Origin: Pulveribacter suum
GTDB lineage: Bacteria; Pseudomonadota; Gammaproteobacteria; Burkholderiales; Burkholderiaceae_C
Direction: 5' to 3'
Length of the DNA: 64,000 nucleotides
Assembly (NCBI RefSeq): GCF_003013695.1
Contig: NZ_CP027792.1
Location: 1,694,501-1,758,500 of the forward strand
Both the position numbers and the translations under genes were made by a program. Shown piece by piece: positions 1 through 64,000 of the stretch. How positions within the stretch are numbered: position 1 is the first letter of the stretch; each line of letters begins with the position of its first letter. Below the pieces are notes generated by a model. It had not been told where the DNA came from and searched no databases. It saw only the letters and a list, made by a program, of their open reading frames with translations.

Positions 1-2
1 AC

Positions 3-326
3 CTGGTCGGCGGGCATTTCACCGACCCGGCGATTCAGGAAGCCATCGGCCGGCGCGTGCCCGCCATGCCCGACTACATCTACCTGCTCAACATCCTGCA
101 CGCGCGCGGCATCCACCCGCAGCTGTCGTACCTGGCGCAGGAGAGCCGCCTGGCCGGCGCCGTGGACTTCGACGACTTCGCGCGCCGCGTCGCCTGGTCC
201 ATGGGCGGGCTGGACGAGGCGGAGACCGCCCGCCTGCGCGGCTGGTACGCGCAGGCCACCCCGGCCCAGCGCGAGGGCGCGCCGATGCGCTGGGCCTTCA
301 TCTCCTGGGAGACCGCGCCATGCTGA
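3..326 (+). CDS. Class I SAM-dependent methyltransferase, C-terminal part (5' end outside window)
   Basis: The open frame runs in from the left edge with no stop and ends at a TGA that overlaps the next gene. Only about 107 C-terminal residues are visible, so the SAM-binding glycine loop cannot be checked. What can be seen resembles the C-terminal lid region of small UbiE-like methyltransferases, including the final WAFISWET segment. The downstream DUF364, ModA-like, ModB-like and ModD genes follow with overlapping stop and start codons. This suggests the methyltransferase modifies something used in the same metal or oxyanion pathway. The substrate is unknown, and the family call rests on the tail and the context. 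Confidence 0.55.
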   Translation: MVGGHFTDPAIQEAIGRRVPAMPDYIYLLNILHARGIHPQLSYLAQESRLAGAVDFDDFARRVAWSMGGLDEAETARLRGWYAQATPAQREGAPMRWAFISWETAPC

Positions 327-1216
327 CCACCGCTGTCCCCGCCCCGGTGCCGCCGGCCCGCCCCGGCCGCATCGCGCAGGGCCGGGCCGCCACGGCCGGC
401 GCGCTGCTAGCCGAGCTGCATGCCGACGTGGAGCAGCACCTGGGTGACACGCTGGCGCGGCGGCGGCTGGCGCGCGCCGTGCTGGGCGTATTTTTCACCG
501 GCGTGCAGCTGGACAACGGCGTCGGCGGCCTGGCTGCCACGCCGATCCAGGACATTCCGGCGGCCGTGTGCTGCCCCAGCTCCGCCCTGGCCATGCCCAC
601 GCCCGGGCGCCTGGCCGGCCGGCCGGTGGCCGAGGTGCTGCAGGACCTGCAGCACACCCAGCCGCTGCGCCGCGCCCTGGCCATCGCCACGCTGAACGCG
701 CTGGCCGAGACCCTGTGGCGCCAGGGTGGCGCGCCCGCCGGCGCGCGCGTGGTCGAGGGCGATGGCTTCGACGCCCTGGCCATCGCGCCGGGCGAGCAGG
801 TGGTGGTGGTCGGCGCCTTCGGGCCGTATCTGCGCGCGCTGCGCCAGCGGGGCCAGCCATACCACGTCGTCGAGCGCGACCCGGCCACGCTGCGGCTGCA
901 GGAGCTGCCGCACTTCGTGCCCGCCGGCCGCGTGGCAGAGGTGCTGCCGCAGGCCGACGTGCTGCTGACCACCGCCACCACGCTCACCAACGGCACCCTG
1001 GAAGGCCTGCTGGCGCTGCTGCGCCCAGGGGCGCGCGCCGCCGTGGTCGGGCCCACCGCCACGCTGCGCCTGGCGCCCTTCGCGCGCCGCGGCGCCACGG
1101 TGGTCGGCGGCACGCGCGTACTGGACGCCCGCGCCATGCTGGATTTGCTGGCCGAGGGCGCGTCGGGCTACCACCTGTTCGGCCGCTCGGTGCAGCGCGT
1201 GTGCCTGTGCAGCTGA
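320..1216 (+). CDS. DUF4213/DUF364 (putative heavy-metal chelation) family protein
   Basis: The 298-residue product has the two-part layout of this family. An N-terminal DUF4213-like portion contains FFTGVQLDNGVGGLAATP near residues 57-75. A C-terminal Rossmann-like DUF364 portion contains VVVVGAFGPYLRALR near residues 160-175 and VVERDP just after. The family is annotated as putative heavy-metal chelating, from structural work on other members. The start codon lies inside the stop of the preceding gene (ATGCTGA), which implies translational coupling. A 44 nt gap separates it from the ModA-like gene. Its job here is inferred: possibly metal binding or sensing linked to the molybdate-type transporter. 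Several cysteines are present (a CC pair near residue 84 and CLC at the end), but I do not claim they are ligands. Confidence 0.75.
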   Translation: MLTTAVPAPVPPARPGRIAQGRAATAGALLAELHADVEQHLGDTLARRRLARAVLGVFFTGVQLDNGVGGLAATPIQDIPAAVCCPSSALAMPTPGRLAGRPVAEVLQDLQHTQPLRRALAIATLNALAETLWRQGGAPAGARVVEGDGFDALAIAPGEQVVVVGAFGPYLRALRQRGQPYHVVERDPATLRLQELPHFVPAGRVAEVLPQADVLLTTATTLTNGTLEGLLALLRPGARAAVVGPTATLRLAPFARRGATVVGGTRVLDARAMLDLLAEGASGYHLFGRSVQRVCLCS

Positions 1217-1260
1217 CCGCCCCGTTTCTCTTTCCTTCACTTTCATCGGAGCGTATTTCC

Positions 1261-1989
1261 ATGATGCGACGTCTGTTCCTGGCCTGTGCGGCCGTTCTGT
1301 GCGCGGCGCCCGCCTGGTCCGCCGGCGAGGGCGACAGCCTGCTGGTGGCCGCCGGCGCCGGCTACCGCCGGCCGGTGCTGCAGCTGCTGGAGGATTTCTC
1401 CCGGACCAGCGGCATCCGCGCCGAGGCCAGCTTCGGCAACATGAAACAGGTCGAAACCCAGGCGCGGCAGAACCCGGACATCGCCCTGTTGATCGGTGAC
1501 AAGGCCTTCCTGGAGCCCATGGGCCTGGCCGAGCGCTTCGAGCTGCTGGGCAAGGGCCGGCTGGTGCTGGTCACGCGCAAGGGCCTGGAGCTGAAAGAAG
1601 TGGCGGATCTGCGCGATCCGCGCTTTGCCCGCATCGCGCTGCCCGACCGCACCAAGGCGGTGTATGGCAACGCCGCCAGCACCTGCCTGCAGCGCACCGG
1701 CCTGGCCGAGCCGCTGGCGGCGCGCCTGCTGGAGGTGGCCACCGTGCCCCAGGTCGGCGCCTACGTCGCCACTGGCGAGGTAGACGCGGGCTTTGTCAAC
1801 GTCACCGAGGGCCAGGCGCTGCAGGGCCGCATCGGCACGCTGATCGAGGCGCCGCAGCACTGCTACGCGCCCATCGAGCTGAGCGCCGGCGTGCTCAAGG
1901 GGCGCGGCGACGTGCCGGCGGTGCGCGCCTTCGTCGAGTACCTGACCTCACCCGCGGCGCGCGCGGTGCTGCAGCGCCACGGCATGTGA
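1261..1989 (+). CDS. ModA-like periplasmic substrate-binding protein of an ABC importer
   Basis: The 242-residue product begins with a signal peptide (MMRRLFLACAAVLCAAPAWSA). A short type II periplasmic-binding fold of the molybdate/tungstate ModA class follows, seen in LLVAAGAGYRRPVLQLLEDF, SGIRAEASFGNM and GEVDAGFVNV. It is at the short end of the ModA size range. The start is taken at ATG 1261, because the open frame upstream overlaps the DUF364 gene and lacks a signal peptide. The stop overlaps the permease start (GTGA). No ATP-binding subunit gene follows, so it may lie upstream of the window. The ligand could be molybdate, tungstate or another oxyanion. The cluster, not a diagnostic residue, suggests molybdate. 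Confidence 0.75.
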   Translation: MMRRLFLACAAVLCAAPAWSAGEGDSLLVAAGAGYRRPVLQLLEDFSRTSGIRAEASFGNMKQVETQARQNPDIALLIGDKAFLEPMGLAERFELLGKGRLVLVTRKGLELKEVADLRDPRFARIALPDRTKAVYGNAASTCLQRTGLAEPLAARLLEVATVPQVGAYVATGEVDAGFVNVTEGQALQGRIGTLIEAPQHCYAPIELSAGVLKGRGDVPAVRAFVEYLTSPAARAVLQRHGM

Positions 1990-2654
1990 GCGTGCTGGCC
2001 GCTTGCCAGGGCAACGCCCTCGGGCTCACGGCGCAGGTACTGGCCTGGGCTTTGGCCCTGCACCTGACGCTGGGCACGCTGCTGGCCTGGCTGCTGGCGC
2101 GCCGGCCGTTTGCCGGGCGCGCGGTGCTGGACGCGCTGGTCACGCTGCCGCTGGTCTTTCCGCCCATCGTGCTGGGCTATGGCCTGCTGCTGGCGCTGGG
2201 GCGCGAGGGCTGGCTGGCGGCCTGGCTGCCGGCGGCGCTGCGGCCGCACATCGTGTTCTCGCAGACCGGGCTGGTGATTGCGGCCTTCGTGGCCGGGTTG
2301 CCGCTGATGGTCAAGCCGGCGCAGGCGGCGTTCGCCGGCGTCGCGCCGCGCCTGCGCGAGGCGGCCGCGCTGCTGGGCCACCGGCCGTGGGCCGTGTTCT
2401 GGCGCATCGACGTGCCGCTGGCGCGCCGCGGCGTGGCGGCCGGGCTGGTGCTGGCGCTGGGGCGCGGGCTGGGCGAAGTCGGCCTGTCGCTGATGCTGGG
2501 CGGCAACATCGCCGGGCGCACCGAGACGCTGTCGCTGGCCATCTACAACCACGTCATGGACGGCAACCTGGCCTGCGCCAACGGGCTGTCCCTGCTGCTG
2601 GGCGCGGTGGCGCTGGCGGCTTTCTTCATTCTTCGCCGCTGGGGGGCGCTGTGA
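1986..2654 (+). CDS. ModB-like ABC transporter permease
   Basis: This 222-residue inner-membrane protein has about five hydrophobic segments. It carries the cytoplasmic EAA loop typical of ModB and CysT permeases (EAAALLGHRPWAVFWRIDVP, about residues 124-143), which docks the ATPase. The segment LGRGLGEVGLSLMLGGNIAGRTETLSLAIYN near the end is characteristic of the molybdate permease family. Translation probably starts at GTG 1986, overlapping the receptor gene stop, and the gene ends in another GTGA overlap with modD. The permease and receptor form an importer that still needs an ATPase not seen in this window. Confidence 0.8.
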   Translation: MSVLAACQGNALGLTAQVLAWALALHLTLGTLLAWLLARRPFAGRAVLDALVTLPLVFPPIVLGYGLLLALGREGWLAAWLPAALRPHIVFSQTGLVIAAFVAGLPLMVKPAQAAFAGVAPRLREAAALLGHRPWAVFWRIDVPLARRGVAAGLVLALGRGLGEVGLSLMLGGNIAGRTETLSLAIYNHVMDGNLACANGLSLLLGAVALAAFFILRRWGAL

Positions 2655-3517
2655 GTCTGCATTCCGTTTTTTTCGACCAGGCCAGCATCGACGCGTGGAT
2701 CGCCGAGGACGCGCCGCTGCTGGACCTGACCACGCACCTGTTGGCGGTGGGCGCCGCGCACGCCCGCATCGAGTGGCGCGTGCGCGGCCCCAGTGTCGCC
2801 GCCTGCACCGAGGAGGCCGCGCGCGTCGTGCAGACCTGCGGCGGGCATGTCGAGCAGATCGTCGCCAGCGGCTCGGCGCTGGTTGATGGCGACCTGCTGC
2901 TGTCCGCCACCGGCGCCGCCAGCGGCCTGCTGCGTGCCTGGAAGGTAGCGCAAAACCTGCTGGAATACGCCTGCGGCGTGGCCCACGCCACGCAGCGCAT
3001 GGTGCAGGCCGTGCAGGCAGCCGACCCGCGCGTGGCGGTGCTGACCACGCGCAAGCACGCGCCGGGCCTGCGCCGCATCGCCTTGAAGGCGACGCTCGCC
3101 GGCGGGGCCTTCCCGCACCGCCTGGGCGTGGGCGAGACGGTGCTGGTCTTCGGCCAGCATCGGGCGCTGCTGGAGGCCGGCTGGCAGGGCCTGGCGGCGC
3201 GGCTGGACCGGGTGGCGCCGGCGCTGGCCGAGAAGCACTGCGTGATCGAGGCGCACAGCCTGGAGGAGGCGCTGCAGGCAGCGTCCGCCGGCGCCGACGT
3301 GGTGCAGTTCGACAAGGCCACGCCGCAGCAGCTGCGCGCCTGGTGCCCGCCACTGCGCGCCCAGCACCCGGCGCTCGGCATCCTGGCGGCCGGCGGCATC
3401 CGGCCGGACAACGCGGCCGACTACGCTGCCACGGGCGTCGACGCGCTGGTCACCAGCAGCCTGCACCATGCGCCTCCTGCCGATGTGTCGGTACGGGTCG
3501 CGAGGGCAGGGCGGTGA
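2651..3517 (+). CDS. modD: ModD, quinolinate phosphoribosyltransferase-like protein of molybdenum loci
   Basis: The 288-residue product is homologous to NadC (quinolinate phosphoribosyltransferase). It has the N-terminal mixed domain and the alpha/beta barrel with TTRKHAPGLRRIALKA followed by GGAFPHRLGVGETVLVFGQH. Where NadC enzymes have DTRKT and KDNH motifs, this protein has TTRKH and FGQH, the pattern I know from ModD. The substrate is therefore probably not quinolinate. The C-terminal barrel strand GILAAGGIRPDNAADY is intact. It starts at GTG 2651, overlapping the permease stop. No enzymatic role of ModD is established to my knowledge. Its place among a methyltransferase, a DUF364 protein and an oxyanion importer is its best functional clue. 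Confidence 0.85.
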   Translation: MSLHSVFFDQASIDAWIAEDAPLLDLTTHLLAVGAAHARIEWRVRGPSVAACTEEAARVVQTCGGHVEQIVASGSALVDGDLLLSATGAASGLLRAWKVAQNLLEYACGVAHATQRMVQAVQAADPRVAVLTTRKHAPGLRRIALKATLAGGAFPHRLGVGETVLVFGQHRALLEAGWQGLAARLDRVAPALAEKHCVIEAHSLEEALQAASAGADVVQFDKATPQQLRAWCPPLRAQHPALGILAAGGIRPDNAADYAATGVDALVTSSLHHAPPADVSVRVARAGR

Positions 3518-3594
3518 GCCGCCAGGCATCACGCCAGTGACTCTGGAACAATTCTTCTCGATTGGCGACTTCTTCTTTCTCAACAAGGACTTCC

Positions 3595-4026
3595 ATGCTC
3601 AAAAGCAGCGCTCGCAACCAGTTCTCCGGCCACATCTCCCGTGTGGTTCCGGGGGCCGTGAATGACGAAATCGAGATCGACGTCCCCGGGCTGGGGCCGG
3701 TGGTGGCCATCGTCACGCACGGCAGCGCCAGCGCCATGGGGCTGAAAGAGGGCGCTTCGGCCGTTGCGCTGATCAAGGCGTCTTCAGTGATCCTGGTCGC
3801 GCAGGACCAGGGTATGCGGTTTTCCGCGCGCAATCATCTGCAGGGCCGCGTGGCGCGCGTGACGCCAGGCGCCGTCAATACCGAAGTGGTGCTCGAAGCC
3901 GCAGGGGGCGCCAGCGTGGTGGCCATCGTCACCAACGAGAGCGCCCAGAACCTTCAGCTGGCCGAAGGCAAGCAGGCAGGCGCGCTGTTCAAGGCATCAA
4001 GCGTCATCGTGGGTGTGCCGGCCTGA
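3595..4026 (+). CDS. mop: Molybdenum-pterin binding protein with two TOBE (Mop) domains
   Basis: The 143-residue cytoplasmic protein is made of two tandem Mop/TOBE repeats. Each repeat has the signature SARNQFSGHISRVVPGAVNDEI (first) or SARNHLQGRVARVTPGAVNTEV (second) and ends in a (F/I)KASSVI segment. Such proteins bind molybdate or tungstate oxyanions as oligomers and serve for storage, homeostasis or sensing. The start at ATG 3595 has a good AAGGA ribosome-binding site seven bases upstream. The open frame continues slightly upstream, but without a better signal. It lies 77 bases after modD on the same strand and is consistent with molybdate being the metal handled by this locus. Confidence 0.9.
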   Translation: MLKSSARNQFSGHISRVVPGAVNDEIEIDVPGLGPVVAIVTHGSASAMGLKEGASAVALIKASSVILVAQDQGMRFSARNHLQGRVARVTPGAVNTEVVLEAAGGASVVAIVTNESAQNLQLAEGKQAGALFKASSVIVGVPA

Positions 4027-4045
4027 GGGTGCCAGGCCCGCAGCG

Positions 4046-4705
4046 TCAGAATTTCGCGCGGTAGTACACCATCGGCCCGCCGCGGCGGGCGCGCAGCAGC
4101 AGCTTGGCGTCGCCCTGCAGCTGCACGCCGATGGCGCCGAACTCGGGCACCACGCCGCCGGTGCGCGAGGCCTTCCACTGCACCTCCACCCGCGTGCCCA
4201 CGCTGGCCGGCTCGCGCGACCAGATCATGCCCTGTGCGTCGTGGGCGGCGAATTGCTGGGGGGTGCGCGCCCAGGCGTGTACATCCAGGTGCACGCGCTG
4301 CTCCAGGCGTGAGCGCAGGCGCACGCCAAGGTCGTAGGCCAGGGGCGACGATGCGGCGCTGGCGAAAGGCCTGGCAGACAGCAGGCCCAGAGTCAGGCCC
4401 ATCCTCGAGGGCTTGTCAGGAGTCAGCCAGCCAGTCACGTCGCTGTAGTGCGCGCCTTCCATGGAGGGGCGCGCCGGCGCATCGGTGAACAGGGGTGCCT
4501 CCTCGCTGCGCAGCGTCACGATCTTGCCGGCCGCGCCGGGGCCGTGTGCGCCGCCCTGTTCGGCCAGCGCGGTGGCCGCGTGATCGGCCAGGGAGTCCTG
4601 CGCCAGGGCGTGGCCGCTCATGAGGCAGGCCAACAAGGCAAACGTGGCAGTGCGCGCCCTGCGGCGGCGCAGAAGGTCAGCGAAGTTGGTCAGGCGCGAA
4701 GGCAT
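4046..4705 (-). CDS. Exported protein of unknown function
   Basis: The 219-residue product has a twin-arginine-rich N-terminus and a hydrophobic signal segment ending in GHALAQ. A mature region follows that is rich in small residues and short beta-like stretches (YDLGVRLRSRLEQRVHLDVHAW, VYYRAKF at the end). The final aromatic residue and alternating pattern are compatible with an outer-membrane or periplasmic beta protein, but I recognise no family. I chose ATG 4705. A TTG 39 bases further upstream would add an unlikely extension before the signal peptide. It converges on mop. Function unknown. Confidence 0.6.
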   Translation of the reverse strand: MPSRLTNFADLLRRRRARTATFALLACLMSGHALAQDSLADHAATALAEQGGAHGPGAAGKIVTLRSEEAPLFTDAPARPSMEGAHYSDVTGWLTPDKPSRMGLTLGLLSARPFASAASSPLAYDLGVRLRSRLEQRVHLDVHAWARTPQQFAAHDAQGMIWSREPASVGTRVEVQWKASRTGGVVPEFGAIGVQLQGDAKLLLRARRGGPMVYYRAKF

Positions 4706-4858
4706 GGCGGCACCCAATTGGGTCAGCAAGAAAAGCTGGCTCAAAGTATGGGCGGCGCCCTGCGCCGGTGCATTGCCGATTGCCCTGACAGCGTGTCAGA
4801 CGAAAGCGCTCGGCTTTCGGGACGATGGAGCGAAAAGGGGAGGGAGAGAGAAAAGAGA

Positions 4859-4958
4859 GGTGACGAGCCTTACCCCCGGCACTGGCTCCACGGTTAGGGC
4901 TGCTTGGTTCCCCACCTGACCCGGTTGGCCGCTTCCCCATGCGGGGAGGCCCGTCACC
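4859..4958 (-). ncRNA. ffs: 4.5S RNA of the signal recognition particle
   Basis: Read on the minus strand, the roughly 100-base transcript closes on itself through GGTGACG at the 5' end and CGTCACC at the 3' end. It carries the conserved apical core CGGGTCAGGTGGGGAACCAA followed by GCAGCCC, which is the Ffh-binding internal loop and tetraloop region of the small bacterial SRP RNA. It lies divergently upstream of dnaX, an arrangement I know from other betaproteobacteria. The minus strand beyond the 3' end is pyrimidine-rich (TCTCTTTTCTCTC) and may serve as terminator. Ends are inferred from the terminal pairing and may be off by a few bases. Confidence 0.93.
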
Positions 4959-4962
4959 GGCG

Positions 4963-4968
4963 ATTGTA
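4963..4968 (-). promoter_or_regulatory. Probable -10 element of the SRP RNA promoter
   Basis: On the minus strand the hexamer TACAAT ends four bases before the first base of the predicted 4.5S RNA. This fits a sigma-70 -10 box. No convincing -35 hexamer is seen 17 bases further out. The site sits only about 50 bases from the dnaX start codon, so the two divergent promoters must share this short region. Confidence 0.5.
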
Positions 4969-5019
4969 CCCGTCCCGGCGAGGCTGCGAGACTGGACGGG
5001 CCACATAGAATCGCACTCC

Positions 5020-6900
5020 ATGTCGTACCTCGTGCTTGCCCGCAAATACCGTCCCAGGACCTTCTCCGAGATGGTGGGCCAGGAGCACGTGGTGCAGGCG
5101 CTGACCAACGCGCTGACCCAGCAGCGGCTGCACCACGCCTACCTCTTTACCGGCACGCGCGGCGTGGGCAAGACCACCGTCTCGCGCATCCTTGCCAAGT
5201 CGCTCAACTGCCAGGGGCCGGACGGGCAGGGCGGCATCACCGCCACGCCTTGCGGCGTGTGCCCGGCCTGCACGGCTATCGACGCCGGCCGTTTTCCCGA
5301 CTACACCGAGCTGGATGCGGCGTCCAACCGCGGCGTGGACGAGGTGCAGGGCCTGCTGGAGCAGGCGGTGTACAAGCCGGTGCAGGGGCGCTTCAAGGTC
5401 TTCATGATCGACGAAGTGCACATGCTCACCAACACGGCGTTCAACGCCATGCTCAAGACGCTGGAAGAGCCGCCCGAGTACCTGAAGTTCGTGCTGGCCA
5501 CGACCGATCCGCAGAAGGTGCCGGTCACCGTGCTCTCGCGCTGCCTGCAGTTCAACCTGCGCCCCATGGCGCCCGAGGTGGTGCTGGAGCACCTGGGCCA
5601 CGTGCTGGGCGCCGAGGGCATCGCCGCCGAGCCGCAGGCGCTGCGCCTGCTGTCGCGCGCTGCGCGCGGCTCCATGCGCGACGCGCTGTCGCTGACCGAC
5701 CAGGCGATTGCCTTCGGTGGCGGCCAGCTGCAGGAAGCCGCGGTGCGCCAGATGCTGGGCAGCGTGGACCGCAGCCACGTCTTCGCGCTGATCGAGGCGC
5801 TCGCGCGCAGCGATGGCCAGGCCGTGCTGCACACCTGCGAAGTGCTGCGCATGCACGGCCTGTCGGCGGCCAGCACGCTGGAGGAGATGAGCGCCGTGCT
5901 GCAGCGCATGGCCGTGCTGCAGGCCGTGCCCCAAAGGGCTGCCCAGGCCGATCCCAGCGACCCGGACGCCCCCGAGATCGCCCGCCTGGCCGCCCTGCTG
6001 CCGGCCGACGAGACGCAGCTGCTCTACAGCATCTGCCTGCACGGGCGCACCGAGCTGGGCCTGGCGCCGGACGAGTACGCCGCGCTGACCATGGCGCTGC
6101 TGCGACTGCTGGCCTTCAAGCCCGCCCAGGGCCCGGGGCAGTCAACGCCGCAGCCCGGCCCGGCTGAAAAAAAAACTCTGAGCCCCGCGCCGGCTGAGCC
6201 GGCCCCCAGTGCGGCGCCGGCACGGCCGGCCGCGCCCATGCAGGCGCCCCCCGCTGCTGCGCCCGCCCCCGCCGCCCCGGCGCCCCGGCCCGAGCCGTCC
6301 CAGGCTCTGCCACCCGCCGACGCGCACCCGGCTGTGCGCCTGCCCGTGCGGGCTCCGGAAGAAATTGGACGAAAACAGGCTCCAACGCCCGCCAGTACTG
6401 CGCAAGCAGCTACGGAAACCGTAGCGGTTCCGGTGCGCACCGCACCCGAACCGGGCGCCCGCACCCAGCCCCTGCGGGGCGCCGGTGGCCTGCCGGCGTC
6501 CGAGCCGCTGGTGCGCACCGAGGAGGGCGATGTCTGGCACGCCACGGTGCAGCGCCTGGTCGAAGACGGCGCCATTACTGCACTGCCGCGCGAGCTGGCG
6601 CTGCAGTCGCAGCTGATCGCCCGCGACGGCGAGCACTGGCTGCTGCGCATCGAGCGCGAGTCGCTGAACCAGGGCGCCGCGCACGAGCGCCTGCGCGCCG
6701 CGCTGGAGGCTGCCGGCTGCGCCAGGCAGATCAGCGTCGAGGTGGGCCGCATCAGCGACAGCCCGGCGCGGCGCAACGCCCACGCCGCCACCGAACGCCA
6801 GCGGCGCGCCGAGGCCATCGTCCACGCCGACCCCTACGTGCAGGACCTGATGCGCGAATTCGGGGCCAAAATCGTGCCGGGCAGCATCCGGCCGGCATAG
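5020..6900 (+). CDS. dnaX: DNA polymerase III subunit tau (and probably gamma)
   Basis: The 626-residue clamp-loader ATPase drives beta-clamp loading and, as tau, links the polymerase cores and helicase. Visible parts are the Walker A GTRGVGKTT with Lys51, a zinc module with Cys64, Cys78, Cys81 and Cys84, the Walker B region IDEVHMLT, and the sensor 1/SRC region ATTDPQKVPVTVLSRC. A proline/alanine-rich linker spans roughly residues 375-490, and the conserved tau C-terminal domain ends in GAKIVPGSI. I chose ATG 5020; an upstream in-frame start would run into the SRP RNA promoter. It is followed by ybaB and recR, the usual order. The linker contains an A9 run able to produce a short gamma form, and a palindromic repeat copy. 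Confidence 0.97.
   Translation: MSYLVLARKYRPRTFSEMVGQEHVVQALTNALTQQRLHHAYLFTGTRGVGKTTVSRILAKSLNCQGPDGQGGITATPCGVCPACTAIDAGRFPDYTELDAASNRGVDEVQGLLEQAVYKPVQGRFKVFMIDEVHMLTNTAFNAMLKTLEEPPEYLKFVLATTDPQKVPVTVLSRCLQFNLRPMAPEVVLEHLGHVLGAEGIAAEPQALRLLSRAARGSMRDALSLTDQAIAFGGGQLQEAAVRQMLGSVDRSHVFALIEALARSDGQAVLHTCEVLRMHGLSAASTLEEMSAVLQRMAVLQAVPQRAAQADPSDPDAPEIARLAALLPADETQLLYSICLHGRTELGLAPDEYAALTMALLRLLAFKPAQGPGQSTPQPGPAEKKTLSPAPAEPAPSAAPARPAAPMQAPPAAAPAPAAPAPRPEPSQALPPADAHPAVRLPVRAPEEIGRKQAPTPASTAQAATETVAVPVRTAPEPGARTQPLRGAGGLPASEPLVRTEEGDVWHATVQRLVEDGAITALPRELALQSQLIARDGEHWLLRIERESLNQGAAHERLRAALEAAGCARQISVEVGRISDSPARRNAHAATERQRRAEAIVHADPYVQDLMREFGAKIVPGSIRPA
6167..6203 (+). promoter_or_regulatory. 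Predicted dnaX frameshift/slippage site (A9 run plus hairpin)
   Basis: Nine consecutive A residues (6167-6175) follow G6166. In the dnaX frame they read GAA AAA AAA ACT, so the heptamer A-AAA-AAA is in the correct phase for ribosomal -1 slippage. The -1 frame reaches TGA at 6195-6197. The +1 frame, which a one-base deletion in the mRNA would create, reaches TGA at 6179-6181. A perfect GCCGGC-TGA-GCCGGC hairpin lies at 6189-6203. Products would be about 386-392 residues, ending just after clamp-loader domain III. In Thermus thermophilus a run of nine A in dnaX is known to cause transcriptional slippage, and in E. coli a related A-rich heptamer drives ribosomal frameshifting. Confidence 0.65.
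6371..6425 (-). repeat. Palindromic repeat P1, copy inside dnaX (defines the family)
   Basis: P1 is a roughly 55 bp element. Written in its + orientation, it has an optional GCTATCGAAAAAA lead, then TAGCTGCTAGCGCTTG, a short spacer (often ACTGG) and CAAGCGCTGGAGCCGATTT. The AGCGCTTG and CAAGCGCT arms are inverted repeats. This copy is inverted and reads GGCTCCAACGCCCGCCAGTA then CGCAAGCAGCTACGGAAACC. It is translated as residues 451-469 of the DnaX linker, in frame and without a stop. Confidence 0.75.
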
Positions 6901-7000
6901 CGCCACGCAGCGCCGCGCGGGCCGCGCCAACAAACCGTAGTCTTTTAGATGTCCCGTTTCGCGGGAAGCCCCTCCACCAAGAAAGCAAAGGATCACCACC

Positions 7001-7333
7001 ATGTTCAACAAGGGACAGCTCGCCGGCCTGATGAAGCAGGCCCAGGCCATGCAGGACAACCTCAAGAAGGCGCAGGACGAGCTGGGCAGCATCGAGGTCG
7101 AAGGCGAGGCCGGCGCCGGCCTGGTCAAGGTGCTGATGACCTGCAAGCACGACGTCAAGCGCGTGACCATCGACCCCAGCCTGCTGGCCGAAGACAAGGA
7201 CATGCTGGAAGACCTGGTGGCGGCCGCCTTTAACGCTGCCGTGCGCCGCGCCGAGGAGACCTCGCAGGAAAAGATGGGCAAGCTCACGGCCGGCATGCCG
7301 GGGCTGCCGCCGGGCATGAAATTCCCGTTTTGA
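7001..7333 (+). CDS. ybaB: YbaB/EbfC family nucleoid-associated protein
   Basis: This 110-residue protein of the YbaB/EbfC family is a dimeric DNA-binding protein associated with the nucleoid and recombinational repair. The typical N-terminal helix ([20 protein letters not shown]) and the core [21 protein letters not shown] are present. The C-terminus [11 protein letters not shown] is the usual short tail. ATG 7001 has an AAAGGA site ten bases upstream. It lies between dnaX and recR, which is its conserved position. Confidence 0.95.
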
Positions 7334-7337
7334 GGAC

Positions 7338-7465
7338 ATCCCCCTGAGCGGCTGCGCCGCTTCCCCCTTCTCTCCAATGGCTGCGCCATTCGGGAAGGGG
7401 ACGACGCCACTGGACCGGCGAAGCCGGATCCACGGCGTCTGCTGGCCTGGGGCGTGCCGGTTTTG
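7338..7465. repeat. Stem-loop-rich intergenic element between ybaB and recR
   Basis: This gap is a chain of short palindromes: GAGCGGCTGCGCCGCTT, AATGGCTGCGCCATT and CCGGCGAAGCCGG, with CCCCCTTCTC and GGGAAGGGGAC segments able to pair over a longer range. From memory, sequences of the type CCCCTGAGCGGCTGCGCCGC followed by TTCCCCC recur between genes in Comamonadaceae, but only one copy occurs in this window. Effect on recR expression is unknown. Confidence 0.45.
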
Positions 7466-7500
7466 CGCGTGGCTTTGCATAACGTACCGGGTTTGAAACC

Positions 7501-8091
7501 ATGTCTGACACTAGTTCGCTGGATGCGCTGATCCAGGCCCTGCGGCGGCTGCCGGGGGTGGGGCAGAAGTCGGCGCAGCGCATGGCGTTTCATCTGCTGC
7601 AGCACGACCGCGGGGGCGCGCAGATGCTGTCGCAGGCGCTGGCGCAGGCGGCGGGCAACGTGCGGCACTGTGCGCGCTGCCACACCTTTACCGAGGCGGC
7701 GGTCTGCGAGGTCTGCCAGGACCCGGGGCGCGATGCCACGCGGCTGCTGGTGGTGGAGACGCCTGCCGACCAGGCGGCCATGGAGCGCACGGGCGCCTTC
7801 AAGGGGCTGTACTTCGTGCTCATGGGCCGGCTGTCGCCGCTGGACGGCGTGGGCCCGCGCGACATCGGCGTGCAGCAGCTGCTGGAGCGCGCCGCCGATG
7901 GCGTGGTGCAGGAGGTCATCCTGGCCACCAGCTTCACCGCTGAGGGCGAGGCCACGGCCCACGCCCTGGGCGAGGCGCTCAAGCGCCGCGGCGTCAGCGT
8001 CACGCGCCTGGCGCGCGGCGTGCCCGTGGGCAGCGAGCTGGAATACGTGGACCTGGGCACCATCGCCCACGCCCTGGCCGAGCGGCGCTAG
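7501..8091 (+). CDS. recR: Recombination protein RecR
   Basis: The 196-residue RecR acts with RecF and RecO to load RecA at gaps. Its N-terminal helix-hairpin-helix is seen in [21 protein letters not shown] zinc finger carries Cys57, Cys60, Cys69 and Cys72. The Toprim domain begins at [21 protein letters not shown] and includes the [12 protein letters not shown] acidic region. Length and motifs match the family. The start at ATG 7501 follows a repeat-rich gap of about 170 bases after ybaB. Confidence 0.97.
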
Positions 8092-8182
8092 CGGGCTGCC
8101 GGCGCGGCTTGCACGCACCGCAATCGTCGCTAGACTGCCTTTTGTATCCCCACCGGCGCCGGTGTCCGGCGCACATGCACCC

Positions 8183-10246
8183 ATGTCCGACACGTTGCCT
8201 TCATCGTCCCAGTTTCCGCACGCCCCCGGCGTGATGAGCGCCAAGGTGCGCGCGTTCGACTGGGCCGGCCATCCGCTGGGGCCCACCGAAGGCTGGCCGC
8301 TGGCGCTGCGCATCGTGCTGGATTTCATGTTGGCCTCGCATTTTCCCAAGTGCCTGGTGTGGGGCCCCGAGCGCACCGTTTTCTACAACGACGCCTACCG
8401 CCCGCTGCTGGGCGACAAGCCCGACCCGCTGGGCCGCCCCTTCCAGGAGATGTGGCACGAGACCTGGGAGGAGGTGCGTCCCATGGCCGAGCGCGCCGAG
8501 GCCGGTGAGGCCACCTTCTTGCAAGACAAGTTTTTCGTGGTGCAGCGCAACGGCTACCCCGAACACACCTGGTTCACCTTCTGCTTCAGCCCGCTGCGCG
8601 ACGAGCGCGGTGCGGTGGGCGGCTGGGCGGTGACGGTGATCGAGACCACGCAAACCCATGTGGCGCAGCAGCAGCTGCGCGCCGCGGCCAGTTCGCTGGA
8701 GCATCAGGTCGCCCTGCGCACCGCCGACCGCGACCGGCTGTGGGCGCTGTCGGACGCGCTGATGATCGTCTCGCGCTTTGACGGCGTGATCGTGGCCGCC
8801 AACCCCGGCTGGACGCAGGCGCTGGGCTGGGGCGAGCTGGAGACCGTGGGCCGGCACGTGCGCGCTTTCGTGTTCGAGGGCGACACCACGGCGCTGGATG
8901 CCGAGGGCAACCTGCTGCGCACCGTGGCGCAGCGGCGCCAGGTGCACATGCGTTTTCTGCGCCGCGACGGCCAGGTGCGCACCATCGCCTGGTCGGTGGT
9001 GGCGGCCGACGGCTTTTTGCACGCCGTAGGACGCGACGAGACCGAGGAGCTGCAGCGCAGCGAGCAGCTGAGCGAAGCGCAGGAGCGCCTGCGCCAGGGC
9101 CAGAAGATGGAGGCCATCGGCCAGCTGACCGGCGGCATCGCGCACGACTTCAACAACATGCTGCAGGGCATCGTGCTGCCGCTGCAGCTGATGCAGCGGC
9201 GCCTGCAGCAGGGGCGCGGCCAGGAGGTGCAGGGCTACATCGAGGCCGCCCTGGCCTCGGCGCGGCGCGCCGCCTCGCTCACGCAGCGGCTGCTGGCGTT
9301 TTCGCGGCGCCAGCCGCTGGATGTGCGCCCGACCGACGTGGCCGCCATGCTGCAGGGCCTGGAGACCATGCTGCGCAGCAGCTGCAGCGAGAACGTGGAG
9401 CTGGTCATCGACGCGCAGCCCGAAGGCCTGTGGCCCGTGCGCACCGACATGCACCAGCTGGAGAACGCCGTGCTCAACCTGGCCATCAACGCGCGCGACG
9501 CCATGCCCGGCGGCGGCACGCTGCGCCTGGCCGTGTGCAACGAGACCGTGGGAGGTGGGCACGACATGGCCCGGGGCCGCAGCGGCATGGCCGCCGGCGA
9601 CTACGTGCGCCTGAGCGTGGCCGACACCGGCACCGGCATGTCGGCCGACGTCATCGAGCGCGCCTTCGACCCCTTCTTCACCACCAAGCCCATCGGCCTG
9701 GGCACGGGCCTGGGCCTGTCCATGATCTACGGCTACATGCGCCAGACGGGCGGGGCGGTGGAGATCGAAAGCCGCGAGGGCGGCGGCACCACCGTGCACC
9801 TGTACCTGCCGCGCAGCGAGCAGCAGGCGCAGGAGGAGCCGCCCCCGGCGTTGAGCCCCCAGCCGCAGGCGCGCCGGCGCGACTCGGTGCTGGTGGTGGA
9901 GGACGACAACACGGTACGCGCCCTGGTGGTGGAGCTGCTGCACGACATGGGCTTTCAGGTCATGCAGGCGGCCAGCGGCGCCGAGGCCATGGCGCTGCTG
10001 TCCGGCGCGCTGCAGTACGACCTGCTCATCACCGACGTGGGCCTGCCCGGCCCCAACGGCCGGCAGGTGGCCGACTTCGCGCGCGAGCGGCTGCCGGCCA
10101 TCCGCGTGCTGCTGATGACCGGCTACGCCGAGCGCGCCTCCATGGGCGACGGGCTGCTGGGCGCGGCCATGGAGCTGATCGTCAAGCCCTTTGATGCGCC
10201 GGCCTTCGTGCACAAGGTGCAGCAGATCATGCAGCACGAGGGTTGA
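8183..10246 (+). CDS. Hybrid sensor histidine kinase with PAS domains and C-terminal receiver
   Basis: The 687-residue product has no obvious membrane segment, so it is probably cytoplasmic. Order of parts: an N-terminal PAS-like region (about 20-155, FPKCLVWGPERTVFYNDAYRPLLG), a coiled linker, and a second PAS (about 185-300, DALMIVSRFDGVIVAANPGW). The HisKA H-box GQLTGGIAHDFNN has His321. The HATPase_c domain has N, G1 (DTGTGM) and G2 (GLGTGLGLS) boxes. A receiver domain has phospho-acceptor Asp618 in LLITDVGLPG and Lys in IVKPF. I chose ATG 8183, since the long upstream extension overlaps recR. There is no adjacent response-regulator gene. The signal is unknown. Confidence 0.88.
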   Translation: MSDTLPSSSQFPHAPGVMSAKVRAFDWAGHPLGPTEGWPLALRIVLDFMLASHFPKCLVWGPERTVFYNDAYRPLLGDKPDPLGRPFQEMWHETWEEVRPMAERAEAGEATFLQDKFFVVQRNGYPEHTWFTFCFSPLRDERGAVGGWAVTVIETTQTHVAQQQLRAAASSLEHQVALRTADRDRLWALSDALMIVSRFDGVIVAANPGWTQALGWGELETVGRHVRAFVFEGDTTALDAEGNLLRTVAQRRQVHMRFLRRDGQVRTIAWSVVAADGFLHAVGRDETEELQRSEQLSEAQERLRQGQKMEAIGQLTGGIAHDFNNMLQGIVLPLQLMQRRLQQGRGQEVQGYIEAALASARRAASLTQRLLAFSRRQPLDVRPTDVAAMLQGLETMLRSSCSENVELVIDAQPEGLWPVRTDMHQLENAVLNLAINARDAMPGGGTLRLAVCNETVGGGHDMARGRSGMAAGDYVRLSVADTGTGMSADVIERAFDPFFTTKPIGLGTGLGLSMIYGYMRQTGGAVEIESREGGGTTVHLYLPRSEQQAQEEPPPALSPQPQARRRDSVLVVEDDNTVRALVVELLHDMGFQVMQAASGAEAMALLSGALQYDLLITDVGLPGPNGRQVADFARERLPAIRVLLMTGYAERASMGDGLLGAAMELIVKPFDAPAFVHKVQQIMQHEG

Positions 10247-10277
10247 GCGCGGGTTTGCGCGCCGCGCATAAAATATG

Positions 10278-10324
10278 CCCCCTAGCGCCGCCAGGACGGC
10301 GCGGGCAGCTACGCTTTTAATAGC
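10278..10324 (-). repeat. Palindromic repeat P1, degenerate copy before metN
   Basis: The sequence TAGCGCCGCCAGGACGGCGC followed by GGGCAGCTACGCTTTTAATAGC matches the inverted P1 element, with the arm region mutated. It lies directly after the hybrid kinase gene and ahead of the metNI leader. Confidence 0.55.
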
Positions 10325-10449
10325 GGTCCTGCCGTGGCCACGCGGCCCGCGCCGCACGCCGCCCCTTTGCTTGTCACCCGCCCCGCCGCATGTCCGCAGG
10401 CCGCCTGCGGCGCGGCGCTGCGCTTTTTCGCTTCCCGCACTTTTTGTCC

Positions 10450-11499
10450 ATGATCGACCTTCGGGGTATCACCCAGATCTACCAGGGCCCCAGCGGCCCC
10501 GTCGAGGCCCTGCGCGGCATCGACCTGCACATCACGCCGGGCGAGGTGTTCGGCATCATCGGGCGCAGCGGCGCCGGCAAGAGCTCGCTGGTGCGCGTGA
10601 TCAACCTGCTCAACCGGCCCTCCAGCGGCCAGGTGCTGGTGGCCGGGCGCGACATGACGCAGCTGTCCGAGCGCGAGCTGCGCGCCGCCCGCCGCGAGAT
10701 CGGCATGGTGTTCCAGCACTTCAACCTGCTGTCTTCGCGCACCGTCTATGGCAACGCCGCGCTGCCGCTGGAGCTGGCCGGCATGGACGGCGCGCAGATC
10801 CGCGAGCGCGTGGGCCCGCTGTTGGAGCTGGTGGGCCTGTCGCACCTGGCCGACCGCCATCCGGCGCAGATCTCGGGTGGGCAAAAGCAGCGCGTGGGCA
10901 TTGCCCGCGCACTGGCCAGCCGCCCGAAGGTGCTGCTGTCGGACGAAGCCACCAGCGCGCTGGACCCGGAGACCACGCGCTCCATCCTGGAGCTGCTGCG
11001 CCAGGTGAACCGCGACCTGGGCGTGACGGTGGTGCTGATCACGCACCAGATGCAGGTCATCAAGCAGATCGCCGACCGCGTGGCGGTGATCGACGCCGGC
11101 CGCATTGCCGAGATGGGCAGCGTGATCGATCTGTTCACCCGCCCGCGCCAAGCCATCACCAAGAGCCTGATCGACGAGATCGTGCCGCAGGAGCTGCCCG
11201 CCAGCGTGCTGGCGCGCGTGCGCCAGCTGGCGGCGCGCCTGGCGCCCGGGCACAGCGGCCAGCTGCTGCGCCTGTCGTATGCGGGCGAGCAGGCGTATGA
11301 GCCGATCCTGTCGCACCTGATCCGTGAGCTGGGACTGGATTTGTCCATCCTGCACGGGCAGATCGACGAGATCCAGCAGCAGACCTTCGGCTCGCTGGCC
11401 GTGTATGCCAGCGGCGCCATGGCGCGCATCGGCGCGGCCATCGACTATCTGCGCGCCAGCGGCGTGGCCGTGCGCACCGTGGACGTGAGCCACGACTGA
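10450..11499 (+). CDS. metN: Methionine ABC transporter ATP-binding protein MetN
   Basis: The 349-residue ATPase of the D/L-methionine importer has Walker [10 protein letters not shown], the Q-loop [21 protein letters not shown], signature [15 protein letters not shown] and Walker [13 protein letters not shown]. It also has the C-terminal ACT-like NIL domain ([22 protein letters not shown]) that senses methionine in this family. ATG 10450 is favoured over the upstream in-frame ATG 10390, because [11 protein letters not shown] matches the usual MetN N-terminus. It is followed after 16 bases by metI. No metQ receptor gene is adjacent, and I saw no SAM riboswitch in the leader. Confidence 0.95.
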
Positions 11500-11515
11500 A
11501 CCGGGAACGAGAAAC

Positions 11516-12181
11516 GTGTTCGAGAACTTTTCGCAAATGATGCTGGAGCTGTTTGCCACCTCGCTGTGGGAGACGGTGGTCATGGTCGGTGTGTCCGGCG
11601 TGCTGGGCGGACTGATCGGCATTCCGCTGGGGGTGTTTCTGCGGCTGACGGACGCTGGCGGCATCCTGCAAAACGGCTGGGCCAACCGGCTGGTGGGCGG
11701 CGTGGTGAATGCCGTGCGCTCCACGCCCTTCATCATCTTGCTGGTGGCCATCATTCCGTTCACGCGGCTGGTGACGGGCTCGTCCATCGGCACCTGGGCG
11801 GCCGTGGTGCCGCTGACGCTGGCGTCCGCGCCCTTCGTCGCGCGCCTGGTGGAGACGGCGCTGCGCGAGGTGGACAACGGCCTGGTCGAGGCCGCGCAGT
11901 CCATGGGCGCCACCACCGGCCAGATCGTCTGGAAGGTGCTGCTGCCCGAGGCGCTGCCCGGCATCGTGGCGGGCCTGACCATCAGCTTCGTCAGCCTTAC
12001 CGGGTACTCGGCCATGGCCGGCGCCGTGGGCGGCGGCGGGCTCGGCGACCTGGGGATCCGCTACGGCTACCAGCGCTTTTTGCCCGACGTGATGCTGGCC
12101 GTGGTGGTCATCCTCATCGTCTTCGTGCAGGCCATCCAGAGCCTGGGCGACTGGGCCGTGCGGCGGCTGTCGCACCGCTGA
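11516..12181 (+). CDS. metI: Methionine ABC transporter permease MetI
   Basis: The 221-residue inner-membrane protein has five hydrophobic segments. The EAA loop is EAAQSMGATTGQIVWKVLLPEALPGIVAG, and MetI-specific segments are VRSTPFIILLVAIIPFTR and GYSAMAGAVGGGGLGDLGIRYGYQRF. It starts at GTG 11516, since no ATG fits the conserved N-terminus. It partners MetN in the same operon. The P1 repeat copy starts 13 bases after the stop codon. Confidence 0.95.
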   Translation: MFENFSQMMLELFATSLWETVVMVGVSGVLGGLIGIPLGVFLRLTDAGGILQNGWANRLVGGVVNAVRSTPFIILLVAIIPFTRLVTGSSIGTWAAVVPLTLASAPFVARLVETALREVDNGLVEAAQSMGATTGQIVWKVLLPEALPGIVAGLTISFVSLTGYSAMAGAVGGGGLGDLGIRYGYQRFLPDVMLAVVVILIVFVQAIQSLGDWAVRRLSHR

Positions 12182-12194
12182 CAGGGTGCTTCGC

Positions 12195-12245
12195 TTTTCA
12201 TAGCTGCTCGCGCTTGTCTGGCAGGCGCTAGAGGTCGATTTGGCT
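12195..12245 (+). repeat. Palindromic repeat P1, copy after metI
   Basis: This near-consensus copy reads TAGCTGCTCGCGCTTG, spacer TCTGG, then CAGGCGCTAGAGGTCGATTT. It abuts the metI stop codon and could fold in the metI mRNA 3' end. Confidence 0.75.
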
Positions 12246-12297
12246 CGGATCCAGGGGCTGCCGCATACTTGGGCAAACACCGCAGGAGACCCGCCCC

Positions 12298-13404
12298 ATG
12301 ACCGACAGCCCCCGCCTGTTCCCCGACCTCGACGACACCCTGCTGCAGCGCGCCCTGCCGCTGCTGGATGACGAATGGCTGCAGCGCGACGCCGATCTGG
12401 CGCCGGTGCTGCCCGTGGTGCTGGCCCGCGGCGTGGGGCAGGACTGGCACAAGGCCGGCACCTTCCGCCACCACCTGGTGGGCGTGGCCCGCTCGCTCAC
12501 CCTGTGGCAGCAGCCGAGCGACGTGCGCCTGCTGGGGCTGCTGCACAGCGTCTATGGCAACGCGTTCGTGGACCTGGTGAAGTTCGACGCCGCCAGCGAG
12601 CGCCAGCGCCTGCAGGGCGTGATCGGCGAAGCAGCCGAGCACTTGGTCCACCTGTTTTGCACCATGAGCCGCGCGCAGTTCGTGCAGAAGGTGCTGGCCG
12701 GCGAAGTGCAGGAAGACGGCTCGCTGCAGGTCGAGCTGAACGGCGCCGCGCCGCGCCAGGGCGTGCGCCTGAGTGCCTACGAGGTGGCGGCGTTTGCCAT
12801 CGTCAGCATGGCCGACACCATCGAGCAGTGGTTCAGCTGGCAGGACGAGATCTTCTCGCGCTTTCCCGGCACCGACACCTCGCGCCGCCAGGCCGTGCAC
12901 TGGGGCGCGTCGCTGTGGCCCGGGCCCATGCGGCCCACGGCGCGCATGGTCAGCCAGGTGGCGGCGCTGGGCCGGGCGCTGCAGCATCCGGCCCTCAAGG
13001 GCCAGCTGCCGCTGCCGCCGGTGTTCGATGGCTGCCAGCAGGCCCTGGCGCCGCAGCACGAGGCCGCCGCCAGCGCCCTGTACTGGTCGGTGGTGCAGCT
13101 GGCACAGCCGCTGGTGGACCTGGACGCCGCCACCGCCACGCTGGAGCAGGCCGTGCAGCTCAACCCCTGGGTGGGCGAGCCGCAGATGGTGCTGGCGCAG
13201 CTGTACCTGTCGGCCGGCCGCGGCGAAGACGCCGAGCGCGCCGCGCGCGGTGCGCTGCAGCAGTTCTGTACCTGGGGCAATGCGTGGGACAAACGCGTGC
13301 AGTGGGACGCCTGGGTGGCCTGGACGCGCATCCTGCTGCAGTCGGCGGCGCAAGGCAGCTGGCCCGAGCGGCTGGACAAGCTGAACAACCTGGCACTGCG
13401 CTGA
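12298..13404 (+). CDS. Protein with N-terminal HD-like (DUF6817-type) domain and C-terminal helical repeats
   Basis: The 368-residue product is cytoplasmic. Residues about 45-100 (GTFRHHLVGVARSLTLWQQP and LLGLLHSVYGN) have the His-His and His-Ser-x-Tyr-Gly pattern I associate with DUF6817, a predicted metal-binding HD-like fold. The C-terminal 120 residues resemble a tetratricopeptide hairpin (LEQAVQLNPWVGEPQMVLAQ and RGEDAERAARGALQQF). ATG 12298 is preceded by CAGGAG. It stands alone between metI and a flavin reductase gene. No reaction is known. Hydrolase activity is only a guess from the fold. Confidence 0.6.
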   Translation: MTDSPRLFPDLDDTLLQRALPLLDDEWLQRDADLAPVLPVVLARGVGQDWHKAGTFRHHLVGVARSLTLWQQPSDVRLLGLLHSVYGNAFVDLVKFDAASERQRLQGVIGEAAEHLVHLFCTMSRAQFVQKVLAGEVQEDGSLQVELNGAAPRQGVRLSAYEVAAFAIVSMADTIEQWFSWQDEIFSRFPGTDTSRRQAVHWGASLWPGPMRPTARMVSQVAALGRALQHPALKGQLPLPPVFDGCQQALAPQHEAAASALYWSVVQLAQPLVDLDAATATLEQAVQLNPWVGEPQMVLAQLYLSAGRGEDAERAARGALQQFCTWGNAWDKRVQWDAWVAWTRILLQSAAQGSWPERLDKLNNLALR

Positions 13405-13521
13405 CGGCTGACAGGCACACGGGGCACGCGGGCGCTGACACGCCGCCGCGGCGGGCCAACGATGGGCGGGTTGTTTTTCTCACCCCCGCCGCGCTCAGCC
13501 AGCAGCGCAGAAAGGCCCACC

Positions 13522-14076
13522 GTGGACAAGTACCGCATCGCCGTCATCGTCGGCAGCCTGCGCAAGGATTCGATCAACCGCCAGCTCGCCCGCGCCCTGG
13601 AGGGCATGGCGCCGCAGGACTTCCTGCTCACGCAGGTGCGCATCGACGACCTGCCGCTGTACAACCAGGACGACGAGGCCGAGCCGGCCGACGCCGTACG
13701 CCGGCTGAAAACCGAGGTTGCCAGGGCGCAGGGCGTGCTCTTCATCACGCCTGAGTACAACCGCTCCGTGCCCGGCGTGCTCAAGAACGCCATCGACCAC
13801 GCCTCGCGCCCCTATGGCCAGAGCGTCTGGGCCGGCAAGCCGGCCGGGGTGATAGGGGTATCCACCGGCGCGCCCGGCACCTGTATGGCGCAGCAGCACC
13901 TGCGCAACGTGCTGGCCTACCTGGACATGCCCACCCTGGGCCAGCCCGAGGCCTTCATCCAGGCCAGGGAAGGCACGTTCACCGAGGACGGCCAGATCGG
14001 CGAGGCCAGCCGCCAGTTCGTGCAAGGCTGGCTGGACAAGTACGCGGCCTGGGTGCGCCGCTTCGCCCAGCTCTGA
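13522..14076 (+). CDS. NADPH-dependent FMN reductase family protein
   Basis: The 184-residue flavodoxin-like protein has the phosphate-binding loop GSLRKDSINRQLA at residues about 10-22 and the flavin-contacting ITPEYNRSVPGVLKNAIDHASRP typical of the chromate/azo/quinone reductase-like NAD(P)H:FMN reductases. I chose GTG 13522, which has AAAGG eight bases upstream and gives the usual N-terminus. The open frame extends to 13462 but adds non-conserved residues. It converges with azoR. Physiological substrate unknown; quinones or free FMN are usual. Confidence 0.88.
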   Translation: MDKYRIAVIVGSLRKDSINRQLARALEGMAPQDFLLTQVRIDDLPLYNQDDEAEPADAVRRLKTEVARAQGVLFITPEYNRSVPGVLKNAIDHASRPYGQSVWAGKPAGVIGVSTGAPGTCMAQQHLRNVLAYLDMPTLGQPEAFIQAREGTFTEDGQIGEASRQFVQGWLDKYAAWVRRFAQL

Positions 14077-14079
14077 GCA

Positions 14080-14137
14080 CTATCAAAAAAGTAGCTGCTT
14101 ACGCTTGACTGGCGGGCGCTGGAGCCATTTTTAAGCC
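14080..14137 (+). repeat. Palindromic repeat P1, copy between convergent reductase genes
   Basis: The full-length copy has the lead CTATCAAAAAAG, core TAGCTGCTTACGCTTG, spacer ACTGG and tail CGGGCGCTGGAGCCATTTTT. It fills almost the whole gap between the FMN reductase stop and the azoR stop and may act as a bidirectional 3' structure. Confidence 0.8.
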
Positions 14138-14150
14138 TTGACGCCTGGCG

Positions 14151-14801
14151 TCAGGCGACCTGGCTCAGGCGCTCCTGGTTGGCGGCGCGGGGCGCCACCT
14201 GCGTGTCGATGTCGGCGGCCGCAGCAGCCAGGGCCGCGGCCCGCGCCTCGGGGCCCAGGGCCACGCCTTCGGCGCGCACGATACGCACGTCCGTCACGCC
14301 GAAAAAGCCCAGGATGGTCTGCAGGTAGCTTTCCTGGTGCTCCATGGCGCGGCCGGCTTCGCTGGTCGAATACAGCCCGCCCCGGCTGGAGGCCACGATG
14401 ACCGTCTTGCCGCCGGCCAGGCCCTCGGGGCCGCTGGCGGTGTAGCGGAAGGTGCGCCCGGGCTGGGCCAGCCGGTCGATCCAGGCCTTGAGCTGGGTGG
14501 GAATGGTGAAGTTGTACAGCGGCGCGCCGATGACCACCACGTCTGCCGCCAGGAACTGGCGCACCAGGCGCTCGGAAACGGCGTTCTCGCGCACCTGGGC
14601 CTCGCTCAGGCCGTCGGTCTGCCCGGTGCGTGGCGCCAGCGCATCCACGGTGAAGTGCGCGGGCGCGTCGGCCACCAGGTCCAGATGCTCCACCTCGGTG
14701 CCCGGGTGGCTGGCCAGCCAGGCGCGCACGATGTCGGCGCTGAGCTGGCGGGAGACGGATTGGTCGCCGGTGATGGCCGAGTCGATGTGCAGCAGTCGCA
14801 T
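14151..14801 (-). CDS. azoR: FMN-dependent NADH-azoreductase AzoR
   Basis: This 216-residue flavodoxin-fold enzyme reduces azo dyes and quinones with NADH. Visible family segments are [25 protein letters not shown] at the N-terminus, the flavin contacts [18 protein letters not shown], and [12 protein letters not shown] 14801 has AAGGAC seven bases upstream; the longer open frame lacks support. It is divergent from a LysR gene, which probably regulates it. Confidence 0.93.
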
Positions 14802-14947
14802 GGGAAGTCCTTCTTCGTAACGGTCTTGTATGGGTAAACCCGCAAAGGGGCGCATGTATAGATTGTGTCCTTGGGACTAAAACTTGATAACCCGGAGAAA
14901 GCGCGATAGATTGTCCTGATATTGGAACAGCCAGCGGGAGATGCGCG
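14802..14947. promoter_or_regulatory. azoR-LysR divergent control region
   Basis: This 146-base region separates the two start codons. The 9-mer ATAGATTGT occurs twice in the same orientation, at 14858-14866 and 14906-14914. The sequence is less GC-rich than its surroundings. LysR-type regulators usually bind one such shared region and control both genes. The repeats are candidate half-sites only. Confidence 0.4.
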
Positions 14948-15889
14948 GTGCAGGACCTCAACGACATGCTGTATTTCGCCGAGGTGGCCGAGCGTGGCGG
15001 CTTTGCCGCGGCCGGGCGGGCGCTGGGCATCCCCAAGTCCCGCCTGTCGCGCCGCGTGGCCGAGCTGGAGTCGCGCCTGGGCGTGCGGTTGCTGCAGCGC
15101 ACCACGCGCAGCCTGTCGCTGACCGAGGTGGGCCAGGCCTATCTGCGCCACTGCCTGGCGCTGCGCGAGGCAGCCCAGGCCGCGCAGGACACCGTAGATC
15201 AGGTGCACAGCGAGCCCTGCGGCACCGTGCGCGTGACCTGCCCGGTGACGCTGGCGCAGTCGGTGCTGGGCGAGCTGGTGCCGCACTTCCTGGCGCGCCA
15301 CCCGGCCGTGCGGCTGGAGATGCAGGTCAGCAACCGCGTGGTCAACGTGGTGGAAGAGGGCGTGGACGTGGCCCTGCGCGTGCGCAGCTCGGTGGACGAC
15401 AGTGCCAGCATGGTGGTCAAGCGCCTGGGCGAGGGCCGCCAGTTCCTGGTGGCCAGCCCGGCGCAGCTGGCGCGCCAGGGCACGCCCGCCACGCTGCTCG
15501 ACCTGCAGCGCATGGACACGCTGGCCATGTCCGCGGCGGAGGGCCGTTCCAGCTTGGCCCTGCGCGGGCCCGGCGGGCGCCAGGAGACGGTGCACCTTGC
15601 CCCGCGCTACGTGGCCGACGACCTGCTGACGCTGCGCTTTGCCGCCCTGGCCGGCACGGGCCTGTGCTGGCTGCCCGACTACATGTGCATGCCCGACATC
15701 CAGGCCGGCCGGCTGGTGCGGCTGCTGCCCGAATGGGCGCCGGCGCGCGGCATCGTGCATGCGGTGTTTGCGTCGCGCCGGGGCCTGGCGCCCGGGGTGC
15801 GCAGCTTTCTGGACTTCCTGGGGGAGGAGCTGCCGCCGCGCGTCAGCCTTGAAGAGGCGGCCGAGGCGGCTTCTTATTCCAAAATCTGA
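14948..15889 (+). CDS. LysR-family transcriptional regulator
   Basis: The 313-residue product has an N-terminal winged helix-turn-helix (DMLYFAEVAERGGFAAAGRALGIPKSRLSRRVAELE, residues about 5-40) and a type II periplasmic-binding-like effector domain. It belongs to the subgroup seen beside quinone and azo reductase genes. It starts at GTG 14948 with GGGAG eight bases upstream. It is divergent from azoR, so control of azoR in response to quinones or electrophiles is plausible. That is inference from position. Confidence 0.9.
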   Translation: MQDLNDMLYFAEVAERGGFAAAGRALGIPKSRLSRRVAELESRLGVRLLQRTTRSLSLTEVGQAYLRHCLALREAAQAAQDTVDQVHSEPCGTVRVTCPVTLAQSVLGELVPHFLARHPAVRLEMQVSNRVVNVVEEGVDVALRVRSSVDDSASMVVKRLGEGRQFLVASPAQLARQGTPATLLDLQRMDTLAMSAAEGRSSLALRGPGGRQETVHLAPRYVADDLLTLRFAALAGTGLCWLPDYMCMPDIQAGRLVRLLPEWAPARGIVHAVFASRRGLAPGVRSFLDFLGEELPPRVSLEEAAEAASYSKI

Positions 15890-15925
15890 TAATTTTAAAA
15901 TAATATATTCTTTTGAGATCTAAGC
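15878..15925. promoter_or_regulatory. AT-rich patch upstream of the sulfate-binding protein gene
   Basis: About 48 bases of mostly A and T, including the perfect palindrome ATTTTAAAAT (15892-15901), stand out in a region that is otherwise about two-thirds GC. Its position 50-100 bases before sbp fits a promoter and a CysB-type activator site, since sulfate importers are normally CysB-controlled. I could not match a full CysB consensus. Confidence 0.4.
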
Positions 15926-15977
15926 AGGCATCGGGACAATGCGCTGAGCTCTTTCTTACAGCCCAGGATTTGTACCG

Positions 15978-16988
15978 ATGACCTCGAAGAAAACCGCCCT
16001 CAAGACCCTCATTGCCTCCGTGGCCCTGGCTGCCAGCGGCCTGGCTGCGGCGCAGGCCAACTCGCTGCTGAACGTGAGCTATGACGTGGCGCGCGAGTTC
16101 TACAAGGACTACAACCAGGCCTTCATCGCGCACTACCAAAAGACCAAGGGCGTGCAGGTCAAGGTGGACCAGTCGCACGCCGGCTCCAGCGCCCAGGCGC
16201 GCGCCGTGAACGACGGCCTGGCCGCGGACGTGGTGACCTTCAACACCACGACCGACGTGCAGTTCCTGGCCGACAACGGCGTGGTGGCCAAGGACTGGGC
16301 AAAGAAATTTCCGCATGACGCCTCGCCCACGACGTCCACCATGCTGTTCCTGGTGCGCCATGGCAACCCCAAGAACATCAAGGACTGGGACGACCTGATC
16401 CGCCCCGATGTGAAGGTCATCGTGGTCAACCCTAAGACCGGCGGCAACGGCCGCTACGCCTACCTGGGCGCCTGGGGCAGCGTGCGCGAGAAGGGCGGCA
16501 CCGACGCGCAGGCGGCGGAGTTCGTCGGCAAGCTGTACAAGAACGTGCCGGTGCTGGCCAAGGGCGGGCGCGACGCGACGGCCACCTTCCTGCAGCGCAA
16601 CATCGGCGACGTGCTGATCACATTCGAATCGGAAGTGGTGTCGGTCGAGCGCGAGTTCGGCAAGGGCAAGGTCGATGCCGTGTACCCCTCCTCCAGCGTG
16701 ACGGCCGAGAACCCGGTGGCGGTGGTCGAGCGCACCGTGGCCAAGAAGGGCACGGGCGAGCTGGCCCGCGCCTACCTGGACTACCTGTACTCCGATGAGG
16801 CGCAGGAGATCGCCGCCAAACACGCCATCCGCCCGCGTTCGGAGGCCGTGCTCAAGCGCCACGCCGACCTGTTCAAGCCCATCCAGCAGTTCACGGTGGC
16901 CAAATACTTTGGCAGCCTGACCGAAGCGCAGAAGGTGCACTTCAACGACGGCGGCCAGTTCGACAAGCTCTACCAGCCCGGCAAGTAA
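15978..16988 (+). CDS. sbp: Periplasmic sulfate-binding protein
   Basis: The 336-residue receptor has a signal peptide ([20 protein letters not shown]). Sulfate-family signatures are [31 protein letters not shown] and [17 protein letters not shown]. It delivers sulfate or thiosulfate to the CysTWA transporter encoded directly downstream. It is ten bases from cysT, so the four genes form one operon. CysP and Sbp are hard to tell apart by eye; I use sbp for the sulfate-binding type. Confidence 0.93.
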
Positions 16989-16998
16989 GCACTTCGCC

Positions 16999-17886
16999 AT
17001 GACGACGCTGACGCTGGCGAGCCCGCCAGGTGGGGCCCGGCCTGACGCGCCGCGCCGGCGCAAGGGCCGGCGCGTGCTGCCCGGCTTCGGCCTGACGCTG
17101 GGCTACACCCTGTTCTACCTGAGCATCATCGTGCTCATCCCGCTGCTGGCGCTGGTGGTCAAGAGCTTCTCGCTCACCTGGCCCCAGTTCTGGGAGGCCG
17201 TGGCCGCGCCGCGCGTGCTGGCCTCCTACCGGCTCACCTTCGGCGCCTCTTTCATCGCCGCCTGCGTGAACCTGGTTTTCGGCCTGCTGATCGCCTGGGT
17301 GCTGGTGCGCTACCAGTTCCCTGGCAAGAAGCTGGTGGACGCGCTGGTGGACCTGCCCTTTGCCCTGCCCACGGCCGTCGCCGGCATCTCGCTCACGGCG
17401 CTGCTGGCGGGCAATGGCTGGGTCGGACAGTACCTGGAGCCGCTGGGCATCCAGCTGGCCTTCAACCCCAACGGGGTGGTGATCGCGCTGATCTTCATCG
17501 GCCTGCCCTTCGTGGTGCGCACGGTGCAGCCGGTGCTGGAAGACACCGAAAAGGAGCTGGAAGAAGCGGCCACCAGCCTGGGCGCCACGCGCTGGCAGAT
17601 CTTTCGCCACGTCATCTTCCCGGCCATCCTGCCGGCGCTGCTGACCGGCTTCGCCATGGCGTTCGCACGCGCGATCGGCGAGTACGGCTCGGTCATCTTC
17701 ATCGCCGGCAACATGCCCATGGTCTCCGAGATCACGCCCCTGATCATCATCGGCAAGCTGGAGCAGTACGACTACGCCGGCGCCACGGCGGTGGCCGTGG
17801 TCATGCTGGTCATCTCGTTTGCCATGCTGCTGGTCATCAACGCACTGCAGGCCTGGCAGCGCAAGCGCTCGGGGATGCCGGCATGA
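16999..17886 (+). CDS. cysT: Sulfate ABC transporter permease CysT (CysU)
   Basis: The 295-residue inner-membrane permease has six hydrophobic segments. The EAA loop is [26 protein letters not shown], and CysT-type segments are [18 protein letters not shown] and [19 protein letters not shown] basic N-terminal tail of about 30 residues precedes the first helix. The stop overlaps the cysW start by four bases. Confidence 0.95.
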
Positions 17887-18791
17887 GCGGCGGAGCCTCT
17901 CCCGCCACGCGCCGCGCCCGGGCCGGCACCACCGAGGCGCCCTGGGTGCGCCGCGTGCTGATCGGCGTTGCGCTGGTCTTTTTGCTGCTGTTCCTGGTGC
18001 TGCCGCTGGCCGCCGTGTTCACCGAGGCGCTGCGCAAGGGGCTGGATGCGTATCTTGCCGGCCTGCGCGAGCCCGATGCCTGGTCCGCCATCCGCCTGAC
18101 TTTGATCACCGCGGCCATCGCCGTGCCGTTGAACCTGGTGTTCGGCGTGGCGGCGGCCTGGTGCATTGCCAAGTTCGAGTTCCGCGGCAAGGCCTTTCTG
18201 ACCACGCTGATCGACCTGCCGTTTTCCATCTCGCCAGTGGTCGCCGGCCTGATGTACGTGCTGGTCTTCGGCGCCAACGGCTGGCTGGGCCCCTGGCTGG
18301 CGGAGCACGACATCAAGATCGTCTTCGCCGTGCCGGGCATCGTGCTGGCCACCGTGTTCGTCACCTTCCCCTTCATCGCGCGCGAATTGATCCCGCTGAT
18401 GCAGGCGCAGGGCAACGACGAGGAGCAGGCCGCCGTGGTGCTGGGCGCCAGCGGCTGGCAGACCTTTCGCCACGTGACGCTGCCCAACATCAAGTGGGGC
18501 CTGCTGTACGGGGTGATCCTCTGCAACGCGCGCGCCATGGGCGAGTTCGGCGCGGTGTCGGTGGTCTCGGGCCACATCCGCGGGCAGACCAACACCATCC
18601 CGCTGCACGTGGAAATTCTCTACAACGAGTACCAGTCGGTCGCGGCGTTCGCCGCCGCCTCGCTGCTGGCCCTGCTGGCCCTGGTCACGCTGGTCATCAA
18701 GACGGTGGCCGAGTGGAAGAGCGAGCAGGAGCGCAAGGCCGCTGCCGCCTTGCCCCCGGAGCGGCCCCAAGCCGCGCCAGCACTGCGCTGA
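17883..18791 (+). CDS. cysW: Sulfate ABC transporter permease CysW
   Basis: The 302-residue second permease subunit pairs with CysT. Diagnostic segments are [20 protein letters not shown], the EAA-like loop [31 protein letters not shown] and [32 protein letters not shown]. It begins at ATG 17883 overlapping the cysT stop (ATGA) and ends 13 bases before cysA. Confidence 0.95.
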
Positions 18792-18804
18792 AAGCTATTG
18801 ATTT

Positions 18805-19932
18805 ATGAGCATCGAAATTCGCAACGTCAGCAAGCGGTTCGGCGGCTTCCAGGCGCTGCAGGGCGTCAACCTGGACATCCGCTCCGGCGAACTCATCGCG
18901 CTGCTGGGGCCGTCGGGCTGCGGCAAGACCACTCTGCTGCGCATCATCGCCGGCCTGGAGACGCCCGACGCGGGCAGCATCCACTTCGCTGGCGCAGACA
19001 CCACCGACGTGCACGTGCGCGAGCGCGGCGTGGGCTTCGTCTTCCAGCACTACGCGCTGTTTCGGCACATGACGGTGTTCGACAACGTGGCCTTCGGCCT
19101 GCGCATGAAGCCGCGCAAGGAGCGGCCCGCCGAGAGCGTCATCCGCCAGAAGGTCATGGACCTCTTGAAGCTGGTGCAGCTGGACTGGATCGCCGATCGC
19201 TATCCGTCCCAGCTGTCGGGCGGCCAGCGCCAGCGCATCGCCCTGGCGCGCGCGCTGGCGGTGGCACCGCAGGTGCTGCTGCTGGACGAGCCCTTCGGCG
19301 CGCTGGACGCCAAGGTCAGGAAGGAGTTGCGCCGCTGGCTGCGCCGCCTGCACGACGAGCTGCACGTGACCAGCATCTTCGTGACGCACGACCAGGAGGA
19401 AGCGCTGGAGGTGGCCGACCGCGTGGTCGTCATCAACCAGGGCCGCATCGAGCAGGAAGGCACGCCGCGCGAGGTCTGGGACAACCCGGCCAGCCCGTTC
19501 GTCTATGGCTTTCTGGGCGACGTGAACCTGTTCAAGGGCCGCGCCGCCGGCGGGCGCATCCACCTGGACGACGGCATGCAGCTGGACAGCAGCGAGGCCG
19601 CCGGCGCCGAGGGCTCGGCCGCCTTTGCCTATGTGCGGCCGCACGATCTGGATGTGCAGCGCTACTCCCCCGGCCAGGCGCTGGACGCCGAGGGCCGGCC
19701 CAGCGGCATCGTCGCGCAGCTGGCGCGCGCCATCGTTGTGGGGCCGATCGCGCGGCTGGAACTTATCCCCGAAGGCAGCCACCAATCGGCGGACAATGCG
19801 CAATCTGACGCGCTGATCGAGGCGCAAATCCCCGCGCAGCAGTTCCACGATATGGGCCTGCGCGAAGGCGAGACGCTGGTGGTGACGCCGCGGCGCGCCA
19901 AGGTGTTCCTCGACCAGGCTGCCGGCATCTGA
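18805..19932 (+). CDS. cysA: Sulfate ABC transporter ATP-binding protein CysA
   Basis: The 375-residue ATPase powers sulfate/thiosulfate uptake. It shows Walker [11 protein letters not shown]-loop [20 protein letters not shown], signature [15 protein letters not shown], Walker [21 protein letters not shown] with CysA-type continuation, and a C-terminal TOBE-like regulatory region. The four-gene sbp-cysTWA operon is complete. Confidence 0.96.
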
Positions 19933-20023
19933 GCGTTCTTTCTTCTTGTCTTCAGCAGGAGTGAAAGGCGCCGCGGCCGGCCCGTGCGTCCACCCTCCAA
20001 CGACAGAAAGAACAAGCTCCCTC

Positions 20024-20536
20024 ATGCTGCTCCACTGGTTCGATACGGCGCCACGCCGCCTCCTGGGCCTGATCGCCGCCGTCTGCGCAGGCTTGCTGGC
20101 CTTCGGCATGTACCTGCAATACGTGGTGGGGCTGGAGCCCTGCCCGATGTGCATCGTCCAGCGGTATGCTCTTATTTTTGTAGCTGTTACCGCAGCACTG
20201 GCAAGCGCTGGAGCCCGAAAAGGCTGGTGGATGGGCTGGGCCGCGCTGGCCCTGCTGGCGGCGGGTTTCGGCGCCTTCGTGGCGGCGCGCCAAAGCTGGC
20301 TGCAGTGGTACCCGCCCGAGGTCGCCACCTGCGGGCGCGACTTCTACGGAATGATCGAGAACTATTCCCTCAGCCGCGCCATCCCCATGATCTTTCGTGG
20401 CTCGGGCGACTGCACGGCGGTGGACTGGACCTTCCTGGGCGGCTCCATCGCCAACTGGTCCTTCATCTGCTTCGTGCTCATGAGCCTGGCGCTGGTGCTG
20501 CTGCTGGCGCGCGGCGGCCGGCGCGCGGCCCGCTGA
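20024..20536 (+). CDS. dsbB: Disulfide bond formation protein DsbB
   Basis: This 170-residue inner-membrane quinone reductase reoxidises DsbA. It has four hydrophobic helices and the redox CxxC (Cys40, Cys43 in LEPCPMCIVQR) in the first periplasmic loop. The second periplasmic pair is in VATCGRDF and GSGDCTAVDWTFLGG. I chose ATG 20024, since the upstream open frame adds no conserved sequence. The segment from Tyr48 to about Lys67, which forms the second transmembrane helix, is encoded by a P1 repeat copy and is visibly less GC-rich than the rest of the gene. Confidence 0.93.
   Translation: MLLHWFDTAPRRLLGLIAAVCAGLLAFGMYLQYVVGLEPCPMCIVQRYALIFVAVTAALASAGARKGWWMGWAALALLAAGFGAFVAARQSWLQWYPPEVATCGRDFYGMIENYSLSRAIPMIFRGSGDCTAVDWTFLGGSIANWSFICFVLMSLALVLLLARGGRRAAR
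20165..20225 (+). repeat. Palindromic repeat P1, copy inside dsbB
   Basis: The copy reads TGCTCTTATTTTTG, then TAGCTGTTACCGCAGCACTG and GCAAGCGCTGGAGCCCGAAA, keeping the CAAGCGCTGGAGCCCGA tail exactly. It is translated in frame as residues 48-68, hydrophobic residues of transmembrane helix 2 followed by a short basic loop. Confidence 0.75.
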
Positions 20537-20547
20537 TCCTTCTCTTC

Positions 20548-21933
20548 CTATAGCCCGCTCGGCCAGGTCTCGGGCACCTCGCCTTCGCCGTCGTGCCAGC
20601 GCCGCTCGGGCACCAGCGGCTGCAGGGCATGGGTGCGGTCAATGTGCAGCAGCGCATCGAACTGCCCCGGCAGGCGCGTGTGAAAGTAGTGGCTGTGCCG
20701 CTCGGTATCGGGCTGGTAGATGACGCCGATGGCGCGCTGCAGGCGCTCGCGCTGCAGCAGCTGCGCCACCTGCGGCTGGTCGCGCAGAGGCAGCCACAGC
20801 CGCGCCATGCCGCTGTCGTGAAAGAGCTGCTCGAAGCTGCCAGGCAAGCCATCCCGCACGCGCTTGCGCTCGGCCGGGCCGTCCCACTCGGAGGCCGCCG
20901 TCACGCTGCCGTGGTAGGTGGACAGGCCGATCGCAACGGATTCGCGCCCCCAGCGCTCGCGTACCAGCTGGCCGACATTCCATTCGCCCTGCTGGCCCAT
21001 CTCGGTGGCGCTGGCATCGCCCAGGTGCGAGTTGTGCGCCCACACGGCCATGCGCGGCGCCGCGCCGCGCGTGGTGTGCAGGTGCTTGTCCAGCGCGGCC
21101 AGCGTCTGCACCATGTGCGTGTCGCGCAGGTTCCACGACGACACGCGCCCGCGAAACAGGGTGCGGTAGTACTCCTCGGCATTGCGCACCAGGCGGGCGT
21201 TTTGCTGGGCGTAAAAGGCTTCGTCGCGGTCGGTGCCCAGCGTGGCGCCGGTGCGGCGGTTCATCTCCAGCAGCTGCTCGATGGCCTGGTCCTCGCAGCT
21301 GGGCACGGCGCCGAAGGCCGCGGCGTAGCCATAGGCCTGGCTGTCCTCACCGCCGCGGTGGTCCAGGCAGCCGTAGCGTGCCCGGGCCCGGGCAGCGGCC
21401 TGCGGGTCCACCTGTTGCAGGTGGGCGACCACGGCGCGGATGGAGGCGTACATGCTGTACAGGTCCATGCCGAAGAAGCCCACCTGGCGCGAGGCCGGGG
21501 CGCTGCGGTTGTGCTCGCGCAGCCATTCGACGAATTCGCGCATCACGGTGTTGCGCCACATCCAGGTGGGAAAGCGCTCGAAGCCGGCCAGCGCGGCCTC
21601 GGCGTCCACGTCATCCGAGCGGCCGCGCACGTAGCGATCCACGCGCAGGGCATCGGGCCAGTCGGCCTCGGCCACCACGGCGGTGCAGCCGTGCTCGGTG
21701 ATGAGCCGGCGCGTCAGCCGCGCACGCTCCAGGTAGAACTCGTGCGTGCCGTGGCTGGCCTCGCCGATCAGCACGAAGCGCGCATCGCCAATCAGCTCCA
21801 GCAGGCCGGGCGCGGTGTCGGCGCGCTCGAAGGCACGCAGGTGGGGCCGCAGGGCATGTAGAAGGCGGGCGTCGTCCTGGAGGCCCTCGGCGCCGCCGCC
21901 CGTGCGATGTTCCTGGCGGTCCAGCAGGCTCAT
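20548..21933 (-). CDS. Erythromycin esterase family protein
   Basis: The 461-residue product belongs to the Ere/succinoglycan-biosynthesis-like hydrolase family. Motifs visible are IGEASHGTHEFYLERARLTRRLI (about residues 54-76), VVAEADWPDALRVDRYVRG, FFGMDLYSMYASIRAV and AVWAHNSHLGDASATEMGQQ, which hold the histidine and glutamate residues used in catalysis by Ere enzymes. Most family members do not act on macrolides, so resistance should not be assumed. Its ATG overlaps the stop of the phosphoribosyltransferase gene upstream (ATGA), which implies coupled translation. Confidence 0.88.
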   Translation of the reverse strand: MSLLDRQEHRTGGGAEGLQDDARLLHALRPHLRAFERADTAPGLLELIGDARFVLIGEASHGTHEFYLERARLTRRLITEHGCTAVVAEADWPDALRVDRYVRGRSDDVDAEAALAGFERFPTWMWRNTVMREFVEWLREHNRSAPASRQVGFFGMDLYSMYASIRAVVAHLQQVDPQAAARARARYGCLDHRGGEDSQAYGYAAAFGAVPSCEDQAIEQLLEMNRRTGATLGTDRDEAFYAQQNARLVRNAEEYYRTLFRGRVSSWNLRDTHMVQTLAALDKHLHTTRGAAPRMAVWAHNSHLGDASATEMGQQGEWNVGQLVRERWGRESVAIGLSTYHGSVTAASEWDGPAERKRVRDGLPGSFEQLFHDSGMARLWLPLRDQPQVAQLLQRERLQRAIGVIYQPDTERHSHYFHTRLPGQFDALLHIDRTHALQPLVPERRWHDGEGEVPETWPSGL

Positions 21934-22589
21934 GGCTGCGCTCCCGCGGTCTGCTGCTGCGCACGCTGCAGGTAGGCCAGCACCTGCTCGTCATCCAGCT
22001 GGGCAAAGTCCTGGTACCACCGGCCCACGGCGCCCAGGGGCTGGGGCTGGCGAGGGCAAATGACTTCGTCCGCCTGCGTGCGCAGCGCCTGGCAGACCTC
22101 GGGCTCGCCCACCGGCACGGCCAGCACCAGCCGCGCCGGGCCCTGCGCGCGGATGGCCTGCGCCGCGGCGCGCATGCTGGCGCCGGTGGCCACGCCGTCA
22201 TCCACCACGATCACCGTGCGCCCGGCCAGCGGGGGCAGCGGGCGCTCGCGCCGGTACAAGCGCTCGCGGCGTTCGAGCTCCAGCGTTTCTTGCTGCAGCA
22301 CGTCGTCCAGCGCCGGCCGCTGCACCTGGCCGGCATGGGGCTCCAGCACCAGCGCGCCGCCGCTGGCCAGCGCCCCCACGGCGAACTCGCGCCGTTCAGG
22401 GTGGCCGATCTTGCGCACCAGAAAAACGTCCAGCGGCAGGCCCAGCGTGTGCGTGACCTCGTAGGCCACGGGCACGCCGCCGCGCGGCAGCGCCAGCACC
22501 AGCGCGTTCGGGGCGCCGCGGTAATGCTCCAGTGCGCGTGCCAGCACCTGGCCGGCCTCGCTGCGGTCGCGGTATGTCAAAGCGTCCAT
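21930..22589 (-). CDS. Phosphoribosyltransferase domain protein
   Basis: The 219-residue type I phosphoribosyltransferase fold has the PRPP loop VIVVDDGVATGASMRAAAQAIR (about residues 123-144) and an N-terminal strand-loop LVLALPRGGVPVAYEV that is typical of the stand-alone, functionally unassigned PRTases. The first gene of a two-gene unit, it overlaps the erythromycin-esterase-like gene by four bases. Adjacent or fused pairs of these two families occur in other bacteria, so they probably act in one pathway, but the substrate is unknown. Confidence 0.88.
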   Translation of the reverse strand: MDALTYRDRSEAGQVLARALEHYRGAPNALVLALPRGGVPVAYEVTHTLGLPLDVFLVRKIGHPERREFAVGALASGGALVLEPHAGQVQRPALDDVLQQETLELERRERLYRRERPLPPLAGRTVIVVDDGVATGASMRAAAQAIRAQGPARLVLAVPVGEPEVCQALRTQADEVICPRQPQPLGAVGRWYQDFAQLDDEQVLAYLQRAQQQTAGAQP

Positions 22590-22676
22590 GGCCTTTATCT
22601 CCTTGGCCCGGACGTTACGGCGGCCCGCCTGCGTCGCCCGTGCGAGCAGCGGCCTGCGCAGGCGTAGGACGGCGGC

Positions 22677-24029
<1,353 letters not shown>

Positions 24030-24150
24030 CAAGGCAGGGCAGGCGCGCGCAAAGGGCAAAAAAGCCTGCGCGCCCCCTGGCGCCGCTGACGGGCTGGGGG
24101 CTGGGCAAGCAAGAGGGCGCAGTGTAGCGGCAGTGCGGCGGGCCTGTTCG

Positions 24151-24198
24151 CGCTATGCAAGGCATAGCTGGCAGCGCTTGCTTCAGGCCAGTTTCAAT
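24151..24198 (+). repeat. Palindromic repeat P1, first copy in the argA-acyltransferase gap
   Basis: The fragment CATAGCTGGCAGCGCTTG followed by CTTCAGGCCAGTTTCAAT matches the first half and part of the tail of P1. A second copy in the opposite orientation follows nine bases later. Together with the hexamer tandem repeat they fill the 304-base gap between the argA start (24029) and the acyltransferase stop (24334). I see no gene in that gap. Confidence 0.5.
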
Positions 24199-24207
24199 AG
24201 GATTTGT

Positions 24208-24256
24208 AGCTCAGACCAGCGCCAGTCAAGCGGCGGCAGCTATGCTTTATATAGCG
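24208..24256 (-). repeat. Palindromic repeat P1, second copy in the same gap
   Basis: CAGCGCCAGTCAAGCGGCGG then CAGCTATGCTTTATATAGCG matches the inverted P1 element. It runs directly into the GCTGCC tandem array. Confidence 0.6.
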
Positions 24257-24321
24257 CTGCCGCTGCCGCTGCCGCTGCCGCTGCCGCTGCCGCTGCCGCT
24301 GCCGCTGCCGCTGCCGCTGCC
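24256..24321. repeat. Hexanucleotide tandem repeat (GCTGCC) x 11
   Basis: Eleven perfect copies of GCTGCC lie just outside the 3' end of the acyltransferase gene, between its stop codon (24334) and argA. They are noncoding as far as I can tell. Because the unit is a multiple of three, length changes would not shift any overlapping frame. The array is a likely site of replication slippage and a strain marker. Confidence 0.97.
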
Positions 24322-24333
24322 CAGGCGCGGCGC

Positions 24334-25485
24334 TCAGCGCCCCGACATCGCCAGGTTGGCCGGCTGGCGCGCGGCCTGCTTGCCTGCCGGGCGCGGTGGC
24401 CCGCCGTCGCGCAGGCGCATGGCCCAGCGCTCCACCGTCCAGTACGACAGCGCCGCCAGCGCCGTGGACAGGGCCAGACCCAGCGCCACCGTGAGTGGCC
24501 AGGGAAGATCGGCACGCAGCCAGCGCACGATGGGGTAGTGCCACAGATAGATGCCATAGGACAGCTTGCCCACCCACACCAGCGCCGGCGTGCTCAGCAT
24601 CTCGTAGGCCGGGCCGCGCCGCTGCAGCACGGCGATCAGCACCACCACGGTGGCCAGCTCGACCACCGTCATGCCCCAGGCCAGCGCGTTCATGTCGTCC
24701 CAGCCCTGCTCCATCAGCAGCGGCACTGCCAGCACGAACCACAGGCCGTGGGACAGCCGCGCGCGCAGCGCGGTGAACCAGGCCGGCTGCTCGTGCATCA
24801 GGGCCGCCAGCAGCGCGCCCATCAAAAGGCCCGTGGCGCGGGTGTCGAAGCGAAAGAAGATCTCGTAGAACTGCTGGCCCTGCAGCACCCAGAACACGCG
24901 CCAGAGCCAGGCCAGCAGCACCAGCCCGGCCACCGGGCGCCACAACCGGCCCTTGGGAGAAAACCGCACGATCAGCATCAAAAGCGGCGGCCATACCAGG
25001 TAAAAATGCTCTTCCACCGACAACGACCACATGTGCAGCAGCGTGTCCGGGCTGTCGAAGAAGGCGATGCCGTAGTCCGCCAGGTACAGCAGCGAGACCA
25101 GCGCGTCGGAATAGATGTCCGTCAGATCGGGCCAGATGAAGGGCGCCAGCAGCACGTAGGCGGCCAAAAACAGGGCCAGTGCCGGCATCAGGCGCAACAG
25201 GCGGCGGCGATAGAAGCGCCAGTAGTCGAGCCCGCCCGTGCGCTCGCGCTCCATCAGCAGCAGCGCGGTGATCAGGAAGCCGCTGAGCACGAAGAACACG
25301 TCCACGCCGTAGAAGGCGCCATCAAACAGCGGCGCATGGGCGTGCGAGAGCACGACCAGCACGATCGCCACGGCGCGCAGGCCGTCCAGCGCCGGGTTAT
25401 AGGCCAGCGCGAAGCCGGCCGCGCCGGCCGGCTTGCGTTTCACTTCCATCCCAGACAAAGCCCGCCACCTCCTCATGAAATCCAT
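24334..25485 (-). CDS. OafA/YrhL-type membrane acyltransferase (acyltransferase 3 family)
   Basis: This 383-residue protein has about ten hydrophobic helices. The family N-terminus is LDGLRAVAIVLVVLSHAHAPLFDGAFYGVDVFFVLSGFLIT, where the His of VVLSHA and the Arg of YRRRLLRLMP are the conserved catalytic positions. LLHMWSLSVEEHFYLVWPPLL follows. Such proteins transfer acetyl or other acyl groups to surface polysaccharides or lipids, with no SGNH domain here. The start is uncertain among ATG 25485, 25476 and 25449; none has a clean ribosome-binding site. No polysaccharide genes are adjacent. Confidence 0.88.
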   Translation of the reverse strand: MDFMRRWRALSGMEVKRKPAGAAGFALAYNPALDGLRAVAIVLVVLSHAHAPLFDGAFYGVDVFFVLSGFLITALLLMERERTGGLDYWRFYRRRLLRLMPALALFLAAYVLLAPFIWPDLTDIYSDALVSLLYLADYGIAFFDSPDTLLHMWSLSVEEHFYLVWPPLLMLIVRFSPKGRLWRPVAGLVLLAWLWRVFWVLQGQQFYEIFFRFDTRATGLLMGALLAALMHEQPAWFTALRARLSHGLWFVLAVPLLMEQGWDDMNALAWGMTVVELATVVVLIAVLQRRGPAYEMLSTPALVWVGKLSYGIYLWHYPIVRWLRADLPWPLTVALGLALSTALAALSYWTVERWAMRLRDGGPPRPAGKQAARQPANLAMSGR

Positions 25486-25608
25486 CCCGGCAGGGCCGAG
25501 CCGCTGCCGACCGAGGGACGGATTGTAGGCAGGAGATCTGCGGGATTACCCGGAGCTACTGTCACCAAGGTGAGGCAGCGGTGACTTTTGTGTCCGGAGC
25601 ACCTCCAG

Positions 25609-26118
25609 CTACAGCGGCGTCAGGCCCAGCGCGAAGACCGAATTGGGCACCTGCGGCGCCGGTGTCTGGCGCGCCGGCCGGGCCTTGCTGCGCGCTGGCG
25701 GGCTGACCACGGCCGGCGAACGCGCGGCCACGTGGTGCGCCAGCAGGTCGGCCACGGTGATGGATTGCAGGTAGTCCATGACGCGTGACTGAAAGCTGGC
25801 CCAGAGCTCGGACGTCATGTCCTCGCCGCTACCGGTGCGCGGGCTGGCGGGCGCAGCCAGGGCGGCCTCGGCGGCAGTGATGATCTGCGCCACGGTCAGC
25901 TCGCGCGGCTCGCGCGTCAGCATGTAGCCGCCGCCCGGCCCGCGCGTGCTGGTCACCAGCGCGGCGCGGCGCAGGGCGCTGAAGATGTCCTCCAGATAGG
26001 ACAGAGAAACGCCCTGGCGCGCGCTGATGGCGGGCAGGGGCACGGGCTGGCCATGCGAGTGCAGGGCCAGGTCGGTGATGGCGGTCACGGCAAGCTTGCC
26101 GCGGGTGGTCAGTCGCAT
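25609..26118 (-). CDS. Rrf2/IscR-like regulator lacking the cluster cysteines
   Basis: The 169-residue product starts like IscR: MRLTTRGKLAVTAITDLALHS, the winged helix with ISARQGVSLSYLEDIFSALRRAALV and the wing RGPGGGYML. In IscR three cysteines that bind a [2Fe-2S] cluster follow the ELTVAQII helix. Here that stretch (about residues 88-112) reads APASPRTGSGEDMTSELW, with no cysteine. The downstream dimerisation helix (SRVMDYLQSITVADLL) is intact. The protein may therefore bind DNA without a cluster or sense something else. ATG 26118 has AGGAT nine bases upstream. It lies downstream of a small exported-protein gene on the same strand. Confidence 0.85.
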   Translation of the reverse strand: MRLTTRGKLAVTAITDLALHSHGQPVPLPAISARQGVSLSYLEDIFSALRRAALVTSTRGPGGGYMLTREPRELTVAQIITAAEAALAAPASPRTGSGEDMTSELWASFQSRVMDYLQSITVADLLAHHVAARSPAVVSPPARSKARPARQTPAPQVPNSVFALGLTPL

Positions 26119-26231
26119 AGACGGATCCTGAGGAAAGAGAGTGCAAGGGGCGGCGCCCGGCGCGGGCGCTGCGAAGAAGGGCGGCAGGGGCGGGCGGCAG
26201 AGGCGGACGGCCCGGGCGGGGCCGGCGCGGC

Positions 26232-26579
26232 TCAGGCGCGCGGGGGGCGCAGCTGCCGCTGGGGCGTGCGCGATGCCAGCAGGGGGCTGCGCAGCTGGGG
26301 GCAGGGAAAGTGCGTGCCCTGCACGAGCGGTGCCGGGCGCTGGAATTGCTGGTCGTCCGGCAGGTCGATACTGCAATCGGCCGCCGTGTCGGCGGCGAAG
26401 TCGCCCGGGGCATCGGCCGCGATGGCGGCCTTCATATCGCCAAAGCCCTGGTGCTGCGCGGCGCTGCAATGCCCGGCGTGGCCGGTCGCCAGGGCGGCGG
26501 GCGGCACCGCGGCGAAGGCGGACGCGCCCGCTGCCAGCAGGAAATGCAGAGTAAAGACAGCGAGCAGCCACCGGACCAT
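26232..26579 (-). CDS. Small exported protein of unknown function
   Basis: The 115-residue product has a signal peptide (MVRWLLAVFTLHFLLAAGASAFA). A mature part of about 90 residues contains GHAGHCSAAQHQ, a later DCSIDLPDD and FPCPQL, that is three cysteines and several histidines. I chose ATG 26579, because the longer frame places 42 residues before the signal. It is followed by the Rrf2-like gene. A periplasmic metal- or redox-related role is possible from the Cys/His content, but no family is recognised. Confidence 0.5.
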   Translation of the reverse strand: MVRWLLAVFTLHFLLAAGASAFAAVPPAALATGHAGHCSAAQHQGFGDMKAAIAADAPGDFAADTAADCSIDLPDDQQFQRPAPLVQGTHFPCPQLRSPLLASRTPQRQLRPPRA

Positions 26580-26643
26580 AGGTGGCGCGATTATAGAAAG
26601 TGTCGCCAAGGGCACCGGCAGGGCCGGACAGGTGCGTGTTATC

Positions 26644-26657
26644 CCTGTATAGACAGG
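26644..26657. promoter_or_regulatory. Predicted HutC operator upstream of the hut-linked ABC transporter
   Basis: CCTGTATAGACAGG differs by one base from the palindrome CCTGTATATACAGG found before hutH. It lies 88 bases upstream of the receptor start codon at 26745, where a GntR-family HutC repressor would act. The family usually recognises TGTATATACA-like palindromes. Confidence 0.7.
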
Positions 26658-26744
26658 TAGGGGCCCGCGCGCATCATGCGCCTTCACTTCCCCTTCCTTT
26701 TTCACCTTCTTCTTTCAAACACCCACTCGATCGGGAGACAACTG

Positions 26745-27716
26745 ATGGCACGGCGGACAACGGTGGCGCGCATGGGCGCCATGGTGGTGGCGGGCATGGC
26801 CCTGGCACTGGGCAGCGCCGCCCAGGCGCAGCAGGCGACCAAGCTGGCCCTGGGCATCTCCGGCTGGACGGGGTTTGCGCCCTTGTCGCTGGCCGACAAG
26901 GCGGGCATCTTCAAGAAGCACGGCCTGGACGTGGACCTGAAGATGATCCCGCAAAAGGACCGCCACCTGGCCCTGGCCTCCAAGGCCATCCAGTGCGCCG
27001 CCACCACGGTGGAGACGCACGTGGCCTGGAACGCCAACGGCGTGCCGATCGTGCAGATCTTCCAGCTTGACAAGTCCTACGGCGCGGACGGTATCGCGGT
27101 GCGCAACGACATCAAGACCTTTGCCGACCTCAAGGGCAAGACGGTGGCGGTGGACGCGCCCGGTACGGCGTCGTACTTCACGCTTGCCTGGCTGCTGTCC
27201 AAGAACGGCATGAAGATCAAGGACGTGAAGACCGCCACGCTGGCGCCCCAGCCGGCGGCGCAGTCCTTCGTCACCGGCCAGAACGACGCCGCCGTGACAT
27301 ACGAGCCGTACCTGTCCACCGTGCGCGCCAACCCGGACGCCGGCAAAATTTTGGCCACCACGCTGGACTTCCCGCACATCATGGACACGGTGGGCTGCGC
27401 GCCCGAGTGGCTGAAGGCGAACCCGCAGGCCGCCAAGGCACTGGCCGACTCCTACTTCGAGGCGCTGGAGCTGATCAAGTCGGACCAGGCCAGGGCCTAC
27501 GACATCATGGGCGCGGTGGTCAAGCAGCCGGGCGAGGCGTTTGGCAAGTCGGCCTCCTTCCTGCGCTGGCAGGACAAGGCGGCCAACCAGAAGTTCTTCG
27601 CCGGCGAGCTGCAGCAGTTCATGAAGGACGCAGCAGCCATCCTGCTGGAGGCCGGCGTGATCCGCAAGATGCCCGAGAACTGGTCGGCCATGGTTGACGA
27701 CAGCTTCATCAAGTGA
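26745..27716 (+). CDS. NitT/TauT-type ABC transporter periplasmic receptor (hut-linked)
   Basis: The 323-residue receptor has a signal peptide ending in GSAAQA. Type II binding-protein segments of the NMT1/SsuA-like class are LALGISGWTGFAPLSLADKAGIFKKHGLDVDLKMI, AVDAPGTASYFTLAWLL and VTGQNDAAVTYEPYL. It starts at ATG 26745 with GGGAG nine bases upstream. Permease and ATPase genes follow, then hutC. The operon is flanked by HutC-type operators. The likely cargo is histidine, urocanate or a related imidazole compound, inferred from context. The family otherwise takes up nitrate, taurine, sulfonates and pyrimidine precursors. Confidence 0.85.
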   Translation: MARRTTVARMGAMVVAGMALALGSAAQAQQATKLALGISGWTGFAPLSLADKAGIFKKHGLDVDLKMIPQKDRHLALASKAIQCAATTVETHVAWNANGVPIVQIFQLDKSYGADGIAVRNDIKTFADLKGKTVAVDAPGTASYFTLAWLLSKNGMKIKDVKTATLAPQPAAQSFVTGQNDAAVTYEPYLSTVRANPDAGKILATTLDFPHIMDTVGCAPEWLKANPQAAKALADSYFEALELIKSDQARAYDIMGAVVKQPGEAFGKSASFLRWQDKAANQKFFAGELQQFMKDAAAILLEAGVIRKMPENWSAMVDDSFIK

Positions 27717-27737
27717 CGTGCGAGACCTGAGCCTTTC

Positions 27738-28583
27738 ATGGATCCCATGACGCAAGCCCTGCCGCCGGCCGCGGCGCAGGCCGCGCCCGCCGCGCGCCCG
27801 CGCCGCCGCCTGGCGCCGCTGCAGCCCGTGCGTGCCGGCACGCGCTGGCTGCTCGGCGCCTCGTTCTTCGTGCTGTTCGTGGCCGTGTGGGCGCTGGCCA
27901 CGCACGGCGGCTACGTCTCGCCCACGTTCCTGGCCAGCCCGGCGACGATGCTGCGCGAGGGCTGGGCGCTGTTTGCCGAGTTCGACTTCGCCCACGACGT
28001 CGTCATGACCGTGTGGCGCGTGCTGGGCGGCTTCGTCATGGCGGCGGTCGTCGCCGTGCCGCTGGGCATCGCCATGGGCGCGCACAAGGGGGTGGAGGCC
28101 TTCCTGGAGCCCTTCGTGTCGTTTTGCCGCTACCTGCCGGCGTCGGCCTTCATTCCGCTCCTGATCCTGTGGGCGGGCCTGGGCGAGCTGCAAAAGCTGC
28201 TGGTCATCTTCATCGGCTCGGTGTTCCAGATCATCCTGATGGTGGCGGTGATCGTCGGCAATGCGCGCCGCGACCTGGTCGAGGCCGCCTATACCCTGGG
28301 CGCCACGCCGCGCGGCATCGTGAAAAGCGTGCTGATCCCTGGCGCCGCGCCGCAGATCGCCGAGACCCTGCGCCTGGTGCTGGGCTGGGCCTGGACGTAC
28401 GTCATCGTGGCCGAGCTGATCGGCTCGTCCTCGGGCATCGGCCACATGATCATCGACAGCCAGGCGCTGCTCAACACCGGGCAGATCATCTTCGGCATCA
28501 TCGTCATCGGCCTGATCGGGCTGGTGTCGGACGCCTTGTTCAAGTGGGCTAACCGCCGCCTGTTTGCCTGGAGCACCCTGTAA
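27738..28583 (+). CDS. NitT/TauT-type ABC transporter permease (hut-linked)
   Basis: The 281-residue inner-membrane permease has a proline/alanine-rich N-terminal tail of about 35 residues and six hydrophobic segments. The EAA loop is EAAYTLGATPRGIVKSVLIPGAAPQIAETLRLVLGWAWTYVIVAELIG, a hallmark of SsuC/TauC-like permeases. It starts at ATG 27738, 22 bases after the receptor gene. The next gene begins right after its stop. Confidence 0.9.
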   Translation: MDPMTQALPPAAAQAAPAARPRRRLAPLQPVRAGTRWLLGASFFVLFVAVWALATHGGYVSPTFLASPATMLREGWALFAEFDFAHDVVMTVWRVLGGFVMAAVVAVPLGIAMGAHKGVEAFLEPFVSFCRYLPASAFIPLLILWAGLGELQKLLVIFIGSVFQIILMVAVIVGNARRDLVEAAYTLGATPRGIVKSVLIPGAAPQIAETLRLVLGWAWTYVIVAELIGSSSGIGHMIIDSQALLNTGQIIFGIIVIGLIGLVSDALFKWANRRLFAWSTL

Positions 28584-29363
28584 ATGAGCGAGGTTCTGAT
28601 CCAAGGGGTGTCACGCACCTTCACCAACGCGCGCGGGCAGGCCACCCAGGCCCTGCTGCCGGTGGATTTCCATGTGCGCGACAACGATTTCGTCACCATC
28701 CTGGGCCCGTCCGGCTGCGGCAAGTCCACGCTCTTGCGCATCGTCGCCGGCCTGGACGAGCCCACCGCCGGCCGCGTGCTGCTGGACGGCGTGCCGGTGC
28801 AGGGCCCGGGCGCCGACCGCGGCATGGTGTTCCAGAGCTACACGCTGTTTCCCTGGCTGACGGTGGAGCAAAACATCCGCTTCGGCCTGCGCGAGCGCGG
28901 CGTGCCTGCAGCGCAGCAAAAGGAACGCAGCGACTATTTTCTGGTGAAGGTGGGCCTGGCCGGCTTTGAGCAGCACTACCCCAAGCAGCTGTCGGGCGGC
29001 ATGCAGCAGCGCACGGCGATTGCCCGCGCCCTGGCCAACGACCCGAAGATCCTGCTCATGGACGAGCCCTTCGGCGCGCTGGACAACCAGACCCGCGTGC
29101 AGATGCAGGAGCTGCTGCTGTCCATCTGGGAGGCGCAGCGCAAGACGGTGATGTTCGTCACCCATGACATCGACGAAGCCATCTTCATGGCCAACCGCGT
29201 GGCCGTCTTCAGCGCCCGGCCCGGCCGCATCAAGACCGAGTTGCCCGTGCCGCTGCCGCACCCGCGCCACTACACCGTCAAGACGGCGCCCGAATTCATG
29301 GAGCTGAAGGCACGGCTGACGGAGGAGATCCGCGCCGAAGCCCTGCACGGGGCGCTGCACTGA
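28584..29363 (+). CDS. NitT/TauT-type ABC transporter ATP-binding protein (hut-linked)
   Basis: The 259-residue ATPase has Walker A GPSGCGKST, Q-loop FQSYTLFPWLTVEQNIRFGL, signature LSGGMQQRTAIARAL, Walker [17 protein letters not shown] and the H-loop FVTHDIDEAIFMANRVAVFSARPGRI typical of SsuB/TauB. It immediately follows the permease gene, and its stop abuts the hutC start, so transporter and repressor are one transcription unit. Confidence 0.93.
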   Translation: MSEVLIQGVSRTFTNARGQATQALLPVDFHVRDNDFVTILGPSGCGKSTLLRIVAGLDEPTAGRVLLDGVPVQGPGADRGMVFQSYTLFPWLTVEQNIRFGLRERGVPAAQQKERSDYFLVKVGLAGFEQHYPKQLSGGMQQRTAIARALANDPKILLMDEPFGALDNQTRVQMQELLLSIWEAQRKTVMFVTHDIDEAIFMANRVAVFSARPGRIKTELPVPLPHPRHYTVKTAPEFMELKARLTEEIRAEALHGALH

Positions 29364-30134
29364 ATGGCCAGGAACGCCACCTTGCCGGCCCGTCAGGGCG
29401 CCGAAGCCCCGGTCGCCGTGGCCCGCTACCAGCAGGTCAAGGACTTCATCACCCACCGCATCCAGGACGGCCAGTGGCAGGTGGGCGACCGCCTGCCGTC
29501 CGAAAACGAGCTGGTGCAGCAGTTCGGCATCTCGCGCATGACCGTCAACCGGGCGCTGCGCGAGCTGGCCGAGCAGGGGCGCATCGAGCGCGTGGCCGGC
29601 GTGGGCAGCTTCGTGGCGCCGGAGAAGCCCCAGTCCACCCTGCTGCGCATCGCCAATCTGGCCGCCGAGGTGCGCCAGCGCGGACACGACTACGCCTGCC
29701 GCGTGCTGCTGGTCGAGCGCATCCCCGCGCCCGTGGACGCCGCCGCGGCGCTGGAGCTGCGCACCGGCGAATCGGTGTTCCACGCCGTCTGCGTACACCT
29801 GGAGGACGGCGTGCCGGTGCAACTGGAGGACCGCTGGGTCAACCCGCACATGGCGCCGGACTTTGGCGCGCAGGACTTCTCGCGCCTGCAGCCGTCGGAG
29901 TACCTGGTGCGCAACGTGCCGTATGACCAGATGGAGCATGTGGTGGATGCCGTGCTGCCCACCCCCGACCAGGCGCGCCTGCTGCAGATGCCCCAGGCCG
30001 CGCCGTGCCTGCTGCTGACGCGGCGCACCTGGCTGGGCGGCGTACCGGTGACCTTGGTGCGCTGCCTGCACCCGGGCTCGCGCTACCGCCTGGGCAGCCG
30101 CATGCAGGCGGATGGCAACCCCCTGGTGGGCTGA
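29364..30134 (+). CDS. hutC: Histidine utilisation repressor HutC (GntR/HutC family)
   Basis: The 256-residue repressor has an N-terminal winged helix (YQQVKDFITHRIQDGQWQVGDRLPSENELVQQFGISRMTVNRALRELAEQGRIERVAGVGSFV) and a C-terminal UTRA/chorismate-lyase-like effector domain. That domain contains the HutC segment EDRWVNPHMAPDFGAQDFSRLQPSEYLV. Urocanate is the known inducer in this family. It starts at ATG 29364, touching the ATPase stop. Operators before both the transporter and hutH imply that it represses itself and the catabolic genes. Confidence 0.95.
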   Translation: MARNATLPARQGAEAPVAVARYQQVKDFITHRIQDGQWQVGDRLPSENELVQQFGISRMTVNRALRELAEQGRIERVAGVGSFVAPEKPQSTLLRIANLAAEVRQRGHDYACRVLLVERIPAPVDAAAALELRTGESVFHAVCVHLEDGVPVQLEDRWVNPHMAPDFGAQDFSRLQPSEYLVRNVPYDQMEHVVDAVLPTPDQARLLQMPQAAPCLLLTRRTWLGGVPVTLVRCLHPGSRYRLGSRMQADGNPLVG

Positions 30135-30155
30135 AACCGAGTGAGCTAGGGGTTT

Positions 30156-30173
30156 AACCTGTATATACAGGTT
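30156..30173. promoter_or_regulatory. Predicted HutC operator, perfect 18 bp palindrome
   Basis: AACCTGTATATACAGGTT is a perfect palindrome in the gap between hutC and hutH, 86 bases upstream of the hutH start. It is the best of the three copies in the locus and fits the known preference of HutC-type GntR proteins. Confidence 0.8.
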
Positions 30174-30236
30174 GGCCGCCGAGTGGTGCAATCCGTTCCG
30201 TGACATGCTGGGCAAAGGCGTAGTGTCGTTGCCGAT

Positions 30237-30250
30237 CTTGTCTATACAGG
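30237..30250. promoter_or_regulatory. Predicted HutC operator overlapping the hutH leader
   Basis: CTTGTCTATACAGG matches the palindrome with two changes and lies only eight bases before the hutH start codon at 30259, overlapping the ribosome-binding AGGAAAG. Binding here would block initiation or early elongation. It is 77 bases downstream of the perfect palindrome. Confidence 0.65.
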
Positions 30251-30258
30251 AAAGATCC

Positions 30259-31806
30259 ATGAGCGCCACACCGTCCCTCGTCCTGCGGCCCGGCCGCGTC
30301 ACCCTGGCCGAACTGCGGCGCATCAAGGCGGGCGGCCTGCGCCTGGAACTGGATGCCGCCGCGCTGCAGGGCATGGCCGAATCGCTGGCTACTGTGCAGC
30401 AGATCGTCCAGCAAGACGCCGTGGTCTATGGCATCAATACCGGCTTCGGCAAGCTGGCCAGCACGAAGATCGCCCACGACCGGCTGGCCGAGCTGCAGCG
30501 CAACCTGGTGCTGTCGCACAGCGTTGGCACCGGCGAGCCCCTGACGGAGGGTGTCGTGCGCCTGGTGCTGGCCACCAAGGCGGTGAGCCTGGCGCGCGGC
30601 CATTCGGGCGTGCGGCCCGCGCTGGCGCAGGCGCTGCTGGCGCTGGCCAATGCCGACGTGCTGCCGGTGATTCCCGCCAAGGGCTCGGTCGGCGCGTCGG
30701 GCGACCTGGCGCCGCTGGCGCATCTGGCCTGCGTGCTGATCGGCGAGGGCCAGGCGAGCGTGCAGGGCAGGGTGGTGAGCGGGCGCGAGGCGATGGCGGC
30801 CATCGGGCTGGAACCCTTCGTGCTGGGGCCGAAGGAGGGGCTGGCGCTGCTCAACGGCACGCAGGTCTCCACGGCGCTGGCGCTGGCCGGGCTGTTCGGG
30901 GCGGAGAGCGCCTTCGGCGCGGCGCTGGTCTCGGGCTGCCTGACGCTGGAGGCCATCAAGGGCTCGGTCAAGCCGTTCGATGCGCGCATCCACGCCGCAC
31001 GCGGGCAACCGGGGCAGATCGCCGTGGCGCAGGCCGTGCGCGCGCTGCTGGAGGGCAGCGAGATCGATCCCTCGCACCTGAACTGCGGCCGGGTGCAGGA
31101 CCCGTATTCCATCCGCTGCGTCCCGCAGGTCATGGGCGCCTGCCTGGACAACCTGCAGCATGCCGCGCGCGTATTGGCCATTGAGGCCAACGCCGCGTCC
31201 GACAACCCGCTGGTGTTTACCGACACAGGGGAAGTGATTTCCGGCGGCAACTTCCACGCCGAGCCGGTGGCGTTCGCTGCCGACATCATCGCCCTGGCGC
31301 TGGCCGAGATCGGCGCAATCTCCGAGCGCCGCCTCGCGCTGCTGCTGGACCCCGGCCTGTCCGGCCTGCCAGCCTTCCTGGTGGCCGACAGCGGCGTGAA
31401 CTCCGGCTTCATGATTGCCCAGGTCACCGCCGCCGCGCTGGCGGCAGAGAACCAGTGCCTGGCCACCCCCAGCAGCGTGACCAGCCTGCCCACCTCGGCC
31501 AACCAGGAAGACCACGTCTCCATGGCCACCTATGCCGCGCGCCGCCTGCTGGAGATGGCGCGCAACACGGCAGTGATCGTCGGCATCGAGGCCATGGCTG
31601 CCGCGCAGGGCATGGAGTTCGACCGCAGCCTCCCATCCTCCCCGCTGATCGAGGAACAGTTCGCCGCCATCCGGAAGCAGGTCGCCTATCTCGAGCGCGA
31701 CCGGCTGCTCGCCCCCGACATCGAGGCCATGCGCCTGTGGGCCTCGCACACCGCCTGGCCGGGGGCCGTCACCGCCTGCCTGCCCAGCCACGCCAACGCT
31801 TTTTAA
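30259..31806 (+). CDS. hutH: Histidine ammonia-lyase
   Basis: This 515-residue lyase converts L-histidine to urocanate and ammonia. The self-forming MIO electrophile comes from Ala146-Ser147-Gly148 in KGSVGASGDLAPLAHL. Other family segments are YGINTGFGKLAST near residue 55, QDPYSIRCVPQVMGA and SLPTSANQEDHVSMATYAARR. ATG 30259 has AGGAAAG seven bases upstream; the longer open frame would run through the operator. It is the first catabolic gene of the hut operon. Confidence 0.97.
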   Translation: MSATPSLVLRPGRVTLAELRRIKAGGLRLELDAAALQGMAESLATVQQIVQQDAVVYGINTGFGKLASTKIAHDRLAELQRNLVLSHSVGTGEPLTEGVVRLVLATKAVSLARGHSGVRPALAQALLALANADVLPVIPAKGSVGASGDLAPLAHLACVLIGEGQASVQGRVVSGREAMAAIGLEPFVLGPKEGLALLNGTQVSTALALAGLFGAESAFGAALVSGCLTLEAIKGSVKPFDARIHAARGQPGQIAVAQAVRALLEGSEIDPSHLNCGRVQDPYSIRCVPQVMGACLDNLQHAARVLAIEANAASDNPLVFTDTGEVISGGNFHAEPVAFAADIIALALAEIGAISERRLALLLDPGLSGLPAFLVADSGVNSGFMIAQVTAAALAAENQCLATPSSVTSLPTSANQEDHVSMATYAARRLLEMARNTAVIVGIEAMAAAQGMEFDRSLPSSPLIEEQFAAIRKQVAYLERDRLLAPDIEAMRLWASHTAWPGAVTACLPSHANAF

Positions 31807-31818
31807 AGGAGCTTCTCC

Positions 31819-33542
<1,724 letters not shown>

Positions 33543-33546
<4 letters not shown>

Positions 33547-34394
33547 CCGTCATGCAAGCCTTCATCACCCCCGAGATCAAGCGCCGTGTGCAGGAGCGCG
33601 TCACGCCCGACTTGGTCGAGGCCTTCGCGCGCGATGGTGCCGTCTGCCTGCGCCAACTGCTGAACCCGGACGAGGTGGCGCTGCTGCGCCAGGGCATCGA
33701 CGCCAACCTGGCCGCGCCCAGCCCCCGGGCAAAGGTGGCCAGCCGCCCCGACGACCCCGGCCGTTTCTTCGAGGACTTCTGCAACTGGCAGGACATCGGC
33801 CAATTCCGGCGCTTCGTCACCGAAGCACCCGTGGCCCTGGCGGCGCAGCAGCTGATGCGTTCGCCCAGCGTGCGCCTGTACCACGACCACGTGCTGGTCA
33901 AGGAGCCGGGCACGCGCCAGCGCACGCCCTGGCACCAGGACCAGCCCTACTACAACATCGAGGGCCGGCAGAACATCAGCATGTGGATCCCCGTGGACCC
34001 GGTGCCGCGCGCATCCACGCTGGAGTTCGTCGCCGGCTCGCACCTGGGGCCATGGCTCATGCCCCGCAGCTTCATGGACCACCAGGCCCGGTGGTTCCCC
34101 GAAGGCAGCCTGCAGGATCTGCCCGACATCGAGGCCGACCGCGCGGCCCACCCCATCCTGGGCTGGCAGGTCGAGCCCGGCGACGTGGTGTGCTTTCACA
34201 TGCTGACGCTGCATGGCGCTGGCGGCTTCGAGGGGCCGGGGCGCAGGCGCGTGTTTTCCGTGCGCTTCATGGGCGAGGACACGCGCCACGCGCCGCGCCG
34301 CTGGACCACCTCGCCCGACTTTCCCGGGCTGGAGCGCGAACTGCCCGCCGGCGCGCCCATGGAGCACCCGCTGTTTCCCCTGCTGGTGGGCTGA
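33543..34394 (+). CDS. PhyH-family Fe(II)/2-oxoglutarate dioxygenase in the hut operon
   Basis: The 283-residue phytanoyl-CoA-dioxygenase-like protein has an intact metal triad: His131 and Asp133 in [14 protein letters not shown] and a distal His224 in [10 protein letters not shown], with an Arg-rich RRRVFSVRF after it for 2-oxoglutarate. It is not needed for the five-step histidine pathway. It lies between hutU and hutD with a four-base overlap, so it is co-expressed. A histidine-derived substrate such as an N-methylated or hydroxylated imidazole compound is possible, but unproven. The start is GTG 33543, or ATG 33552 if the overlap is not used. Confidence 0.85.
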
Positions 34395-34406
34395 CCGCCG
34401 GAGGCC

Positions 34407-34985
34407 ATGCAGCGCTTCGACCTCGCCGCTATCGCTCCCGCGCCCTGGAAGAACGGCGGCGGCGCCACGCGCGAGCTGGCCTGCTGGCCGCCCGGCGCCG
34501 GCATGGACGGCTTCGAGTGGCGCGCCAGCGTGGCGTGCATCGAGCAGTCGGGGCCGTTCTCGGCCTTCCCTGGCGTGGACCGGCAGATCCTGCTGCTGCA
34601 GGGCGGCGGCGTGCTGCTGCGCGGCCAGGGGCTGGAGCACCGGCTGGACCGGCCGCACCAGCCCTTTGCCTTTTGCGGCGACGAGCCGCTGCATTGCCAG
34701 CTGCTGGGGGATGGCCCGGGGCCATCCAGCGACTTCAACCTGATGCTGCGCCGCGGCGCCTGGCGCGGCGCGCTGGCCGTCACGGGCCAGGCGCTGCAGG
34801 CCGGCCCGTACCCGGCCGGGCTGTGCCTGGCGCTGCAGGGCACGTGGCGCACGCCGGCGGGCGAGAGGTTGGCGCCGGACCAGGGCCTGTGGTGGTGCGG
34901 GCCTGGCAACGCGCTGCAACTGTCGCCCCTGCCCGGCGGGCAGCCGCCGGCGGCGCTGGCCTGGGTCGGGCTGCAGCGTGGTTGA
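34407..34985 (+). CDS. hutD: HutD family protein
   Basis: This 192-residue cupin-like protein is found in hut operons. The N-terminal APAPWKNGGGATRELACWP and EWRASVACIEQSGPFSAFPGVDRQILLLQGGGVLL are family hallmarks. In Pseudomonas HutD has been proposed to limit hut operon activity, perhaps by binding formylglutamate or another intermediate. It is 12 bases downstream of the dioxygenase gene. A P1 repeat copy follows it. Confidence 0.9.
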   Translation: MQRFDLAAIAPAPWKNGGGATRELACWPPGAGMDGFEWRASVACIEQSGPFSAFPGVDRQILLLQGGGVLLRGQGLEHRLDRPHQPFAFCGDEPLHCQLLGDGPGPSSDFNLMLRRGAWRGALAVTGQALQAGPYPAGLCLALQGTWRTPAGERLAPDQGLWWCGPGNALQLSPLPGGQPPAALAWVGLQRG

Positions 34986-34993
34986 ATATGAAT

Positions 34994-35048
34994 GAAATCG
35001 GCCTCCAGCGCTTATCCAGCAAGCGCTGGCAGCTATTGAAAGGGTAGC
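34994..35048 (-). repeat. Palindromic repeat P1, copy between hutD and hutI
   Basis: The full inverted copy reads AAATCGGCCTCCAGCGCTTA, TCCAG, CAAGCGCTGGCAGCTATTG, AAAGGGTAGC. It fills the gap from the hutD stop to the hutI start. The end of the element, normally GAAACGATAGC, here reads GAAAGGGTAGC and so supplies a purine-rich ribosome-binding sequence four bases before the hutI ATG. Confidence 0.85.
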
Positions 35049-35049
35049 A

Positions 35050-36303
35050 ATGGATGCTTCTCCACCCCATACCGATGCCGATGGCGTGTGGCATGGCCTG
35101 CAGCTGGCCCCCGGGCTGGCGCAGCCCGACGAGCCGCTGGCCGAGGGCGAGGCCGCCAGCCTGGTCGTGCACCAGGGCGTGCTGCGCTGGGTGGGGCCTG
35201 CCGCGCGGCTGCCCGCCGCCTGGGCGCAGGCGCCGCGCCACGACGGCGCCGGCCTGCTGGCCACGCCCGGGCTGGTGGACTGCCACACCCACCTGGTCTA
35301 TGGCGGCCAGCGCGCCGGCGAGTTCGCCATGCGCCTGGCCGGCGCCAGCTATGAGGAAGTGGCGCGCGCCGGCGGCGGCATCGCCTCCACCGTGCGCGCC
35401 ACCCGCGCCGCCAGCGAGGACGAACTGTTCGCCTGTGCCCTGGCGCGCCTGCGCCCGCTAATGGAAGAGGGCGTGTGCGCCGTCGAGATCAAGTCCGGCT
35501 ACGGCCTGGCGCTGGCGCACGAGCGCCGCCAGCTGCGCGTGGCGCGCCGCCTGGGCCAGGCCACGGGCCTGGCGGTGCGCACCACCTTCCTGGGCGCGCA
35601 CGCGCTGCCCCCCGAATACGCCGGCCGCAGCCAGGACTACATCGACCACGTCTGCAACGACATGCTGCCCGCCCTGCACGCCGAGGGGCTGGTGGACGCG
35701 GTGGACGTGTTCTGCGAGCGCATCGCCTTCTCGCTGGCCGAGACCGAGCAGGTCTTCGCCGCCGCGCAGCGCCTGGGCCTGCCCGTCAAGCTGCACGCCG
35801 AGCAGCTGTCGGACATGGGCGGCGCGCAGCTGGCCGCGCGCTACCGGGCGCTGTCGTGCGACCACATCGAGCATCTGTCGCAGGCGGGGGTGGAGGCCAT
35901 GGCCCAGGCCGGCACCGTGGCCGTGCTGCTGCCCGGCGCCTTCTACACGCTGCGCGATACGCAGCTGCCGCCGATCGCCGCGCTGCGCGCCGCGGGCGTG
36001 CCCATGGCCGTGTCCACCGACCACAACCCCGGCACCTCGCCGGCCCTCAGCCTGCTGCTGATGGCCAACATGGCCTGCACTTTGTTTCGCCTGACGGTGC
36101 CCGAGGCGCTGGCCGGCATCACGCTGCACGCCGCGCGCGCCCTGGGCCTGCAGGACACGCACGGACTGATCGCCGCCGGCCGCCCGGCGCACTTCGTGCT
36201 GTGGCCGGTGGCCGAGGCCGCCGAGCTGGCCTACTGGTTCGGGCGCCAGCGCGCCCACACCATCGTGCGCGGTGGCCGCATCGTGCAGCGGGGGCTGGCT
36301 TGA
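35050..36303 (+). CDS. hutI: Imidazolonepropionase
   Basis: The 417-residue metal-dependent amidohydrolase opens imidazolonepropionate to N-formimino-L-glutamate. Metal ligands are visible in [22 protein letters not shown] and [11 protein letters not shown], and substrate contacts in EIKSGYGL. It starts at ATG 35050 just after the P1 repeat. Its TGA overlaps the hutF ATG by one base (TGATG). Confidence 0.97.
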
Positions 36304-37691
36304 TGAAGCCCGACTGCCTGTTCGCCAGCCACGCCCTGCTGCCCGGCGGCTGGGCGCAGGACGTGCTGCTGCAGTGGGACGCGCAAGGTCTGCTGACGGC
36401 CGTCACGCCCCAGGCCGCGCCGAGCGATGCGCCGCGCGCCGCCGGGCCGGTGCTGCCGGGCATGCCCAACCTGCATTCGCACGCCTTCCAGCGCGCCTTC
36501 GCCGGCCTGACAGAGTACCGCGGCACGGCGCACGACAGCTTCTGGAGCTGGCGCGACCTGATGTACCGCTTCGCCGCGCGCATCGCCCCTGAGCAGCTGC
36601 ACGCCATCGCCACCTGGCTGTACGTGGAGATGCTGGAGGCGGGCTACACCAGCGTTTGCGAATTCCACTACCTGCACCACGACGAGGGCGGCCGCCCCTA
36701 CGCCGACGACGCCACCCTGTCGCGCGCCCTGCTGCGCGCCGCGCGCGAGGCGGGCATCGGCATCACGCTGCTGCCGGTGCTCTACCAAAGCAGCGGCTTT
36801 GGCGGCCAGGCGCCCCGGGCCGACCAGGCGCGCTTCCTCCGCAACACCGACAGCATGCTATCGTTATTGGAGCTGCTGGCGCTTGATACGCAAGGGCTGG
36901 AGGCACATTTGGGCCTGGCTCCGCATTCGCTGCGGGCGGTGCCGCCGGACAGCCTGCGCACCGCCGTGGCGGCGCTGCATGCCGTGGCCCCGCGCGCGCC
37001 CGTGCACATTCACATCGCCGAACAGCTGCAGGAGGTGCAGGACTGCCTGGCCTGGAGCGGCCAGCGCCCGGTGCAATGGCTGCTGGACCATGCGGCCGTG
37101 GACGAACGCTGGTGTCTGGTGCACGCCACCCACATGGACGAGGACGAATACCGCCGCGCCGCCGCCACTGGCGCCGTGGCCGGCCTGTGCCCCAGCACCG
37201 AGGCCAACCTGGGCGACGGCATCTTCGACGCCGCCCGCTGGCAGGGCCTGGGCGGGGCTTGGGGGCTGGGCTCGGACAGCCACGTCTGCGTGAACGCCGC
37301 CGAGGAGCTGATGCTGCTGGAGTACAGCCAGCGCCTGGCCCGGCGCGAGCGCAACGTGCTGGCCACGCCGGCCCAGCCCGAAGTGGCCACCGCCCAGTGG
37401 CTGGCGGCCGTGCAAGGCGGGGCCCGCGCCACCGGCCGGCCCGTGGCCGGGCTGCAGGCCGGGCAGCTGGCGGACTTTGTCGAACTGGACGCATGCCACG
37501 TCGCCCTGGACGGGCTGGCGCCGGCGCAGATGTTGTCGGCCCACGTCTTCGCCAGCCAGCGCACCTCGGCCGTCGCCGGCGTGTGGGCGCTGGGGCTGCG
37601 CCGGGTTGCGGGCGGGCGCCATGCGTTGCACCATGGTGCGGCGCAGGCTTTCATTGCAGCGCGCACCGCGCTGCTCAACCCGCTGGACTGA
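36303..37691 (+). CDS. hutF: Formimidoylglutamate deiminase
   Basis: This 462-residue amidohydrolase converts formiminoglutamate to N-formylglutamate and ammonia. It marks the two-enzyme HutF/HutG branch, in contrast to the one-step formiminoglutamase. Zinc-site segments are PNLHSHAFQRAFAGL, HIHIAEQ, HATHMDEDE and GLGSDSHVCVNAAEEL. The start ATG 36303 overlaps the hutI stop. Residues about 185-205 (SLLELLALDTQGLEAHLG) are encoded by a P1 repeat copy in a surface-type segment ahead of APHSLRAV. Confidence 0.95.
   Translation: MKPDCLFASHALLPGGWAQDVLLQWDAQGLLTAVTPQAAPSDAPRAAGPVLPGMPNLHSHAFQRAFAGLTEYRGTAHDSFWSWRDLMYRFAARIAPEQLHAIATWLYVEMLEAGYTSVCEFHYLHHDEGGRPYADDATLSRALLRAAREAGIGITLLPVLYQSSGFGGQAPRADQARFLRNTDSMLSLLELLALDTQGLEAHLGLAPHSLRAVPPDSLRTAVAALHAVAPRAPVHIHIAEQLQEVQDCLAWSGQRPVQWLLDHAAVDERWCLVHATHMDEDEYRRAAATGAVAGLCPSTEANLGDGIFDAARWQGLGGAWGLGSDSHVCVNAAEELMLLEYSQRLARRERNVLATPAQPEVATAQWLAAVQGGARATGRPVAGLQAGQLADFVELDACHVALDGLAPAQMLSAHVFASQRTSAVAGVWALGLRRVAGGRHALHHGAAQAFIAARTALLNPLD
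36857..36917 (+). repeat. Palindromic repeat P1, copy inside hutF
   Basis: The copy has the lead GCTATCGTTATTGG, core AGCTGCTGGCGCTTG, spacer ATACG and CAAGGGCTGGAGGCACATTT. It matches the + orientation consensus over nearly its full length and is read in frame in the middle of hutF. Confidence 0.75.
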
Positions 37692-37692
37692 C

Positions 37693-38535
37693 ATGGCTAT
37701 GGACCCCGTTTCCTCTTCACCCGTCACCGACCGCCCGGCCTTCACGCTGCACCGGGGCAGCGCGCCGCTGCTGCTGTCCATCCCGCACAGCGGCACCCAT
37801 GTGCCGCCGGCCATCGCCGCACGGCTGAGCGAGCGCGGCCGCCAGCTGCCCGACACCGACTGGCACCTGGAGCGGCTGTACGGCTTTGCCCGCGAACTGG
37901 GCGCCACGCTGCTGGTGGCCACGCATTCGCGCTACGTCATCGACCTGAACCGGCCGCCGGACGACGCCAGCCTGTACCCCGGCCAGAACGTCACCGGCCT
38001 GTGCCCGGTGGACAGCTTCGACGAGCTGGCGCTGTACCCGGCCGGCGACGTGCCCTGCGCCGACGAGGTGGCTGGAAGGCGCGATGCCGTCTGGGCGCCC
38101 TACCACGCGCAGCTGCGCCAGGAGCTGGACCGCCTGCGCCAGGCGCACGGCCGCGTGGTGCTGTGGGAGGCGCATTCCATCCGCTCGGTGCTGCCGCGCT
38201 TCTTCGAAGGCCGCCTGCCCGACCTGAACCTGGGCACGGCCGACGGCAAGAGCTGCGACCCGGCGCTGGCGCGGCGGCTGCTGGCGGTCGCCCAGGCGGC
38301 ACCGGACTACAGCAGCGTGCTCAACGGGCGTTTCAAGGGCGGGTACATCACGCGCCAGTATGGCGAGCCGGCGCGCGGCATCCACGCCGTGCAGCTGGAG
38401 CTGACGCAGTGCAGCTACATGCAGGAGGCGCTGCCCTTCGACTACCTGCCCCGGGAGGCCGCGCGCGTGCAGCCGGTGCTGCGCCAGCTGCTGCAGGCGG
38501 CGCTGGACTTTGCGGGCGAAGGGACCCAAAGGTAA
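37693..38535 (+). CDS. hutG: N-formylglutamate deformylase
   Basis: This 280-residue enzyme hydrolyses N-formylglutamate to glutamate and formate, the last step of the pathway. Family motifs are LLSIPHSGTHVPP, DTDWHLERLY, VATHSRYVIDLNRPP, LWEAHSIRSVLPRFF and NGRFKGGYITRQYG. It starts at ATG 37693, directly after the hutF stop. It is the last gene of the operon. Confidence 0.96.
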   Translation: MAMDPVSSSPVTDRPAFTLHRGSAPLLLSIPHSGTHVPPAIAARLSERGRQLPDTDWHLERLYGFARELGATLLVATHSRYVIDLNRPPDDASLYPGQNVTGLCPVDSFDELALYPAGDVPCADEVAGRRDAVWAPYHAQLRQELDRLRQAHGRVVLWEAHSIRSVLPRFFEGRLPDLNLGTADGKSCDPALARRLLAVAQAAPDYSSVLNGRFKGGYITRQYGEPARGIHAVQLELTQCSYMQEALPFDYLPREAARVQPVLRQLLQAALDFAGEGTQR

Positions 38536-38544
38536 GATGCGGCC

Positions 38545-38805
38545 ATGCATGTCCTCGCCACGCCCCTGACCGCGCCGGAGCCCTCCGAAGTGCCCTGGGG
38601 CTGGAGCTCCCGGTTCCGCATGCCGCTGTACAGGCCGGGCACGAAGGTGCGGCACGGCGGTTCGTGGGAGACGGTGAGCCACGTGGGCCTGCGCCGCCAC
38701 GACATGACGGTCTATCTGGTGGGCCGCACGGAGCCGGTGGACCCTGTGGAGCTGGAGCTGGCGCCGACGGTGTTCACCACCGCGCGCGTGCACCAGCAGC
38801 CATAG
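38545..38805 (+). CDS. Small conserved hypothetical protein
   Basis: The 86-residue product lies nine bases after hutG on the same strand, so it may be the tail of the hut operon. A beta-rich centre reads VRHGGSWETVSHVGLRRHDMTVYLVGRTEPVDPVELEL. No signal peptide or membrane segment is seen. AAGGTAAGATG precedes the ATG. I do not recognise a family. It could be a small DNA- or protein-binding beta barrel, but nothing shows this. Confidence 0.6.
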   Translation: MHVLATPLTAPEPSEVPWGWSSRFRMPLYRPGTKVRHGGSWETVSHVGLRRHDMTVYLVGRTEPVDPVELELAPTVFTTARVHQQP

Positions 38806-38817
38806 CCGGCCACAGCG

Positions 38818-39663
38818 TCAGGCGCGTTGCGCCATGGCCTCGCCCAGGCGTGTTGGGCGCTGGGCCTGCCAACCCGGAGCAAAGCGCACGGCGCCACGCT
38901 CAAACAGCAGCACCACCGTGGAGCCGAGTAAGAAGCGGCCCATCTCCTCACCCTGGCGCAGCGTGACCTGCGCGTCCGCATAGTCCCACCGGCGCAGCTT
39001 GCCCGTGCGCGGCGGGTTCACCTGGCCGTGCCAGACGGTGGCCATGCTGCCGACGATGGTCGCGCCCACCAGCACCAGCGCCATGCGCCCCAGGGGCGTT
39101 TCGAACAGGCACACCACGCGTTCGTTGCGGGCGAACAGCCCCGGCACGCCGCGCGCCGTGAGGGCGTTGACGGAAAACAGCGAGCCGGGCACGTGCTCCA
39201 TGCGCAGCAGGCGCCCGTCGCAGGGCATGTGTACGCGGTGGTAGTCGCGCGGGCTCAGGTAGATGGTGGCAAAGCTGCCGTCCTGGAACGTCGCGGCCAG
39301 CTGCGCGTCGCCGCCCAGCAGGGCAGTGGTGCTGTAGTGGTGGCCCTTGGCCTGGAAGATCTGGTCGCGCTCGATGGCGCCCAGCTGGCTGACGGCGCCG
39401 TCGGCCGGGCAGACCACGTCGGCCCGGGCAAGCGGGCGCGCCCCCGGGCGCAGGGCGCGGGTGAAGAAATCGTTGAAGGTGGCGTAGCTGGCAACGTCAG
39501 GCTGCTCGGCCTCGTGCATGTCCACCCGGTAGTGATCCACGAAGCGGCGAATGGCGGCCGTGGTCAGCGAACCCGCGCGCGCCGACGCCAGCCGCCCGGC
39601 CACAACGGTGAGGGCCTGCTTGGGCAGCAGGTACTGGGGCAGGACGGCGAAGCGGTCAGACAC
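38818..39663 (-). CDS. psd: Phosphatidylserine decarboxylase proenzyme
   Basis: This 281-residue membrane-associated enzyme makes phosphatidylethanolamine. The self-cleavage motif LGST is present in MGRFLLGSTVVLLFE near the C-terminus. The catalytic region (FFTRALRPGARPL, CPADGAVSQLG, YLSPRDYHRVHMPCDG) is complete. I chose GTG 39663, which gives SDRFAVLPQYLLPKQ, the usual beginning; the TTG 30 bases upstream is less likely. It is divergent from the HPP-CBS gene. Confidence 0.95.
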   Translation of the reverse strand: MSDRFAVLPQYLLPKQALTVVAGRLASARAGSLTTAAIRRFVDHYRVDMHEAEQPDVASYATFNDFFTRALRPGARPLARADVVCPADGAVSQLGAIERDQIFQAKGHHYSTTALLGGDAQLAATFQDGSFATIYLSPRDYHRVHMPCDGRLLRMEHVPGSLFSVNALTARGVPGLFARNERVVCLFETPLGRMALVLVGATIVGSMATVWHGQVNPPRTGKLRRWDYADAQVTLRQGEEMGRFLLGSTVVLLFERGAVRFAPGWQAQRPTRLGEAMAQRA

Positions 39664-39812
39664 GTGGCGGATTCCAGCCCGGCGGGCCAGCAAATGGGGA
39701 GCGGGCCATTGTATGTGCGCCTGTCCAGGCAGCAGCGGCTCGCCTGATAATGGCGGGTTTTCCCGCGCCCGGCGCCCGCGCGCCGCTGCGGCGCTTCGGC
39801 CTTTGTCCTCCC

Positions 39813-40988
39813 ATGCCTTCTTCCCGCTTCACCACCGCGGCCCCGCTGGCCGCTGCCGGGCCTGCTGCACGCCGCATGCGTGAATGGCTGTGGCGCTTCT
39901 TCCCGCAGCCGGTGGGCCTGAACTGGCGCGAGCGGCTGCGCATGGTGCTGGGCACGGGTCTGTGCATCGCCATGGTGGCCGTGCTGGCGCACGAGCTGGT
40001 GACGACGCTGCCCACGCCGTGGATGGTGGCCTCCGTCGGCGCCAGCGCAGTGCTGGTGATCGCCGTGCCCGCCAGCCCGCTGGCCCAGCCCTGGGCGGTG
40101 CTGGCCGGCACGGCGCTGTCGTTTCTCATTGGCATCGGCTGCGCCACCTGGGTGGACAACGTGGTGGCGGCGTGTGCCGCGGCCGTGTGCCTGTCGGTGG
40201 TGGCCATGCTGGCGCTGCGCTGCCTGCACCCGCCCGGCGGGGCCATGGCGCTGTTTGCCGTGCTGCATCCGCCCGAGGCCACGCTGCCGGCCACCGGGCC
40301 CCTGCTGCTGAACGTGGGCGTCCTGGTGCTGACGGCCATCGTCTATAACAACCTGACGGGACGCAGCTACCCCCACCAGGCGCACAACAAGCCCGGGCAG
40401 GGCCGTGCGGCGGCGGGCGCCAGCCCGTTCATCTCGGCCGACCTGGACGCGGCCCTGGCGCACTACGACGAGGTGCTGGACGTGAGCCGTGCCGACCTGG
40501 AAGGCCTGCTGCACCTGGTGGGCCGGGCGGCGTTCCAGCGCACGCTGGGCGACCTGTGCTGCCGCGACATCATGTCGGCCCCGGTGCATGCCGTGGTGCC
40601 GCAGGCCTCGCTGGCCGATGCCTGGGCGCTGATGCGGCGCGAGGAGGTCAAGGCGCTGCCGGTGGTGGACCCGCAGGGCGTGGTGCTGGGCATCATCACC
40701 GTGGCCGACTTCATGCGCCTGGCCCATCTGGATACGCACGAGGGCATGGCCCAGCGCCTGCGCAAACTGGTGCTGGGCCGGCCCCGCCAGCCGGATAAGG
40801 TCGAGAGTCTGATGAGCAGCCCGGCCCAGCAGGTGCAGGCCGGCCAGCCCGTCATGGACCTGGTGCCCCTGTTTTCCGAGGCCGGGCACCACCACTTTCC
40901 CGTGGTGGACGAGGGCGGCCAGCTCACCGGCATCATCACCCAGACCGATCTGGTGCGCGCCCTGGCCCGCTCCGTGGCGTATTCATAG
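39813..40988 (+). CDS. HPP family membrane protein with two CBS domains
   Basis: The 391-residue product has an N-terminal HPP region with four or five hydrophobic helices, including RCLHPPGGAMALFAVLHPPEA, which holds the namesake HPP sequences. A C-terminal pair of CBS domains (about 255-385: IMSAPVHAVVPQASLADAWALMRREEVKALPVVDPQG, then LMSSPAQQV and HHFPVVDEGGQLTGIITQTDLV) probably binds an adenine nucleotide. HPP proteins have been linked to nitrite transport in chloroplasts and cyanobacteria; here the substrate is unknown. Starts at ATG 39750 or 39876 are alternatives. Confidence 0.85.
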   Translation: MPSSRFTTAAPLAAAGPAARRMREWLWRFFPQPVGLNWRERLRMVLGTGLCIAMVAVLAHELVTTLPTPWMVASVGASAVLVIAVPASPLAQPWAVLAGTALSFLIGIGCATWVDNVVAACAAAVCLSVVAMLALRCLHPPGGAMALFAVLHPPEATLPATGPLLLNVGVLVLTAIVYNNLTGRSYPHQAHNKPGQGRAAAGASPFISADLDAALAHYDEVLDVSRADLEGLLHLVGRAAFQRTLGDLCCRDIMSAPVHAVVPQASLADAWALMRREEVKALPVVDPQGVVLGIITVADFMRLAHLDTHEGMAQRLRKLVLGRPRQPDKVESLMSSPAQQVQAGQPVMDLVPLFSEAGHHHFPVVDEGGQLTGIITQTDLVRALARSVAYS

Positions 40989-41018
40989 GTGACGCGCGCC
41001 AGGGCGGCGCGATACAAT
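40989..41018 (+). promoter_or_regulatory. Probable promoter of the infA paralogue
   Basis: GTGACG (40989-40994) and TACAAT (41013-41018), 18 bases apart, resemble a sigma-70 promoter. This would give a leader of about 175 bases before the infA start at 41202, unusually long for a small gene. No terminator or known riboswitch is visible in the leader. Confidence 0.45.
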
Positions 41019-41201
41019 TTATGTGGTTCCGCGCAGCGTACCGCCTGCTGCTGCCCGTCCACCGCTGCGCCCCCGGGCGCAGTGCTTTTTCCGGTCTGCG
41101 TCGCATGGCGCTTCGCACGGGAAATGGGTGGTGGTTCAGGTCCTGCGGGCAGCTCAGAGTTGCGGCATCGCGCAGACAGTTTTACAGAACCATCATCATC
41201 C

Positions 41202-41456
41202 ATGGCCAAAGAAGAACTCATCGAGATGCAGGGCAGCGTTACGGAAGTGCTGCCTGACTCGCGCTTTCGTGTGACGCTGGACAACGGGCACCAGCTGATC
41301 GCCTATACCGGCGGCAAGATGCGCAAGCACCACATTCGCATCCTGGCCGGCGACAAGGTCTCGCTGGAGATGTCGCCCTACGACCTGACCAAGGGCCGCA
41401 TCACTTTCCGCCATCTGCCCGGCCGCGGCCCAGGCCCGTCATCGTCCAGCCGCTGA
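41202..41456 (+). CDS. infA: Translation initiation factor IF-1 (longer paralogue)
   Basis: The 84-residue S1-fold protein [20 protein letters not shown]...[13 protein letters not shown] is clearly IF-1, which occupies the ribosomal A site during initiation. It is longer than the usual 72 residues because of a C-terminal [12 protein letters not shown] tail. It is not in a ribosomal protein cluster, so it is probably a second infA of the kind found in many betaproteobacteria. The start is ATG 41202. Confidence 0.93.
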
Positions 41457-41521
41457 AGCGGCAAGAAATAGTGCGCTGCTTGCCTTCTTCAAGGCTTTCG
41501 CCGGGTTAGAATGCCAGCTGT

Positions 41522-41598
41522 CGGAGCGTAGCGCAGCCTGGTAGCGCATCTGCTTTGGGAGCAGAGGGTCGCGAGTTCGAATCCCGCCGCTCCGACCA
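41522..41598 (+). tRNA. tRNA-Pro (anticodon TGG)
   Basis: The 77-base cloverleaf has acceptor arms CGGAGCG and CGCTCCG, the anticodon stem-loop CTGCTTTGGGAGCAG with TGG, and GTTCGAATC in the T loop. Discriminator A and the encoded CCA are at 41595-41598. TAGAAT at 41507-41512 may be the -10 box. A strong terminator follows 10 bases later. Confidence 0.97.
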
Positions 41599-41606
41599 AT
41601 GAAATC

Positions 41607-41646
41607 AAGGGGTTGCACCTGCGCGGTGCAACCCCTTTTGTTTTTT
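41607..41646 (+). terminator. Intrinsic terminator after tRNA-Pro
   Basis: GGGGTTGCACC (41609-41619), loop TGCGC, GGTGCAACCCC (41625-41635), then TTTTGTTTTTT. It has an 11 bp perfect stem and a long U run. It lies between tRNA-Pro and the dioxygenase gene. Confidence 0.95.
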
Positions 41647-41680
41647 CTGATGCCCTGCGCCATGGGTTTAAGCTGGGTGC

Positions 41681-42436
41681 ATGGCTCACGTCACTTTTTT
41701 CCCTCCCTACACACCGCCCTGCCACGCCGTGCAGCAGCTGCGCGACCGGGGCTATGCCGTGCTGCGCCCCCATGACACGGCGCAGTGGGCGGGCTGCACC
41801 CTGGCGCAGCTGCAGGCCTTGCAGGTGGACTGGGCCGGCCTGCCGCCGGATGATTTTTTGAAGGACGGCGGGCGTTACCGCAGCCGGCGCCATGCCAGCT
41901 TCGTGCTGGAAGGCAGCGCCGCGCGGCAGGTTGCGCACCGCGCGCACTACCAGCCGGTGCAGTACAACGCCCTGCACGGCGGCATGCGCCGCTGGTTTGC
42001 GCCCATGCTGGATGCCACGCTGGCGCAACCGGCCTGGCAGGCGCTGCTGGGCGCCGTGGCCGAGACCGCGCGCGCCGCGCTGGCGCCGCAGGTCGCGCGC
42101 TGGTTCGTCGAAGCGCACCAGTTTCGCATCGACACCGCAGGCGGCATCGGGCGGCCCACGCCCGAGGGCGCGCACCGCGACGGCGTGGACCTGGTGGCGG
42201 TGTTCCTCGTCGGGCGCGAGAACGTCAAGGGCGGGGAGACGCGCATCTTCGAAGCCACCGGCCCCAGCGGCCAGCGCTTCACGCTCAGCGAGCCCTGGTC
42301 GGTCATGCTGCTGGACGATGCGCGCATGATCCACGAGACCACGCCCATTCAGCCCGAGGGCGAGCACGGCTGGCGCGACACGCTGGTGCTGACCTGCCGC
42401 CGCGGCGCCTTCCTGGGCGATGACGAGACCCAGTGA
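41681..42436 (+). CDS. 2-oxoglutarate/Fe(II) dioxygenase of the PF10014 (IDO-like) family
   Basis: The 251-residue jelly-roll protein has His165 and Asp167 in EGAHRDGVDLVAVFLVGRENVKGGETRIF and distal His218 in DDARMIHETTPI, the iron triad. RDTLVLTCRRG near the end probably binds 2-oxoglutarate. The family includes free amino-acid hydroxylases such as isoleucine 4-dioxygenase, so a small-molecule substrate is likely. It is alone between the tRNA terminator and usp. ATG 41681 has only a weak purine stretch before it. Confidence 0.8.
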   Translation: MAHVTFFPPYTPPCHAVQQLRDRGYAVLRPHDTAQWAGCTLAQLQALQVDWAGLPPDDFLKDGGRYRSRRHASFVLEGSAARQVAHRAHYQPVQYNALHGGMRRWFAPMLDATLAQPAWQALLGAVAETARAALAPQVARWFVEAHQFRIDTAGGIGRPTPEGAHRDGVDLVAVFLVGRENVKGGETRIFEATGPSGQRFTLSEPWSVMLLDDARMIHETTPIQPEGEHGWRDTLVLTCRRGAFLGDDETQ

Positions 42437-42525
42437 TTGACCATGATCAAGACAGCGCCAGACGCCTGGCGCACACTCGGCCAGGCTGATACGACATTTC
42501 AACGATGACAACCAAGGAGGTTTCC

Positions 42526-42966
42526 ATGTTCAAGCACATCCTGATTCCGGTGGACGGCTCCGAGACGTCCATGAAGGCGGTCGCCAAGGCTGCCGAGCTC
42601 GCCAAGGTGTTCGCCAGCACGGTGACCGCCATGTACGTGATCGACCCCTATCCCTTCACCGGCGTGGGCGCCGATTTCGCCTATGGCCAGGCGCAGTACC
42701 TGAGCGCCGCCACGGCCGAGGCCAACACGGCGCTGGATGCCGCCAAGGCAGCCCTGAGCCAGGCCGGCGTGGCCAGCGTGAACACGCTGGTCGGCGAAGG
42801 CCACGCCATCCACGACGGCATCGTGCGCGCCGTGGACACTACCGGCGCCGACCTGATCGTCATGGGCTCGCACGGCCGGCGCGGCCTGGAAAAGCTCGTG
42901 CTGGGCAGCGTCACGCAGCGCGTGCTGGGCGTGGCCCGCATCCCGGTGCTGGTGGTGCGCGGCTGA
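42526..42966 (+). CDS. Universal stress protein (UspA family)
   Basis: The 146-residue UspA domain has the N-terminal strand FKHILIPVDGSETSMKAV and the ATP-binding motif GSHGRRGLEKLVLGSVTQRVL (G-2x-G-9x-G-S/T type), so it probably binds ATP. ATG 42526 has a perfect AAGGAGG seven bases upstream. It is monocistronic, closed by a bidirectional terminator. Confidence 0.93.
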   Translation: MFKHILIPVDGSETSMKAVAKAAELAKVFASTVTAMYVIDPYPFTGVGADFAYGQAQYLSAATAEANTALDAAKAALSQAGVASVNTLVGEGHAIHDGIVRAVDTTGADLIVMGSHGRRGLEKLVLGSVTQRVLGVARIPVLVVRG

Positions 42967-42991
42967 CGATAGCGCGCTGCACGCAAGGCGA

Positions 42992-43021
42992 AAAAACGGC
43001 TGCCCCAGGGCAGCCGTTTTG
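42992..43021. terminator. Bidirectional terminator between usp and the TctC gene
   Basis: AAAAACGGCTGCC-CCA-GGGCAGCCGTTTT is a perfect GC-rich stem with A and T runs on either side. It can end both the rightward usp transcript and the leftward Bug-family receptor transcript. Confidence 0.9.
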
Positions 43022-43040
43022 CATGCAGGCCCGGACGGGC

Positions 43041-44033
43041 TTATTCGATGCGCGCGCCGGAGGCCTCGACGATGCCCTTCCACTCGCCGTATTCCTTCTT
43101 GAGCAGCGCCGCGAACTGCTCGCTCGTCATGGCCTGGGGCTCGGCGCCCTGGGCCTGGATGGCGGCCTTCACCTCCGGCGTGGCCAGCAGGCGGTTGATC
43201 TCGGCGTTCAGCGTCTTGACGACGGGCGCCGGGGTACCGGCCGGGGCCAGCACGCCGTACCAGGTGCTCACGTCGAAGCCCGGGTAGCCCGACTCGGCTA
43301 CCGTGGCTACGTCCGGCAGCGAGGAGCTGCGCACGGCCGAAGTCACCGCCAGCGGGCGCAGCTTGCCCGACTTGATCTGCCCCATGGCCGAGGGCAGGGA
43401 GGACACCAGCAGATCCACGTTGCCCGCCAGCGCGTCCATCAGCGCCGGGCTGGAGCCCTTGTACGGGATGTGGCTGAGCTTGATGCCCGCGGCTTTCTCG
43501 AACAGGTCGCCGGCCAGGTGGATGGAGGTGCCGTTGCCCGGCGAGCCGTAGGTCACCGTGCCCGGCTGGGCCTTGGCGGCGCTGACCACGTCGGCCAGCG
43601 TCTTGAACTTGGAGCTGGCGCTGGTGGCGATGATGACCGGCGTGTAGGCCACATGGGCCACGGCCGTCAGGTCGCGCGTGGGGTTCCACGGCAGGTTCTT
43701 GTACAGCCAGGGGCCGATGACCAGGTTGTCCTTCTGGCCCATGACCAGGTCATAGCCCGTGGGGGCGCCCTTGACGGCCTCACCGATGCCGATGGTGCCG
43801 CCGGCGCCGGGCTTGTTGTCGGCGACCACGGTCCAGGGCTTGGTCTCCGACAGCTTGGCGGCCACCAGGCGCGCCAGGATGTCGGTGCCGCCGCCGGGTG
43901 GAAAGGGCACGATCAGGCGCACCGGCTTAGCCGGGTAGGCGCTGGCGGCGGGCGCTGCGGCGTCGCCCTGGGCATGGACGGCACTGGCGCCGCAGGCGAG
44001 GGCGGCAAGCGTCAGAAGGTGGCGGCGAAGCAT
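43041..44033 (-). CDS. Bug/TctC family periplasmic solute-binding protein
   Basis: The 330-residue receptor has a signal peptide (MLRRHLLTLAALACGASAVHAQ). Bug-family signatures are PVRLIVPFPPGGGTDILARLVA, NKPGAGGTIGIGEAVKGAP, TYGSPGNGTSIHLAGDLFEKAAG and IPYKGSSPALMDALAG. These very numerous receptors bind carboxylates and other small anions, and most lack dedicated transporter genes nearby, as here. I chose ATG 44033, since the upstream extension has no signal. Ligand unknown. Confidence 0.93.
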   Translation of the reverse strand: MLRRHLLTLAALACGASAVHAQGDAAAPAASAYPAKPVRLIVPFPPGGGTDILARLVAAKLSETKPWTVVADNKPGAGGTIGIGEAVKGAPTGYDLVMGQKDNLVIGPWLYKNLPWNPTRDLTAVAHVAYTPVIIATSASSKFKTLADVVSAAKAQPGTVTYGSPGNGTSIHLAGDLFEKAAGIKLSHIPYKGSSPALMDALAGNVDLLVSSLPSAMGQIKSGKLRPLAVTSAVRSSSLPDVATVAESGYPGFDVSTWYGVLAPAGTPAPVVKTLNAEINRLLATPEVKAAIQAQGAEPQAMTSEQFAALLKKEYGEWKGIVEASGARIE

Positions 44034-44166
44034 GGGTGGTGTCTCCTTGTCGGTCGTGTGATCGGCCCGGGTGCGGGCGGCAGATGATCGTCCACCGCCG
44101 GTGCGCCCGCCATGCCATTGCACCAGGGTGCCATCGCCGGCCGCGATGGCGCCCAGGCGCTGCGGC

Positions 44167-45351
44167 CTACATGCGCTCGAAGATCGCCGCGATGCCCTGG
44201 CCGCCGCCGATGCACATGGTCACCAGCGCGTAGCGGCCCTGCACGCGCTGCAGCTCGTGCAGCGCCTTCACGGTGATCAGCGCGCCGGTGGCGCCGATGG
44301 GGTGGCCCAGCGAGATGCCCGAGCCGTTGGGGTTGACCTTGGCCGGGTCCAGCCCCAGGTCGCGCGTGACGGCGCAGGCCTGGGCAGCGAAGGCCTCGTT
44401 GGCCTCGATCACGTCCAGGTCGGCCACCGTCAGGCCGGCCTTCTTCAGCGCGGCCTGGGTGGCCGGCACGGGGCCGATGCCCATGTATTTCGGGTCCACG
44501 CCGGCGTGGGCGTAGGCCACCAGGCGGGCCAGCGGCTTGGCGCCGCGCGCCTGGGCGGTCTTGGCGTCCATCAGCACCAGGGCAGCGGCGGCGTCGTTGA
44601 TGCCCGAAGCATTGCCGGCCGTCACCGTGCCGTTGTCCTTGGTGAACACGGGGCGCAGCTTGGCCATGTCGTCCAGGGTGGCGCCAGGGCGGAAATGCTC
44701 GTCCGCGGTGAACTGCACCTCGCCCTTCTTAGCTTTGAGCGTGACAGGCACGATCTGCTCGTTGAAGTAGCCCGCGGCCGTGGCGCGCTCGGCGCGGTTG
44801 TGGCTTTCCACGGCCAGGCGGTCCTGGTCTTCGCGGGTAATGCCCCACTTGGCGGCGATGTTCTCGGCCGTCACGCCCATGTGGATGTTGTGGAACGGGT
44901 CGTGCAGGGCGCCGATCATCATGTCGATCATCTTGAAGTCGCCCATGCGCGCGCCCCAGCGGCTCGCCAGGCTGGCATACGGCGCCCGGCTCATGACCTC
45001 GGCGCCGGCGCCGATGGCGATGTCGGCGTCGCCCAGCAGGATGCTCTGCGCGGCCGAGACCACGGCCTGCAGGCCCGAGCCGCACAGGCGGTTGACGTTG
45101 AAGGCGGGGGTGGATTCGGCGCAGCCGCCCTCGATGGCGGCCACGCGCGACAGGTACATGTCGCGCGGCTCGGTGTTGACCACGTGGCCGAACACCACGT
45201 GGCCCACGTCCTGGCCCTCGACCTGGGCGCGGGCCAGCGACTCGCGCACCACGGTGGCGCCCAGCTGGGTGGGCGCAATGTCTTTCAGGCTGCCGCCAAA
45301 GGTGCCGATGGCGGTGCGCACGGCGCTGACGACGACGACTTCACGGGTCAT
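44167..45351 (-). CDS. bktB: Beta-ketothiolase BktB
   Basis: This 394-residue thiolase condenses or cleaves acyl-CoA with acetyl-CoA. It has the nucleophilic Cys in [16 protein letters not shown], the pair GHPIGATGA and the second catalytic Cys in [11 protein letters not shown]. The overall sequence is very close to Ralstonia BktB as I recall it ([24 protein letters not shown]). Roles in short-chain fatty acid degradation or polyhydroxyalkanoate precursor supply are typical. It is downstream of the SDR gene on the same strand, separated by a P1 repeat. Confidence 0.93.
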
Positions 45352-45382
45352 GGGGGTACTCCTGTTGCGTGGGATTTGACGG

Positions 45383-45440
45383 AAAAAACGGCTCCAGCGG
45401 TTGCCAGTAAAGCGCCAGCAGCTATGAAAACGATAGTGAA
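45383..45440 (-). repeat. Palindromic repeat P1, copy between the SDR and bktB genes
   Basis: The full inverted copy reads AACGGCTCCAGCGGTTGCCA, GTAAAGCGCCAGCAGCTATG, AAAACGATAG. It occupies most of the gap between the thiolase start and the SDR stop (45352-45446). Confidence 0.85.
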
Positions 45441-45446
45441 GAGGCC

Positions 45447-46196
45447 TCAGGCATCGCGCACGTCGGCCACCGGGTTAGCGCCAAAGTCCGGGCGCGCCAG
45501 CCAAGCCAGCACGCGGCGGGCAGCTTCCTCGGGCGAGGTCAGCGAGCCGCTGCTCTTGAGCTGGGCGAAGTTGCCCACGTCGGGAAAGTCGGCCGCATCG
45601 GCGCTGCGCAGCTGCACCTGCATGTCGGTGTCGATCACGCCGGGGGCCAGCGAGCACACGCGCGCGCCGTGGGGCTTGGCGGCCTCATCCAGCGCCAGGC
45701 AGCGGGTGAAGTGGTCCATGCCGGCCTTGGCGGCGCAGTAGGCCGCCTGCGAGGCCATGGCGCGCCGGCCCAGGCCCGAGGAGACGTTCAGCACCTTGCG
45801 CGGCACGCCCCAGCCTTCGGTGGCGGCCAGGAAAGCGGCGGTGAGCTGCATGGGCGCCTCCAGCCCCACGCGCAGGGCGCGCGCCACCTCATGCACATCG
45901 CTGGCCGACAGCGGGGCGATGGGTGGGATGACGCCGGCGTTGTTGATCAGGGTGGCGCTGGCGTAGCGGCCGGCGCCCTGGGCGGACAGCCAGGACTGCA
46001 GCTGTCCGGCGGCCTGCGCGCCGTCGGCCAGGTCCAGCGTCCACTGCTCCAGCTGCGCGCCCGCGGGGGCGGCCAGTTCGGGGTTGGCGTGGCGGGCGAT
46101 GCTGACGAGGGTGTGGCCGGGGGCGAGCAGCTGCCGGGCCATGGCCAGGCCCATGCCGCGCGAGCCGCCGGTCAGGATGGTGAGGTGCAGGGTCAT
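45447..46196 (-). CDS. SDR family oxidoreductase
   Basis: The 249-residue short-chain dehydrogenase has the NAD(P) motif TGGSRGMG near residue 9, the NNAG of LINNAGVIPP and the catalytic SSGL...YCAAK (Ser, Tyr-x-x-x-Lys). It resembles sepiapterin-reductase/YciK-like SDRs. I chose ATG 46196; the longer open frame overlaps the pseudouridine synthase gene. Substrate unknown. Confidence 0.88.
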   Translation of the reverse strand: MTLHLTILTGGSRGMGLAMARQLLAPGHTLVSIARHANPELAAPAGAQLEQWTLDLADGAQAAGQLQSWLSAQGAGRYASATLINNAGVIPPIAPLSASDVHEVARALRVGLEAPMQLTAAFLAATEGWGVPRKVLNVSSGLGRRAMASQAAYCAAKAGMDHFTRCLALDEAAKPHGARVCSLAPGVIDTDMQVQLRSADAADFPDVGNFAQLKSSGSLTSPEEAARRVLAWLARPDFGANPVADVRDA

Positions 46197-46271
46197 CCGG
46201 CAATGGTAATGGGACGGGGCGGGGCGGGGCCGGCCAGCTGCGCCAGGACGTAGTCCACCGCGGCGCCTGGT

Positions 46272-46329
46272 GCTATCGAAAAAATAGCTTCTAGCGCTTG
46301 ATAGGCAAGGGTTTGAGGTCGATTTGACC
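46272..46329 (+). repeat. Palindromic repeat P1, copy overlapping the end of the RluA-type gene
   Basis: This near-consensus copy has GCTATCGAAAAAA, TAGCTTCTAGCGCTTG, ATAGG and CAAGGGTTTGAGGTCGATTT. The minus-strand pseudouridine synthase gene reads into it, and its last 12 residues (GQIDLKPLPIKR) and TAG stop (46291-46293) come from the element. Confidence 0.9.
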
Positions 46330-46977
46330 AAAATCTGCCGGCAGATCGAAGCGGCAGGCCCTGCCGTGCACGGGGTGGTCGAAGGCCAGCGTGCTGGCGT
46401 GCAGCAGCAGGCGCGGCGCCAGGGCCAGCGCGGCTGCGTCGGCATACAGCGCATCGCCCAGGATGGGGTGGCCGATTGCGGCCAGGTGGACGCGCAGCTG
46501 GTGGGTGCGGCCGGTGACGGGCTCCAGCTCGACATGGGTAACGCCCGCCGCCGCGTCCTGCGCCACGGCACGCCAGCGCGTCAGGCTGGGCTTGTCCAGG
46601 GCGGGGTCGATCACGCGCAGCGGGCGGCGCTCCCAGTCGGCGGCGATGGGCAGGGCGATCTCGCCCCAGGCGCCGCCTGCCTCGCCCAGCAGCCCTGCCA
46701 CCACGGCCTGGTAGCGCTTGTGCACCTGGCGCTGCTCGAAGGCGCGGCCTAGCAGCCGCTGGGCAGTCGGGTTGCGTGCCATCAGCACCAGGCCCGAGGT
46801 GGCCTGGTCCAGTCGGTGCACGACGAGGACGCCGGGCCAGTGCTGCGCGGTGCGTGCGCTCAGGCAATCTTGCTTGTCCGGCCCGCGGCCGGGCACGCAC
46901 AGCAGGCCGGCGGGCTTGGCCAGCACCAGCAGATCGTCGTCGGCATGCACGCACTGCACGAGCGCGTCAGCCGCCAT
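46291..46977 (-). CDS. RluA-family pseudouridine synthase
   Basis: The 228-residue enzyme isomerises uridine in rRNA and/or tRNA. The catalytic Asp is in HRLDQATSGLVLMAR, and the family segments PVTGRTHQLRVHLAAIGHPILGDALYA are present. It is the length of E. coli RluA (23S U746 and tRNA U32) and lacks an S4 domain. ATG 46977 overlaps the stop of the hybrid kinase gene by 11 bases. The last 12 residues and the stop are encoded by a P1 repeat. Confidence 0.92.
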   Translation of the reverse strand: MAADALVQCVHADDDLLVLAKPAGLLCVPGRGPDKQDCLSARTAQHWPGVLVVHRLDQATSGLVLMARNPTAQRLLGRAFEQRQVHKRYQAVVAGLLGEAGGAWGEIALPIAADWERRPLRVIDPALDKPSLTRWRAVAQDAAAGVTHVELEPVTGRTHQLRVHLAAIGHPILGDALYADAAALALAPRLLLHASTLAFDHPVHGRACRFDLPADFGQIDLKPLPIKR

Positions 46978-49165
46978 GGATCAGCTGGTCCACGGTGGCG
47001 CACAGCTCCTGCACGTCGTTGGGCTTGTGGATCAGCGCGCGCGCGCCGCTGGCCAGGGCCTGCTGCTCGATGTCTGCCGTGACGTAGCCCGAGGCCAGCG
47101 CGATGGGCAGGTCGGCGCGGATGGCGTGGGCGGCGCGCACCAGATCCAGGCCGGAAAAGCCGGGCATGTTGTAGTCGGTCACCAGCAGGTCGTAGCGGGC
47201 GGGCGCCTCGCGCAGCGCCTGCGTGGCCTGGCGCGGGTCGGTAAAGCCCGTGACCTGGTAGCCGCGGCGGCGCAGCAGGCGCTGCACCAGAAAGACCAGG
47301 GCTTCGTCGTCATCCACGTACATCACATGGCGCTGGCGGCCCGGGGCGGTCACAAGGGTGGGCGCGGGTGCCGGTGCGACCGATGCCGGGGCTGGCGCCT
47401 GCTGCGGCTCGGCCGGGGCGGCGGGCGCATCGCCCGGCGCGGCCGGAAAGTACAGCGTGAAGCGGCTGCCCTGGCCCGGCGTGCTGTGCACGTCGATGGC
47501 GCCTTCATGCGTGCGCATCACGCCGTGTACCACGGCCAGGCCCAGGCCTGTGCCCTGGCCCACGGGCTTGGTGGTGAAGAACGGCTCGAAGATGCGCGAC
47601 ACCGTGGCTGCGTCCATGCCCGGTCCATCGTCGCGCACGGTCACGGCGGCGTAGTGCTCGCCCGACAGGCCCAGCCGCTCGCGCAGGCGCTGGCCGGGCT
47701 GTGCGACGGCCACGTCAACGTGGATGGTGCCGGGGCTCGTGCCGATGGCGTGGATGGCGTTGGTGCACAGGTTCAGCAGTGCCTGCTCGACCTGCGTCGG
47801 GTCGGCCAGCACGGGCGGCACGCCCTCGGCCTCGTGCACCGTCAGCACGATCTGCGGCGGCTGGGTCACGCGCAACAGGCGCTGGGTGTCGCGCGCCACT
47901 TCGGCCAGCGCCACGGGCGTGCGCCGGGGCGCCTCGTTGCGGCTGAAAGTGAGGATCTGGCGCACCAGATCGCGCGCGCGCCGCCCGGCCTTGTCGATCT
48001 CCAGCAGGCTCTCGTAGGCCGGCGTGCCGGGCTGGCCATCGGCCTTGGCCAGCTCCACGTTGCCCAGGATGGCGTGCAGGATGTTGTTGAAGTCGTGCGC
48101 AATGCCGCCGGCCATGGTGCCCACGGCCTGCATCTTGTGCGACTCGCGCAGTTGCACCTCCAGCTCGGCGCGGCGGGCCTCCTCGCGCTTGCGCGCCGTC
48201 AGGTCGCGGGCGAACACGGTGGTGGTCTCGCCGCCGGCGTGGCGCTCGAAGGACACGCTAATCTCCACCGCCAGCTCGCGCCCTGAAGCGGTAAGGGCGG
48301 TCATCTCGCCCAGCACCGCCTGCGTGGTCAGCTGGGCGAAGGCCAGCAACTGCTCGGCATGGGGGATGAAGCGCAGGATGGCGCTTCCCAGCGCGTCACT
48401 GGCCGCGCACTGGAACAGCACGGCCGCCGTGGGGTTGAACACGGTGATGCGCTGGTGCTGGTCCACGCAGATGATGGCGTCCAGCGCCGAGTTGATGACA
48501 GCCTCCAGGCGCTTTTCGCTGGCCTGGATCTGTTCGTTGCGCACCTGCAGCTCCCACGTGCTTTGCTGCAGCGCCCGGCGCTCGGCCAGCAGCGGGCCCT
48601 GGTCCACGACGGCGCACAGGTACTGGTGTTGCGTGCCGCCGGCGGTGTCGGCCGCCTCGATGCGGGCGATGTGCAGGTCGCCGGTGATCTGCCCGTCCTG
48701 GCCGATGCGAAAGACCACCTCGGTGGCCTCGGCGCGGCCGTCGGCGCTGGCCTGGTTGAAGGCATGGCGCACGCGCTGGCTGTGCGACGCATCGACAAAG
48801 GGCATGAGCGCCGTCAGCGGCCGGTCGTGCTCCAGCGGCTGAAACGACCGGTGCGCCATCGGATTGGCCTGCACCACGACGTCGTGCGTGTCGATGACCA
48901 GCAGCGCCAGCGGCACGCTGGCAAACAGCGCTTCGAACCGCTCGGAGGCGCTTTCCGCAGCCGCCTGGCTGTAGCGCAGCACCTTGTTTTGCGCCTCCAG
49001 TTCGGCCTGCGACTTGCGCAGCTCACCGATCAGGCGCGCCACCGGGCCGGTGGCGCGTTCGCCCGGCGTGCGCTGGTCCGGGTGCGGGGGCACCGGCCCG
49101 GCAGGCGGCGGGGCGCCGGCCGGGTCGGATTTGTGCAGCAGATAGGAAAGGTCGGGCTCGTTCAT
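46967..49165 (-). CDS. Hybrid sensor histidine kinase with PAS domains and C-terminal receiver
   Basis: The 732-residue product has no membrane segment. Order: a coiled N-terminus, PAS 1 (ASVPLALLVIDTHDVVVQANPMA), PAS 2 (INSALDAIICVDQHQRITVFNPTAAVLF) and the H-box VGTMAGGIAHDFNNILHAILGNV. HATPase_c follows (NLCTNAIHAI, DDGPGM, GQGTGLGLAV), then an alanine/proline linker and a receiver with Asp in LLVTDYNMPGFSG and IHKP. The kinase core resembles the hybrid kinase at 8.2-10.2 kb (same GGIAHDFNN box). I chose ATG 49165. No partner regulator gene is adjacent. Confidence 0.9.
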   Translation of the reverse strand: MNEPDLSYLLHKSDPAGAPPPAGPVPPHPDQRTPGERATGPVARLIGELRKSQAELEAQNKVLRYSQAAAESASERFEALFASVPLALLVIDTHDVVVQANPMAHRSFQPLEHDRPLTALMPFVDASHSQRVRHAFNQASADGRAEATEVVFRIGQDGQITGDLHIARIEAADTAGGTQHQYLCAVVDQGPLLAERRALQQSTWELQVRNEQIQASEKRLEAVINSALDAIICVDQHQRITVFNPTAAVLFQCAASDALGSAILRFIPHAEQLLAFAQLTTQAVLGEMTALTASGRELAVEISVSFERHAGGETTTVFARDLTARKREEARRAELEVQLRESHKMQAVGTMAGGIAHDFNNILHAILGNVELAKADGQPGTPAYESLLEIDKAGRRARDLVRQILTFSRNEAPRRTPVALAEVARDTQRLLRVTQPPQIVLTVHEAEGVPPVLADPTQVEQALLNLCTNAIHAIGTSPGTIHVDVAVAQPGQRLRERLGLSGEHYAAVTVRDDGPGMDAATVSRIFEPFFTTKPVGQGTGLGLAVVHGVMRTHEGAIDVHSTPGQGSRFTLYFPAAPGDAPAAPAEPQQAPAPASVAPAPAPTLVTAPGRQRHVMYVDDDEALVFLVQRLLRRRGYQVTGFTDPRQATQALREAPARYDLLVTDYNMPGFSGLDLVRAAHAIRADLPIALASGYVTADIEQQALASGARALIHKPNDVQELCATVDQLIHGG

Positions 49166-49255
49166 CGCGGGACCAGCGGGAGCCGGGCCAGTGTACGCCG
49201 GCATGCCGCGGCCCCCGGGCCGCGGTGAGAGGCTTCGCGGGGCTGCGGCCCGCCG

Positions 49256-50158
49256 TCAGCGCTGCAGCAGCAGATGCGCCAGGGCGCCGGGCAGCGCCGG
49301 GTGCTGCCAGGGGAAGGCGGCCTGCTCTGCACGCGCGGGCACCACACGCTGGCTGCCCAGCAGCAGCACCGACATCTCCCCCAGGGCCAGGCGCAGGGCC
49401 CAGCCCGGCACGGGCAGCAGGGCGGGGCGATGCAGGGCCCGCGCCAGCGCCTGCGCGAAATGCGCGTTGCGCACCGCGCCCGGCGCGCAGGCGTTGTAGG
49501 GCCCGCTGCAGGCGGGGTCGTGCAGCAAGCGGTCGATGAGGGCGACCTGGTCATCGAGGTGAATCCAGGGCATCCATTGCCGGCCACTCCCCAGCCGGCC
49601 TCCCAGGCCCATGCGAAAGGCCGGCAGCAATCGCGCCAGCATGCCGTGCTGCGGCGCCAGCACGGGGGCGGTGCGCACCAGCGCCACCCGCATGCCCCAC
49701 TGGCGGGCCCGCTCGGCCTCGTGTTCCCAGGCCGCGCACAGGCGGCTGCCGAAGTCCGGCCGGCCGGGCGGGCTGCCCTCGGCCAGCGCCTGCTCGCCGC
49801 AGTCGCCATACCAGCCGACCGCCGACCCCGACACCAGCACGGGCGGCGGGGTGGCGCGCCGCCCCAGCCAGTCCACCAGGGCGCGGGTCAGATCGATGCG
49901 GCTGCGCCACAGCACCTGCCGCCGCGCCGCCGTCCAGGGCCGATCGGCAATGGGAGCGCCGGCCAGGTTCACCACTGCGTCCAGGGGCGGCACCGCGTCC
50001 AGGGCCTGCAGCTGGCCAACGCCCCGGGCCCCGCTGCACAGGTGCGCCACCCGCTGCGGCTTACGGCTGAGGACCCACAGCTCGTGGCCCTGCTGCTGCC
50101 AGTGCTGGCACAAGGCGCGGCCGATCAGGCCGGTGCCACCGCTCAGGAGAATGCGCAT
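49256..50158 (-). CDS. TIGR01777 family epimerase (SDR39U1-like)
   Basis: The 300-residue extended SDR has the Rossmann motif MRILLSGGTGLIGRALCQHW, VVNLAGAPIADRPWT, the active-site region SGSAVGWYGDCGEQ and QWMPWIHLDDQVALIDRLL. The reaction is unknown for this widespread family. In relatives it often sits with photolyase-linked SDR and SnoaL-like genes, and here decayed remnants of those two families follow immediately upstream. I chose ATG 50158. Confidence 0.92.
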   Translation of the reverse strand: MRILLSGGTGLIGRALCQHWQQQGHELWVLSRKPQRVAHLCSGARGVGQLQALDAVPPLDAVVNLAGAPIADRPWTAARRQVLWRSRIDLTRALVDWLGRRATPPPVLVSGSAVGWYGDCGEQALAEGSPPGRPDFGSRLCAAWEHEAERARQWGMRVALVRTAPVLAPQHGMLARLLPAFRMGLGGRLGSGRQWMPWIHLDDQVALIDRLLHDPACSGPYNACAPGAVRNAHFAQALARALHRPALLPVPGWALRLALGEMSVLLLGSQRVVPARAEQAAFPWQHPALPGALAHLLLQR

Positions 50159-50189
50159 GTGAAGTCCTTTACGGGTTGCCCACGCCCGG

Positions 50190-50440
50190 TTACCAGGGCA
50201 GGCGCCGGCCGTCATCGGCCCCCAGCCCTCCTGAGTGTTCGGGGTGCAGGGTGTCGAGCACGCGCGCATGCACCGTGCCGGGATGCAGCGCGGCCAGCAC
50301 GGCTTGCGGGTCGGTGCGCGCCAGTTCGGCAAAAGCGGCTTTGATGACCACGTTCAAGGCTGCCTTGAACGCACGGTAGCTGTATCACCCGCCCAGGCGA
50401 TTGTCCCCGATGCGTCCACCCGCCAGTGGACCTGGCGTGC
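50190..50440 (-). pseudogene. Remnant of a C-factor (CsgA)-like SDR gene
   Basis: Read on the minus strand, a single frame gives GGRIGDNRLGG, a TGA stop (50385-50387), then YSYRAFKAALNVVIKAAFAE, LARTDPQAVLAALHPGTV and a short tail HSGGLGADDGRRLPW ending at 50190. Intact relatives read GDNRLGGWYSYRxSKAALN, so a Trp codon has become a stop. The catalytic Tyr-x-x-x-Lys is still recognisable. About 30 codons seem to be missing between HPGTV and the tail. The N-terminal two-thirds are gone. Confidence 0.7.
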
Positions 50441-50545
50441 TGCTGCGCAGGCCGCTACGCGCCCTAGAGCGCCGGGGCGCTGCATTGGCTCGCTGCCCGT
50501 GGTGCCCACGCTGCTGCGCGCAGCGGCGCGGGTCGCAAGCGGCAT

Positions 50546-50946
50546 TTGAGCCTGGTGGCCAGCGTGGAGGGCTGGCGCGGCCTGCCGCAAAGCCTGGAAG
50601 CTGGCGCCGGCCGACCTGCCGACGCCGCGCCAGCACGATGCACCCGATGCGCGCTTCGAGGGCCCTTTCACCGACGGGCAGGGCGTGTCCGTCATCACGC
50701 AGGTGTTCGCCCCCATGTACGAGACGCTGGAGCAGGCGCGCTTTTTCGTCACTCGGCACCTGGTGGAGGGCGACCAGGCGCTTCTGGCCTGGGAGTTGCG
50801 CCTTCGCATGCGCCGCTGGCGGCCGGGGCTGGACCAGCGCATCCAGGGCGCCAGCCTGGCCCGCGTGGCTGCCAATGGCCGGGCGGCGGCGCACCGGGAC
50901 TATGGGGATGCGGCCCAGGAGCGGTCCGAGAAGCTGCGCGCAAGGG
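50546..50946 (+). pseudogene. Remnant of a SnoaL-like (NTF2-fold) protein gene
   Basis: Residues DARFEGPFTDGQGVSVITQV, FAPMYETLEQARFFVTRHLV, EGDQALLAWELRLRMRRWRP and AANGRAAAHRDYGDAAQE form most of a SnoaL-like fold in one frame. The preceding piece (VEGWRGLPQSLEAG) lies in another frame, with the shift at about 50580-50640. No start codon with a ribosome-binding site is in frame. The C-terminus is lost, and the frame runs on antisense to gcvP. Together with the SDR remnant, this accounts for the gap from 50159 to 50987. Confidence 0.65.
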
Positions 50947-50987
50947 CCGGGGCCTCAGCCCCTTCGGTCCCTGCGCTGAAGCTCCTT

Positions 50988-53885
50988 TCAGTCCGGCTCG
51001 CCCACCGGCAGGCAGCTGCAAAACAGGTTGCGGTCGCCATACACGTTGTCCACGCGGCCGACGGGGCTCCAGTATTTGCTGCGCCGCAGGGCATCGACGG
51101 GGTAGGCAGCCGTCTCGCGCGGGTAGGGGTGCTCCCATTGCGCGGCCAGCAGGCTTTCGGCCGTGTGGGGGGCGTTTTTCAGAGGGTTGTCGTCGCGCGG
51201 CAGCGCACCGGATTCGATCTGGCGGATCTCTGCGCGGATGGCGATCATCGCGTCGATGAAGCGGTCGATCTCGGCCAGGTCCTCGCTCTCGGTGGGCTCC
51301 ACCATCAGCGTGTTGGGCACGGGAAAGCTCAGCGTGGGCGCGTGAAAGCCGTAGTCGATCAGCCGCTTGGCCACGTCCTCGGCCATCACGCCGCTGCTGT
51401 CCTTGAACTGGCGCAGGTCCAGGATGCACTCGTGCGCCACGTGGCCGTTGCCGGAGGCGTACAGCGTCGGGTAGTGGTCCTTGAGGCGCGCGCTGATGTA
51501 GTTGGCGCTCAGGATGGCGACTTCGGTGGCATCGGTCAGGCCCTGCGCGCCCATCATGCGGATGTACATCCACGAGATCGGCAGCACGGCCGCATTGCCC
51601 AGTGGCGCCGCGCTGACGGCGCCCACCTTGCCCGCGATGCCGGCCGTGGCGTGCCCGGGCAGATAGGGCACCAGGTCCTCGACCACGCAGACGGGCCCCA
51701 CGCCCGGCCCGCCGCCGCCATGGGGGATGCAGAAGGTCTTGTGCAGGTTCAGGTGGCTCACGTCGCCGCCGAACTCGCCCGGCGCGGCCACGCCGACCAG
51801 GGCGTTCATGTTGGCGCCGTCCACGTACACGCGCCCGCCGTGCTGGTGCACGAGCTGGCACAGCTCCTTGACGTGGGTCTCGAACACGCCGTGCGTGCTG
51901 GGGTAGGTGATCATCACGCAGGCCAGGTTCTGGCTGTGCTGCTCGCACTTGGCCTGCAGGTCGGCCATGTCCACGTTGCCGTTCTCGTCGCACTTGGTGA
52001 CCACCACCTGCATGCCCACCATCTGCGCGCTGGCCGGGTTGGTGCCGTGGGCGCTGCTGGGGATCAGGCAGATGGTGCGCTGCGTGTTGCCCTGCGCCTC
52101 GTGCCAGGCCTTGATGGCCAGCAGGCCGGCGTATTCGCCCTGACTGCCGGCGTTGGGCTGCAGGCTGACGCCGGCGTAGCCGGTGGCCTCGCACAGCCAC
52201 TGGCGCAGCTGCTCGTCCAGCTCGCGGTAGCCCTGCAGCTGGTCGGCCGGAGCGAAGGGGTGCACCTGGGCGAATTCGGGCCAGGTGATGGGGATCATCT
52301 CGCTGGTGGCGTTCAACTTCATGGTGCACGAGCCCAGCGGGATCATGCTGCGGTCCAGCGCCAGGTCCTTGTCGGACAGGCTGCGGATGTAGCGCAGCAT
52401 GGCCGTCTCGGAGTGGTGCGTGTTGAACACCGGGTGCGTGAGGAAGGCGCTGCTGCGCTGCAGCGCGGGCGGGATCAGCGTGTCCACGCCCATCTCGAAG
52501 TCGGCGAAGGTGGGCGTGGCCTGGCCGTCCTTGGCGAAGATCTTCCACAGCAGCTCGACGTCGGCCCGCGTGGTGGTCTCGTCCAGCGAGATGCACAGGT
52601 ACTCGTTCCAATAGATTCGCAGGTTGACGCCCATGGAGACTGCGCGGACAGCTATTGTTTTGGTAGCGTCGCGGGTGTGCAGGCTCAAGGTGTCGAAGCT
52701 GGCGTGCTCGCGCAGCGGCGCACCCAGGCTTCTCAAGCCCTGCGCCAGGATGGCCGTGTAGGTGGCCACGCGCCGGGCGATGCGCGTGAGGCCCTCGGGG
52801 CCGTGGTACACGGCGTACATGCTGGCGACCACGGCCGGCAGCACCTGCGCGGTGCAAATGTTGGAGGTGGCCTTTTCGCGGCGGATGTGCTGCTCGCGCG
52901 TCTGCAGCGCCAGGCGGTAGGCCGGCTGGCCGTGCACGTCCACGCTCACGCCCACCAGGCGGCCGGGCAGGCTGCGCTTGAAGGCGTCGCGGCAGGCCAT
53001 GTAGGCGGCGTGCGGGCCGCCCGCGCCCATGGGCATGCCCAGGCGCTGCGTGGTGCCGACGACGATGTCCGCGCCCCATTCGCCCGGCGGCACGATCAGC
53101 GTCAGCGCCAGCAGGTCGGCACAGGCGATCACGGCGGCCTGGCGCGCGTGGGCTTTCTCGGCCGCGGCGCGCAGGCTTTCCACGTCGTCGATGCGCCCGC
53201 TGGTGGCCGGGTACTGCACCAGCAGCGCGAAATATTCGCCTTCGATGGCAGCGTCCCATTCCTCGCGCGAATTGGCCAGCACCACCTCGATGCCCAGCGG
53301 CTGGGCGCGCGTCTGGATGACCTCGATGGTCTGCGGATGCGCGTCGCCGGCGACGATGAAGCGGTTGCTGGCCGCCTTGACCGAGCGGCGCGCCAGCGTC
53401 ATGGCCTCGGCGGCGGCGGTAGCCTCGTCCAGCATGGAGGCGTTGGCAATGTCCATGCCCGTCAGGTCGGTAACCAGGGTCTGGAAGTTGACCAGCGCCT
53501 CCATCCGGCCCTGGCTGATCTCGGCCTGGTAGGGCGTGTAGGCGGTGTACCAGGCGGGGTTTTCCAGCACGTTGCGCAGGATGACGCCGGGCGTGTGCGT
53601 GCCGTAGTAGCCCTGGCCGATGAAGCTCTTGAGCAGGCGGTTCTTGGCCGCGATGGCTTTCAGCTCGGCCAGTGCGCCAGCCTCGGTCGTCGGCGCGGGC
53701 AGCTGCATGTGGCTGGCGCGGGCGATGGAGCGCGGCACGATCGAGTCGATGAGCGCCCGGCGCGAGGCCTCGCCGATGAAGGAGAGCATGTGCGCCTGCT
53801 CGGCGTGATCCGGGCCGATATGGCGCGGCAGGAATTCGGCGGCGTTCTCGAGCGCGGCCAGGGGCAGGGCGGCGGGCATCTGCAT
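50988..53885 (-). CDS. gcvP: Glycine dehydrogenase (decarboxylating), P protein
   Basis: The 965-residue single-chain P protein decarboxylates glycine and transfers aminomethyl to the lipoyl arm of GcvH. The pyridoxal-phosphate lysine is Lys716 in [18 protein letters not shown]. Both halves of the protein are present, and the C-terminus [17 protein letters not shown] is intact. It is third in gcvT-gcvH-gcvP under the glycine riboswitch. The start is ATG 53885 (or the ATG two codons on). Residues about 407-416 ([10 protein letters not shown]) lie in a possible partial P1 copy. Confidence 0.97.
52639..52667 (-). repeat. Possible partial P1 repeat inside gcvP
   Basis: CGGACAGCTATTGTTTTGGTAGC resembles the end of the inverted P1 element (GGCAGCTATTGAAAACGATAGC) only. 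It is read in frame in a variable loop of GcvP. It could be chance similarity. Confidence 0.4.
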
Positions 53886-53901
53886 GGGCGGGGCCTTCAG
53901 G

Positions 53902-53963
53902 GTGCTATTGAATGAGGAGCTGCTGCCGCTTGCCTGGCAAGCGCTGGAGCCCGATTTGGCTGA
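53902..53963 (+). repeat. Palindromic repeat P1, copy between gcvH and gcvP
   Basis: The full copy reads GTGCTATTGAATGAGG, AGCTGCTGCCGCTTG, CCTGG and CAAGCGCTGGAGCCCGATTT. It lies inside the gcvTHP transcript, 16 bases before the gcvP start on the minus strand. Confidence 0.85.
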
Positions 53964-54024
53964 TATTTCTGGAATGCCTGGAGCTGGCCCGCGCGCCCGT
54001 GCAGCGGCGGCGGGCCGGCGCGCG

Positions 54025-54399
54025 TCAGGCGTTGGCGGCGAAGTCCTGGTAGGCCGTCTCGTCCATCAGGCCCGAGAGCTCCTTCTCGTCGCTCAGCTTG
54101 ACCTTGAAGAACCAGCCCGCGCCCAGCGGGTCGGAGTTGGCCAGCGACGGGTCGGCGCGCAGCTGCTCGTTGACTTCGACGATCTCGCCCGAGATCGGCA
54201 TGTACACGTCGGCGGCGGCCTTCACCGATTCGACCACGCCGGCCACCTCGCCCTGCTTGAAGCTGGTGCCGACAGCGGGCAGGTCCACGAAGACGATGTC
54301 GCCCAGCGCGTCCTGCGCGTGCACGGTGATGCCGACCACGGCGGCGGCCGGCTCGGCGGTGTTGATCCACTCGTGGTCTTTGGAGTACTGGATGGTCAT
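54025..54399 (-). CDS. gcvH: Glycine cleavage system H protein
   Basis: The 124-residue lipoyl carrier shuttles the aminomethyl group between GcvP and GcvT. The lipoylation site is Lys60 in [20 protein letters not shown]-terminal DHEWI and C-terminal GWFFKVKL are typical. It lies between gcvT and gcvP in the operon. Confidence 0.97.
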
Positions 54400-54482
54400 G
54401 GCGGTCTTTCGAAGAATGGAAAAGAGGAAAAAAAGGAGCAGGCAGGGCGCCCGCGAGCACTGTAGCTGCGGGCGCAGGCTCG

Positions 54483-55628
54483 TCAGCCGCGGTGGTAGCG
54501 CGGGGGCAGGAAGGGCGTGGGTGCCACCTCCATGGGCACGGCCTTGCCGCGCACCAGGGCGTTCAGGCGCGTGCCCGGCTTGGCGAGGTGGGGCGCCACG
54601 TAGCCCAGGGCGACGGGCTTGTCCAGGCTGGGCGCCAGCAGGCCGCTGGTCACCGCGCCGGCGCTCTGGCCGTCTTCGGTGTGCAGCGGCGTGCCCTCGC
54701 GCACGGGCACGCGTTCCAACGCCACCAGGCCGACGCGCTTGCGGGCCAGGCTGGCCGGCTCGTCGATCTGCGCCAGCACCACGCCCGCGCCCGGAAAGCC
54801 GCCCGCGCGCGCGCCACCGGTGCGGCGCACCTTCTGAATGGCCCAGTTCAGGCTGGCCTCGGGCGGCGTGGTGGTGGTGTCGATGTCATTGCCGTACAGG
54901 CACAGGCCGGCTTCCAGGCGCAGCGAGTTGCGCGCGCCCAGGCCAATGGGTTTCACTTCGGGCTGCGCCAGCAGCGCGCGCGCCAGGTCTTCAGCATTCG
55001 CTGCGGGCACGGAGATCTCGAAGCCGTCCTCGCCGGTGTAGCCGCTGCGGGTGATGAACAGCGGCACGCCCTGCCAGTCGAACGGGCCGCCGCTCATGAA
55101 GACCAGCTGCTGCACGCCGGGCACCAGGCGCGCCAGCGCCGCGGCGGCCTGCGGGCCTTGCAGCGCCAGCAGGCCCTGGTCGGGCAGCGGGCGCACTTCG
55201 CAGCGGCTGCCGATGCGCGCCTGGATGTGGGCGATGTCGCCCACCTTGCAGGCGCCGTTGACGATCAGGAACAGGGTGTCTTCGCCATCGACCTGGCCCT
55301 GGTTGAAGAACATCAGGTCGTCGATCACGCCGCCTTCGTCGTTAAGCAGCAGGCCGTAGCGCTGGCGGCCCACGGGCAGGTCGATCACATCGACAGGTAC
55401 GAGCGATTCCAGCGCCGCGGCCGCATCCGACCCTTTAAGCAGCAGTTGCCCCATGTGCGAGACGTCGAACAGCCCGGCCTGCGCGCGCGTGTGCAGGTGC
55501 TCGGCCATCAGGCCGGCCGGGTACTGAACGGGCATGGAATAGCCGGCAAAGGGCACCATGCGCGCGCCCAGCTCCAGGTGCAGGGCGTGCAGGGGGGTCT
55601 TGAGCAGGGTGTCGTCGGTGGTGGACAT
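54483..55628 (-). CDS. gcvT: Glycine cleavage system aminomethyltransferase, T protein
   Basis: The 381-residue enzyme releases ammonia from the aminomethyl-lipoyl arm and makes 5,10-methylenetetrahydrofolate. Conserved folate-site segments are FAGYSMPVQYPAG, AGLFDVSHMGQL, SGYTGEDGFEI and RLEAGLCLYGNDID. I chose ATG 55628; the very long open frame upstream is the riboswitch read by chance. It is the first gene after the tandem glycine riboswitch. Confidence 0.96.
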   Translation of the reverse strand: MSTTDDTLLKTPLHALHLELGARMVPFAGYSMPVQYPAGLMAEHLHTRAQAGLFDVSHMGQLLLKGSDAAAALESLVPVDVIDLPVGRQRYGLLLNDEGGVIDDLMFFNQGQVDGEDTLFLIVNGACKVGDIAHIQARIGSRCEVRPLPDQGLLALQGPQAAAALARLVPGVQQLVFMSGGPFDWQGVPLFITRSGYTGEDGFEISVPAANAEDLARALLAQPEVKPIGLGARNSLRLEAGLCLYGNDIDTTTTPPEASLNWAIQKVRRTGGARAGGFPGAGVVLAQIDEPASLARKRVGLVALERVPVREGTPLHTEDGQSAGAVTSGLLAPSLDKPVALGYVAPHLAKPGTRLNALVRGKAVPMEVAPTPFLPPRYHRG

Positions 55629-55664
55629 GGGCGGGCAGGTTCCAAAGCAAATGGTGATGCGGCC

Positions 55665-55695
55665 CCGCTTGCTGGCTGGAGCCCCAAGATTTGCC
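55665..55695 (+). repeat. Degenerate P1 repeat in the gcvT leader
   Basis: CCGCTTGCTGGCTGGAGCCC then CAAGATTTGCC matches the P1 tail with the CAAGCG arm deleted. It lies between the second glycine aptamer and gcvT, where the expression platform should be. Confidence 0.5.
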
Positions 55696-55696
55696 C

Positions 55697-55905
55697 GGCT
55701 GTCCGCTTTACCTGAGAGATTCACCCCGCGCGCGGGGCTTGCTCCTTCGGTGGGCCGGATCGCGCTCCACAGCGCCTCCGGCCTCTCTCCAGCAAGGGAA
55801 ACGCCCGCATCCCTGCGGGCGTGTCGCCAGTCCTTTTGCCTGAGCGTTTGGCCGCTGCCTGCGCCTTCGGCGGCCCCGCGCGGGGGCTCTCTCCTGACGG
55901 GCGCC
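55697..55905 (-). promoter_or_regulatory. Tandem glycine riboswitch controlling gcvTHP
   Basis: On the minus strand two glycine aptamers follow one another. Aptamer 1 (about 55905-55823) has AGGAGAGAG, the CCGCCGAAGGCGC bulge and CGCTCAGGCAAAAGGACTGG. Aptamer 2 (about 55795-55697) has CTGGAGAGAG, CACCGAAGGAGCAA and CTCTCAGGTAAAGCGGACAG. These are the conserved cores of the class. Such tandem elements usually switch gcv genes on when glycine is abundant. The linker is unusual in holding a strong GC hairpin (55802-55821). Confidence 0.96.
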
Positions 55906-56122
55906 AGTGTAGTGGATTGCGGGCACCGCGCAGCAGGCTTTTGCAGCGCCCCGCCGCAGGAGCCGGTGGCGCCCTTGCGCCTGCGGCGGCGCTCGAAAGG
56001 ATGCCGTCCGACGCGGCTCCAGGAACCGCCCCCACCCTGATGCCACGTGGCAGGCAGAAGCTCGCACCCTGTGCTTTGAAGCGACCGACTGTTCGTGCTT
56101 TTGTCCAAGAAAGGCCTCTGCC

Positions 56123-56713
56123 ATGAAGACGTTGACCAACAAGCTGTTTCCGGGCCCGATCGCCATGATCCAGTTCGACCACATGCATGTGCTGTCGACC
56201 TACCACCAGTTTCATCCGGACACGCGCCCCAGCGTGAAGGAAGGTCTGGTCAAGACGGTCTGCGCCGCCATTGAAATCCACGCGCAGCTCGAAGAGGAAA
56301 TCTTCTACCCGGCGGTGCGGGAGGCAACGACGGACGAGTTCATCAAGCGCAGCGTCCACGACCACGACGAGCTTCGCGGTTTCATCGATCGCCTGCGCGC
56401 CATAGAGTCGACCGACCCCGACTACGACCAGACCTTCGACGCCATGATCAGGCTGGTCATGCACCATGCTGCAGAGGAGGAGACGGTGATGCTGCCCGAG
56501 GCCGAGCGCTGTCTGTCCCCCGAGCGCCTCGACGAATTGGGCGCGCAGATGACCAAGCGCCGCCTTGAACTCACGGTTCCGCGCACCGGCGAGATTGCCG
56601 GCAACATGCTGCGCGCAATGCCTGCGAGCACCATTGCGATGACGGCGGGTGCGCTGGTGTCAGGTGCGGCGCTGGCCACTTGGCTAGGGCGCGGTAGGCA
56701 GCACCGCCGCTGA
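56123..56713 (+). CDS. Hemerythrin HHE-domain protein with C-terminal membrane segment
   Basis: The 196-residue product has a four-helix HHE domain with the metal-ligand pattern His in QFDHMHVLSTYHQF, His and Glu in EIHAQLEEEIFYP, His in VHDHDELRGFI, and HHAAEEETVMLPEAE. Such proteins bind a di-iron centre and may sense or carry O2 or NO. The last 40 residues (ASTIAMTAGALVSGAALATWLG) look like one membrane helix, so the domain is probably tethered. It is divergent from the gcv operon. The start is ATG 56123. The 217 bases between it and the riboswitch hold no recognisable gene. Confidence 0.85.
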   Translation: MKTLTNKLFPGPIAMIQFDHMHVLSTYHQFHPDTRPSVKEGLVKTVCAAIEIHAQLEEEIFYPAVREATTDEFIKRSVHDHDELRGFIDRLRAIESTDPDYDQTFDAMIRLVMHHAAEEETVMLPEAERCLSPERLDELGAQMTKRRLELTVPRTGEIAGNMLRAMPASTIAMTAGALVSGAALATWLGRGRQHRR

Positions 56714-56799
56714 CAGAAATGGCCATTTCCGTAGGTTGAGGAAGGTTCCGGCTTGGCTGCCGGGCGGCTCCTCTGCCTCACGGCACTGCCCACCCAGGG

Positions 56800-58077
56800 C
56801 TACCTGGCGTACACCAGGTCGCGCAAGAACAGCGACAGCTGCGGCACGTAGGTGATGACCAGCAGGCACACCAGGATCACCCCCACGAAGGGCAGCAGGT
56901 GCCCGACGATCCGATCCAGCGAGATGCGCGCCACCGTGCAGGCAGCGAACAGGTTCACGCCGAAGGGCGGGGTGATCATGCCCAGGGCCAGGTTCACCAC
57001 CATGATGAGCCCGAAGTGCACCGGGTCCACGCCGAAGTGCTGCGCCACTGGCGCCAGTATGGGCCCCAGCACGATGATGGCGGCGCTGGTCTCGATGAAC
57101 ATGCCGATCAGAAACAGCGCCACGTTCACGCCCAGCAGGAACAGCGCCGGCGTCTGCAGCACCTCCTGCAGCCAGCGCCCGATGGCGTCAGGCACGCCGG
57201 CACGGGTGATCAGAAAGGCGAACAGCCCGGCGTTGGCGATGATGAACATGATCACCGCCGAAGACATGGCGGACTTCTTCAGCACCGCGGCCAGGTCGCG
57301 CGGCTTGATCTCGCGGTAGATCAGCATGCCCACCACCAGCGCATAGAACACCGCCACGGCCGAGGCTTCGGTCGGCGTGAAGACGCCGCCGTAGATGCCG
57401 CCCAGAATGATCACGGGCATCAGCAGCGCCCAGCCCGCCTGCAGCAGCGCGCGGCCAAACGGCATGCGGCCGTCGCCGTCGTGCTTGCCCCAGCCCTTGT
57501 ATTTGCAATACACCCAGACGAACAGCATCAGCGCGCCGCTGATCAAGAGGCCCGGCCCGAAGCCGGCGATGAACAGCTCGCCGATCGAGACCTCGGCGCT
57601 GACGCCGTACAGGATCATGGGAATCGACGGCGGGATGATCACGCCCAGCTCGGCGCTGGTGGCCTGCAGTGCGGCGGCGTAGCTGGTCGGGTAGCCGTGC
57701 TTGATGAGGGCCGGGATCAGGATGGCGCCGATGGCAAAGGTCGTCGCCACCGACGAGCCCGACACGGCGGCGAAGATCATGCAGGTCAGCACGCACGTCA
57801 TTGGCAGGCCGCCCTGCACGCCGCCGACCAGGCTCTTGGCAAATTCGACCAGGCGGCGCGAGATGCCGCCGGTCTCCATCAGGTTGCCGGCCAGGATGAA
57901 AAACGGAATGGCGGCCAGGGGGAACTTGTTGATCGCGCCGAACATTTCCTTCACGGCGATCAGCATGCTGGCGTTGGCCACCTGGATGCCCAGGATGGAC
58001 GCCAGGCCGATGGACACGGCCACCGAGATGCTTAAAGCGAAGCACAGCGCCATGGTGGAGATCATGACAATGCTCAT
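56800..58077 (-). CDS. dctM: TRAP transporter large permease (DctM family)
   Basis: The 425-residue membrane protein has about twelve hydrophobic segments. DctM signatures are IPFFILAGNLMETGGISRRLVEFAKSLVGG, GSSVATTFAIGAILIPALIKHGYP, ELGVIIPPSIPMILYGV and GMITPPFGVNLFAACTVA. It forms the sodium-driven channel of a TRAP importer with the DctQ and DctP genes upstream. The ATG overlaps the dctQ stop by four bases. Confidence 0.95.
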   Translation of the reverse strand: MSIVMISTMALCFALSISVAVSIGLASILGIQVANASMLIAVKEMFGAINKFPLAAIPFFILAGNLMETGGISRRLVEFAKSLVGGVQGGLPMTCVLTCMIFAAVSGSSVATTFAIGAILIPALIKHGYPTSYAAALQATSAELGVIIPPSIPMILYGVSAEVSIGELFIAGFGPGLLISGALMLFVWVYCKYKGWGKHDGDGRMPFGRALLQAGWALLMPVIILGGIYGGVFTPTEASAVAVFYALVVGMLIYREIKPRDLAAVLKKSAMSSAVIMFIIANAGLFAFLITRAGVPDAIGRWLQEVLQTPALFLLGVNVALFLIGMFIETSAAIIVLGPILAPVAQHFGVDPVHFGLIMVVNLALGMITPPFGVNLFAACTVARISLDRIVGHLLPFVGVILVCLLVITYVPQLSLFLRDLVYAR

Positions 58078-58574
58078 TGCGCGGTCTCCAGTTCCTGGCG
58101 GCGCGGGTCCAGCAGGTTGCCGACGATGCCGGGGATGCTCAAAAGGCCTCCCACTGGCAGGGCCAGGTAGGCCCAGAACATGGACAGCGACTCCAGCCCG
58201 GCCATGGTCTGCACGCCGCCGCGGCGCGCGTAGTCAAAGCCCCACCAGATCAGCACGGCGCACAGGATAAGCGCGGCCACGCACACCACCCAGTCCAGCA
58301 CGCGGCGCAGCGGCGGCGGGCTCCAGCGGTACAGCACGTCCACGCTGACCATGGCGCCCTGGCGAAACGCCATGGGGATGGCCAGGAACACCATCCAGAT
58401 CAGGCTGAAGCGGATCAGCACCTCCGTCCACTCGGCCGGCTCCTCAAACACGAAGCGCATCAATATCTGGAACATGCCCAGGCTGGCGGCCACGCCCAGC
58501 ATGGCGCAGGCCAGCGCCATGGAAGCGCCGGTGCTCCAGCGCTCCAGGTGCAGGAATAGGGGTTTCATGCGCAT
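58074..58574 (-). CDS. dctQ: TRAP transporter small permease (DctQ family)
   Basis: The 166-residue protein has four hydrophobic helices, with the DctQ motif FVFEEPAEWTEVLIRFSLIWMVFLAIPMAFRQGAMVSVDVL. It is the adaptor subunit of the TRAP transporter. The start is ATG 58574 or ATG 58568, which are two codons apart. It overlaps dctM and is separated from dctP by a hairpin with a T run and a partial P1 repeat. Confidence 0.9.
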   Translation of the reverse strand: MRMKPLFLHLERWSTGASMALACAMLGVAASLGMFQILMRFVFEEPAEWTEVLIRFSLIWMVFLAIPMAFRQGAMVSVDVLYRWSPPPLRRVLDWVVCVAALILCAVLIWWGFDYARRGGVQTMAGLESLSMFWAYLALPVGGLLSIPGIVGNLLDPRRQELETAQ

Positions 58575-58602
58575 GGCAAAGAGGCTTTCTTGTCTTGCAA
58601 CG

Positions 58603-58633
58603 AAAAACGCCCGTGGCGCATGATCCACGGGCG
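58603..58633 (-). terminator. Stem-loop with T run between dctP and dctQ (attenuator)
   Basis: On the minus strand CGCCCGTGG-ATCATGCG-CCACGGGCG is followed by TTTTT. It has a nine-base-pair stem. It lies inside the dctPQM transcript, so it probably ends part of the transcripts after the receptor gene and lowers dctQM expression. Confidence 0.7.
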
Positions 58634-58657
58634 CTGGTAGCTATGAAAAGCATAGCG
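58630..58657 (-). repeat. Partial P1 repeat between dctP and dctQ
   Basis: GGCGCTGGTAGCTATGAAAA followed by GCATAGC matches the last half of the inverted P1 element. It sits against the attenuator hairpin. Confidence 0.6.
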
Positions 58658-58666
58658 CTAGCGCGC

Positions 58667-59638
58667 TCACTTGTAGTTGCGGATCTTGTCCAGGTTGGCC
58701 TTGCCGAAGTCTTTTTCGAACTGCGCGTTCACCGGGGCCAGCGCGGCGACGAACTTGGACTTGTCCAGGTCGTCGATGACGGTCATGCCCTTGGCGCGCA
58801 GGTCGGCCACGCCCTTGGCATCGTCCTCGTCCACGCGCGCGCGGTTGGCGCGGGTGCCTTCCTTGGCGGCGTCGATGAAGGCCTGCTTGTCCTGCGCCGA
58901 GAGCTTGTCAAACGTTGCCTTGTTCATCACGAAGATGCACGGCGAATAGACGTGGCCGGTGAGCGACAGGTGCTTTTGCACCTGGTCGAACTTGGCCGAG
59001 ATGATGACGGGCAGGGGGTTTTCCTGGCCGTCCACGGTGCCCTGCTGCAGCGCGGTGAAGACCTCGGGGAAGGCCATGGGCGTGGTGATGATGCCAAAGC
59101 CCTTGTACGCGGCGATGTGCACCGGGTTCTCCATGGTGCGCAGCTTCAGGCCCTTCAGGTCCTCGGGCGCCCGCACGTCGCGCTTGCTGTTGGTCATGTG
59201 GCGAAAGCCGTTTTCCGCCCAGGCCAGCGCCTTGAAGCCCTTGGCATCGAACTTGGCGAGCAGGTCCTGGCCGATGGGGCCGTCCAGCACCGCGCGGGCG
59301 TGCGCCTTGTCGCGAAACAGGAAGGGCACGTCCAGGATCTTGGTCTCGGGCACGAAGTTGGGCACCGGGCCGGTGGAGCTGAACGCCAGCTCCTGCGTGC
59401 CCAGCTGCACCGCCTCGATGGATTCGCGCTCGCCGCCCAGGGCGCCGTTGTAGAAGGTCTGCACCTTGTAGCGCCCGTCCGTGCGCTTTTCCACTTCCTT
59501 GGCGAAAGTGTCGATGGCCACCCCCTGGTGCGAGTTCTGCGCCGTGGAGATGCTGATGCGCATGGTGGTCTGCGCCAGGGCGCTGCCGGCCATGCCGAGC
59601 GCAAGGGCCAGGCCCAGGGCCAGTCGGGTGGGTCGCAT
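58667..59638 (-). CDS. dctP: TRAP transporter substrate-binding protein (DctP family)
   Basis: The 323-residue receptor has a signal peptide (MRPTRLALGLALALGMAGSALAQ). DctP signatures are SHQGVAIDTFAKEVEKRTDGRYKVQTFYNGALGGERESIEAVQLG, ENGFRHMTNSKRDVRAPEDLKGLKLRTMENPVH and QQGTVDGQENPLPVI, with the conserved Arg that grips a carboxylate. The ligand is thus probably an organic acid. I chose ATG 59638, since the upstream extension lacks a signal. It is first in dctPQM, divergent from an Lrp gene. Confidence 0.94.
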   Translation of the reverse strand: MRPTRLALGLALALGMAGSALAQTTMRISISTAQNSHQGVAIDTFAKEVEKRTDGRYKVQTFYNGALGGERESIEAVQLGTQELAFSSTGPVPNFVPETKILDVPFLFRDKAHARAVLDGPIGQDLLAKFDAKGFKALAWAENGFRHMTNSKRDVRAPEDLKGLKLRTMENPVHIAAYKGFGIITTPMAFPEVFTALQQGTVDGQENPLPVIISAKFDQVQKHLSLTGHVYSPCIFVMNKATFDKLSAQDKQAFIDAAKEGTRANRARVDEDDAKGVADLRAKGMTVIDDLDKSKFVAALAPVNAQFEKDFGKANLDKIRNYK

Positions 59639-59873
59639 GGGTGATGTCTCCTGAATGCTGTACGAGTGAACCAAAAAATTATGGCGGTGCAGCATTCGAA
59701 GGCCATCGGGGTTTGTGCCGGTTTGCGCCTGCGTGTGTGACGCCAGGGTGACAGCCGTCGGCAGGTCCTTTGCCAAGCCCCCGCCCGGCGGTAACCGGGC
59801 GGGGCTGTGGTCAATGTCGTGCGCCCCGGTAAGAGCGCCTTGATGGGTCAGAAGTATGCGTGGGGGTCGGCAG

Positions 59874-59894
59874 ATGGATTTGCTGAAATTCCAT
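59874..59894. promoter_or_regulatory. Possible second Lrp-type site
   Basis: ATGGATTTGCTGAAATTCCA then T has perfect outer arms (ATGGA and TCCAT) around an AT-rich centre. Its centre is about 34 bases, close to three helical turns, from the better site at 59918, as expected for cooperating Lrp dimers. Confidence 0.35.
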
Positions 59895-59909
59895 CGTTTT
59901 GGCGTCTCA

Positions 59910-59926
59910 GCAGAAGAATTTTCTGC
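59910..59926. promoter_or_regulatory. Predicted Lrp-type operator upstream of the Lrp gene
   Basis: GCAGAAGAATTTTCTGC has perfect GCAGAA/TTCTGC arms. The inner 15-mer CAGAAGAATTTTCTG agrees with the Lrp consensus YAGHAWATTWTDCTR at 13 of 15 positions. It ends 30 bases before the lrp start codon, a position suited to autoregulation. Confidence 0.65.
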
Positions 59927-59956
59927 CCATTCGCCGTTTCGTGAATAATTATCTGA

Positions 59957-60412
59957 ATGGATCGCCTAGACAGAAAAATCCTCTCCGTCCTGCAGCGCGA
60001 CGCGCGTGCCAGCCTGCAGGAGATCGGCGCCGCCGTGGGGCTGTCGCCCTCGCCCTGCTGGGGCCGCATCAAGAAGATGGAGGACGCCGGCGTCATTCAG
60101 GGCTACACCGTGCGCCTGGACCCGCTGGCCCTGGGCCTGGGTGACACCGTGCTGGTCATGGTCACGCTGGACAGCCATTCGGACAACACGCTGGAAAAAT
60201 TTGGCGAGGTGCTGGCCAGCATCCCCGAGGTGGTGGAGGCCCACCTGGTCTCGGGCGACTACGACTACCTGTTGCGCGTCGTGGTGAAAGACACGCGCGA
60301 CTACGAGCGACTGCTGCGCGAGAAGCTCTACAAGATCAAGGGCATACGTCACAGCCGCTCGAGCTTCGTTTTGCGGACATTGAAAAAGGCCGATCTGCCC
60401 CTCGGTGTCTGA
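59957..60412 (+). CDS. Lrp/AsnC family transcriptional regulator
   Basis: The 151-residue product has an N-terminal helix-turn-helix (LDRKILSVLQRDARASLQEIGAAVGLSPSPCWGRIKKMEDAGVI) and a C-terminal RAM effector domain (VVEAHLVSGDYDYLLRVVVKDTRDYERLL). Such regulators respond to amino acids or related molecules. It is divergent from the dctPQM transporter genes and the likely regulator of itself and perhaps of them. A P1 repeat follows the stop. Confidence 0.93.
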   Translation: MDRLDRKILSVLQRDARASLQEIGAAVGLSPSPCWGRIKKMEDAGVIQGYTVRLDPLALGLGDTVLVMVTLDSHSDNTLEKFGEVLASIPEVVEAHLVSGDYDYLLRVVVKDTRDYERLLREKLYKIKGIRHSRSSFVLRTLKKADLPLGV

Positions 60413-60414
60413 GG

Positions 60415-60473
60415 TTCAAATCGGCCTGTAGCGCCCGCCAGTCAAGCGCTGGAAGCTATTGAAACGATAGTGA
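60415..60473 (-). repeat. Palindromic repeat P1, copy between lrp and the ABC ATPase gene
   Basis: The full inverted copy reads TTCAAATCGGCCTGTAGCGC, CCGCCAGTCAAGCGCTGG, AAGCTATTGAAACGATAG. It starts two bases after the lrp stop and ends five bases before the convergent ATPase stop, so it serves both 3' ends. Confidence 0.9.
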
Positions 60474-60477
60474 ATGG

Positions 60478-61272
60478 TCAGCCCAGCAGCAGTGCGTCGT
60501 CCGACAGCTTCTCGCCGCGCACGCGCTCGAACATCTGCAGCAGGTCGGGCACGTCCATGCGCGCGCGCTCTTCGCCCGAGACGTCCAGCACCACCTGGCC
60601 CTGGTGCAGCATGACGGTGCGCTGGCCCACGTCCAGGGCCTGGCGCATGCTGTGCGTGACCATCATGGTGGTCAGCTTGTTCTCGGCCACGATGCGGTCG
60701 GTGAGCTGCAGCACGAAGTCGGCGGTGCGCGGGTCCAGCGCCGCGGTGTGCTCGTCCAGCAGCAGGATGCGGGACGGCTGCAGCGCCGCCATCAAGAGGC
60801 TCACGGCCTGGCGCTGGCCGCCCGACAGCAGGCCGATGCGGTCGGTGAGGCGGTTTTCCAGTCCCAGGCCCAGCGTGGACAGGCGCTCGCGGTACATGGC
60901 GCGCTCGGCAGCCTTGACGGCGCCGCGCAGCCCGCGGCGCGTGCCGCGCTGCTGGGCCAGGGCCATGTTCTCCTCTATGGTCAGGTCTTCGCAGGTGCCG
61001 GCCATCGGGTCCTGGAAGACACGGGCGACGCGCTGGGCGCGCGACCACACCGGCTGGCGCGTCACATCCAGGCCGTCGATGGCGATGCGCCCCGAGTCCA
61101 CGCCCAGATCGCCCGAGATGGCGTTCAGGAAAGTGGACTTGCCGGCGCCGTTGGAGCCGATGACGGTGACGAACTGTCCGGCCGGGATGTCCAGCGACAT
61201 GCCGCGCAGTGCCCGCGTTTCGATGGGCGTGCCGTGGTTGAAGGTGATGTGCAGGTCTTGTGCGCTCAACAT
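60478..61272 (-). CDS. ABC transporter ATP-binding protein (PF04392-receptor type importer)
   Basis: The 264-residue ATPase has Walker A GSNGAGKST, signature LSGGQRQAVSLLMAAL and Walker B ILLLDEHTAALDPRTADFV, with His in the switch place following THSMRQALD. The EHTAALD variant of Walker B is typical of the ATPases paired with this permease and receptor type. I chose ATG 61272. It is the third gene of receptor-permease-ATPase. Related systems have been assigned to tryptophan or other amino-acid-like cargo, but the ligand here is unknown. Confidence 0.9.
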   Translation of the reverse strand: MLSAQDLHITFNHGTPIETRALRGMSLDIPAGQFVTVIGSNGAGKSTFLNAISGDLGVDSGRIAIDGLDVTRQPVWSRAQRVARVFQDPMAGTCEDLTIEENMALAQQRGTRRGLRGAVKAAERAMYRERLSTLGLGLENRLTDRIGLLSGGQRQAVSLLMAALQPSRILLLDEHTAALDPRTADFVLQLTDRIVAENKLTTMMVTHSMRQALDVGQRTVMLHQGQVVLDVSGEERARMDVPDLLQMFERVRGEKLSDDALLLG

Positions 61273-61289
61273 GGTCTGTTCCTTTCGAT

Positions 61290-62198
61290 TCACAGGCTCT
61301 TGGGCGCGTCGGGCAGGCGCCGGCTCTTGAGGCGGCGCTTGAGCTGCGGAATGATCAGGGCCACGGTCACCAGCACGGCGGTCACCAGGTTCAGGTCCTG
61401 CGCTTTGAGGCCGATGAAGTCGCTGTTGAGCGCGGCGGCGATGAAGAAGCGATAGACGATGGCGCCGATGATGACGGCCAGCGTGGCGAGGACGATGCGC
61501 CGCGACGGCAGGATGCTTTCGCCCACGATCACCGCGGCCAGGCCGATGACGATGGTGCCGATGCCCATGGAGATGTCCGAGCCGCCCTGCGTCTGTGCGA
61601 AGAGGGCGCCGGCCAAGCCGACCAGCGCGTTCGATACCGCCATGCCCAGCAGCACCATGGCGCCGGTGTTGATGCCCTGCGCGCGCGCCATGCGGGCGTT
61701 GGAGCCGGTGGCGCGGATCGACAGGCCGCGCTCGGTGGCGAAGAACCAGTCCATGGCCAGCTTGGCAGCGATGACGATCACCACCAGCAGCAGCGGGCGC
61801 CACCAGTAGTCCTCCAGCCCCTGGGGCTGCAGCAGCGTGAACACCGTGGCGTCGTTGATCAGCGGCACGTTGGGCCCGCCCATGATGCGCAAATTGACCG
61901 AGTACAGCGCGATCATCATCAGGATGGAGGCCAGCAGGTCCATGATCTTCAGGCGCACGTTCAGCCAGCCGGTGACGAGGCCCGCCGCCGCCCCGGCGGC
62001 CGTGGCGGCCAGCGTGGCGAGGAAGGGATGGGTGCCGGTGGAAATCAGGATGGCGCAGACCGCGCCGCCCAGCGGAAAGCTGCCGTCCACGGTGAGGTCG
62101 GGAAAGCGCAGCAGGCGAAAGGAGATGAACACGCCGAGGGCGACCAGGCTGAAGATCAGCCCGATCTCGATGGCGCCCAGCAGGGAAAACAGGGACAT
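61290..62198 (-). CDS. ABC transporter permease (branched-chain/ribose permease type)
   Basis: The 302-residue inner-membrane protein has about eight to nine hydrophobic segments. The family motif is FRLLRFPDLTVDGSFPLGGAV, and the coupling loop is TERGLSIRATGSNARMARAQGINTGAMVLLGMAVSNALVGLAGAL. It is 17 bases ahead of the ATPase gene and separated from the receptor gene by a terminator-like hairpin. Confidence 0.92.
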   Translation of the reverse strand: MSLFSLLGAIEIGLIFSLVALGVFISFRLLRFPDLTVDGSFPLGGAVCAILISTGTHPFLATLAATAAGAAAGLVTGWLNVRLKIMDLLASILMMIALYSVNLRIMGGPNVPLINDATVFTLLQPQGLEDYWWRPLLLVVIVIAAKLAMDWFFATERGLSIRATGSNARMARAQGINTGAMVLLGMAVSNALVGLAGALFAQTQGGSDISMGIGTIVIGLAAVIVGESILPSRRIVLATLAVIIGAIVYRFFIAAALNSDFIGLKAQDLNLVTAVLVTVALIIPQLKRRLKSRRLPDAPKSL

Positions 62199-62211
62199 GG
62201 AAGGGCGGGAG

Positions 62212-62246
62212 CTAAAAATAAAAAAGCAGGAGCCAAAGGCTCCTGC
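62212..62246 (-). terminator. Intrinsic terminator/attenuator between receptor and permease genes
   Basis: On the minus strand GCAGGAGCC-TTT-GGCTCCTGC is followed by TTTTTTATTTTTAG. It has a perfect nine-base-pair stem. It lies in the middle of the ABC operon, after the receptor gene, so it should make the receptor mRNA more abundant than that for permease and ATPase. Confidence 0.9.
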
Positions 62247-62288
62247 GGGGGTGTTCGAGGCTGTGCCGGTCCGTGGGACCAGGGGCCT

Positions 62289-63260
62289 TTACTGCACGAC
62301 CTGCGCGGCGGATTTCACCAGCGCTTCAGGCAGCTTCACACCCTGCTTCTCGGCGGCGCCGGGGTTCACGAACAGCTCCATCTTGGTGGTCGTCTCGGGC
62401 TTGATGTCGCCGGGGTTCTCGCCCTTCAGGATGCGTGCCACCATGCGGCCCGTCTGCTCGCCCAGATCGCGGTAGTTGATGCCCAGGGCGGCAATGGCGC
62501 CGCGCTTGACGCTGTCGGTGTCGGAGGCGATCAGCGGCAGCTTGGCCTCCTGGCCCACCTTGACCAGCGACTCATACGACGAGACGACGTTGTTGTCGGT
62601 GTTGGTGTAGATCACATCCACCTTGCCAATCAGCGAGCGCGCGGCGCTGCCCACGTCCACCGAGCGCGGGGCCGAAGCTTCCACGAGCTGCATGCCCTGC
62701 TTGGCCAGCAGGTCCTTCATCTCCTTGACCACCACGACCGAGTTGGCTTCGCCCGGGTTGTAGACCATGCCCACGCGCTTGGCATTGGGCACGACCTGCT
62801 TGATGAGGTCGATCTGCTTGTCCAGCGCCAGCAGGTCGGACACGCCGGTCACGTTGTTCTTGGATGGCTCCCAGCTCTTGACCAGCTTGGCGGCCACCGG
62901 GTCGGTCACGGCGGAGAACACCACCGGCACGTTCTTGGTGGAGGCGATGACGGCCTGGGCCGAGGGCGTGGCGATGGCGACAATGGCGTCGGGCTTGTCG
63001 CCCACGAACTTGCGGGCGATCTGCGCGGCCGTGCCGGTATTGCCCTGGGCGCTCTGGTATTGCCACTTGAGGTTCTTGCCCTCTTCGAAACCGGCGGCTT
63101 TCAAGCCATCCTTCACGCCGTCGCGTACCGCGTCCAGGGCGGGGTGCTCGACGATGGCGGTCACGGCCACGGACTTCATGTCGGCGGCGTGGGCGGCGGG
63201 GGCGAGGGCGGCGGCGGCCAGGGCCAATGCGCTCAGGGGCGCCCAGGTCAAGCTCTTCAT
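62289..63260 (-). CDS. ABC transporter periplasmic receptor (PF04392 family)
   Basis: The 323-residue receptor has a signal peptide (MKSLTWAPLSALALAAAALAPAAHA). Family segments are VAVTAIVEHPALDAVRDGVKDGLKAAGFEEGKNL, AIATPSAQAVIASTKNVPVVFSAVTDPVAAKLV and VDVIYTNTDNNVVSSYESLVKVGQEAKLPLIASDTDSVKRGAIAALGINY, which form the two-lobed ligand site. It is first gene of the operon. The ligand is uncertain; tryptophan-type and other hydrophobic amino-acid ligands are known in the family. Confidence 0.93.
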   Translation of the reverse strand: MKSLTWAPLSALALAAAALAPAAHAADMKSVAVTAIVEHPALDAVRDGVKDGLKAAGFEEGKNLKWQYQSAQGNTGTAAQIARKFVGDKPDAIVAIATPSAQAVIASTKNVPVVFSAVTDPVAAKLVKSWEPSKNNVTGVSDLLALDKQIDLIKQVVPNAKRVGMVYNPGEANSVVVVKEMKDLLAKQGMQLVEASAPRSVDVGSAARSLIGKVDVIYTNTDNNVVSSYESLVKVGQEAKLPLIASDTDSVKRGAIAALGINYRDLGEQTGRMVARILKGENPGDIKPETTTKMELFVNPGAAEKQGVKLPEALVKSAAQVVQ

Positions 63261-63387
63261 TTCGGTGTCATCTCCAGTTTTATGAATGCGGGGCCGGCTT
63301 GAGGCACGTTGCGGCGTGCTGCGGCTCCGGGGCGTGAGTCTATCGGTTGCAGCGCACCCGGCGGGGCTCGAACGCCCCGCCGGGCGG

Positions 63388-63411
63388 GAAACGGGGGGCG
63401 CCCGCCCCCGT
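63388..63411 (-). terminator. Probable terminator after the ETF-QO gene
   Basis: Just past the minus-strand stop, ACGGGGG and CCCCCGT arms form a GC hairpin followed by TTT. A second strong hairpin (CCCGGCGGGGC with GCCCCGCCGGG, 63357-63384) lies further on, without a T run. Confidence 0.5.
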
Positions 63412-63413
63412 AT

Positions 63414-64000
63414 TTACATGCCCGAATAGTTCGGGCCGCCACCGCCTTCGGGTGTGACCCAGACGATGTTCTGTGTCGGGTCCTTGATGTCGCAGGTCTT
63501 GCAGTGCACGCAGTTCTGCGCGTTGATCTGCAGCCGCTGGGCATTGCCGCCCTTGGCTTCGTCGGGCACGAACTCATAGACCCCGGCCGGGCAGTAGCGG
63601 CTCTCGGGGCCGGCGTAGATCGGCAGGTTGATCTCGGTGGGTACCTTGGGGTCCTTGAGCTTCAGATGCGCCGGCTGGTTCTCGGCGTGGTTGGTGTTGC
63701 TCACGAACACGCTGGACAGGCGGTCGAAGGTCAGCTTGCCGTCGGGCTTGGGATAGACGATGGGCTTGCACTCGGCCGCGGGCTTGAGCGTCGCATGGTC
63801 GGGCGTGTCGCGGTGCAGCGTCCAGGGGATGTGGCCGCGCAGCACGAATTGCTCGATGCCATTCATCAGCGTGGCCGTGGTCAGGCCCTTCTTGAACCAG
63901 GCCTTGAAGTTGCGCGCCTTGTTCAGCTCTTCGTACAGCCAGCTGGCCTCGAAGGCCTTCGGATAGGCGGTGAGCTCATCGCCCTGGCGGCCGGCCACCA
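63414..64000 (-). CDS. Electron transfer flavoprotein-ubiquinone oxidoreductase, C-terminal part
   Basis: About 195 C-terminal residues are visible; the gene begins beyond the right edge. The segment RYCPAGVYEFV then LQINAQNCVHCKTCDIKDPTQNIVWVTPEGGGGPNYSGM holds the four cysteines of the [4Fe-4S] cluster and the conserved end of ETF-QO. This membrane-associated enzyme passes electrons from ETF (fatty acid and amino acid oxidation) to ubiquinone. The upstream FAD domain is not in the window. Confidence 0.95.
   Translation of the reverse strand, partial: VAGRQGDELTAYPKAFEASWLYEELNKARNFKAWFKKGLTTATLMNGIEQFVLRGHIPWTLHRDTPDHATLKPAAECKPIVYPKPDGKLTFDRLSSVFVSNTNHAENQPAHLKLKDPKVPTEINLPIYAGPESRYCPAGVYEFVPDEAKGGNAQRLQINAQNCVHCKTCDIKDPTQNIVWVTPEGGGGPNYSGM

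Follow-up and report, generated by a model that had tools for sequence, protein, structure and literature searches.

A conserved nine-adenine run in the dnaX linker of Pulveribacter suum and its relatives as a probable slip site for a short gamma subunit, and a different recoding cassette at the same place in Polaromonas-type genes

The window, by which the whole analysed stretch of 64,000 nucleotides from contig NZ_CP027792.1 of Pulveribacter suum is meant, contains dnaX on the forward strand (5020..6900), encoding the tau subunit of DNA polymerase III (626 aa; assigned by ORF, Pfam and NCBIfam). The gene runs as one uninterrupted tau frame from an ATG at 5020 to a TAG at 6898-6900, and its product was matched by Pfam to the ATPase (residues 20-183), the lid (190-235), domain III (238-367) and tau domain V (500-622). 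Domain III and domain V are joined by a Pro/Ala-rich linker (6121..6516, forward strand), the limits of which are approximate as they follow from the Pfam matches. Just upstream of dnaX and divergent from it, a bacterial small SRP RNA was found on the minus strand (4859-4955; RF00169, 62.5 bits).

The linker harbors a slippery run of nine adenines (A9; 6167..6175, forward strand), which begins 16 residues past the domain III match and occupies codons 383-386 in the phase xAA AAA AAA Axx (GAA at 6166-6168, two AAA codons and ACT at 6175-6177). It is followed on the same strand by a TGA in the +1 frame (6179..6181), only 3 nt after the run, and by a TGA in the -1 frame (6195..6197), 19 nt after it; the run, its phase and both stops read as the earlier note had claimed. 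Around the -1 stop lies the inverted repeat GCCGGC-TGA-GCCGGC (6189..6203, forward strand), with arms at 6189-6194 and 6198-6203 and the TGA as loop. This repeat was present as described, and the spacer between A9 and the stem, given before as about 14 nt, was measured as 13 nt. Runs of at least seven adenines are scarce in the window (five overlapping matches at three places, both strands taken together; shuffle mean 0.23), and A9 or T9 occurs at only three sites of the whole 3.36 Mb genome. At the two other sites the run adjoins an inverted repeat and looks terminator-like as judged by eye.

Products were computed for transcripts differing in the number of adenines. An mRNA with 8 or 11 adenines would be translated up to the +1 stop and give 386 or 387 aa, respectively, and one with 10 adenines would end at the -1 stop after 392 aa, as would the product of a ribosomal -1 shift. 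With 9 or 12 adenines the tau frame is read through, the A12 product having 627 aa. The computed mass of the A8, A10 and A11 products is 41.6-42.2 kDa, and the lengths agree with the former expectation that every route leads to a gamma-like protein of about 386-392 residues. Depending on the route, the computed C-terminus reads ...EKKL, ...EKKKL or ...EKKNSEPRAG. Such a predicted gamma would consist of domains I-III only, without the polymerase-binding domain V.

A genome scan yielded 576 confirmed loci, the best 80 of which were kept and all read; these named relatives are close ones because only the best 80 were retained. By record title they belong to Acidovorax, Comamonas, Delftia, Rhodoferax, Variovorax, Ramlibacter and others, and many are metagenome bins. 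An in-phase run was detected in 78 of these best 80 (76 with A9, 2 with A10), and the two loci without a run (L079 and L080) are both titled Polaromonas. For the family, 95 of 100 sampled genomes gave a match and 90 of the 95 loci were examined (G280, G287, G268, G314 and G305 were left out), which, with two members of the family taken over from the order sample, made 92 loci. Among them, A9 was present in 54, A10 in one, A8 in one and A6 followed by G in two, and 34 had no run above four adenines. In a quick protein tree the runs were confined to one branch, where 56 of 59 leaves bear one. Depending on the tree, one (L287) or two (L287 and L293) runless loci fall within this A9 branch, and gamma production by A9 would therefore not be universal.

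Both sets were then reduced to 124 non-redundant loci, chosen for a run of at least eight adenines and at most 85% identity of the flanks. All 124 runs share phase 1, and 121 are exactly A9, so that conservation of the run among relatives, a check set beforehand, was strongly borne out by the named and the non-redundant loci. The base directly after the run (6176 in the window) is C in 101 and G in 23 of the 124 relatives, and never T. The +1 stop is no more than 3 nt away in 105 of the 124 loci, compared to 3% when other positions in the linkers of these genes are taken as starting points. In the -1 frame, 89 loci have a stop at a distance of at most 13 nt (null 13%) and all 124 at a distance of at most 31 nt (null 24%). 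Both frames are closed by 31 nt in 121 loci, and the conservation of the flanking stops was thus likewise strongly confirmed. In 39 loci the +1 stop is at most 3 nt and the -1 stop at most 7 nt away, which by our reading is about as tight as two stops in overlapping frames permit here. The relatives do not amount to independent draws, and the fractions should accordingly not be taken for probabilities; the A9 rows may share a single origin, a one-clade hypothesis not being rejected.

From the codon usage of each gene, GAA AAA AAA would be expected in about 9 of the 124 genes. In 274 dnaX genes with a GC content of at least 0.55, a set in which close duplicates were retained and many genes were picked by closeness to the window, no run of at least eight adenines lies in codons 1-360 (296 kb) and 139 lie beyond (203 kb); runs of at least eight thymines number 0 in the same genes. 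A chance or drifting homopolymer, with stops that merely catch errors, would draw on the fact that out-of-frame stops are frequent in principle, and no other support for it was found. It leaves the conservation, exact length and location of the run, as well as the restriction of A9/T9 to three sites in the genome, without a reason and is very improbable.

A further explanation holds that the peptide EKKTL is conserved for protein reasons, with the A run and the +1 stop as its by-products. EKKT or EKKS is indeed present in most run-bearing relatives, and synonymous resampling that kept the peptide placed a +1 stop no more than 3 nt away in 62% of cases, a value which the 85% seen exceed modestly at the nucleotide level. 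To a large extent the +1 stop follows from EKKTL plus a residue whose codon begins with A. The same resampling returned a run of at least eight adenines in just 7% and closed the -1 frame by 31 nt in just 25%, figures to be compared with 124 real genes that were selected for having the run, and the run as well as the -1 stop is therefore kept at the nucleotide level. As AAG is the commoner lysine codon in run-bearing genes (1179 AAG vs 678 AAA), peptide conservation leaves GAA AAA AAA in nearly every gene unexplained; the -1 stop does not follow from the peptide; and the Polaromonas-type relatives described below lose EKKTL, keeping KK, yet bear a shift cassette. A purely protein-level origin is thus improbable, and EKKTL itself may exist on account of the +1 stop. 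Judged by sequence comparison, the slip-site signal is real and selected and not a product of chance.

The inverted repeat around the -1 stop had been regarded as a signal, which was not supported. Window positions 6176-6225 did not fold more stably than shuffled sequences (z -0.14; 84 of 200 shuffles folded at least as well). In the A9 set the mean z of folding was -0.35 to -0.50 downstream of the run, -0.43 upstream and -0.03 in a control stretch. Perfect 6-bp stems were found downstream in 18 of 124 loci vs 7-13 of 123-124 in five control stretches, and a perfect 6-bp stem surrounds the -1 stop in just 6 of 124 relatives. Within the genus, L352 has both GCCGGC arms with a 9-nt loop, and L222 and L353 lack any perfect stem of 6 bp over 60 nt. 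Neither the folding of the hairpin nor its rarity in relatives supports a function as stimulator at the window site. For E. coli dnaX, the full hairpin stretch folded at -19.1 kcal/mol, a raw fold energy without shuffle comparison.

The repeat might alternatively act, together with the T9 of the minus strand, as an intrinsic terminator for an antisense RNA. Its GC-rich arms lie near this T9, and the two other A9 sites of the genome have the terminator-like appearance mentioned above. However, stem and T run are 13 nt apart, a terminator scan returned nothing terminator-like at 5000-7000 and the repeat is rarely kept. The candidate was rejected on the scan and the poor conservation of the repeat, and we give it almost no credence.

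A Shine-Dalgarno (SD) element upstream of A9 was not apparent either. The window has neither AGGA nor GGAG at the corresponding position, an SD core occurs in 8 of 124 relatives vs a background of 11%, which is no enrichment, and the energies of anti-SD duplexes upstream of A9 were at background level. As a positive control, E. coli dnaX gave -7.4 kcal/mol at 7-17 nt and -7.0 kcal/mol at 10-20 nt upstream.

In Thermus thermophilus, dnaX is subject to transcriptional slippage on A9, as described in passages of PMC5009743 and PMC1088944. The window shares with Thermus dnaX, as portrayed there, the single tau frame, the nine-adenine sense run and nearby stops in both other frames; because both other frames stop nearby, any change in adenine number not divisible by three would lead to gamma. 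With its single frame, conserved run of about nine adenines and stops in both frames, the window dnaX has the sequence features of the Thermus type. The two genes differ in that the Thermus run lies seven-eighths through the gene (in a passage of PMC1088944), whereas the window run lies at codon 383 of 626, shortly past domain III. Unlike the Thermus product as portrayed there, the window gamma would lack any later domain, and slippage has been demonstrated in Thermus but is a prediction here.

The -1 programmed ribosomal frameshift of E. coli dnaX concerns the same gene, the same linker after domain III and the same kind of product, according to passages of PMC5009743 and PMC3290774. The E. 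coli gene has AGGGAG 10 nt upstream, the heptamer A_AAA_AAG, a -1 stop 2 nt after the heptamer and a hairpin. By contrast, the window has neither AGGGAG nor A_AAA_AAG; its heptamer is A_AAA_AAA followed by another A, no SD-like stretch is present, stops occur in both frames with the +1 stop being the nearer one, and the hairpin is unsupported. In a two-frame dnaX cluster identified by GeneTack, a part of PMC3711429 likewise reports poly-A of 7-10 in dnaX, which its authors attribute to transcriptional realignment; there, however, the shift is needed for the longer product (tau), whereas in the window it would be needed for the shorter one. That paper also reasons that the direction of a shift is kept among orthologs if it is ribosomal but not necessarily if the polymerase slips.

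A cassette of the E. coli type was found at the same place of dnaX in the named Polaromonas loci and in two genera of the family (g289 and g220). The genus g289 is tied to Polaromonas because L079 and L080 match its loci L321 and L320 without a difference, both in the first 1080 bases and in the 100-base cassette. For g289, 61 genomes were searched, 53 matched and 50 were examined (G348, G372 and G333 were left out); with all 5 loci of g220, the two named loci and one genome represented twice (L278 and L350), the Polaromonas-type set comprised 58 loci. A zero-frame A_AAA_AAG was present in 58 of 58, the two identical pairs included, and L367 has two. In the 47 non-redundant loci a -1 stop lies 2-14 nt past the heptamer, and the distance to the +1 stop has a median of 85 nt (range 7-514). 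All 47 have a stretch pairing with the anti-SD sequence 10-20 nt upstream (mean -7.8 kcal/mol; -9.0 kcal/mol at 12-22 nt), a count that stands for the cassette of one lineage and not for 47 events because the loci are close kin. The same pairing was obtained for 6% of the A9 set, with backgrounds of 7% in Polaromonas-type and 14% in A9 genes. The SD-like stretch is located about 15 nt upstream of the heptamer, compared to 10 in E. coli, and the hairpin signal is weak (mean z -0.61, -0.59 and -0.75 in three stretches vs -0.43 in the control). Across the 47 loci, e.g. in L247, the sequence GCCG[CT]CGAGCC is nearly invariant between 14 and 4 nt upstream of the heptamer, third codon positions included.

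The Polaromonas-type cassette and the window thus share gene, linker, family and predicted output, and differ in that the former combines A_AAA_AAG with an SD-like stretch and has a nearby stop in the -1 frame only, while the latter has A9 and stops in both frames. The hallmarks separating the two mechanisms therefore change together, at one place and within one family. Since the Polaromonas-type relatives without A9 bear the E. coli-type cassette in the corresponding position, it looks as if gamma production has been selected through one mechanism or the other, which suggests that the output is what is kept. We lean towards the view that at this one spot a single family uses two kinds of recoding, polymerase slippage on A9 and SD-stimulated -1 frameshifting, and that gamma would be under selection with exchangeable means.

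Could ribosomal -1 frameshifting on A_AAA_AAA alone make gamma at the A9 sites, as in E. coli, with polymerase slippage being unimportant? The run does contain a zero-frame A_AAA_AAA, every one of the 124 loci has its -1 stop within 31 nt, and L087, L102 and L151 of other families have A9 with a close -1 stop only. However, frameshifting alone gives no reason for the +1 stop, which is close far above the positional null and also above the frequency given the peptide, and which is relaxed where the E. coli-type cassette occurs. In addition, neither an SD element nor a good hairpin signal accompanies A9, and the heptamer is not A_AAA_AAG. This explanation is unlikely, though clearly less so than those considered above.

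Polymerase slippage of the Thermus type is favored instead because of the stops in both frames, the missing SD element and the use of A9 and not A_AAA_AAG, and the preceding choice of a Thermus-like over an E. coli-like mechanism would hold on the first two of these grounds. A9 is probably a programmed slip site by which dnaX would yield tau and a short gamma, chiefly through RNA polymerase slippage. RNA polymerase would slip on A9 and produce a share of mRNAs with 8, 10 or 11 adenines, which, translated normally, would reach a stop a few codons further on, whichever of the wrong frames is read. The outcome would be the gamma-type protein of 386-392 residues with clamp-loader domains I-III, while tau would come from templated A9 and from A12 mRNAs. 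The A10-type product may in part also arise by a ribosomal -1 shift on A_AAA_AAA, and from the closeness of the +1 stop, transcripts minus one adenine (or plus two) may matter as much as those plus one. The occurrence of slippage, its level, and the making and use of gamma are what we infer from the DNA.

The history of the two cassettes was addressed with trees. AU tests rejected none of the hypotheses, neither A9 as one clade (p 0.275) nor Polaromonas-type as one clade (p 0.828) nor both (p 0.812). Free trees placed the Polaromonas-type rows inside the A9 branch; since two of these also split genus g289, we do not claim from them that A9 is ancestral. For Thermus, tRNA-Lys content has been proposed as the reason for the mechanism (in a passage of PMC5009743). 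In a pattern search with at most 2 mismatches over 37 genomes, no clear link between tRNA-Lys anticodons and mechanism was seen among the matches listed. In the window's genome the matches had anticodons TTT and CTT. Among the matches listed, the A9 genomes G257, G049 and G311 had TTT only; the Polaromonas-type genomes G260, G391, G393 and G373 had TTT only and G330, G354 and G376 had both.

Beyond the family, 110 of 118 matching genomes of the order were read and a run of at least eight adenines was present in 18 of 110, 15 of these outside the family and some in AT-rich genes. In the class sample, 28 further loci from 105 matching genomes were read, at least 3 of these loci ending within the linker, and such a run occurred in 3 of 28. 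L102 and L151 (family f50) and L087 (family f8) have A9 followed by C-TGA, with the -1 stop after 1 nt and the +1 stop after 57-330 nt; this third layout would suit slippage by one extra adenine or a -1 shift. In L159 and L194, A10 is followed immediately by a +1 stop. At codon 391 of L195 (family f45), AAGGAGG (duplex -11.9 kcal/mol) directly precedes A_AAA_AAG and the -1 stop follows at 11 nt, an E. coli-type cassette outside the window's family. One quick tree gave 11 state changes among genes with a GC content of at least 0.55, gains and losses pooled, and on this tree a recurrent origin of dnaX runs is likely. In a genome of the same family rated 100% complete (G306:C1:4381429-4382527), the dnaX frame is broken at residue 183, far from the slip site, perhaps by a sequencing error.

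Whether gamma serves a purpose beyond a handful of model species has long been asked. According to part of the review PMC3290774, most bacteria besides enterobacteria and Thermus are without a dnaX frameshift signature and may make no gamma, and a passage of PMC1088944 notes the difficulty of predicting, from comparisons, slippage that shortens the product. In the literature searched, largely outside subscription journals, no report of this dnaX slip site, of gamma in this group or of an exchange of mechanisms was found. The slip cassette itself is of the known Thermus dnaX kind, and the surprising part is the exchange of mechanisms within one family. A dnaX signature is preserved across many related genera, and in a neighboring lineage another one occupies the corresponding site; with such matched pairs of relatives both the use of gamma and the exchange between slippage and frameshifting become directly testable.
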